DNA of 30,458 bases from a virus. Shown piece by piece: positions 1 through 30,458 of this stretch. The stretch spans positions 1-30,458 of the IMG/VR virus record IMGVR_UViG_3300010883_000264; one strand, given 5' to 3'. Within the stretch, counting starts at the first letter, position 1; each line of letters begins with the position of its first letter. The translations under genes and the position numbers were made by a program. The notes below the pieces were generated by a model that did no database searches, was not told the DNA's origin, and saw only the letters and a program-made list of their open reading frames with translations.

Positions 1-123
1 ATAAGCAAATCCGTATTTTGGTGAATACCGGTTGTTTTTTGTGTTCCATTGCAATTTGTAATGATCTCCACAAAAATCAAATATTAATGTTTTTCCATTC
101 CTTGTAAAATCAACAACTTTGCA
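1..123. repeat. Direct terminal repeat, left copy (contig overlap)
   Basis: These 123 bases are identical to positions 30336-30458. The reading frame that leaves the left edge continues in frame from 30335 downward to a stop at 30297, so joining the ends restores a sensible gene. This is best read as the overlap of a circular or circularly permuted genome. A physical terminal repeat of 123 bp cannot be excluded from sequence alone. Confidence 0.95.
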
Positions 124-291
124 CACGTATGAATCTGATCCATTTGATTTTGTAAATTGTAAAGGATTGATTAATAAATTTGCACGTTCAATTATTTTTT
201 CTTCATTACTAAGATTTTGAAATTTAGATAAAACTTCAATTTGCTTTAGATTCTCAACTTGGCTTTTGTTTAATTTGTTTGGGTTTTTCAT
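1..291 (-). CDS. Unknown early protein, partial; completed across the circular join
   Basis: Starts at ATG 291 behind the leader AAACCCAAAAACAAACCATT and reads 97 codons to the window edge. Across the join it continues from 30335 to a stop at 30297, giving 109 residues and ending just before a strong hairpin at 30261-30286. The N-terminus is Lys/Asn-rich. The C-terminal half carries a probable beta-rich segment (FDFCGDHYKLQWN, then YSPKYGFAY). I recognise no family. It is the second gene of the unit driven by the promoter at 689-718, separated from the first gene by the hairpin at 312-340. Confidence 0.85.
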   Translation of the reverse strand, partial: MKNPNKLNKSQVENLKQIEVLSKFQNLSNEEKIIERANLLINPLQFTKSNGSDSYVCKVVDFTRNGKTLIFDFCGDHYKLQWNTKNNRYSPKYGFAY

Positions 292-311
292 AATGGTTTG
301 TTTTTGGGTTT

Positions 312-340
312 AAAAAAATGCGGGGATTTCACCCGCCGGT
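312..340 (-). terminator. GC-rich hairpin with T-run between early genes
   Basis: Read on the minus strand, GCGGG pairs with CCCGC around a 7-nt loop (positions 320-336) and is followed by seven T residues. It lies between the stop of the 346-648 gene and the start of the gene at 291, with no new promoter in between. It could be a partial terminator or an mRNA-processing or stability hairpin. The stem, the loop apart from one base, and the flanking leader are also found at 29947-29975. Confidence 0.7.
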
Positions 341-345
341 TTTTT

Positions 346-648
346 TTATTTTATTAGATTTTCTAATTCTTCAACGGATTTGTTTTCTTGATCTACAAAT
401 GAAAAGAACGTTGCATTGATTACTTTGTTTGTTGTCATATTCCAATCAATTTCCGTTTTCCATGAATGAACAATATTTTTTTTAATTAATGAAGATAAAA
501 CCGCACGTAAAGTTTTGATTTCAATTCCGGTTGCATTTGAAATATCTAATGCTTCAATTGGTGAATATCCTTCCTGACCAATCCACATATCTAATTCGTT
601 AATCATTGTTGCAATTACTTGTGTTTCTAAAGTAGTAAAGTTTTTCAT
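346..648 (-). CDS. Winged-helix-like small protein
   Basis: 100 residues. I chose ATG 648 over an upstream ATG at 684, because the promoter at 689-718 would place the transcript start beyond 684 and the AACAAACATT leader directly precedes 648. Residues about 33-60 (IEALDISNATGIEIKTLRAV and the following LSSLIKKNIV) look like a helix-turn-helix with the recognition-helix pattern of a winged helix. A DNA-binding regulatory role is inferred from this only. It is the first gene of its unit. Confidence 0.8.
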   Translation of the reverse strand: MKNFTTLETQVIATMINELDMWIGQEGYSPIEALDISNATGIEIKTLRAVLSSLIKKNIVHSWKTEIDWNMTTNKVINATFFSFVDQENKSVEELENLIK

Positions 649-688
649 AATGTTTGTTTTTGTGCGTTTGTTTGTTTGTTGCACACTT

Positions 689-718
689 CAAAGATACAAC
701 ATTCTTTTACTAAATCAA
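689..718 (-). promoter_or_regulatory. Bacteroidota-type promoter
   Basis: On the minus strand TTG at 718-716 is followed after exactly 19 nt by TATCTTTG at 696-689, matching the Bacteroidota consensus TTTG/N19/TAnnTTTG. The same spacing and nearly the same bases recur at 2659-2688, 5263-5292, 12828-12857 and 30199-30228. It drives the gene at 346-648. Confidence 0.85.
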
Positions 719-785
719 CATTTATTTTAGTTTATTTTACTTTTATTTTGCATTTTATCCGGAACACCCCCGTTTCATTGGGTTT

Positions 786-1142
786 TTATTTTACATCTTC
801 ATTCAAATAAAGTGTAATATCTTGAATTGCACAATCAAATCCTTTTGAAACACACGCATAATACCCCAAATCATTCAAATTTTTGATCCATTCCTTTTGT
901 TCTTTGGTTGCATATCCTTTTTTATCCGCTTTTAATTCGATAAACATACCAAAATGTTTTTTTGTTGGATGCAAAATTGCAAGATCCGGAAATCCTTTCA
1001 CATATCCGGATGCTTTCATTTTTTTTGCAATGCTTAATGATGTGCGCATTCCACCCGCACTTGCACAATAAAGCATATTTGGAAAATTATATTTAATCCA
1101 ATTCACAACCGCAATTTGAACTTTCAATTCGTTTTGTGCCAT
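786..1142 (-). CDS. VRR-NUC domain nuclease
   Basis: 118 residues, the size of a stand-alone VRR-NUC protein of the PD-(D/E)XK superfamily. The motifs are in order: E5 near the N-terminus, GFPDL with D53, E69-L-K71, then Q82 followed by the typical Trp and Gly-Tyr pattern. Phage VRR-NUC proteins are usually found beside replication genes and are thought to cut branched or otherwise structured DNA. The substrate here is not shown. The ATG lies one base after the stop of the replication initiator gene, so the two are likely translated together. Confidence 0.92.
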   Translation of the reverse strand: MAQNELKVQIAVVNWIKYNFPNMLYCASAGGMRTSLSIAKKMKASGYVKGFPDLAILHPTKKHFGMFIELKADKKGYATKEQKEWIKNLNDLGYYACVSKGFDCAIQDITLYLNEDVK

Positions 1143-1143
1143 C

Positions 1144-2283
1144 TTACAATTTTATGATTTCCTTTAAATCAACATTTGATTCATTCATTCTTACAAACGA
1201 ATCTTTTATTAATTCCATTTCATAATTCGTTTCATCATCCAAATCAAATTGTTCCATCATTGCTTTCCGTATTGATCCACGTTTTAATTTTTCCTTTCGC
1301 GCCTCAATACCTTTTTTGATATATTCAAGTTTTGAAACATCGTTTTCAATTAAATCATATTTTTTTAATTCCTTGTAAACTATTCCACCAAAATTTTGAA
1401 CTTTAAAAAATCCGGTTTTACAAAATGCATCAAATGGTTTTAATAAATTTTTTGTAATAAAATCTTTGTGCAATCGTTTTTTTTCTGCATCTGATGTTTT
1501 CGGTGTTAAATCTTTTTGTTCTTGATTTTGATTATGCATTGTTTTGGGTTTTGTTTTTCCCCATTGTTCATTTCCAAACTTTCGTGTTTTGGCAACCTCT
1601 ATTTTCGCCCAATTCAAAAAATGTGATTTTGTTTCTTTTGCACTTTTAAATTCATCATCCTTTAATTTTTGTTCATCAATAAATTGATTCAATAAATTAT
1701 TTGTAAAAAATGGATCTAATAATAAATACCGTGAACAATGTTCCAACCATTCCCGTTCCTTTTTTAAATCTTCAACATTAATATATGTTGCACCATTTAG
1801 AATTGAATTCACTTTGGTATTAATAACCGGATCATTTGAAAGTTTTGGTTTTTCATCTTTTAAATTCTCATCAATTTTTTGTATATATTTTTTTTCTTTT
1901 TTAATTGTTTTATTCGTTGTTTTATTAACTGTATTATTATGTTTTAAATTTTCTTGTATTCTGCCTTTAAGTTTTCTTGTATGCGGGTTATCAATTTTTT
2001 TATATACTGCCTTTAAAATTCTTGTTCGTCCATCAAATGAAATTTGTTCAATAAATCCCAATTCTTTTAATTTTGAAATGGATGTTGAAATGGTTGTTTT
2101 GGTAACACCTAAAAATTCCGCGAAATAATCGTTTGATGCAAAACACCCCCGTTCATTATCTAATGATAATATTTCAATCACCAAAATTTTATCCGTCCAT
2201 GAAAGATCATTATTTAAATAAATTTCTTTTGGGATCCAAATACCTAAAAATTTGCGGTTTTCGTTTGTTTGTTTTTTTTCCAT
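1144..2283 (-). CDS. Probable phage replication initiator protein with N-terminal winged helix
   Basis: 379 residues. Residues about 28-92 form a helix-turn-helix/winged-helix domain (helix pattern FAEFLGVTKTTISTSISKL), the arrangement seen in HTH_36-type replication initiators of Firmicutes and Bacteroidota phages and plasmids. Residues about 100-165 are a Lys/Asn-rich linker. The C-terminal half is helical and charged, without an ATPase motif, so it is not a helicase. It sits next to VRR-NUC, and the SSB-like gene is in the unit upstream, which supports a replication role. Three direct repeats inside its coding sequence (1944-2028) may be origin iterons. Confidence 0.7.
   Translation of the reverse strand: MEKKQTNENRKFLGIWIPKEIYLNNDLSWTDKILVIEILSLDNERGCFASNDYFAEFLGVTKTTISTSISKLKELGFIEQISFDGRTRILKAVYKKIDNPHTRKLKGRIQENLKHNNTVNKTTNKTIKKEKKYIQKIDENLKDEKPKLSNDPVINTKVNSILNGATYINVEDLKKEREWLEHCSRYLLLDPFFTNNLLNQFIDEQKLKDDEFKSAKETKSHFLNWAKIEVAKTRKFGNEQWGKTKPKTMHNQNQEQKDLTPKTSDAEKKRLHKDFITKNLLKPFDAFCKTGFFKVQNFGGIVYKELKKYDLIENDVSKLEYIKKGIEARKEKLKRGSIRKAMMEQFDLDDETNYEMELIKDSFVRMNESNVDLKEIIKL
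1944..2028. repeat. Imperfect direct repeats in the initiator gene, candidate origin iterons
   Basis: On the plus strand TTTAAATTTTCTTGTAT (from 1944), TTTAAGTTTTCTTGTAT (from 1967) and TTTAAAATTCTTGTTC (from 2012) are near copies of one another. CTGCCTTTAA also occurs twice (1961 and 2008). They flank a very AT-rich stretch at about 1860-1945. Some initiators (lambda O is the known case) bind iterons in their own gene. An origin here is inference, since an AT-rich coding bias could produce some similarity by chance. Confidence 0.45.
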
Positions 2284-2322
2284 AAATCAAATTTATATTA
2301 ATGGTTTTCATTTGGGTTAAAT

Positions 2323-2344
2323 AAAAGGGGGAATTTCACCCCCC
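2323..2344 (-). terminator. Intergenic hairpin
   Basis: On the minus strand five G residues pair with five C residues around TGAAATT (2327-2343), followed by TTTTATTT. It lies between the 2352-2627 gene and the replication initiator. The loop matches that of the hairpin at 4899-4923. Confidence 0.6.
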
Positions 2345-2351
2345 AAATTTT

Positions 2352-2627
2352 TTATCCTTCGATTGTGTAACTACACATTAACAATGTGATCATTTGTATT
2401 TCCGTTCCGTTTTTTAATAACTCGGTAATATCATTAAATGATTTTGCACCGTAACATGAAAATAAATTGTTTTCAAATGTTAAATGTAATGTTCCGTGTT
2501 CCGTGTTACAAATTGACATACCACCTTCGGATTTTAACAATGTAATATCTTCAATTGCATATAATTTTAATGCATCTATTGTTGAAAGAACTTCGCTTGA
2601 TACTTGATTTTTGAATTGATTAGTCAT
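2352..2627 (-). CDS. Unknown early protein
   Basis: 91 residues. ATG 2627 is chosen over 2672 because the promoter at 2659-2688 places the transcript start inside the longer frame and the AACAAACATT leader sits at 2627. There is an amphipathic helix near the N-terminus (EVLSTIDALKLYAIEDI), then short probable beta strands (GTLHLTFENNLFSCYGA). I recognise no family. It is the first gene of the unit that also carries the replication initiator and VRR-NUC genes, so it is presumably made early. Confidence 0.8.
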   Translation of the reverse strand: MTNQFKNQVSSEVLSTIDALKLYAIEDITLLKSEGGMSICNTEHGTLHLTFENNLFSCYGAKSFNDITELLKNGTEIQMITLLMCSYTIEG

Positions 2628-2658
2628 AATGTTTGTTTTTTTGTGGTTGATTACACTC

Positions 2659-2688
2659 CAAAGATACAACAAACTTTTAATAAATCAA
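2659..2688 (-). promoter_or_regulatory. Bacteroidota-type promoter of the replication unit
   Basis: TTG at 2688-2686, 19 nt, then TATCTTTG at 2666-2659 on the minus strand. It precedes the genes at 2627, 2283 and 1142. Confidence 0.85.
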
Positions 2689-2743
2689 TGTTTATTTTAC
2701 TTTATTATTAATTTAATTTTGTTTTTGTAGCAAAATCAACACA

Positions 2744-3073
2744 TTAGAACGGTAAACCATCGGATTTTTCTTTTTTAATCTCGGTATTATACGGTGATGA
2801 TTCCGTTTTTTGTTGTGGTTGTGCATCTTTTGGTTGTTCTTTTGGTATAAATGTTGACTTTTGCAAAAAATGTGTAATTCCGGTGTCGCTTTTTTCTTGC
2901 CTTGTTTTAATGTCAATTGTGATTTTCCCTAATTCATTTGCATGTTTAATTAATTCATCCGCAAATTCTGAAACGTTAGGAATTGACCATTTGATGATTG
3001 ATCCGCCATTATCAAAATCAACTTGGCGTAAATATGATCCATTTATATAAATTTTTTCTTCGTTGTTTTTCAT
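2744..3073 (-). CDS. Single-stranded DNA-binding-like protein with acidic C-terminal tip
   Basis: 109 residues. The first 75 residues are beta-rich (KIYINGSYLRQV, ITIDIKTRQEKSDTGITHF), compatible with a small OB-like or other single-strand-binding fold. A Gln/Pro/Lys-rich linker follows, and the last five residues are DGLPF. That is the layout of bacterial SSB, in which a flexible linker ends in an acidic D-D-I/L-P-F tip that recruits partner proteins. The tip is seen directly; the fold is inferred. It is the last gene of the unit starting at 4425. An upstream alternative frame at 2713-2916 is a shadow. Confidence 0.65.
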   Translation of the reverse strand: MKNNEEKIYINGSYLRQVDFDNGGSIIKWSIPNVSEFADELIKHANELGKITIDIKTRQEKSDTGITHFLQKSTFIPKEQPKDAQPQQKTESSPYNTEIKKEKSDGLPF

Positions 3074-3077
3074 AATA

Positions 3078-3293
3078 TTAATTTTTTGATTCGTTTATTA
3101 ATTCATCTAATTGATCCAAATTTAATTCGGTCATTTTACCAATCGTTTTTAATTGGTTCAATCTGAATAAATGGGGATTCTCACAATAACTTTTAATTGT
3201 TGGTTGTGATAATTTTAATTCCGTTCCCAACTCACGTTTTGAAACTCCGTGAAATCTTAATGTTTTTGTAAATTTGTTATCTTGATTTTTCAT
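3078..3293 (-). CDS. Small helix-turn-helix protein, Cro/CI-like
   Basis: 71 residues. Residues about 17-36 (VSKRELGTELKLSQPTIKSY) fit a helix-turn-helix in which the second helix carries Ser-Gln-Pro-Thr-Ile. The rest is helical (IGKMTELNLDQLDELI), as in single-domain Cro-type regulators. It lies 4 bp from the SSB-like gene in the same unit. Whether it is a lysogeny-type repressor or a replication accessory factor cannot be told; no divergent operator region accompanies it because all genes face the same way. Confidence 0.75.
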   Translation of the reverse strand: MKNQDNKFTKTLRFHGVSKRELGTELKLSQPTIKSYCENPHLFRLNQLKTIGKMTELNLDQLDELINESKN

Positions 3294-3302
3294 ATGTTTT
3301 TT

Positions 3303-3581
3303 TTATTTAAAAATTCCTTTTTTACACATTTCTTTGTATTGTTCCTTACAATCTCGGTGCGTTTGATTATCCTTTAAATCCACCATTAACGCATCCAATT
3401 CATCTTTTGGCATATCATCAAGCGAATCAATTAAATGTTCTTTAAATTCATCCGTATTGATTGAACTATTAATTAATGATTCCATAAATCCAAGATAACC
3501 AAACGAAGGTTTTTCATCTATTATTGATTTTGTTGTGTTATCTAATAAATCATCCAACCATTCTTTTTTGGATTGTTCCAT
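3303..3581 (-). CDS. Unknown acidic helical protein
   Basis: 92 residues. ATG 3581 overlaps the upstream stop in TAATG, so translational coupling is likely; a longer TTG start at 3596 is less plausible. The sequence is strongly acidic and helical, with Asp/Glu-rich segments (DSLDDMPKDELDALMVDL) and a basic C-terminal end with two Cys. No family recognised. It lies in the unit with the SSB-like protein and the HTH protein. Confidence 0.75.
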   Translation of the reverse strand: MEQSKKEWLDDLLDNTTKSIIDEKPSFGYLGFMESLINSSINTDEFKEHLIDSLDDMPKDELDALMVDLKDNQTHRDCKEQYKEMCKKGIFK

Positions 3582-4009
3582 TATATTTTTTTCCAATTCT
3601 TTAAAAATGAATTTTTTGCAATGGATCGTGAAATTTTATTGTTTACAACAACAACAAATACATCATTATATTTTGATTCATCAACAACCCATATTTTTTT
3701 GCTTCGTTTATTCATCCACTTACCCGAAATTGAAAGTTGTTTTTTATTCTTCACTTGTTCTTTGTGCTTTGCTTTCAATGATTCCGTGTTTTCATTCATT
3801 GCATCTTTTAAATAAAGTGAATAAAAAAATGGATCTACATCATCATTTTGTTTGAAAAAACTTTTTAAAATTCTTGCCTCTAATTTGGATTTTTTAATAT
3901 TACGTGTTGACATTAATTTGATCCCCCTAATAAAACCATTTGCAAATGATGTTGCTATAAAGAAAAAAACTAAAAGTATTGCACCGGTTATTAATAAAAT
4001 TTTAATCAT
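3581..4009 (-). CDS. Unknown membrane-anchored protein
   Basis: 142 residues. Residues about 3-24 are a continuous hydrophobic segment (ILLITGAILLVFFFIATSFA), reading as a single membrane anchor or signal anchor. Positive charges follow, suggesting that the basic remainder stays in the cytoplasm. No catalytic motif is visible. A one-pass membrane protein within an early replication-type unit is unusual; a host-takeover or superinfection-exclusion role is possible but not shown. Confidence 0.75.
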   Translation of the reverse strand: MIKILLITGAILLVFFFIATSFANGFIRGIKLMSTRNIKKSKLEARILKSFFKQNDDVDPFFYSLYLKDAMNENTESLKAKHKEQVKNKKQLSISGKWMNKRSKKIWVVDESKYNDVFVVVVNNKISRSIAKNSFLKNWKKI

Positions 4010-4014
4010 AATTT

Positions 4015-4425
4015 TTAATTTTTTGTTGATTGTGAAAATTCATCCGCTTCAATTTCTGAATAAACGCCCAATGAATAGAAATTTGTAATTTGCAAAACGG
4101 CACGTGCTTTTGCTCGTTTTTCTGCCATTTCTAAATAATATGTTGATTGACAATTTTTTGGTTGTGCGGTTCCGAATGTTGGAATTTTAATCACTCCACT
4201 TTTGCTTTGCATTGATGCCGTGCATTTAACGGCTGAAAAATCGGGATCACATCTAACAATTTCATATGTTAATGTTATGTTATCCTTTGCCATTATTTTT
4301 TCAATTCCGGTTCGTGTTACAATAGCAAAACCAAATGTTTTGTGTTTAAAAATATCTTCTTCATTCAATTCATAATGAAGATACAATTCTTTCAATCTTG
4401 CGCGGTTTGTGTTTGGTTGATCCAT
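4015..4425 (-). CDS. Conserved phage protein with MAEKRAKARAVL motif
   Basis: 136 residues. The distinctive stretch is residues about 99-130 (YLEMAEKRAKARAVLQI, then FYSLGVYSEIEADEF). From memory this is shared by many small phage and prophage proteins near replication and recombination genes. I do not know of an assigned function for it. Two Cys in the middle (RCDPDFSAVKC) could pair or bind metal. First gene of the unit 4425 to 2744, which ends in an SSB-like protein, so a DNA-metabolism role is plausible. Confidence 0.8.
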   Translation of the reverse strand: MDQPNTNRARLKELYLHYELNEEDIFKHKTFGFAIVTRTGIEKIMAKDNITLTYEIVRCDPDFSAVKCTASMQSKSGVIKIPTFGTAQPKNCQSTYYLEMAEKRAKARAVLQITNFYSLGVYSEIEADEFSQSTKN

Positions 4426-4449
4426 AATTTTTTGTTTGTTTGTGTATTA

Positions 4450-4482
4450 CAAATATAGTTAATAAAGTTTTATTTAATGCAA
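4450..4482 (-). promoter_or_regulatory. Probable Bacteroidota-type promoter
   Basis: TATATTTG at 4457-4450 on the minus strand matches TAnnTTTG; TTG at 4482-4480 lies 22 nt upstream, three longer than the other early promoters. It is placed to drive the 4425-2744 unit. Confidence 0.6.
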
Positions 4483-4749
4483 TTAATTTTTATAAATATT
4501 TCCGCCGTATTTCGGTGTTGAATCCGCATCAATTAAACCGTTTGATGTGATCCGTAATCCTAAAACAATATCACCACGTGAAATGTTTTCAATTAGTTTT
4601 TTCCATTTTGCGTAATTTCTATATCCCGAATCAATGCACGTTTTAAATGATTTTTCACCATCATTAAAAAATAAATAATACATTGTTCCACCGGTTTTTT
4701 GTGATGGCATAGATTTTTGATTTTTAAAATGAAATTGTTTTTGATTCAT
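4483..4749 (-). CDS. Unknown early protein
   Basis: 88 residues. ATG 4749 overlaps the upstream stop as ATGA, which favours it over an ATG at 4785 in the same frame. Residues about 25-60 (TMYYLFFNDGEKSFKTC, YRNYAKWKKLIENI) look like a small alpha/beta protein, and the C-terminus ends with GLIDADSTPKYGGNIYKN. The pattern of an aromatic strand, a lone Cys and a KWKKL helix recurs in many Bacteroidota mobile-element proteins, but I cannot name a family. Confidence 0.75.
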   Translation of the reverse strand: MNQKQFHFKNQKSMPSQKTGGTMYYLFFNDGEKSFKTCIDSGYRNYAKWKKLIENISRGDIVLGLRITSNGLIDADSTPKYGGNIYKN

Positions 4750-4880
4750 AATTTTTTGGTTTGAATGGTAATTGTATTTTTCCAATTATCCAATGTGTGA
4801 ATTACTTTGATCCTCGTTTTTAATTCAATTTCATTTACAATTTGATAACGTGTAAATATATTTTTTAGAAAATTTTTCAT
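4746..4880 (-). CDS. Unknown 44-residue protein
   Basis: ATG 4880 follows the leader CAACCCAAAAAAACCACA, of the type in front of other early genes, and the frame ends in ATGA overlapping the start of the next gene. The protein is basic and beta-prone (IELKTRIKVIHTLDNWKNTITIQ). The proper leader and coupled stop make it more likely to be a real small gene than noise. No function is visible. Confidence 0.6.
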   Translation of the reverse strand: MKNFLKNIFTRYQIVNEIELKTRIKVIHTLDNWKNTITIQTKKL

Positions 4881-4898
4881 TGTGGTTTTTTTGGGTTG

Positions 4899-4923
4899 AA
4901 AAAAATGGGGGAATTTCACCCCC
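4899..4923 (-). terminator. Intergenic hairpin with T-run
   Basis: On the minus strand five G residues pair with five C residues around TGAAATT (4907-4923); A and a run of T residues follow. Same design as at 2323-2344. Separates the 4934-5230 gene from the 44-residue gene. Confidence 0.65.
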
Positions 4924-4933
4924 TTAATTTTTT

Positions 4934-5230
4934 TTAGAATTTTGTGTAAAGACCGGTTGTTGTTTCAAAAATGTTTACCAATTGATCATTGTAAATTCCG
5001 TTGAATTCGTGTTTTGTTTTCATTTCGCCACCTCTTATTGAAATGAATTCAATTTCGTATGTATCCATTGCATTTAATGAAATTTTAAGGTAATTCGCAC
5101 CTGATGAATTACGTGCCAATTTCATTGTTAGAAAATTCTCACCCGCAATTAGGTTTTTAGATCCGGTAAATGCTAAAAATTTTCGGCCTCCTAACTGATT
5201 TAAAATTGTTGTTGCTACTTGATTTTTCAT
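4934..5230 (-). CDS. Conserved phage/mobile-element small protein
   Basis: 98 residues, ATG 5230 behind an AACAAACATT leader and a consensus promoter. The motifs TTILNQLGGRKFLAFTGSKN near the N-terminus, LKISLNAMDTYEIEF in the middle and an N-terminal Leu-Gly-Gly are, from memory, common to a widespread family of short phage and plasmid proteins of unknown function that often end in GLYT plus a few residues, as here. I assign no activity. It is the first gene transcribed after the lysis cassette terminator. Confidence 0.85.
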   Translation of the reverse strand: MKNQVATTILNQLGGRKFLAFTGSKNLIAGENFLTMKLARNSSGANYLKISLNAMDTYEIEFISIRGGEMKTKHEFNGIYNDQLVNIFETTTGLYTKF

Positions 5231-5262
5231 AATGTTTGTTTTTTTGTGGTTGATTTATACCT

Positions 5263-5292
5263 CAAAGATACAACATTCTTTTACATATTCAA
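5263..5292 (-). promoter_or_regulatory. Bacteroidota-type promoter
   Basis: TTG at 5292-5290, 19 nt, TATCTTTG at 5270-5263 on the minus strand. It starts the early region downstream of the lysis genes. The gene-free stretch 5293-5425 holds nothing else I can name, apart from a short repeated ATAAACC motif near 5390-5410. Confidence 0.85.
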
Positions 5293-5425
5293 CATTATTT
5301 TTACTTTATTATTGATTTAATTTCATTTTATGAGCAAAACCAACGGTTCACAAGCCAAATTATTTTGAAAATAGTTTATACTTTACAACAATAAACCATT
5401 ATAAACCCTTTTTAATGGCAAAAAC

Positions 5426-5458
5426 AAAGGGCAACCCACGTTTGGATCACCCTTTTTT
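5426..5458 (-). terminator. Terminator after the lysis cassette
   Basis: AAAGGG (5426-5431) pairs with CCCTTT (5450-5455) with an imperfect inner stem. The minus-strand side is followed by TG and a T-run; the plus-strand side also ends in six T residues, so it may work in both directions. It ends the structural/lysis transcript 42 nt past the holin gene. Confidence 0.7.
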
Positions 5459-5500
5459 ACTTAACCAAAGTATTTATTATTGCGTATTACTGCAAATATA

Positions 5501-5719
5501 TTAATTTTTTTCGAAGAATGAAAAACAAATTGGTGCAATTCCAATTGCGCACATTATAACGGCCTCCCAACTCACGCCGTTTTCAATGATTGTGGAACAC
5601 GCCGTTAAAACGATCACACCTCCAATTGTTCTTTTGGCACTCCAACGTTTAAAATCACCCTTTGTTTTGAAAATTTCCGTTAAATCTAATTTAGATAACA
5701 AAATTAAAAACGGATTCAT
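5501..5719 (-). CDS. Probable holin
   Basis: 72 residues with two hydrophobic segments, residues about 31-45 (IGGVIVLTACSTII) and 51-69 (EAVIMCAIGIAPICFSFF), separated by a short loop and preceded by a basic stretch (KRWSAKR). Small two-span proteins at the end of an endolysin operon are the usual holins: they permeabilise the inner membrane to release the amidase. The start overlaps the upstream stop as ATGA. Assignment rests on topology and position. Confidence 0.7.
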   Translation of the reverse strand: MNPFLILLSKLDLTEIFKTKGDFKRWSAKRTIGGVIVLTACSTIIENGVSWEAVIMCAIGIAPICFSFFEKN

Positions 5720-5874
5720 CTATTACGTCCAAGAATTATTGCGTTAAAAATGCGTTTGATGATGTCTAAAATATCATCATCTTTTGTTGTTTCGGTTAAT
5801 GCCGTAAATGTTCCCGAAATTGTGATAAGTGACAAAATTATACTTTCCCAATTTTGAATTAAAAAATCTTTCAT
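5716..5874 (-). CDS. Small lysis-cassette membrane protein
   Basis: 52 residues (MKDFLIQNWESIILSLITIS onward). Residues about 11-27 are hydrophobic enough for one short membrane segment; an acidic patch (DDD) and an amphipathic C-terminal helix with basic end follow. It lies between the amidase and holin and overlaps the latter by ATGA. Could be a holin partner, antiholin or pinholin-like protein; which one cannot be told. Confidence 0.7.
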   Translation of the reverse strand: MKDFLIQNWESIILSLITISGTFTALTETTKDDDILDIIKRIFNAIILGRNR

Positions 5875-5888
5875 ATTATTTATTTTTA

Positions 5889-6326
5889 TTAATTATTTGA
5901 ATTTATTAAATGCTTGTATTTTTCCTTTACTATAAAACTCGGACATGCCTTATTTGCATATTCGTTATGACCGTGTAACGCTAATTTACCAAAAACGATT
6001 TTAAGACTACTATAAAGAACTAAAAACGCGGTTTCTTGTCCTTGTGTCATTGTATCTTTTGCTTTCCATTTACCCTTAACTCTGACCGATTCAACGCCCC
6101 CCACATATGCAACGCCAATACTTGTTTTATTTTCGCCCTTTGTATGCGCACCTTGTTTGAATACATCACGCCCTAAATGAATTGTTCCATCCAACCCAAT
6201 CAAATAATGATATCCGATATCCGAAAATCCACGTTTCAAATGCCATTGGCGTATTGTTTCAACGGAATAATCTTTGCCCTCCGCCGTTGCCGTGCAATGC
6301 AATATGATTTTGTTTACTTCTCTCAT
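5889..6326 (-). CDS. Endolysin: N-acetylmuramoyl-L-alanine amidase (Amidase_2, T7 lysozyme type)
   Basis: 145 residues, the same size class as T7 lysozyme. The zinc ligands expected of the family are present: H10 in ILHCTAT, H120 in LHGHNEY and C128 in NKACPS, with H120 and C128 spaced by 8 as in T7 (H122 and C130). K126 matches the T7 catalytic lysine. It cleaves the bond between N-acetylmuramic acid and the stem peptide. No signal peptide is visible, so it needs a holin. ATG 6326 overlaps the upstream stop as ATGA. Confidence 0.95.
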   Translation of the reverse strand: MREVNKIILHCTATAEGKDYSVETIRQWHLKRGFSDIGYHYLIGLDGTIHLGRDVFKQGAHTKGENKTSIGVAYVGGVESVRVKGKWKAKDTMTQGQETAFLVLYSSLKIVFGKLALHGHNEYANKACPSFIVKEKYKHLINSNN

Positions 6327-6523
6327 TTTATACCTTTTTCAGCCAATAACAATTTAATATCTTGCATCCCTTCACAAAGTTCTTTCAATAGGTTTTTAAC
6401 TTCACCTTCTTGCCTTTCTAAATAAAACACCCTTGATTTTATTTTTGTTAGATCGTTTGACATTTTAATATAAGTTCCTAATATTCCCGTGAAACACGAA
6501 AACGCTAAAATTATTAATTCCAT
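6323..6523 (-). CDS. Membrane-anchored coiled-coil protein of the lysis cassette
   Basis: 66 residues. Residues 3-19 form a hydrophobic segment (LIILAFSCFTGILGTYI); residues about 22-62 are heptad-like and charged, predicting a coiled coil. This layout resembles small i-spanin-like or holin-accessory proteins placed immediately before an endolysin. Translation is coupled to the amidase by an ATGA overlap. No outer-membrane spanin partner was found. Confidence 0.7.
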   Translation of the reverse strand: MELIILAFSCFTGILGTYIKMSNDLTKIKSRVFYLERQEGEVKNLLKELCEGMQDIKLLLAEKGIK

Positions 6524-6526
6524 TTT

Positions 6527-7141
6527 TTATAATTGTTCCAATCTGATGGTTCCCGTAAAATTAACAATTGCATTTCCACTCGTTTTAATCAATGGCAAAA
6601 TCATTGCACCTTTCACAAGTGATTGCGATAAAACTAATGAAAAACATTCATACATATTTGAACTTACTGTTTTTGTAAATGTTTGAATATGTTTTATTGT
6701 GCCTTTACTTGCACCCGCACACAATGGTTGAATATACCATAATGATAAATCAACCGTAATTCCGGCATTAGCTATTAATGCACCTTCAAATGCAACTAAT
6801 GTTGGATTTGCGGATGTAACATTGTAAACAACCGCCGGTATAATATCCCCCCAAATAATATCAATATTATTGGTTGTTTGTTGTAAAAAATCGGTTGTCA
6901 AAGCAGGGTAAAAACTCCCATTGTAACCCTTCCAATTTGTGGAACTTCCGGTTTTGTTTTGATGATATCCGCGAATTGACTGAATGTCGATTTCTTTACC
7001 ACCACCACCACCACCCGCAACCGCCCACACCAAATTACCGGTTGCATCCTTTTGGCAAGTTGTGCCGTTTGATGCACCCGCAAAACCTTTTGGAACGTGC
7101 AATTGTAAATCCGTTAAATCCTTATGTAAATTTGATGCCAT
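6527..7141 (-). CDS. Possible tail-fibre or decoration structural protein
   Basis: 204 residues. ATG 7141 is chosen because it has the late-type leader (AAAAATAAA) and a regular N-terminus; the frame extends upstream to 7198 only by overlapping the 7155-7304 gene. The N-terminus (MASNLHKDLTDLQLHVPKGF) looks like an attachment or collar domain; residues 43-48 are six glycines, then a beta-rich C-terminal domain follows with no charged catalytic pattern. A Gly hinge plus beta-domain fits a virion surface or receptor-binding protein. It sits between the head-portal genes and lysis genes. Confidence 0.6.
   Translation of the reverse strand: MASNLHKDLTDLQLHVPKGFAGASNGTTCQKDATGNLVWAVAGGGGGGKEIDIQSIRGYHQNKTGSSTNWKGYNGSFYPALTTDFLQQTTNNIDIIWGDIIPAVVYNVTSANPTLVAFEGALIANAGITVDLSLWYIQPLCAGASKGTIKHIQTFTKTVSSNMYECFSLVLSQSLVKGAMILPLIKTSGNAIVNFTGTIRLEQL
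6998..7016. repeat. ACC trinucleotide run encoding six glycines
   Basis: Plus-strand ACC repeats encode residues 43-48 (all Gly) of the 6527-7141 protein. It marks a hinge and is a possible slip site in units of three, which would change hinge length without breaking the frame. Confidence 0.7.
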
Positions 7142-7154
7142 TTTATTTTTCTTT

Positions 7155-7304
7155 TTATTCGTTTTCTTTATTATCCCATTGTGAAACACACACGGCAATC
7201 CGTTGTGTTAAATTTGGGAAATCCACATTCATAATTTCCGTTTCAATACAACGTGCAATGAACGCATCTTTTGGTTCATCTTGATTTGGTGTTGGTAATG
7301 GCAT
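7155..7304 (-). CDS. Conserved 49-residue phage protein (portal-associated type)
   Basis: Reads MPLPTPNQDEPKDAFIARC at the N-terminus and ends RIAVCVSQWDNKENE. From memory this matches a widespread short phage family (pattern MPLPxPxxxExxDxFIxRC ... FPxxxQRxAVCxSQW) found beside portal and capsid genes. It starts one base after the connector gene ends and stops 13 nt before the next start. It is too short for many gene callers. Both Cys residues of the family pattern are retained. Function unknown. Confidence 0.85.
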   Translation of the reverse strand: MPLPTPNQDEPKDAFIARCIETEIMNVDFPNLTQRIAVCVSQWDNKENE

Positions 7305-7305
7305 A

Positions 7306-7845
7306 TCAATAAATAATCATTCCGTGTTGTTTACTCACGGATTGTTTTTTGTTGCAATCGGTTGATGATGATAATTTATATTCCGGAAATTCCGTTGAAT
7401 TCGTATCTAAAAATTCCATCATTGCTTGTAACATTACATTACCCCTTCGATATGTATCTTGTTTATAAACGTTTAAAGTTTTTGCATCAACCGCCTTTGA
7501 GAATTCAGGCATTGCCGTTACAATTCCACTTGATGTTGAATTATCTTGAATTTCGTTGATTACTTCAAAACGAACAAACCACGCAAAACACGGAATTAAC
7601 CATTGAGCCAAAAAATTTGTTTCTTGTGTTGTTGGTGTTCCATCCGGTGTTGAATTGAAAACCTTTTTCAAATGCAAATAAAAGTCCGCCCCAATTGCAC
7701 TTTTTAAATGTGCAAATTCTGCCATTTGAATTAAATTTTCTGAAATTAAATTGATATCCGTGTTTGCATTCGTAAATGAATATTGAATTGTTTGTTGTGC
7801 CGTAATTAACGTATCATATCCTAAATAATTTTTTGTGATTGCCAT
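7306..7845 (-). CDS. Probable head-tail connector protein (DUF6712-like)
   Basis: 179 residues; ATG 7845 lies 4 nt after the portal stop and is preferred over 7887, which would overlap the portal. Helical with segments ENLIQMAEFAHLKSAIGADF and WLIPCFAWFVRFEVINEI, a helix-bundle pattern I associate with Bacteroidota phage connector proteins next to the portal. In other siphoviruses such proteins seal the portal and bind the tail. The assignment leans on position and the resemblance. Confidence 0.65.
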   Translation of the reverse strand: MAITKNYLGYDTLITAQQTIQYSFTNANTDINLISENLIQMAEFAHLKSAIGADFYLHLKKVFNSTPDGTPTTQETNFLAQWLIPCFAWFVRFEVINEIQDNSTSSGIVTAMPEFSKAVDAKTLNVYKQDTYRRGNVMLQAMMEFLDTNSTEFPEYKLSSSTDCNKKQSVSKQHGMIIY

Positions 7846-7849
7846 AATA

Positions 7850-9085
7850 TTAAATTGTTGTTTTTGGTTGTAAAACTCTATCACCATCTTCGGTTGCTTC
7901 GAATCCTAAAACCAAACGTTGTTCATTAATAGTTAAAACCGTTGATGGCACAATATCGGATAAAAATGATACCGGCGGTTCATATATAATTTCAAAATCT
8001 GAAATATCTAATGTTGTTAAATCACCAATGATTTTTTGAATCTTTCCAAAAATCAAACTTTCAACATCTTTGATAATTGTTCCCATCACCATTTCCCACG
8101 CAACACGAATTTCATTTCCCGTTGAACTTAATTTGCCGGAACTTACAATTCCACTCATTGCCGGTTGCCAACGGTGCGAAGTGATAATGTTTTGGGATGT
8201 CAGTTTTTGCAATTCCATAAATGAACCATCTTTTGCATCGGATAAAACGGTAACACTTGCGGGTGCGGTATCACCATTTTTTACAAGGAATAAAATCTTT
8301 GAATTATTATCTCGCCCCGTCCATTTTTCTTGTGCTTCTTTTACTAATTTTTCCGCTTCTTCTTCACCCATATCACCATTGATTTCAACAATTGCGCTTG
8401 GTGTAAAATTATTTTTAAACTTGGATAAATTATAATTTTGTAATTGGTGATCTATGGATAGCCATTCAAGGGATGCAACAAAATCCGGTAATCCGTAATA
8501 ATTAAATGTTGCTTCATAATCTTTGAATTGAACAATCGAAGTGTTTTTTTCAAAATCAGGATAAACCGGAACAATTACCGCATCATTTTTTGATGATCCA
8601 TATTCCGCCCAATTTGGGTGAATGTAAATATGTTTTTGATCTTTAGAAACACGGCACTTTGTTGCATCAATATGGAATAAATTTATCCCACCTTCATATT
8701 TTACGATTTGCATATATGCGTTCCCAAATGAATAATAATCATCTATGATGCGCCCGTAAACCTCACGTAATGATTCGCCGGTGTTTACATCCTTAATAAA
8801 ATCTTCAACATCGGGATTTTCGGAAAAAAAGTTTTTCCCCATAGATAAGATTTTTTTTTGACCTAAAATTGCACGGTGTGTTGGTGATTGCCTTTTTACC
8901 TCCGCTAAAAATTGTGGAAATAAATTATCTTCACCACTCGGAACAAACGGTGTGCGAATAGATTTTAAATTAACGTCCTCACGTATTTTTTCGGGAACGC
9001 CAATATTGAAAACATCGAATTTAGTAAAACCTTTTTTTTTCGCAACGTCTTTAATCGTTTGCGTTGTTTTCTTCGATTTCTTCAT
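7850..9085 (-). CDS. Portal protein (HK97/PBSX type)
   Basis: 411 residues, the usual portal length. Typical portal features are visible in order: an N-terminal region (residues about 30-75) with PSGEDNLFPQFL; the clip/stem region with YYSFGNAYMQIVK; the segment YYGLPDFVASLEWL followed by QLQNYNLSKFKNNFTPSAIV; and a C-terminal helical region. The portal forms the dodecameric DNA channel at one capsid vertex and docks terminase. Its ATG lies inside the end of the 9051-9242 gene (35-nt overlap). Unusually it is transcribed after the capsid gene and far from terminase. Confidence 0.93.
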   Translation of the reverse strand: MKKSKKTTQTIKDVAKKKGFTKFDVFNIGVPEKIREDVNLKSIRTPFVPSGEDNLFPQFLAEVKRQSPTHRAILGQKKILSMGKNFFSENPDVEDFIKDVNTGESLREVYGRIIDDYYSFGNAYMQIVKYEGGINLFHIDATKCRVSKDQKHIYIHPNWAEYGSSKNDAVIVPVYPDFEKNTSIVQFKDYEATFNYYGLPDFVASLEWLSIDHQLQNYNLSKFKNNFTPSAIVEINGDMGEEEAEKLVKEAQEKWTGRDNNSKILFLVKNGDTAPASVTVLSDAKDGSFMELQKLTSQNIITSHRWQPAMSGIVSSGKLSSTGNEIRVAWEMVMGTIIKDVESLIFGKIQKIIGDLTTLDISDFEIIYEPPVSFLSDIVPSTVLTINEQRLVLGFEATEDGDRVLQPKTTI

Positions 9086-9242
9086 TTTTTTGTGTTGATT
9101 TGATTTCCTTTACGTGTTGAAATCCAATTTTATACAATTCTTTTAATTCCTTTTGTGTTACTTGTGTTGGGTAATAATCCCTTCCATTATGTCGAAATTT
9201 TTTCGCCCTTGCAACATCTTGTGTTAATTTATATTTAGCCAT
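9051..9242 (-). CDS. Unknown small structural-region protein
   Basis: 63 residues, ATG 9242 after a late-type A/T leader. The N-terminus (KYKLTQDVARAKKFRHNGRD) followed by VTQKELKELYKIGFQHV and an acidic Asn-rich tail resembles short proteins encoded next to portal genes in Bacteroidota phages. First gene after a strong terminator, so it may start a separate transcript; no good promoter was seen in 9243-9290. Confidence 0.75.
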   Translation of the reverse strand: MAKYKLTQDVARAKKFRHNGRDYYPTQVTQKELKELYKIGFQHVKEIKSTQKNEEIEENNAND

Positions 9243-9290
9243 TTTAATTTATTTTTATTTTTCTAAAATTACAACTTTTATTTTTTAGAT

Positions 9291-9325
9291 AAAAAAAATT
9301 GGGAACACTCTTAAATGTTCCCAAT
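9291..9325 (-). terminator. Strong intrinsic terminator after the capsid/tail-tube genes
   Basis: A perfect 10-bp stem, ATTGGGAACA (9298-9307) with TGTTCCCAAT (9316-9325), 8-nt loop, and eight or more T residues on the minus strand. A weaker 7-bp inverted repeat (ATTTGAA/TTCAAAT) sits next to it at 9329-9347. It splits the head genes into two transcripts. Confidence 0.85.
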
Positions 9326-9381
9326 CTTATTTGAATACATTTCAAATTTAATCTAATTTTTACATATTAAATAACCTCCAT

Positions 9382-9948
9382 TTAAATAAATGGTGCAACG
9401 GTTGTGCTTCCCGTATATTCACGCGGGTATTCGCCTTGTTGCGTTGTTATTGTGATCAAAGTTCCGTTTGCATCTTGCAATGCCATACCGGTTGCCTCTG
9501 CACCGCTTGTAAACTCCATATATGCGGTTTCATCAAAAATTTCATCCCAACCTAAAACAAACTTATATGTTGCGGGTATTGGTGAAACGCAATCATCTGC
9601 ATAAGATTCAACAACCGCCGTAATTCCGCATGATGTAACTAATTCCATTAAATCAAAATTCACAACTCCGGTTACTTTTGGAATGTAAAATTCTAATGAA
9701 ATATCAATCATTGTTGAACCGTTTTCACGTGTTGCATCCGCCGTAAATCCCGCCGTTCCACGATCAAATTGCCATTTGTAAAATACTTTTGATGCAACCA
9801 TTGTTACCGCATCGTAATCTAATAATCCCGCCGTTGTTCCCGCCGTGAATGATTCAATATCATCCGTGTTTGTTAACCAAATTGTTTTTAATCCGCCACG
9901 TCTATTGCGGTCGCAACAAACAACGGTGTGTCCTGATGTTATAGCCAT
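9382..9948 (-). CDS. Probable major tail (tube) protein
   Basis: 188 residues, beta-rich. The N-terminus (SGHTVVCCDRNRRGGLKTIW) and the C-terminal pattern GMALQDANGTLITITTQQGE are those of a structural protein I associate with Flavobacteriia phages and usually annotated as the tail tube or a virion structural protein. It follows the capsid gene directly, with 22 bp between them. It could instead be a head decoration protein. Two adjacent Cys (11-12) and a later Cys pair are unusual for a virion beta protein. Confidence 0.6.
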   Translation of the reverse strand: MAITSGHTVVCCDRNRRGGLKTIWLTNTDDIESFTAGTTAGLLDYDAVTMVASKVFYKWQFDRGTAGFTADATRENGSTMIDISLEFYIPKVTGVVNFDLMELVTSCGITAVVESYADDCVSPIPATYKFVLGWDEIFDETAYMEFTSGAEATGMALQDANGTLITITTQQGEYPREYTGSTTVAPFI

Positions 9949-9970
9949 AATTTTTTTTTATTTAATTTTA

Positions 9971-10954
9971 TTAATATCCAATTACAACCAATGAATCATG
10001 CAAGAATTGAACGCCTAATTTGAAATATGCACGAACATAAACTTTTTCCGTTAGATCATCATAAAACATTTTCATTTCGCCTTCGGGATCGTTTGTATCG
10101 GTTCCAACTGCTAAGTTTTGTTTTGCTACGTAAACCGCACGAACATCCGTTGCAATTGCACGTTGTGTTGTTGCAACATCCCAATCATACATTGGTATTA
10201 CTTCAACACCTCTGAAATACACTTTCATTGATCCATCAACTAATTGTGAAAATCCCTCCGCATTTCCCAAATCTTCTAATGAAGTTAAGTAATCATCATA
10301 AATTAAACGTGAAACATAAAATCCTTTTTCATTATTTGCAACACCTTGTAATGCACTTGGTGCATTCGCCCACATTGCACGTAATGCCGTTAAACCATTT
10401 CCGGCAATAAACGCACCGGATGCCGGAATTGTTACTTTGTTTCCATTAACAACCGCATCCGCTTCTAACAATTTCCACCATCCATTTGTTGAATTGTAGC
10501 ATGATGCACTTGCACCCGCTTCCGCCGTATCACCAAACCATGCCAAACGGATCACATCACGAGAAATGCCATTTCTAACATTTTGTAAAATGGTATCCAT
10601 TAGTTGTGTTCCTTCTAAATTAAAAACGTTAATTCCATTTCTAAATGATTCTTCTAAATATGTTCCAAAGAATTCATCTTGACATTGTGAAACGGCTACA
10701 CGCATACGCCCCGCCGTAATTACTTTATCATTTACATCAAAAACATTTCCCGTGTCCGTTGATGAACATCCGGTGTATTTTTGAACTATACAACTAAGCG
10801 AATCCGCCGTGTATAAATTCATAACGTGTTTCACGTTTGGTATTACTCGGAATTGCATTAAATCCGAATCACGAAAGATTGGTTCCAAAAACAATTCCGT
10901 AAAATTCGCACCGCTATAAGTTGCGGTGATATTGTCATGTGCTACGTTTGCCAT
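9971..10954 (-). CDS. Major capsid protein (HK97 fold)
   Basis: 327 residues. The first residues match the N-terminus common to Flavobacteriia phage capsids (NITATYSGANFTELFLEPIF), followed by a long helical region (FNLEGTQLMDTILQNVRNG), the mid-domain and the C-terminal segment ending FKLGVQFLHDSLVVIGY. It lies directly after the protease/scaffold gene as expected of a prohead operon. No long N-terminal pro-piece is seen, consistent with a separate scaffold. Late-type leader: AATTAAAATAAAAATAAAATGGC. Confidence 0.92.
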   Translation of the reverse strand: MANVAHDNITATYSGANFTELFLEPIFRDSDLMQFRVIPNVKHVMNLYTADSLSCIVQKYTGCSSTDTGNVFDVNDKVITAGRMRVAVSQCQDEFFGTYLEESFRNGINVFNLEGTQLMDTILQNVRNGISRDVIRLAWFGDTAEAGASASCYNSTNGWWKLLEADAVVNGNKVTIPASGAFIAGNGLTALRAMWANAPSALQGVANNEKGFYVSRLIYDDYLTSLEDLGNAEGFSQLVDGSMKVYFRGVEVIPMYDWDVATTQRAIATDVRAVYVAKQNLAVGTDTNDPEGEMKMFYDDLTEKVYVRAYFKLGVQFLHDSLVVIGY

Positions 10955-10984
10955 TTTATTTTTATTTTAATTTTAATTTTTTTG

Positions 10985-11410
10985 TTATGCTTTGCGTTGT
11001 AGTGTTTTCACCATTGCATTAAAAAATGCCATGTTTGGATCCATTATTGAATTTTCAATTAGTTGTGGATCACCTGATGGTGTTACATCGGTTTTTCCCG
11101 CTTTGATTTTTGAAATTTCTTTTGCTTGATTTAGAATTTCAAGGTTTGCAACTTCTAATTCTTGCGTTTTATTTTCAACCTCTGCTTCGCTCATTCCCAT
11201 TTTTTCTTCAATGGCCTTTATTGCCATATCCAAATTATCAACACGGTCTTTCAATTCTTCATAAGATAACGCCCAATCCGCATTTTCGGCGGGTGTTCCT
11301 TCTTCGTGTCCTTCTTCGTGTTCGTTTTTAACACCTAACATTGATTTGATTTTTCCAATTAATGATGCTTCATTTGAAACAACATTTTCATTTTGCGTAT
11401 TTTCCGCCAT
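10985..11410 (-). other. Possible independent scaffold product from an internal start
   Basis: An in-frame ATG at 11410 (residue 208 of the protease gene) is preceded by TCAAAACGTT and starts MAENTQNENVV, exactly where the protease domain ends. The resulting 141-residue product would be acidic and coiled-coil (EELKDRVDNLDMAIKAIEEK), like a scaffold. Lambda makes Nu3 from C by the same principle. This is inferred; no expression evidence exists here. Confidence 0.4.
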
Positions 11411-12031
11411 AACGTTTTGATTTGATTTATTTATAATATTGTTTATTTTTTTTTCCGTAATATTTTGAAATTTTGAAATGTCATAATTGTTTTCAATTTT
11501 CAATGATTGCGTTATAGTATTTGCCAAACCTAATTCCAACGTTTCGGTTGAATTAAACCATGATTCAACATCCATTAAATTAATATAATGTTGCGCATCA
11601 TGTTTTGATTTTGATGCGTATATATCGGCAATCTCATTTCTGATTTTATCTAAAATGTCCGCCGTTTTTCTTAATTCGTTTGCATCACCTCCCGACATTG
11701 CAAATGGATTGTGAATCATAAACAAAGAATTTTCCGCCATTTCGATTTGATCACCCGCCATTGCAATAACCGATGCAATGGATGCACAAATTCCCTCAAC
11801 TTTCGTTGTTACTTTTTTGGTGTGTGTTTTTAAAGCATTGTAAATTGCTAATCCATCGAAAACGGATCCACCCAAAGAATTAATATGAACATCAATGTTT
11901 TTATCCTTAACCGCTTTTAGTTCATTGATAAAACTTTTCGCATTAACATCAAATCCGCCAACCTCCGAATAAATATAAATATCCGCCGTTTCTGAATTTG
12001 CCTTGTTTTTAATGTCGAACCATTTATTCAT
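10985..12031 (-). CDS. Prohead maturation protease (ClpP/S14 type) fused to scaffold-like C-terminus
   Basis: 348 residues. Residues about 15-190 form a ClpP-like serine protease: INSLGGSVFDGLAIYNAL near the oxyanion strand, nucleophile S84 in EGICASIASVIAMAG, and H107 in FMIHNP. Residues about 208-348 are acidic with a coiled coil and no protease motif, typical of a scaffold. It processes the scaffold and perhaps other prohead proteins before DNA packaging. It lies 30 bp from the capsid gene. A -7-like element at 12036-12043 lies only 4 nt before its ATG. Confidence 0.92.
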   Translation of the reverse strand: MNKWFDIKNKANSETADIYIYSEVGGFDVNAKSFINELKAVKDKNIDVHINSLGGSVFDGLAIYNALKTHTKKVTTKVEGICASIASVIAMAGDQIEMAENSLFMIHNPFAMSGGDANELRKTADILDKIRNEIADIYASKSKHDAQHYINLMDVESWFNSTETLELGLANTITQSLKIENNYDISKFQNITEKKINNIINKSNQNVMAENTQNENVVSNEASLIGKIKSMLGVKNEHEEGHEEGTPAENADWALSYEELKDRVDNLDMAIKAIEEKMGMSEAEVENKTQELEVANLEILNQAKEISKIKAGKTDVTPSGDPQLIENSIMDPNMAFFNAMVKTLQRKA

Positions 12032-12035
12032 TCAA

Positions 12036-12043
12036 CAAAAATA
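12036..12043 (-). promoter_or_regulatory. Possible -7 promoter element close to a start codon
   Basis: TATTTTTG on the minus strand fits TAnnTTTG but has no TTG at the usual spacing. It lies 4 nt before the protease ATG, so transcription would begin at or near the start codon. The 26986-26993 site has the same arrangement. Confidence 0.35.
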
Positions 12044-12080
12044 TATAACGTGAAAAATAATTTTACGAAATAACGAGAAT

Positions 12081-12107
12081 AAAAAAACACCGACAAATTG
12101 CCGGTGC
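12081..12107 (-). terminator. Terminator ending the small-gene cassette
   Basis: CACCG (12088-12092) pairs with CGGTG (12102-12106), extended inward with one mismatch by CAA/TTG; seven T residues follow on the minus strand. It isolates the cassette at 12131-12857 from the protease gene. Confidence 0.8.
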
Positions 12108-12130
12108 TTTAATTTTTGTGTTTTGTTTTT

Positions 12131-12313
12131 TTAATCGTCTAATAAATAATTTAAAACAATATCATATTCAAGTTTAAATAATTGTTTTAATTCAATTGCA
12201 CTTAGTTCTTCAATGTCTTTATCTAAAAATAAATTTGAAAAATCATTAAGTGATTTTGTAGATTCATCAATTGTTTCTTTTGTGTTTCTAATAATATGTT
12301 TTGTGTTACTCAT
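12131..12313 (-). CDS. Unknown 60-residue acidic cassette protein
   Basis: ATG 12313 carries the early leader AAACCCAAAACAAACCATT; an upstream ATG at 12349 falls inside the hairpin and is rejected. The sequence is helical and acidic towards the C-terminus (DKDIEELSAIELKQLFKLEY). No family recognised. Small acidic phage proteins of this type often bind host proteins or mimic DNA, but nothing here shows that. It is the last of three genes in the cassette. Confidence 0.75.
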   Translation of the reverse strand: MSNTKHIIRNTKETIDESTKSLNDFSNLFLDKDIEELSAIELKQLFKLEYDIVLNYLLDD

Positions 12314-12332
12314 AATGGTTTGTTTTGGGTTT

Positions 12333-12361
12333 TTAATAAAGGGGTGCAATTCGCACCCCTT
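12333..12361 (-). terminator. Intergenic hairpin in cassette
   Basis: GGGGTGC (12341-12347) pairs with GCACCCC (12353-12359), extended by AA/TT to 9 bp with a 5-nt loop. The downstream T-run is weak on the minus strand, so this may be a processing or stability hairpin rather than an efficient terminator. Confidence 0.6.
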
Positions 12362-12366
12362 GTTTT

Positions 12367-12522
12367 TTATTTTACGATTTGTGTTAAATGATCATATAAC
12401 AATTGCATTTGATTTTCAAATGATAATGGTTTTTTGTTTCCATTTTCTGATTTACTGAATTCGTTGTAATAATAATCAAGATACTTCTCAATTGTTGTTT
12501 TTTGTTTTTGTGTAATTTTCAT
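12367..12522 (-). CDS. Unknown 51-residue cassette protein
   Basis: ATG 12522 follows TTAAAACAAACAATT, close to the early leader. The protein is basic at the N-terminus (MKITQKQKTTIEKYLDYYYN) and helical. It ends 6 nt before the next hairpin. Sub-threshold in length for most gene callers, but flanked by a correct leader and hairpin. Function unknown. Confidence 0.7.
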   Translation of the reverse strand: MKITQKQKTTIEKYLDYYYNEFSKSENGNKKPLSFENQMQLLYDHLTQIVK

Positions 12523-12554
12523 AATTGTTTGTTTTAATAAATTTGTTTGTTTGT

Positions 12555-12569
12555 TTACGCTTTCTTCAT
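12555..12569 (-). other. Four-codon open reading frame (ATG AAG AAA GCG TAA)
   Basis: It sits directly behind a canonical early leader (AAACCCAAAAACAACCA) and 33 nt before the next real start. It may be a leader peptide that feeds ribosomes into the downstream gene, or the remnant of a deleted gene. Confidence 0.35.
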
Positions 12570-12587
12570 TGGTTGTTTTTGGGTTTT

Positions 12588-12612
12588 AATAATGCGGGGA
12601 TCTCACCCGCCC
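12588..12612 (-). terminator. Intergenic hairpin in cassette
   Basis: GCGGG (12594-12598) pairs with CCCGC (12606-12610) around TGAGATC read on the minus strand. The same stem and loop occur at 29947-29975; 312-340 differs by one loop base. The T-run is poor (ATTATTAAAA). Confidence 0.6.
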
Positions 12613-12618
12613 TTTTTT

Positions 12619-12798
12619 TTAATTTGTTTTAATTAATGGCTTTAGTATTGAATAAACCATTAAACCGATATTTGCATTAAAATATTTTGATTGACATGTT
12701 TTTGAATCTTTACCGTATTTTCTAACATCGCCAATTGTTTGTGCTTCAATCATCATTGCTCTAAGATTAATCATTTGGTGTAGGTTTGAATTTTTCAT
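12619..12798 (-). CDS. Unknown 59-residue cassette protein
   Basis: ATG 12798 stands behind AAAAACAAACATT and a consensus promoter, so expression is well supported. The protein starts MKNSNLHQMINLRAMMIEAQ and continues TIGDVRKYGKDSKTC. It is mainly helical, Met-rich near the N-terminus, with a single Cys. No family recognised. It is the first gene of the cassette. Confidence 0.8.
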   Translation of the reverse strand: MKNSNLHQMINLRAMMIEAQTIGDVRKYGKDSKTCQSKYFNANIGLMVYSILKPLIKTN

Positions 12799-12827
12799 AA
12801 TGTTTGTTTTTGTTTGTTTGATTACCT

Positions 12828-12857
12828 CAAAGATACAACAAACTTTTACTAAATCAA
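12828..12857 (-). promoter_or_regulatory. Bacteroidota-type promoter of the small-gene cassette
   Basis: TTG at 12857-12855, 19 nt, TATCTTTG at 12835-12828 on the minus strand. It is essentially identical to the early-region promoters although it lies among structural genes. Confidence 0.85.
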
Positions 12858-12886
12858 CATTATTTTTACTTTAATGTGAAATTAGT

Positions 12887-13276
12887 TTATAAAACACGGT
12901 CTTTCAATGCTTTACGTGTCTTATTTTTATTTGATTCTTTGATTTTTATCTTGTAATCCGTGATAATTGTGGCATTTTTAGTGAATTTTGACCGGTATTT
13001 GTATACAATACTTTGAATTTGCCGGTCTGACATTTCATATTTTATTGCTAAATCCATGAATGTATGTGTAATGTGTCCTTTGTTAACCTTCAACAATGCA
13101 TCAAAATCGTGAATAATTAGATAGTTTCTAATTCTTGTGGGTTCACACAACCCTTTTTCCGCTAAATGATACACAACATCCTTTGTTGTGGCATATTCTC
13201 CAAATCTCGTTTGAACTTCAACCCACATTATTTCTATGAAATCAACGATTAAATTTATTTTATTTGGTTTTGCCAT
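12887..13276 (-). CDS. Helix-turn-helix-like protein
   Basis: 129 residues. Residues about 71-95 (HTFMDLAIKYEMSDRQIQSI) read as a helix-turn-helix in which SDRQIQSIVYKYRSKF would be the recognition helix. The region 29-65 contains another possible helical DNA-binding segment, and the C-terminal 30 residues are very basic. It could control late genes or bind packaging DNA; neither is shown. The start overlaps the upstream gene by 22 nt. Confidence 0.75.
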   Translation of the reverse strand: MAKPNKINLIVDFIEIMWVEVQTRFGEYATTKDVVYHLAEKGLCEPTRIRNYLIIHDFDALLKVNKGHITHTFMDLAIKYEMSDRQIQSIVYKYRSKFTKNATIITDYKIKIKESNKNKTRKALKDRVL

Positions 13277-13524
13277 ATTTTATAAATGTTAAACATAAAA
13301 TCCACCATCTTTTTTGCGCATCCACCACATCCAAAAATGTTTGGTGTAATCTTCGGATCAACATATTTTTGAAAATACGGTAATAACTCCAAACCATTTT
13401 TTCTTGGGATCATCCAATTACCACGTGCATCACGGTGTTTTAAAAATAATTTTACCATCCGCGTAATTTCTATTTTATCCGGTGCGGTTATTTCATTTGC
13501 AATTTCTAATTCTCGCGGTGTCAT
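13255..13524 (-). CDS. Small protein with CGGC motif
   Basis: 89 residues with ATG 13524, preceded by GATAAA. A TTG start at 13572 would lengthen it to 105 residues but would lie at or before the transcript start predicted from the promoter at 13583-13612. Residues 65-72 are GCGGCAKK, a pair of Cys spaced like a metal or disulfide site; from memory this motif recurs in Bacteroidota phage proteins placed near tail or head genes. Function unknown. Confidence 0.7.
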   Translation of the reverse strand: MTPRELEIANEITAPDKIEITRMVKLFLKHRDARGNWMIPRKNGLELLPYFQKYVDPKITPNIFGCGGCAKKMVDFMFNIYKIWQNQIK

Positions 13525-13582
13525 TTTATCGGTTATGGATTTTTTATATCTTGGTAATGTCAAAACTAACAAATTATTTTAA

Positions 13583-13612
13583 CAAATATAATAAACGTTT
13601 ACCATTTATCAA
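13583..13612 (-). promoter_or_regulatory. Bacteroidota-type promoter inside the late region
   Basis: TTG at 13612-13610, 19 nt, TATATTTG at 13590-13583 on the minus strand. It overlaps the end of the 13599-13784 gene and faces the pair at 13524 and 13276. Confidence 0.7.
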
Positions 13613-13784
13613 CGGGGCATTTTCCTTCAAATTCTTTTGTTACACTTGTTTTTGCTTTTAATAGGCATTTACAAATTGAACATGAATCCGCTTTTATTAA
13701 TCCTAAAAACTTTTTTGATCGGTGTTTACATTTACCGCAAATTTTCAATCTTTTATTTTGTGTTGCTTTATCTACTAAAAACAT
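13599..13784 (-). CDS. Small zinc-ribbon-like protein
   Basis: 61 residues from ATG 13784, which follows the tape measure stop by one base (TAATATG); an upstream ATG at 13850 would lie inside the tape measure gene. Six Cys: C16 and C19 (CGKC), C35, C38 and C40 (CSICKC) and C56 in CPVDKW. This fits a compact zinc-binding domain. Proteins ending in CP-x-x-KW are found in Bacteroidota phages near tail genes. Role unknown. Confidence 0.85.
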   Translation of the reverse strand: MFLVDKATQNKRLKICGKCKHRSKKFLGLIKADSCSICKCLLKAKTSVTKEFEGKCPVDKW

Positions 13785-13785
13785 A

Positions 13786-16700
13786 TTAAAATGATATTCT
13801 TGATTCAATATTTTTAACGGTTCTTTGTGATCGTGTAACATCCGCTTCAACCATTAAAATTTGTTGGTTATTTAATTGATTTAATATTGCATCAATCATT
13901 GATGTGTCATTGCTTTCACGATCGGTTCCAAACACCATTCCACCATCCGCAAATTTACGTCCACCACCCGCAACATTCATATTGCTTAACATTGGTTTGA
14001 ACATTGCCGTTGATCTTTTATTTATTACCGCTTCCCCACCTTCTAATTCCACAACACGCCCACCCACCGCGAATTTTTCACCACCTTGTGAATGTGATTT
14101 TCCATTTACCATTCCACCTTGTGCAAAAAATGAATCGTTCATAATTCCGCCAAATTCCGCCGTTGGCGGTGCTTGTGCTTTAATAGTTGAAATTTGAATT
14201 GCGGTCATTGCTACACTTGCGGTCATTAAAATACCTTTTATAATTGCATCCGCAATAACATTTCCGGTTGCTTGGCCACCTAAAATTCCCATTATAGATT
14301 GGCCACCACTTATTAACGCTTGTGCAATTGCTAAATTTTGATCCTTTTTAAATTGTTCAATTTTTAATGTTAACATCTGCGCATCATGGGATGCGGTTAT
14401 TTCTTCAATCCTTGCATCCCGTTCTTCGGTTGTCATTACTTGTGCCTCCGCACTTTGTTCAAATTGTTTTATTTCTTGCGCTTGTGATCTTTCTATTATT
14501 CCTAATTTTGTATCCAATCGTTCTTGTTGTAATCCATTGAACGCACTTAAAATATCACTCACTTGTGATAATGTCATATCAATAGCCATTAACAAATCCT
14601 CACCCGTGAACGGTTCACCATTTTCATCCGTTCCAAACAACGCATCTTGCAAAAATCCACCTGATCCACCATCCGGTTTCATTCCATCCAAATTTGCTTG
14701 AAATCCAACCACCTCACCTTGTAACCTTTTAATATTTGCAACTTGTGCATCAGTTGATAAATCGGATGATTGTGCCGTTGCTAATGCCAAATCCAATTCC
14801 GCTTTTGCTATTTTCAAAGCTAATGAAATTCTTTGATATGCTAAATCCGCACCCGCAATTTCAAGATCCTTTAAAACCTTTAATTGTTTTTTATCAACGT
14901 CAATATTTTCCTGACCTTTTTTGCGCAAAACCTCCATTGCATCCACATTATCACCTAATGTTTTTGCAATTATTGCGTTTTGTTTTGCAATTGCATCATC
15001 TACAACCTTTAATTCCTTTTTACTTTTTATTAAATTATCCGTTGCCGTTTTTACTTTGGATGCGGTTTCGGTTTCTATTTCAACAATTCTTGCATTGACT
15101 TCTTCAACGGTTAATTTTTCGGTTTCTTTGTCGGCAAGAAATTTAGCCATTCTTTGCGCACCCAAAGTTGCTTGATTTTTCAATTCGGTTTCGGCAACCT
15201 TCACCGCATCCCCTAATTTTTGATATTCCGTTTTTAATTTTCCCGTTGAAAATGAACTTTTATTTTGCACCGTTGTTAATCCGGATAACACTTCGGATTG
15301 TGTTGCATAAACCGCCGTAATTGCATTTTCTAATTTTAAAACTTTCCCATCTTCAACCATTTTCGACATTTGTGCATTTGCTAAATCTTCGTTAACATCC
15401 GCAAGTTCGCTAATCAATCTAACACCCTCATTTATATTATCAATATTTTCAAAATCAGGAAATTCAAATTCCGGAACTTCAAGATCCGGTAAATCAAAAT
15501 CAGGTATTTCTATATTTGAATATGCATCCGTTACCAAAGTTCCTTGATCAATTATATCATTTGCCAAATCCGTCATTAATTTTTCATTGCCGGAACTCGC
15601 TTGATATCGTAATTTCTTATCCGCCTCAATTGTGTTTTCAAGGGATTCCAAACCATTTTTTTCACGTTCTAAATCTAACTTTGCAATTTTATCTTTTAAA
15701 ATATTTGCATCTTCTAAAATAGAAAGTTCAACTTTTTCAATTCCATTTCGTTTTGTTGTTAAATCAATTTGTTGTCTTATTAATTCGGTAACTTGTTCTT
15801 CGGAACTTTGTAAAATAATTTTTCTTTTGATTGCATCAACGGCATTATCATAACTTTTTTCTAACTGATCAATGATTGTTTTTTCATCTTGCAAATTAGA
15901 AATGTTTGATCCGGCAAGTTTATTGTAATCTTTTAACGCTCGTTCACGTTCTTCAATGGATAATGATGAACGTTTAATTGTTTCGGTTAATGCTTTTAAT
16001 TCTGAAATTTCCTTGCCTTGTTGCGCGGAATTTTTCTTTCTTATTTCACCAAGTTTATCAACGGCCTTTACTTGATCAATAGTTGCATCTGCTAAATCAT
16101 CCATTTCTTCGGCTGAATCACTCGCCGTTGCACCAAATTCCAATAACATTGATGCACCAACCGCCAATGCTGACGCCAATATTCCAAGTGGATTTGCTTT
16201 TATTGCCGTATTAAATCCAATGGTTGCCCATTTTGCAATTTTTACGGCGGTATTATATACAAATAATCCAACTTTTGATGCAACTAATGATGAAACGAAA
16301 GTTCCTTGCGCAATGGATGTTGCAACCATAACCAAACCATACGCACCCGCCCCAATTGCAACGTGTTTGAATACTTTAATCAATGAAGTTAACCCGCCAA
16401 ATAATAATGCAATTGAATCAACTATTATAGTAATAACCGGTTCCAAACCTTCAAACAATGCAATGGTAAATCCATCAACCGCACTTCCCGCTTCGTCCAA
16501 TGATCCTTGCATTGTATCACGCATAGTTTCGGCCAATGATTTTGCGGTTCCATCTGCTTCAACTAATTTTTCCGATAAAATTGCAATATCATCCGCACCA
16601 CTCACCATTGTTGCAAATGCCGTTACCGCACGTTTATCCGTTAACCCCAACATTTCTTCAACGTTGGTTCCATCCTCGTAAAGATTTTGCAAGGCCGGTA

Positions 16701-17793
16701 ACAAATCATCAATTGATTTAACGTTACCACCTAATTTTTGGGATAATGCGGAATTTGAATCTGCTAATTTTAAAAACACGCTTTTTAATGATGTTCCCGC
16801 CGTTGATGCTTCTAATCCCGCATCCGATAATTTACCCAAAATTGCCGTTGTTCCTTCTAATGAAAAACCAAGTTGTGCGGAAATTGCACCAACTTTTGGA
16901 AATGCCACATTGAATTTTTGTAAATCTAATGCGGAACTTTGAAACGCTTTCGCTAAAACATCGGTAACGTGTGTTGCTTCGGATGCCTCCATTTTATAAG
17001 AATTCAAAACAACACCAACCAATGTTCCGGTTTCGGCAATATCATTTCCAAATGCATATGCTAAATCCAATGTTGCTTCGGTCATTCCTTCAATTTCCGT
17101 TGCGTCAAATCCTAACTTTGAAAGTTCTTTTTGCAAAGATGCTACTTCACCCGCCGTGAATGCCGTTGTTGCACCAAGTTTTTTTGCGGTTGTGGTTAAC
17201 ATTTCCAATTCACTCGCGGTTGCACCACTAATTGCACCCACTTGTGCCATTTCAAATTGAAATTCCGTAAATGATCCCATTGCACGTGTGAATGCTTTGA
17301 ATGCTAATATTGCAATTCCAACCGCACTTGCAACACTCGTTATTGCTTGTTTATAATTTCCAACATTCCTTTGTTGCCTCCCCATTTGCGCATCCATTTG
17401 TTTTAACGCAACGGTGTTTGTTTTCACCTTTGCCGTTAATGCGGAAAATTCTTTTTTGTTTTTTCCTAATGGATCGGATAATTTCCGCGCTTGTGCGGTT
17501 AAATTTGCATTTGCTTTTGTTAATGAATCATATGATTTTGATGAATCTCCAACCGCTTTTGCGTTTTTTAATAAATCGGTTTTCCCTTTGTTTAATTCAC
17601 CCCGCAATCCCTTCAATTTTGTTTCGGCGGTAACAATTTTTGCATTGTATTTATCTTGTGATTCACCCGCGCTTTTTCCCTCTGCTTTTAATTTTTTTAA
17701 TTCGGCGGTTGTTGAATCAATTGATGTTTTTAACTTCACCATTGAATCCGTCCCCTCAACCCTAATATTTAAAATTGTATCTAATGTAGCCAT
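13786..17793 (-). CDS. Tail tape measure protein (TP901 family)
   Basis: 1335 residues. An N-terminal coiled coil (about 15-130) is followed by the TP901 core at about 170-420 (LGATTAFTAGEVASLQKELS, DLQKFNVAFPKVGAISAQLG). A Gly/Ala-rich hydrophobic stretch lies at about 445-550, long helices to about 1130, and another hydrophobic segment at about 1210-1240. It is the ruler that sets tail length and may enter the host membrane during DNA ejection. A four-unit tandem repeat lies at 15451-15510. It follows the largest tail gene and precedes small zinc and HTH genes. Confidence 0.95.
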   Translation of the reverse strand: MATLDTILNIRVEGTDSMVKLKTSIDSTTAELKKLKAEGKSAGESQDKYNAKIVTAETKLKGLRGELNKGKTDLLKNAKAVGDSSKSYDSLTKANANLTAQARKLSDPLGKNKKEFSALTAKVKTNTVALKQMDAQMGRQQRNVGNYKQAITSVASAVGIAILAFKAFTRAMGSFTEFQFEMAQVGAISGATASELEMLTTTAKKLGATTAFTAGEVASLQKELSKLGFDATEIEGMTEATLDLAYAFGNDIAETGTLVGVVLNSYKMEASEATHVTDVLAKAFQSSALDLQKFNVAFPKVGAISAQLGFSLEGTTAILGKLSDAGLEASTAGTSLKSVFLKLADSNSALSQKLGGNVKSIDDLLPALQNLYEDGTNVEEMLGLTDKRAVTAFATMVSGADDIAILSEKLVEADGTAKSLAETMRDTMQGSLDEAGSAVDGFTIALFEGLEPVITIIVDSIALLFGGLTSLIKVFKHVAIGAGAYGLVMVATSIAQGTFVSSLVASKVGLFVYNTAVKIAKWATIGFNTAIKANPLGILASALAVGASMLLEFGATASDSAEEMDDLADATIDQVKAVDKLGEIRKKNSAQQGKEISELKALTETIKRSSLSIEERERALKDYNKLAGSNISNLQDEKTIIDQLEKSYDNAVDAIKRKIILQSSEEQVTELIRQQIDLTTKRNGIEKVELSILEDANILKDKIAKLDLEREKNGLESLENTIEADKKLRYQASSGNEKLMTDLANDIIDQGTLVTDAYSNIEIPDFDLPDLEVPEFEFPDFENIDNINEGVRLISELADVNEDLANAQMSKMVEDGKVLKLENAITAVYATQSEVLSGLTTVQNKSSFSTGKLKTEYQKLGDAVKVAETELKNQATLGAQRMAKFLADKETEKLTVEEVNARIVEIETETASKVKTATDNLIKSKKELKVVDDAIAKQNAIIAKTLGDNVDAMEVLRKKGQENIDVDKKQLKVLKDLEIAGADLAYQRISLALKIAKAELDLALATAQSSDLSTDAQVANIKRLQGEVVGFQANLDGMKPDGGSGGFLQDALFGTDENGEPFTGEDLLMAIDMTLSQVSDILSAFNGLQQERLDTKLGIIERSQAQEIKQFEQSAEAQVMTTEERDARIEEITASHDAQMLTLKIEQFKKDQNLAIAQALISGGQSIMGILGGQATGNVIADAIIKGILMTASVAMTAIQISTIKAQAPPTAEFGGIMNDSFFAQGGMVNGKSHSQGGEKFAVGGRVVELEGGEAVINKRSTAMFKPMLSNMNVAGGGRKFADGGMVFGTDRESNDTSMIDAILNQLNNQQILMVEADVTRSQRTVKNIESRISF
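15451..15510. repeat. Four tandem 15-bp repeats in the tape measure gene
   Basis: Units at 15451, 15466, 15481 and 15496 encode, on the minus strand, EIPDF, DLPDL, EVPEF and EFPDF (residues about 762-781). The five-residue acidic/Pro/aromatic period may form an extended spacer in the helical rod. Confidence 0.85.
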
Positions 17794-17811
17794 AATTATT
17801 TATTATTTTTA

Positions 17812-20800
17812 TTAATCACCGATTGTTAAACGTGTGTAAAAATATGTTTGTGTTCTATTTACTCCACCTAAATTTTGCGGAACTCCGGTCATTACTTCAC
17901 GAAATTCATTTGTTACAACATCTTCATAATACACAACACCTCCCCCACCTTCACGAAAAATTCCATCCGCTTTAATTCCAAACGCCGTGCGACCATTTGC
18001 GGTAACTTCAACCGTGTTTTTTGATCTTGAATTATTGCCATCACCAATAACAATTTTGTTTGAATTGTTGATTAACTGATTATTCCCAATTGAAATTGAA
18101 CCCGCATTTACGTTTTGATTATCACCAATGTTTGATGATGTATTTCCACCCGTTACCGGTGCGCGAATTCCATCATCAAAATAATTTGTTGATGTGCTTT
18201 TACCTAAAACAATTGGTGCAAATTGTTTTGTTGCTAATGATGATGTGTTAACACCTTTGTTAAATAAAGGAATTCGTGTTTGATTAAACATCCCCAAACC
18301 GTTAATTACTTCATTACTTGATACTTTCCATTTTCCATTGTTTACCGGTTCCGCATTGAAATCCGTGTGTTGCCCCGTGTCATTTTCACCGCTACCATTG
18401 TTGATGTTTGGAAATGTGTTTTTTAATATTCGTGTGTTGGAATATTCATAAAGTTCAACTTTCGTTAACTCATTTTTCCCAACTTTAAAATCAATGATTT
18501 TGTTTAATATCCAATATGTATTTGCTTGGGGGGATTCAATAAAAATTAATTTTCTATAATCTAATGATGCAATATCATTTGATGTTAACATGGCATAAAT
18601 GGTTTTTATTTTTGGCCGTGATAACATTGAAAGAATATTTTGTTCCCAAAACATTTTATATAATCCCGCATTTTCTTCATATGGAACGGTTGATGGAAAT
18701 GCATTAATTTGTGAATCTTCAAAATATAATGATGGATTTGGATAACCCACATTGTTAAGTGAAAGTGAACCACCCAATGTTCCATCCTGATCACTATAAG
18801 TTCCCGCAAATGGATATTTATTTAAATCACTCCATTCATATGTTGTATCACCATCATTACCCCAACGCCACGTTGCAACACTTGATGCACCCGCAATTTG
18901 ATTTAACGGTTGCTCTCCATACCAAATTAATATGCGGGGTGCATAATCGTTTATTTTATTTGGTTGTTGCCAATTTTCGGAATTACTCCAAATGTGGGAA
19001 TATTCACCGTGAATAATTGGTAAAAACGGTTGCATGTATGAACCATTATTATTTGAAATTGTTTTATCATATGCATGATATGTTGGTGAATAAAATTCCG
19101 TTCCAATATTTTGATCTTCATTCACGTAAAGATCACCAAGATTTAAAGAATGTGAACCCAATTCACATTTTTGCGCCCTTCGTCTATTTCTTTCTTCAAC
19201 AAATCCATCCGTTGAATCATTTTCATATGTGAAACAAAGATTGCGTTTTAATGCATCATAAATAAATGTATTTGTGTGATCATTTAAATGATCCACTTTT
19301 TCAGTCCAATTAATAGCTTTGTCAGGTGATGCAAAGAAATTTCCACGTGGTTCAACAATTATTTCTTTTGTTGCTTCATTTGATTGCCAAAATAAATTGA
19401 ACATTCCCGTTAAACCATTTACCCAATCCAACTGTTTTGTATCACACGGCAACATTGATACAATATTTACGGAACCACCATCAATAATGTTAGGCAACAA
19501 ACCACCGTTAAATGTATTTGATTTAACACGGTATTTCATTTGTGTTAATCCAATTACCCTTTCACTACTCGCATTGGCACTTGTTGAACTATATCTTTTT
19601 TCACACGTTACTTCACTATAAACAAAAACCCTATCATTTCCACTTAAAATTTCAATTTGGATATTTGATAAACCCATTGATTCGGTTAAATCCACACCGG
19701 ATAATGGTGAATCTTCACAATAAAAAAAACTTTGCGTTGCCCCCGCCGGATTTAATTTACGTTTTGAATCTGATGCAACAATATGATATTTTCCCGTTGA
19801 TGCCTTGTAATGAATCAAATGCATATTAAAAACGTATGTTGTTCCACGCTTTATAATATCATATCCATCAAATCCCCCCGCATTATATGAACATGGATCA
19901 TTTGCACCTCCATTGCCCGTTCCACGATCATTAATATTTGATGGTGCTTCATCATATGGTTCAACCGGATTGTGTATTTCATATGCGTTTTCCATTTGTA
20001 ATTGTTGGGAACAATTAAATGCATATATACCCGCAAATGGAGATGAAAATGTTGCGGTGTCTAATATTACACCGGTTGTATTTGTAGGTGAACCGGTTTG
20101 TTGGAATATATCACAACTCACACATGTAAAATTCAAACCAATATTTGTATTTGGATTATCGCAATCATCCGTCCAATTCCACGGGATTCGCGGTTGTGAA
20201 CCTTGATAATCACCATAGCATCCCCAATACCAACCCGCAATTGTTCGCATATCCATTGATTGCAACCCACCAAAATTTGTTGGTGATTCATCATCAAATT
20301 TTGGTGAAAAATTTTGTGTTGTTATTAATCCGCTTGGATCGGAAATTGGTGTAACTAAAGCTAAATCATTCATTTGCCCGTGCCACGTGTTGCCAATTGC
20401 ACCGGCACAATCATTTGGTGTTCCGCTTGTATTATTATAATTCAACGGAATTTTCCAATCTGACCAATTTGATGTTGATGATTCATATTCAAATGCATAA
20501 TCCGTTAATACTGCAAGACTATTTACAAAATCTTGTTTTGGTAATAATGAAATTAAACGTTTGAACCATTCGGTTTCAAAAAAATCACTTATGATTGTAT
20601 ATCCTTGTTGCGCAAAAATACATTTAATCATATTGTAAATATAAAATGCCGGAGCCATGTCCGAAGGTGTAACCACCGCATCCCCATTTTGATTTTGATA
20701 ATTCCATTTTCCGGTATTTACCAAAGGATAAACAATATGCGTTCCCACTCCACCAATAATTTCACCCGCTTTATTAAATTGCCATGTATTTTCTATATCC

Positions 20801-21288
20801 GATTTTGAAAAATTAACAATGGTAGGATTTGCACCAAAAAATCCACCCGCATTAAAATCTATATCACACAAATTTAATTCGGACAAAGCATTTACCCACT
20901 TGTAATTTTCACCAAACACAACACATTCATAGGATTTTGGAATATTATTATACGTTGTTCCTTTAATATTAAATTGACCTTCTAAAACAATCAATCCATC
21001 CACATAAATTTGTGCGGAATATTCTTCAATATATTGATGTGATTCGTAAAGTGAATCCGAATAAAGATTTTTTAAAGTTGTGTTATTTAATTTGGTTGCG
21101 GGAATTGAAAACGTTTTTGAATATGAACCTTTTGATGATTCCGGATCTTGCACATCCTTAATTGAATATGTTATTGCTAATGGAAAATCCGTTGTTTGTT
21201 CAATGTCTAATTTTAGTTTTGTTCTAACATTTGTAACCGCATCAACATACGTAATAATAAATTCAATATTTGGGGGATTTTGTGCCAT
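17812..21288 (-). CDS. Large tail protein, Bacteroidota siphovirus type, with beta-roll C-terminus
   Basis: 1158 residues. The N-terminus (PLAITYSIKDVQDPESSKGS, then KTFSIPATKLNN) is a pattern I associate with Bacteroidota phage tail proteins at the tail tip or baseplate. The middle is aromatic-rich with many Asn and Trp, as in glycan-binding or hub proteins. Residues about 1075-1115 (NIGDNQNVNAGSISIGNNQL and so on) have short Gly-Asn repeats like the beta-rolls of trimeric adhesin heads. It probably forms the tail tip and may contact the host. Two-base gap to the upstream gene. Confidence 0.8.
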   Translation of the reverse strand: MAQNPPNIEFIITYVDAVTNVRTKLKLDIEQTTDFPLAITYSIKDVQDPESSKGSYSKTFSIPATKLNNTTLKNLYSDSLYESHQYIEEYSAQIYVDGLIVLEGQFNIKGTTYNNIPKSYECVVFGENYKWVNALSELNLCDIDFNAGGFFGANPTIVNFSKSDIENTWQFNKAGEIIGGVGTHIVYPLVNTGKWNYQNQNGDAVVTPSDMAPAFYIYNMIKCIFAQQGYTIISDFFETEWFKRLISLLPKQDFVNSLAVLTDYAFEYESSTSNWSDWKIPLNYNNTSGTPNDCAGAIGNTWHGQMNDLALVTPISDPSGLITTQNFSPKFDDESPTNFGGLQSMDMRTIAGWYWGCYGDYQGSQPRIPWNWTDDCDNPNTNIGLNFTCVSCDIFQQTGSPTNTTGVILDTATFSSPFAGIYAFNCSQQLQMENAYEIHNPVEPYDEAPSNINDRGTGNGGANDPCSYNAGGFDGYDIIKRGTTYVFNMHLIHYKASTGKYHIVASDSKRKLNPAGATQSFFYCEDSPLSGVDLTESMGLSNIQIEILSGNDRVFVYSEVTCEKRYSSTSANASSERVIGLTQMKYRVKSNTFNGGLLPNIIDGGSVNIVSMLPCDTKQLDWVNGLTGMFNLFWQSNEATKEIIVEPRGNFFASPDKAINWTEKVDHLNDHTNTFIYDALKRNLCFTYENDSTDGFVEERNRRRAQKCELGSHSLNLGDLYVNEDQNIGTEFYSPTYHAYDKTISNNNGSYMQPFLPIIHGEYSHIWSNSENWQQPNKINDYAPRILIWYGEQPLNQIAGASSVATWRWGNDGDTTYEWSDLNKYPFAGTYSDQDGTLGGSLSLNNVGYPNPSLYFEDSQINAFPSTVPYEENAGLYKMFWEQNILSMLSRPKIKTIYAMLTSNDIASLDYRKLIFIESPQANTYWILNKIIDFKVGKNELTKVELYEYSNTRILKNTFPNINNGSGENDTGQHTDFNAEPVNNGKWKVSSNEVINGLGMFNQTRIPLFNKGVNTSSLATKQFAPIVLGKSTSTNYFDDGIRAPVTGGNTSSNIGDNQNVNAGSISIGNNQLINNSNKIVIGDGNNSRSKNTVEVTANGRTAFGIKADGIFREGGGGVVYYEDVVTNEFREVMTGVPQNLGGVNRTQTYFYTRLTIGD

Positions 21289-21290
21289 AA

Positions 21291-22721
21291 TTAATTTCTT
21301 GGATTTCTTTGATTAACTGACATTTCAAATTTGAATTTTAATCTAACTAAATTATCATCCGTGTTTAATATCGGTGTTGATTCGCCCGTTATTACAATTG
21401 GAACAAATTTATACGGAACCAATAACGCATTTGTATTTGCAAGTGAATTTTGAATTAATAAATTTGAATCATTTTTTTCACGCAAATAAACCTCCGTTGA
21501 TGAAAACATTTCCGCAAAGAATTTAGCAAAATCCGGTTTCATTGGTTGCGTAGTAACCGAATAAGTAATTGTATTTTCATTTGACCAATTGCCCTTGCTG
21601 AATTGCATTGAATCCCCTAATGGAAAATATCCCAATGATTGTTCGTATTCCGTAAATTTATTTTTGGCGGATTTTTTAAATACTCCTTTACTTGTAACCT
21701 GATCAAACGCCCCTAACATATTTTTAAAACAAAAACGCAAATAACCACTATTTAAAATACAAGAACGATCAACTTTAAATGTTATTGTTGGCACATAAGT
21801 TAAATATGCACATGCTATTGGATCATTTGAAATGCTTGATTGAATATATACGGAATAATAACCAACTAAAGAAAAATTAGTTCCTTCACCAATATTTGGT
21901 GTTAAACTATTTTGCAAATCTCTAAATCCTATTGATACCGTTGTAAGGTTATCACTCACGGGAATAAGATCCGGAACATAATGTAAACTCAATGGTGCTT
22001 TATTAACATCATATGTAATTACCGATATTCTAAATTCGCAAATGTTATATGCTGACCAATCCGGAAAAAATCCCAACATGTATTGTTCAGTTTCGTGAAT
22101 ATCAATCCGCATTGTAACACCATCAAGTGGATGATTTGTTAAAAATAAATTTCTTTGATTTTGTTTTGATGGATTATATGCAATTGAATAATTATCAAAT
22201 ACGGATGTGAAATTTACACCGCTTTGCCCGTTAGATTCAACCAATTGATTTAAATATTTTTGTGTTGGTGAACCTTCGTGAATATAGAATAAATTTGAAT
22301 TTGTATATGCGGGATCCAAAACAATTAAACCCGTTGTTGCATCTAAATATTCACGTTGAAATTTCACACGAACTTTCCACCCCGCAATTTCACGCCAATC
22401 TTGAATTGCAAACGGTAATGCAAGTGTTGGATTTTGTCCTAATTTCCAATTATTCGGTGCATCGTTTAAAGTGTATTTTGTTTGTATGTTGAAAATCTCG
22501 GATGCATCAAAAATGAAATTATCCACGTTTGATAAATTCGGAGCCATTCTATATTTCGCACCAATTTGTGTTGTTATTAATCCGGTTGCCTGATCTATAT
22601 AATAACATGATGCAATAATGTTTGTTGTTGATGCGGTTGTTTCGGTAACATCAAAAACAATTGGAATTAATGTTGAACAAATTATATTTGTATCCGGTTG
22701 TGTGTTTATTACTATTGCCAT
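21291..22721 (-). CDS. Tail protein of the tip/baseplate region
   Basis: 476 residues, beta-rich throughout. The N-terminal segment (CSTLIPIVFDVTETTAS, then NFIFDASEIFNIQTKY) resembles proteins encoded next to the large tip protein in Bacteroidota siphophages. No enzymatic motif. Position between the neck-like and large tail proteins, with a one-base gap (TAATATGG) before it, suggests stoichiometric assembly with these. Not recognised beyond that. Confidence 0.65.
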   Translation of the reverse strand: MAIVINTQPDTNIICSTLIPIVFDVTETTASTTNIIASCYYIDQATGLITTQIGAKYRMAPNLSNVDNFIFDASEIFNIQTKYTLNDAPNNWKLGQNPTLALPFAIQDWREIAGWKVRVKFQREYLDATTGLIVLDPAYTNSNLFYIHEGSPTQKYLNQLVESNGQSGVNFTSVFDNYSIAYNPSKQNQRNLFLTNHPLDGVTMRIDIHETEQYMLGFFPDWSAYNICEFRISVITYDVNKAPLSLHYVPDLIPVSDNLTTVSIGFRDLQNSLTPNIGEGTNFSLVGYYSVYIQSSISNDPIACAYLTYVPTITFKVDRSCILNSGYLRFCFKNMLGAFDQVTSKGVFKKSAKNKFTEYEQSLGYFPLGDSMQFSKGNWSNENTITYSVTTQPMKPDFAKFFAEMFSSTEVYLREKNDSNLLIQNSLANTNALLVPYKFVPIVITGESTPILNTDDNLVRLKFKFEMSVNQRNPRN

Positions 22722-22722
22722 A

Positions 22723-23253
22723 TTAAATTATTATTTCAAAATTTTGTGCTAATCCATCCTTTAAAACTTTGATCACTTCGGATTCATAAATTTTGCTAAT
22801 CTTTTGAACTTCTAAATTAACCTTTTGTTCTGATTTTCTTATAAATCCCAATTTTGCTTTGTTCATTGGATTGCCTTTTCCATATCCACCACGTGATGTT
22901 GATGTTTGTTTGGTTGCAATTGCAAATGCTATTCCACGCACCGTGTCGTTATCACTTGCAATTCCTTTTACTTTTATCCAATTCATCAACCCTTGAATGT
23001 ATGCGGAATTACTTGCACCGCTTCGTGTTGATGCATCAAACGGCACATTTTCCGCACTCACTCCATATTCCACAACACGCCAATAAGAATTTCCTAAAAT
23101 TTTCAAATCAAAACTAAATGCACCCGTTGGTGTAATAAGGTGTTGAAATGAATTAATTAATGATCCGGATGCGTTACGCTTCAACGCAATCAATTCCAAA
23201 CCCAAAATAATTTGAATATCCGTTGCAACTTTTTTTACCGGTGATAAATTCAT
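22723..23253 (-). CDS. Neck / tail-completion-like protein (HK97 gp10-like)
   Basis: 176 residues. The order of features fits the gp10-like neck family: an N-terminal helix, ALKRNASGSLINSFQ, a beta strand with YWRVVEYG, then a helix of IKVKG type and a basic C-terminal helix. In HK97-type phages this protein sits between the connector and the tail tube. Here it is in the tail module, away from the portal. Assignment rests on pattern recognition. Confidence 0.6.
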   Translation of the reverse strand: MNLSPVKKVATDIQIILGLELIALKRNASGSLINSFQHLITPTGAFSFDLKILGNSYWRVVEYGVSAENVPFDASTRSGASNSAYIQGLMNWIKVKGIASDNDTVRGIAFAIATKQTSTSRGGYGKGNPMNKAKLGFIRKSEQKVNLEVQKISKIYESEVIKVLKDGLAQNFEIII

Positions 23254-23258
23254 TTTAA

Positions 23259-24155
23259 TTATGGATTACAAAAACGGTAAAAATTAAAACTAAATGTTAC
23301 TTTCAAACCAATTAAACGGTCATTGGATGCCTCCTTTAATCTTGAAATTTGTATTGGTGCGGTTAAAACAAAATCATTTCCAAGTTCAACAAATTCAAAC
23401 CACCAATTGTTAAACCATTGTAAAACGTCATTTTCTAAATTATCCCATTCCTTCAAAAGTTCAACATTAATTACTGATTCCTTTATTGAAATTGTGTTTA
23501 ATTCCGTAAATGCATCCGCAATAAATGGTGATGTTTCAATTGTAATATAACAATCTTCGGCGGTTGCGGTAAAATCAAATATTATATCCGTTGTTGTTAC
23601 GGCGGAAAAAATTGCAATATCACTTGCACCCGCAATTGTTCCCAATTTTATATTTGAATCCGGAACACCGTTTAAACCTTTAATATCTACAACATAAATT
23701 CGTCCAATTATTAATTTAAGTTTTTGATCAATTGCAATTTCCGTTACACCCGTTGGTGTTAAATAATTTTGTCTATATGTAGCACCAACAATTTCGGATC
23801 CTAATGCCGTTGTTGGAACACTCTTATTCGTCCAATCATCCGGCGGTGTGTTACCGGTTGCACCAACCCAATTAACACCATTTTTTACAAGTTCATCACC
23901 CTTTACCGGAATTAATGTTGTATCATGTTTATTATATGCCGTAAACGTCCAACTTGAATTTGTCAATATTGTATTGCGGTTGAAATCGGTTGTTGCAATT
24001 GACATTTCCGGCGGATTAATTATCATCAACGGCAAATCCTTTGAATGTATTTCATCAACGTGTTGTGGATAACCCAACAAACATTCACCTTTTGTAAACG
24101 TCCAATTACGGATCATCTTTGTAACTATTTCTTCACTATTTATTATTGCACTCAT
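23259..24155 (-). CDS. Tail protein with inserted carbohydrate-binding-like domain
   Basis: 298 residues. Residues 1-80 (HSKDLPLMIINPPEMSIAT, then SSWTFTAYNKHD) and 230-298 (ELLKEWDNLENDVLQWFNNW, RLIGLKVTFSFNFYRFC) look like two halves of one small tail protein. Between them residues about 87-226 form a separate beta-sandwich-like unit: a W-G-x-T-P-x-D-W-T opening, a YRQNYLTPTGVTEIAI strand, Ile-Tyr-Val-Val-Asp, and ending TISIKE. This is the layout of CBM4/9/CenC-like or related jelly-roll modules. It may bind host-surface glycans. Start overlaps upstream as ATGA. Confidence 0.7.
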   Translation of the reverse strand: MSAIINSEEIVTKMIRNWTFTKGECLLGYPQHVDEIHSKDLPLMIINPPEMSIATTDFNRNTILTNSSWTFTAYNKHDTTLIPVKGDELVKNGVNWVGATGNTPPDDWTNKSVPTTALGSEIVGATYRQNYLTPTGVTEIAIDQKLKLIIGRIYVVDIKGLNGVPDSNIKLGTIAGASDIAIFSAVTTTDIIFDFTATAEDCYITIETSPFIADAFTELNTISIKESVINVELLKEWDNLENDVLQWFNNWWFEFVELGNDFVLTAPIQISRLKEASNDRLIGLKVTFSFNFYRFCNP

Positions 24156-24493
24156 CTTGATTTTCTTTTGCTATTTGCCTTTTGATTTGCTTCATCTTGC
24201 ATTGCGTTGCGCACTTCATTTTCATATTCGTTATGTGCGGAACTCCATGATAAAAATGTAAAAATAATATACAAATTTGTTTCACGGCATGAATCAATTG
24301 CGTTTAAATTTCCAAACGTGAACAATCCCGTTTTTGCAACATCATATAAAGTATTTAACCATCCGTAAGGTTTCATTATTTCCCAATTGTTCGTTGCATG
24401 TCGGTTATCATTTCGGTTTCCGGATTTATAAACGTTTGGATATTTGCTTTGTAAGTGTTTATTTGTTTGCTCAAAAAAAAAATGAATCCCCAA
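24152..24493 (-). CDS. Tail assembly chaperone, T-like domain expressed by -1 frameshift
   Basis: 113-codon frame overlapping the upstream chaperone gene by 118 nt. The unique part (MKPYGWLNTLYDVAKTGLFT, then a Trp/Ser-rich helix and Lys/Arg-rich end) is typical of the T part of G/GT tail chaperones in Bacteroidota siphophages. It is better read as the extension of the 24376-25080 product through a -1 slip at 24473-24482 than as an independent gene: the ATG at 24493 has no leader of the type seen elsewhere. The fused product would be about 308 residues. Confidence 0.75.
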   Translation of the reverse strand: MGIHFFFEQTNKHLQSKYPNVYKSGNRNDNRHATNNWEIMKPYGWLNTLYDVAKTGLFTFGNLNAIDSCRETNLYIIFTFLSWSSAHNEYENEVRNAMQDEANQKANSKRKSR

Positions 24494-25080
24494 ACTTTTT
24501 CCATAGTTAGATTTTCAAACATCTTTGTTTTTTTAATTACCAATTGTTCATCAAACACCTCATTTTGTTCACGGCATAAAATTGCAATTTGTTCCGCAAT
24601 TACTCCAAACTTTCCGGATTCGTGTTTTTCTGCTAACATATCCAATTGCGCCGTTTCTATAAAATCACCAAATGTTGATTCTTTCATTTCCGCAATTGGA
24701 TAAAAGTATTTTTTCCCTTTGTAGGTAAATGAATTTTTTACACCATCTTCAATAACCATTTCTTCAACATCACCATTTAAAAAATTAGTCATTAATAATA
24801 ATGTTTCACCCATTTGCTCACCATCCACCAAATTTATTGTTGCTTCATCTATTCCCGTAAAAGTTGAAAACACTTTGCGGTTTGTTTTAATATTGTGCAA
24901 ATCACGTTCCAACTTCAACGCCTTTTTTGCCGTGTCCGTTTTTGGTTGTTGATCTTCGTTTGGTTCAACAAATGCATCCTTTTTAATAATGGAATAAATT
25001 TTGGAATATTCCTTTAATGTTATTTCACTCCATTTACTTGGAATTTTGCATTCTATTTCACCAACTACTAAATTAATCAT
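24376..25080 (-). CDS. Tail assembly chaperone (gpG-like)
   Basis: 234 residues. The N-terminus (IPSKWSEITLKEYSKIYSII) and STFTGIDEATINLV motif are of the Bacteroidota tail chaperone type. Codons near 200 (GFIFFL) read through a ten-T tract; without slipping the frame ends 39 codons later. Gp G keeps tape measure soluble and recruits tail tube protein; the GT form does so at a lower fixed ratio. Unusually, four tail genes intervene before the tape measure gene. A possible -7 box lies 19 nt upstream (25099-25106). Confidence 0.75.
   Translation of the reverse strand: MINLVVGEIECKIPSKWSEITLKEYSKIYSIIKKDAFVEPNEDQQPKTDTAKKALKLERDLHNIKTNRKVFSTFTGIDEATINLVDGEQMGETLLLMTNFLNGDVEEMVIEDGVKNSFTYKGKKYFYPIAEMKESTFGDFIETAQLDMLAEKHESGKFGVIAEQIAILCREQNEVFDEQLVIKKTKMFENLTMEKVWGFIFFLSKQINTYKANIQTFINPETEMITDMQRTIGK
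24473..24482 (-). other. Probable -1 ribosomal frameshift slippery site (T10)
   Basis: On the minus strand ATT TTT TTT TTG in the first frame can slip back one base to TTT TTT TTT GAG, entering the 24152-24493 frame. The downstream context (GAGCAAACAAATAAAC) shows no obvious strong stem, so slip efficiency may depend on the tract itself, or on transcriptional slippage. Confidence 0.7.
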
Positions 25081-25098
25081 TTGATTTGTTTTATGTTA

Positions 25099-25106
25099 CA
25101 AAAGTA
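25099..25106 (-). promoter_or_regulatory. Possible promoter -7 element before the chaperone gene
   Basis: TACTTTTG on the minus strand fits TAnnTTTG. Nearest TTG motifs are 16 and 25 nt upstream rather than 19, so the call is weak. The leader after it, AACATAAAACAAATCAA, has the early style. Confidence 0.35.
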
Positions 25107-25141
25107 AAAAAATCTTTGATTGCAATTTACGCAACTAAAGG

Positions 25142-26473
25142 TTATCCAAAATATAAAATTTTTGTTTTGCTCAATTCAAAATGAATTCGCATTATTAACG
25201 CATCCGCAATGTCCGGTGAATGTCCTAACAATTGTTTTATCTTATCCTTCGGTGTGATTGATAATTTGTTATCCTTGTCAACATCGTGTTGTTTCACCAT
25301 TTCAAATTCCATTATTATTTTTTGTCGCAATGTTGGATCATTTACATTTATAAATATTTGGCCGTTCATTACCTTTTGCGCGAACTTATAATAACATTGT
25401 GTTTTAAGGTTTCTAAAGTTTTCATTACCTAATGCACGGGAATTATTTACAAAGGATTTACACCCCTTTAAAATGTCAACAAACCCACCACCAACACCAT
25501 CCGAATCCGCAACAATGTTTGAACGTTGAACATTGTGTTTTTTTGCAAGATCATCAACCAAATTTGCAAGTTCATCAATCGAATTTTTATCCAACGTTTT
25601 AATTTCTTCAACCCTCCAATCATTCCACAAACAAATTACGGATTTATCACGCCCATAACGGGCAACATCAACGGATATATATTTGGCTCCAACACCCGAA
25701 ACAAAATCATTTGTGAACATATCATTCAACGCATCAATTGAAAACAATTGTGTGTCCTCATCTGAATATTCCCAATCACCAAACAACAAACGTTTTTGAT
25801 TCAACACATCCAATTGTTGCAATTGTTTAATGTAATGTTTTGAAATGTTTGGGTTATCCGTTACCAATGATTGAACAAATTGTTTTGTTTTTGGTAATGT
25901 ATTTGATTTAAATGGTTTGTAAAATTCGGTGTAAATCCAACCTTTTGATGGGTTGCATGTCATTAACAATTTTGGAATTAATCCGTGTTCGTCTAAATTG
26001 TAGCGCATCCGTGATTGAATAACATTAAATGCCATTGGTGTAATCTCGGTTGCTTCGTCTATAAATGCACCGGTTATTTCCATTGAACCAAGTGAATCAA
26101 AATTGGGATCCGAAGGATAATGAAACAAATCTTTCAATAAAATTTCACTTTGTGATTGGTGAATTGTAATTAATGATTTTGTTTCGTGATACGTAAAATC
26201 CACATTTGCTTTTAAACCTTGCATTGCACAAACTTCAAAGAATGAACGCAATGTTGTTTCTTTTAAATTCTTCAAACGTGAACGCCCGATTACATATCTT
26301 GTATTTGGATATTTCAAACATTGTTTTAAAACCCAATAAACACCCAACATTGATTTTCCACCACCCGCACCACCTCCATACAATACAACGTTTGTTTCTT
26401 GATCTTCTAAAAAATCAATTGCTATTGTTTGTTTTATTGATAAATTCATTTGTGGCATATGTTTTGGTTTCAT
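25142..26473 (-). CDS. terL: Terminase large subunit
   Basis: 443 residues. ATPase motifs: Walker A GGGAGGGKS at 33-41, Walker B GAFIDE at 135-140, coupling motif TCNPS at 172-176. The nuclease domain has D269 in VDVARYGRDKS, D323/D325 in VADSDGVGGGFVD and a C-terminal GHSPDIADALI. It packages DNA into the prohead through the portal and cuts concatemers. The start may be M1 (26473) or M6 (26458); the gene overlaps the small subunit by 59 nt. Portal is about 16 kb away in this map. Confidence 0.96.
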   Translation of the reverse strand: MKPKHMPQMNLSIKQTIAIDFLEDQETNVVLYGGGAGGGKSMLGVYWVLKQCLKYPNTRYVIGRSRLKNLKETTLRSFFEVCAMQGLKANVDFTYHETKSLITIHQSQSEILLKDLFHYPSDPNFDSLGSMEITGAFIDEATEITPMAFNVIQSRMRYNLDEHGLIPKLLMTCNPSKGWIYTEFYKPFKSNTLPKTKQFVQSLVTDNPNISKHYIKQLQQLDVLNQKRLLFGDWEYSDEDTQLFSIDALNDMFTNDFVSGVGAKYISVDVARYGRDKSVICLWNDWRVEEIKTLDKNSIDELANLVDDLAKKHNVQRSNIVADSDGVGGGFVDILKGCKSFVNNSRALGNENFRNLKTQCYYKFAQKVMNGQIFINVNDPTLRQKIIMEFEMVKQHDVDKDNKLSITPKDKIKQLLGHSPDIADALIMRIHFELSKTKILYFG

Positions 26474-26816
26474 TCCAATTAATCGACAAAGCTACTTCAC
26501 CCGTAATTTCTTGCCGTTCAACATATCCACGTGATTTTCCTTTACACTTCAAATAAAACAAAATTGTTGGAACGTTCCCATCTTTAATTAATTTCCACAT
26601 TTCCGATTCCGCAATGTCAATTGCAATTTCTTGGATATCATCAACCGCCAATTTAAAATCATCATCACTTTTGTAATATCGGTAAAATGTGGAACGTGAA
26701 CATTTACCAAAATGACATGCCAAAGTTACATTTCCCATGTTTTGCTCCATGTGTTGTAATAATACATCCTTTGTAATCTCGGTGCGCTTTTGTTCCTTTT
26801 TTATAGATTGTGCCAT
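26415..26816 (-). CDS. terS: Terminase small subunit
   Basis: 133 residues. Residues about 28-48 (GNVTLACHFGKCSRSTFYRY) form a helix-turn-helix that would bind the packaging site, followed by a helical oligomerisation region (DDIQEIAIDIAESEMWKLI) and a short C-terminal arm with KCKGKSRGYVERQE. Directly upstream of and overlapping the large subunit. The packaging site itself was not located. Confidence 0.85.
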   Translation of the reverse strand: MAQSIKKEQKRTEITKDVLLQHMEQNMGNVTLACHFGKCSRSTFYRYYKSDDDFKLAVDDIQEIAIDIAESEMWKLIKDGNVPTILFYLKCKGKSRGYVERQEITGEVALSINWNETKTYATNEFINKTNNSN

Positions 26817-26822
26817 TTCGTA

Positions 26823-26981
26823 TTAATTTAAGTTTTCGAAAATTACCCAATCCCGTTTTTCTGCAATCAAATAAAATTGTTTATCTAACATTTTAAATTC
26901 AAAATCATCTTTCATTTCTGATGCTTTTGCTTTTTCAAATATTGCTTTTGATACTTCACGAATTATTTTCATTTTAGCCAT
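26823..26981 (-). CDS. Unknown 52-residue protein before terminase
   Basis: Reads MAKMKIIREVSKAIFEKAKA onward, ending with KRDWVIFENLN, 6 nt before the terminase small subunit start. It is basic with a helical N-terminus and a beta strand near the C-terminus. ATG 26981 has only 4 nt after a TATTTTTG box; a second ATG at 26972 follows TAAA and could be the real start. Function unknown; position suggests a packaging accessory role. Confidence 0.6.
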   Translation of the reverse strand: MAKMKIIREVSKAIFEKAKASEMKDDFEFKMLDKQFYLIAEKRDWVIFENLN

Positions 26982-26985
26982 ACGA

Positions 26986-26993
26986 CAAAAATA
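26986..26993 (-). promoter_or_regulatory. Possible -7 promoter element before the terminase genes
   Basis: TATTTTTG on the minus strand, without a TTG at 19 nt. It lies 4 nt before ATG 26981, matching the layout at 12036-12043, so both could give nearly leaderless late transcripts. Confidence 0.35.
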
Positions 26994-27024
26994 CAATTAA
27001 AACTTTATAAAATAAAGGTTTGTT

Positions 27025-27324
27025 TTAATCGTTGTTGAATCCTTCGTGATTGAATCCCCCTAATGAACTAATTGGAACATTCAACGCTTCAACAATTGCA
27101 AATTCAAAAATCTTTGATTTGTTTTCATATCCTAAAACCTCACCCCAATTTTCACATAATTGTTGCCACATTTCAAATGTTTCTTTTGTTACTTTCAATG
27201 TTACAACCTTATCAAATTTGTCATTGGATGAATCAATTGTTTTGTCATTATCCAAATATGAATTTAGTGATTCGTATTTTTTAAAATCTTCGTTTGATTT
27301 ATATTTATCAAATTCTTTACTCAT
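27025..27324 (-). CDS. Ribbon-helix-helix-like protein
   Basis: 99 residues from ATG 27324; an earlier ATG at 27360 overlaps the hairpin and is rejected. Residues about 40-82 have the Arc/CopG layout: strand KVVTLKVTKETF, helix EMWQQLCENWG, turn, then helix KSKIFEFAIVEAL. The N-terminal 35 residues are charged and probably disordered. Such proteins often repress their own operon or mark a packaging or partition site. Placed just upstream of terminase, it could bind near the packaging site; not shown. Confidence 0.65.
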   Translation of the reverse strand: MSKEFDKYKSNEDFKKYESLNSYLDNDKTIDSSNDKFDKVVTLKVTKETFEMWQQLCENWGEVLGYENKSKIFEFAIVEALNVPISSLGGFNHEGFNND

Positions 27325-27343
27325 GGTAAATATTTTAAATGAA

Positions 27344-27371
27344 GAACGGGAAACAACCACGCTTCCCGTTC
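27344..27371 (-). terminator. Perfect 9-bp hairpin, possible terminator
   Basis: GAACGGGAA (27344-27352) pairs with TTCCCGTTC (27363-27371), 10-nt loop. The T-run is poor on the minus strand and absent on the plus strand. It divides the upstream unit (29283-27427) from the RHH-like gene. Confidence 0.5.
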
Positions 27372-27426
27372 ACCCAAAAAAAACCGGCTACAATTAAAAC
27401 AAACAAAATTGCAACCAATTATTAAT

Positions 27427-27711
27427 TTAGTTTAAAGATAAATTATTTTTATCCTTATCCAATTTTTTTTCTTCGTTTTCTTTGTTTAATGCTTCTTGCA
27501 CTTGCCCCATCTTCGCCCATAATCCACACATCCGATATTGTCGCGCCATTTCAATTTTAATTAATGTTGTTCCCAAATTATTTTTGTGTGTTTTTGTAAA
27601 CGTGATCAACATTTTTTCACATCCATCCATTTGTTCTTTTGTTCGTGAACTCCAAATGGAACGCATTATTGAAATCATTTCATCCGGTATTGATATTTTT
27701 TCGTTTTTCAT
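27427..27711 (-). CDS. Unknown early protein
   Basis: 94 residues; ATG 27711 overlaps the upstream stop as ATGA. The protein is helical and basic, with a repeated Met/Trp pattern (DEMISIMRSIWSSR, RQYRMCGLWAKMGQVQEAL) and a Lys/Glu-rich C-terminal tail. No family recognised. It is the last gene of the 29343-driven unit. Confidence 0.75.
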   Translation of the reverse strand: MKNEKISIPDEMISIMRSIWSSRTKEQMDGCEKMLITFTKTHKNNLGTTLIKIEMARQYRMCGLWAKMGQVQEALNKENEEKKLDKDKNNLSLN

Positions 27712-28148
27712 TTTTTCGTTTTCAATTGATTTTTATAATATTCTTTTTCTGCATCATCTAATTCTTTTTTTGTTGGCGGATGATTTATCATTAGATCCGT
27801 GTTTATAATCATATCCGCAACACGTGCCAATGTTTCTTTGTTAAATTCTGATTCACCCAAATCAACCATTTCCATCAATTCAAATGCTTGTGGGTTTTGG
27901 TTGTTTATTATCTCCAATCTAATCAATGACATTATCCTAAAAAGTTCATCTTCATATGAAATTTCTTCATCACCTTTTATTTGTTTTCTTGCGGTTGCTA
28001 AAATCCATTTGTGGAATGCGGTAAAATCTTCAATTATAAATTCACAATTTTCATTGCATCCGGAACATCTATTGTTGTTTTCTATTACATAGCAAGAACA
28101 ACAATTTGATAATACATTTTTCCGATATTCAACATTCATTATTTCCAT
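27708..28148 (-). CDS. Unknown protein with N-terminal Cys cluster
   Basis: 146 residues. Cys at 16, 17, 19, 28, 31 and 35 (NCCSCYVIENNNRCSGCNEN) suggest a zinc-binding finger; the rest is helical and acidic. The upstream stop is one base from ATG 28148 (TAAAATGG); M4 is an alternative start. A zinc finger joined to an acidic helical tail could be a protein-binding or nucleic-acid-binding module, but no function can be assigned. Confidence 0.75.
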   Translation of the reverse strand: MEIMNVEYRKNVLSNCCSCYVIENNNRCSGCNENCEFIIEDFTAFHKWILATARKQIKGDEEISYEDELFRIMSLIRLEIINNQNPQAFELMEMVDLGESEFNKETLARVADMIINTDLMINHPPTKKELDDAEKEYYKNQLKTKK

Positions 28149-28149
28149 T

Positions 28150-28548
28150 TTAGTTAAATTCTATTGTTATCTTTTTTGTTTCAAAATTTATTTCAATTGC
28201 CGTTACTGATAAATCACAATCCTTTTGAATTTCCGTTTCGGATATTATTTCAAATCCTTTGATGTGATCGGTTAATGAAATTTCTTGTGAAAATAAAGTA
28301 AATGTTTCATCTTCGTCTTTCTTGTAATATTCTAAATGAATATCAATTGCAATTTTGGTTGCATATGCCCCGAAATTTTTAATCCCCCATTCACGTGTTT
28401 CCAAATAAAATTCCCATTCAATACGTGCAAATTGCGAAACATCTTCAATTTCAAGGAAATCCAATTTAACGGTTTCTTTTAAAAATTTTTCAAGTTCAAC
28501 ATAATCAAAATAAATTTCATTGTTCTTTGTTGTTGTTACGAATGTCAT
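28150..28548 (-). CDS. Unknown acidic early protein
   Basis: 132 residues if started at ATG 28548, which overlaps the preceding stop as ATGA and has TAAAA 5 nt upstream; an ATG two codons earlier is possible. The sequence is rich in Glu and aromatic residues with likely beta strands (RIEWEFYLETREWGIKNF, KIAIDIHLEYYKKD, EINFETKKITIEF). No family recognised. It lies between two unknown genes of the same unit. Confidence 0.75.
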   Translation of the reverse strand: MTFVTTTKNNEIYFDYVELEKFLKETVKLDFLEIEDVSQFARIEWEFYLETREWGIKNFGAYATKIAIDIHLEYYKKDEDETFTLFSQEISLTDHIKGFEIISETEIQKDCDLSVTAIEINFETKKITIEFN

Positions 28549-29006
28549 TTGCATTTTACGATATTTTTTAATTTAAAGATATTTTTTTCACTCCATCGTT
28601 GGATTCTATTTTTCAAAGATCGTTTAACGTATTCAATGCCGTGTGTTTTTAATTGTTGTTCAACAAAATATTTTAATTCATCTTTACCATCGTATTGAAT
28701 CCAATCTTCAAATTCTTGTGTTTCATATTCTTGATAAACGGATTCGCTTGAATAATCCCAATGATCGGAAAAAGATATTAATGTTTCATTTGCTTCAATC
28801 GAATCACGGAATGATTCAAAATTAGACGTTCTAATAAAGTTTAATTCATCTTCGAACCATTCACACCAAAAAACTATTAAAACATCATCACGGTCTTTAA
28901 AATAGTAAACGGTGCATTCTAATCCGCCAATTGTAGTTTCATAATCTAATGTTTCGGTTCCATTGTTCAAAATGGTTAACATTATAAATTCGTGATTGTT
29001 TTTCAT
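28545..29006 (-). CDS. Unknown early protein
   Basis: 153 residues; ATG 29006 stands after AAACCCAAAAACAACCACA, while the longer frame (to 29147) overlaps the upstream gene. N-terminal beta-rich part (LECTVYYFKDRDDVLIVF), middle very acidic (SESVYQEYETQEFEDWI), basic C-terminus (KRSLKNRIQRWSEKNIF). No recognised fold. It is followed by its ATGA-coupled neighbour. Confidence 0.75.
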   Translation of the reverse strand: MKNNHEFIMLTILNNGTETLDYETTIGGLECTVYYFKDRDDVLIVFWCEWFEDELNFIRTSNFESFRDSIEANETLISFSDHWDYSSESVYQEYETQEFEDWIQYDGKDELKYFVEQQLKTHGIEYVKRSLKNRIQRWSEKNIFKLKNIVKCK

Positions 29007-29031
29007 TGTGGTTGTTTTTGGGTTTTTGTTT

Positions 29032-29283
29032 TTAGATGTTGCAATACATTTTTGATTCCCATTCAAAACCAAATGATTCATCCAATTCAACGGTAAATCC
29101 TTGCGCTTCAATTTTTTTGATTGTTTTCTTGATCTTATTATTATCAAGTGTTATTGCAAATGATTCAAGATTTAAAATCACGTTTTCAAGTTCACAAATT
29201 TTCTTTGTTGAAACGGTTGTAAATGCACCCACCGTTTGAATTACGTTTAAAACACGGTTGTATTTGATGTGTGTAATTATCAT
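29032..29283 (-). CDS. Unknown early protein
   Basis: 83 residues from ATG 29283; an ATG at 29310 would lie at the transcript start given by the promoter at 29314-29343. Features: a beta-prone N-terminus (MIITHIKYNRVLNVIQTVGA), a middle ICELENVILNLESFAITL and a helical Ile/Lys-rich segment. No family recognised. First gene of the unit that continues to 27427. Confidence 0.75.
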   Translation of the reverse strand: MIITHIKYNRVLNVIQTVGAFTTVSTKKICELENVILNLESFAITLDNNKIKKTIKKIEAQGFTVELDESFGFEWESKMYCNI

Positions 29284-29313
29284 TTTGTTTGTTTGTTGTG
29301 GTTGATTCATACC

Positions 29314-29343
29314 GCAATATACAACAATGTTTTAATAAAACAA
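29314..29343 (-). promoter_or_regulatory. Bacteroidota-type promoter, variant -7 box
   Basis: TTG at 29343-29341 and TATATTGC at 29321-29314 with a 19-nt spacer on the minus strand. The -7 box departs from TAnnTTTG at the last two positions, so it may be weaker than its relatives. Confidence 0.6.
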
Positions 29344-29351
29344 GTTTTTTT

Positions 29352-29735
29352 TTACTTTATTTTAATAAATGTTTCTATTTCCCACGTATAAAGACTTTTA
29401 AGGATTTCAACAACCATTAATTCATTATCCGTAATCAATCTTTTTTCACCATATTTTAACGCAAAACAATTATTTCCGTAATCAATCCAAACCATTCCAC
29501 ATTTCATTTCCGTTAAAACAACACTTCCATAAAGTTTTGTAAAGGTAACATCTTCAATTGCGTTTTTTAATGCTTCATTGTTCAATTCAAATGCACCATC
29601 GTATTTTGTTTTTACTTTTTCAATCCGATCCAATTCATTTTTTGCACCCAAAAATGTTTTGTATTTTTTTGAAAGTTCTATTCCGGAATATGAAACAACT
29701 TGAAAGTAATTTTCTATTTGTTCAACTTTATTCAT
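29352..29735 (-). CDS. Unknown early protein
   Basis: 127 residues, ATG 29735 behind AAAACCCAAAAACAAACATT. The N-terminus is helical (NKVEQIENYFQVVSYSGIEL), with a basic helix and later strands (YGSVVLTEMKCGMVWIDYG, NCFALKYGEKRLI). One Cys in each of two strands. Alpha-beta architecture; no family recognised. Last gene of the unit starting at 30169. Confidence 0.8.
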   Translation of the reverse strand: MNKVEQIENYFQVVSYSGIELSKKYKTFLGAKNELDRIEKVKTKYDGAFELNNEALKNAIEDVTFTKLYGSVVLTEMKCGMVWIDYGNNCFALKYGEKRLITDNELMVVEILKSLYTWEIETFIKIK

Positions 29736-29772
29736 AATGTTTGTTTTTGGGTTTTATAAATTACATTGATAT

Positions 29773-29925
29773 TTAACGTGAACAAATCATATCAGGATTG
29801 AAAGTTTCAAATTCCTTTTGCGCCCAATTTCGCGCATCATCATATGATTTAAAAAATTTAGTTTCTTCAAAAAAATCTTTATCCTTATTTAAATAATTTA
29901 TATAAAATTTGAAATCTTGATTCAT
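29773..29925 (-). CDS. Unknown 50-residue protein
   Basis: ATG 29925 has the leader ACCCAAAAAAACAAATATT; a longer frame to 29994 would start in the hairpin. The protein MNQDFKFYINYLNKDKDFFE continues with SYDDARNWAQKEFETF, a pattern of strand, basic loop and aromatic helix found in many tiny phage proteins. Function unknown. Confidence 0.75.
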   Translation of the reverse strand: MNQDFKFYINYLNKDKDFFEETKFFKSYDDARNWAQKEFETFNPDMICSR

Positions 29926-29946
29926 AATATTTGTTTTTTTGGGTTT

Positions 29947-29975
29947 AAAAAAATGCGGGGATCTCACCCGCCGGT
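29947..29975 (-). terminator. GC-rich hairpin with T-run between early genes
   Basis: GCGGG (29955-29959) pairs with CCCGC (29967-29971) around TGAGATC read on the minus strand; seven T residues follow. The flanking GGGTTTAAAAAAAT on the plus strand matches that near 306-319, so the two elements are near copies. Confidence 0.7.
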
Positions 29976-29980
29976 TTTTT

Positions 29981-30169
29981 TTAATGGATAACAATTAATC
30001 CATTTGCAAAACTTTGTTTGTGCCACGTGCAAACACAAATTCCTTTTGCATTTCTAATAACAAAATCTTTGTTGATTTTTTTTGATGTTAATGCATCCGG
30101 ACATAATTTCTTGATTTGCTTAATTGTTGCCTTTCCGAATGTTTTTTGTGTGGTTGTTACTTGTATCAT
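29981..30169 (-). CDS. Unknown small basic early protein
   Basis: 62 residues from ATG 30169 (an ATG at 30196 lies at the expected transcript start). Reads MIQVTTTQKTFGKATIKQIK, then KNAKGICVCTWH-like residues near the C-terminus with two Cys and a His, which could bind a metal. Very basic. No family recognised. First gene of its unit. Confidence 0.75.
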   Translation of the reverse strand: MIQVTTTQKTFGKATIKQIKKLCPDALTSKKINKDFVIRNAKGICVCTWHKQSFANGLIVIH

Positions 30170-30198
30170 AATGTTTGTTTTTGTTTGTTTGAACACTT

Positions 30199-30228
30199 CA
30201 AAGATACAACAAAGTTTTACTTATTCAA
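30199..30228 (-). promoter_or_regulatory. Bacteroidota-type promoter
   Basis: TTG at 30228-30226, 19 nt, TATCTTTG at 30206-30199 on the minus strand. It lies directly after the terminator at 30261-30286 and drives the unit 30169 to 29352. Confidence 0.85.
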
Positions 30229-30260
30229 CATTTATTTTAGTTTATTTTCATTTAATTTTG

Positions 30261-30286
30261 AAAAAAGGGGGCAATGCCCCGCCCCC
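30261..30286 (-). terminator. Terminator after the gene spanning the circular join
   Basis: GGGGGC (30267-30272) can pair with GCCCCC (30281-30286), or GGGGC with GCCCC at 30276-30280; six T residues follow on the minus strand. It ends the unit that begins at 718 and crosses the join. Confidence 0.8.
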
Positions 30287-30296
30287 ATTGATTTTT

Positions 30297-30458
30297 TTAT
30301 CTTTCTAAATTTCTTTTTTCTTCTAAAATTGAAAAATAAGCAAATCCGTATTTTGGTGAATACCGGTTGTTTTTTGTGTTCCATTGCAATTTGTAATGAT
30401 CTCCACAAAAATCAAATATTAATGTTTTTCCATTCCTTGTAAAATCAACAACTTTGCA
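30297..30458 (-). CDS. C-terminal part of the gene spanning the circular join
   Basis: This is the right-hand copy of the gene listed at 1-291: positions 30336-30458 repeat 1-123, and 30297-30335 add the last 12 codons (FSILEEKRNLER and a stop). It is not a second gene. The complete protein has 109 residues. Confidence 0.85.
   Translation of the reverse strand, partial: CKVVDFTRNGKTLIFDFCGDHYKLQWNTKNNRYSPKYGFAYFSILEEKRNLER
30336..30458. repeat. Direct terminal repeat, right copy (contig overlap)
   Basis: Identical to 1-123. See the left copy; most likely the overlap left when a circular assembly graph was written as a line. Confidence 0.95.

Follow-up and report, generated by a model that had tools for sequence, protein, structure and literature searches.

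The stretch of viral DNA analysed here (30,458 nt; hereafter the window) carries its main genes on the minus strand, and its two ends share an exact direct repeat (1–123 and 30336–30458), indicating that it is probably a complete phage map, circular or circularly permuted, of ~30.3 kb. Between the gene for an HTH-like protein and that for the prohead protease lies a cassette of three small genes, A, B and C, separated by hairpins and preceded by a promoter (Table 1). A preliminary description of the same DNA, made from the sequence, had listed these components, namely a consensus promoter of the cassette's own and three proteins of 59, 51 and 60 residues with hairpins between them, and all are confirmed here. 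Among named phages, the closest matches to the terminase are Flavobacterium phage 11b (47%) and Cellulophaga phage phi10:1 (46%); the capsid protein matched a single record at 23% identity, and the HTH-like protein matched none. Since neither of the latter two has a close homologue in named phages, the group to which the window belongs is known here only from environmental contigs; we place it among tailed Bacteroidetes phages, probably flavobacterial ones. DNA comparison with named phages returned matches for this region in the protease gene only, and those of the cassette were all weak and short.

Table 1. Features of the cassette, its flanks and the related repeats in the window
Feature	Position	Strand	Basis or remark
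HTH-like core gene, conserved; left-hand edge of slot	12887..13276	-	weak Mor similarity, below Pfam cut-off
Early-type promoter repeat, cassette copy	12795..12894	-	one of six-copy family in window
Gene A, 59 aa	12619..12798	-	ORF; relatives in two unrelated phage types
Hairpin GCGGG-TGAGATC-CCCGC between A and B; member of hairpin-plus-leader repeat	12594..12610	-	shuffle z -1.2; core repeat
Four-codon ORF (ATG AAG AAA GCG TAA; MKKA) between two complete leaders	12555..12569	-	sequence
Gene B, 51 aa	12367..12522	-	ORF; no relatives found
Strong hairpin AAGGGGTGC-GAATT-GCACCCCTT between B and C; same hairpin-plus-leader family	12339..12361	-	shuffle z -4.6
Gene C, 60 aa	12131..12313	-	ORF; no relatives found
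Intrinsic terminator, right-hand edge of slot; backbone element	12084..12110	-	shuffle z -5.3; also at empty L018
Protease/head operon promoter TTTCGTAAA...TATTTTTG	12036..12070	-	different class from cassette promoter; same place in nearly all relatives
Prohead protease (ClpP type), core gene; right-hand neighbour of slot	10985..12031	-	family match
Early promoter copy nearest to cassette's, 88% over 75 nt	30166..30265 (repeat about 30170..30244)	-	repeat comparison
Early promoter copy, 86%	5230..5329 (repeat about 5231..5308)	-	repeat comparison
Early promoter copy, 84%	2626..2725 (repeat about 2628..2715)	-	repeat comparison
Early promoter copy, 79%	656..755 (repeat about 649..734)	-	repeat comparison
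Early promoter copy, diverged, 78%	29292..29361 (repeat about 29286..29359)	-	repeat comparison
Early hairpin-plus-leader copies	278..351, 2286..2359, 4865..4938, 29913..29986	-	repeat search

Each of the three ORFs opens at the phage's A/C-rich standard leader and closes shortly ahead of a hairpin, a layout shared with several early genes; B and C are predicted to be coding from these leaders and the placement of their ORFs. The cassette genes form the most A+T-rich class of genes, with a GC content of 19–26% compared with means of 29% for early and 33% for late genes. Searches of Pfam, PHROGs and PADLOC gave no match at a meaningful E-value for any of the three proteins, which are thus as unrecognisable as first described; PADLOC consists mainly of defence proteins rather than inhibitors. 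The gene A family found nothing significant in the PDB (best match: small RNA polymerase subunit epsilon, E 0.22), and the gene A protein was modelled with moderate-to-low confidence as a two-helix hairpin (mean pLDDT 69.6, pTM 0.37). The MKKA ORF between A and B probably marks where a cassette gene has been deleted, which would agree with a turnover of the content.

Relatives of gene A with 48–52% identity (multiple alignment) occur in two other phage types, represented by L034/L103 and by L104, in which no homologue of the window's capsid protein was detectable (two of the three records are fragments). The relative stands among late genes, behind the terminase gene in L034 and L103 and behind the capsid gene in L104. 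In all three records it opens a cassette, with a promoter-like sequence before it and a hairpin and further tiny genes after it; additional copies of the L104 promoter lie at 1236, 1524 and 26073 of the same record. A core, NSxLHxxINLRAxMxEAxT, is kept with small departures in the three phage types, as is the start context. The gene-A-led cassette of L104, an unrelated phage of 33.9 kb, lies between capsid and connector genes (3861–4750). Searching named phages by tblastn recovered no gene A, and no prophage relative was confirmed in genome contigs searched with the HTH and gene A alignments.

The cassette promoter, on the minus strand, consists of TTG (12857–12855) and TATCTTTG (12835–12828) with a 19-nt spacer between them, and transcription is predicted to start at ~12823. 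This arrangement fits the flavobacterial/Bacteroidetes sigma-A consensus TTTG/TAnnTTTG (PMC6847099, PMC9723704) rather than the E. coli type, which accounts for its absence from the list produced by a sigma-70 scan, a method uninformative for this type of host. Compared with the cassette copy, the four closer early copies are 79–88% identical over 75–88 nt and the fifth is 78% identical (E 4e-22 to 4e-9), and all five precede early-region genes. A similar organisation is found in relatives: the slot promoters of G015, G020, G022 and G025 have copies elsewhere in their own records, several of them in the early region, while comparison within the same record revealed no repeated copy of the G018 slot promoter and short matches only for that of G019. 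Cargo is shared in the same manner. The 178-aa cargo protein of L071/L076/L077 is also encoded in the early region of G016, upstream of early genes and with the G016 slot empty, and the early region of G018 encodes a relative (28915–29073) of the 94-aa cargo protein from L082, indicating that some cargo families are common to the early region and the slot. The early-type character ascribed to promoter and leaders in the preliminary description is supported by these repeats and shared families, and promoter similarity, taken by itself, would have the slot transcribed early.

Leaders and hairpins point to the same region of the genome. An A/C-rich composition (AAACAAACATTATG) marks early leaders, and most late leaders are A/T; there are exceptions at several genes, and the A/T leaders earlier attributed to the neighbours of the cassette therefore stand as a tendency rather than a strict division. 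The hairpin-plus-leader unit is a repeat as well: of its six copies, two lie in the cassette and the remaining four in the early region. The hairpin between B and C and the terminator fold far better than shuffled sequences; that between A and B does not by energy alone, but the window contains five occurrences of its core, GGGTGARATYCCC, where 0.00 are expected (none in 100 shuffles). The early copies combine this core with a fixed leader between early genes, the stem varying and the loop TGARATY remaining constant, and the core also recurs in several relatives. No promoter is evident after the early copies, so that the genes downstream seem to depend on read-through. Three of these copies have ATTTTTTT, unlike the cassette copies with their broken T-tracts (ATTATT, TTTATT), on account of which the internal hairpins were rejected as sense-strand terminators. 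An Rfam match to sraA over the second hairpin was likewise rejected (28.4 bits against a family cut-off of 56).

The terminator is present in diverged form at most occupied sites of relatives, and the empty locus L018 has the same terminator between its HTH-like gene and protease promoter. We therefore assign it to the backbone and not to the cassette, and the insert becomes ~12111–12886; the closing terminator reported earlier is present, but is not the cassette's own. In the protease/head operon promoter beyond it, as in those of relatives, a conserved TTTCGTAA or TTTCGAA box replaces the early TTG box. A late activator of the phage may bind this box, and a candidate for that activator is the adjacent HTH-like core gene, with a weak similarity to Mor of E 0.003–0.005 (below the cut-off). 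Within the head operon, a long near-perfect inverted repeat with a T-tract (9295–9328), between the genes at 9382–9948 and 9051–9242, resembles a strong terminator.

A search with the HTH-like family yielded 35 viral loci containing the HTH–protease junction, the locus L009/L068 being identical to the window and counted as the same phage. The slot is empty in 23 of these loci, with 26–105 nt between the HTH-like and protease genes, and filled in 12, where the gap measures 449–1486 nt and holds one of seven unrelated types of cargo: the three genes A, B and C as in the window; a 72-aa protein; the 178-aa protein, at three loci; a 118-aa protein; a pair of 132 and 56 aa, at three near-identical loci; a short ORF of ~60 aa; and a C5 DNA methyltransferase in L082/L084, accompanied in L082 by the 94-aa partner. 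The methyltransferase is recognised by Pfam at E 2.4e-48 and is 59–60% identical to Flavobacterium-phage enzymes. In PADLOC, its 94-aa partner (L082 4446–4730) weakly matches the TIR-like protein ThsB (E 0.0014 over 43 residues). For the 178-aa protein, a profile search of the PDB gave nothing significant and no match was found in named phages.

Exchange of the cargo can be followed between close relatives. L018 and L019 form a near-isogenic pair in which the former is empty and the latter carries an insert of ~440 nt at a single break, with flanks 87% and 90% identical; no clear target duplication was visible by eye at this junction. In L069, L072 and L078, the promoters (74–87% alike), terminators (72–91%) and start of the protease gene (87–93%) are conserved around cargo that is 19–30% alike, a figure obtained by global alignment of unrelated sequence, suggesting that cargo has been swapped between conserved edges. 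In a tree of core proteins, 10 of the 11 rows in the window's clade (support 80/96) are occupied, the empty L018 being the exception, and the methyltransferase pair L082/L084 falls outside this clade. The slot is thus probably old within the window's clade, with its content turning over there. The eight slot states need at least seven changes on the tree, which is the least possible number.

Morons are units inserted between genes that are adjacent in relatives, with a promoter and terminator of their own, a different base composition and independent expression (PMC4378225, PMC2147016). On sequence evidence, the cassette has its own promoter (TTG-N19-TATCTTTG) directly upstream, its genes deviate in base composition, and the genes on either side of it have no cargo between them in most of the surveyed loci; a strong terminator ends it, yet is shared with an empty site. 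Presence and absence among relatives, the unrelated cargo that others hold in this position and the existence of a close pair with one empty and one occupied slot speak for the moron arrangement proposed in the preliminary description and exclude conservation of the cassette in all relatives. The moron reading of 12111–12886 is well supported, and we consider it likely that this interval is a moron-type accessory cassette with an early-type promoter, occupying a dedicated, exchangeable cargo slot bounded on one side by the HTH-like core gene and on the other by the backbone terminator and late promoter of the protease operon. On entry, the cassette would be read by host RNA polymerase along with the other early units and without dependence on the surrounding late operons, and the terminator would keep its transcript out of the head operon, which would wait for its own promoter. 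The two weak internal hairpins may grade expression down from A to C, and replacement of the cargo would proceed through recombination within its conserved flanks, the promoter on one side and the terminator on the other, as well as through transfer to and from the early region.

What the cargo does is a separate matter, and the host-interaction or anti-defence content foreseen in the preliminary description is suggested rather than established: one cargo type is a DNA methyltransferase, but nothing recognisable is encoded by A, B or C. Host takeover or counter-defence is the most likely role; for the three genes themselves we put the chance of such an early function at about even, and the slot methyltransferase of two relatives probably has one. 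That the slot is more specifically a counter-defence island, each cargo blocking a particular bacterial immune system in the manner of anti-CRISPR operons in Mu-like Pseudomonas phages, we hold to be plausible, if slightly short of an even prospect. It is favoured by the methyltransferase occupant, a typical anti-restriction gene, and by the anti-CRISPR genes found in accessory regions of Mu-like phages of P. aeruginosa (PMC4378225). Small, fast-changing, unrecognisable proteins under an early promoter also fit, and conserved early promoters have served to find anti-defence genes in archaeal viruses (PMC11065993). An anti-defence role is nevertheless only suggested, by this occupant and by precedent: no match to a known inhibitor or defence-related family was obtained for A, B and C in Pfam, PHROGs and PADLOC, nor for A in the PDB, and the methyltransferase is one of seven cargo types, present at two loci in a clade other than the window's. 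The cargo could instead comprise host-takeover factors, toxic to the host through shut-off of its transcription, replication or division, which we regard as rather unlikely. An early promoter and small size are typical of takeover genes and are found here, and the low-confidence two-helix model of gene A, its core fixed in three phage types and its non-significant best match to RNA polymerase subunit epsilon (E 0.22) lean the same way; no takeover protein was matched significantly, however, and one would not expect a slot that most relatives leave empty to hold such genes, which should be harder to dispense with.

We give little credence to the idea that A–C are late accessory virion or assembly factors, such as decoration proteins or chaperones, belonging functionally to the head operon. 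The cassette adjoins the protease and capsid genes, and in the Mu-like phage PaMx73 an accessory gene located between those for protease and capsid, gene h, is a putative head-decoration gene (PMC4378225), but the cassette promoter is of the early class, unlike the conserved protease promoter, the terminator parts the cassette from the head operon, and the cargo includes a methyltransferase as well as families also present in the early region. Less credible still is that only the promoter and the leader/hairpin repeats are real, with B and C, or all three, being chance ORFs in A+T-rich intergenic DNA, perhaps at a small-RNA locus. Such a reading could draw on the lack of relatives of B and C and on the sub-threshold sraA match over the second hairpin (28.4 against 56 bits), whereas the protein sequence of gene A and its start context are kept in unrelated phages, and all three ORFs run from a standard leader to just before a hairpin, as do several early genes.

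The moron-type cassette draws attention to a precise and repeatedly refilled cargo slot in an uncultured group of Bacteroidetes phages. A single position has yielded seven unrelated cargoes, and the promoter repeat connects these with other early genes, which makes the slot a cheap source of candidate early effectors. To our knowledge, counter-defence genes of Bacteroidetes phages are poorly known, and a candidate list drawn up by position and promoter is hence directly testable. It is conceivable, though we remain doubtful, that gene A founds a family of travelling accessory proteins, always first in their cassette and always under the early promoter of the recipient, and that small-gene cassettes are captured by promoter duplication, which would be a general route for turning gaps between late genes into early counter-defence loci.

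This kind of cassette is itself already known; the gene A (A59) family and the logic of the copied promoter are new here. The cassette resembles the morons of lambdoid and other phages in its insertion between adjacent core genes, its own promoter and its deviating composition, but it comprises three genes where the usual moron has one. It also differs from textbook morons in having a promoter that duplicates an early promoter of its own phage, in ending at a backbone terminator and in sitting in a slot that has been filled anew, with other cargo, in other members of the group. The anti-defence genes of archaeal viruses are similarly small, unrelated and scattered genes linked by one conserved early promoter (PMC11065993), although the window represents a bacterial phage with a Bacteroidetes promoter, known here from its sequence. 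In comparison with Mu-like phages of P. aeruginosa, the window belongs to a different phage group in which no anti-CRISPR or Aca relative was found and the methyltransferase is the only recognisable cargo; the 'regions of genomic plasticity' of those phages are nonetheless alike in occupying fixed positions between core genes and in holding variable small genes of unknown function, some of which are anti-defence genes (PMC4378225).
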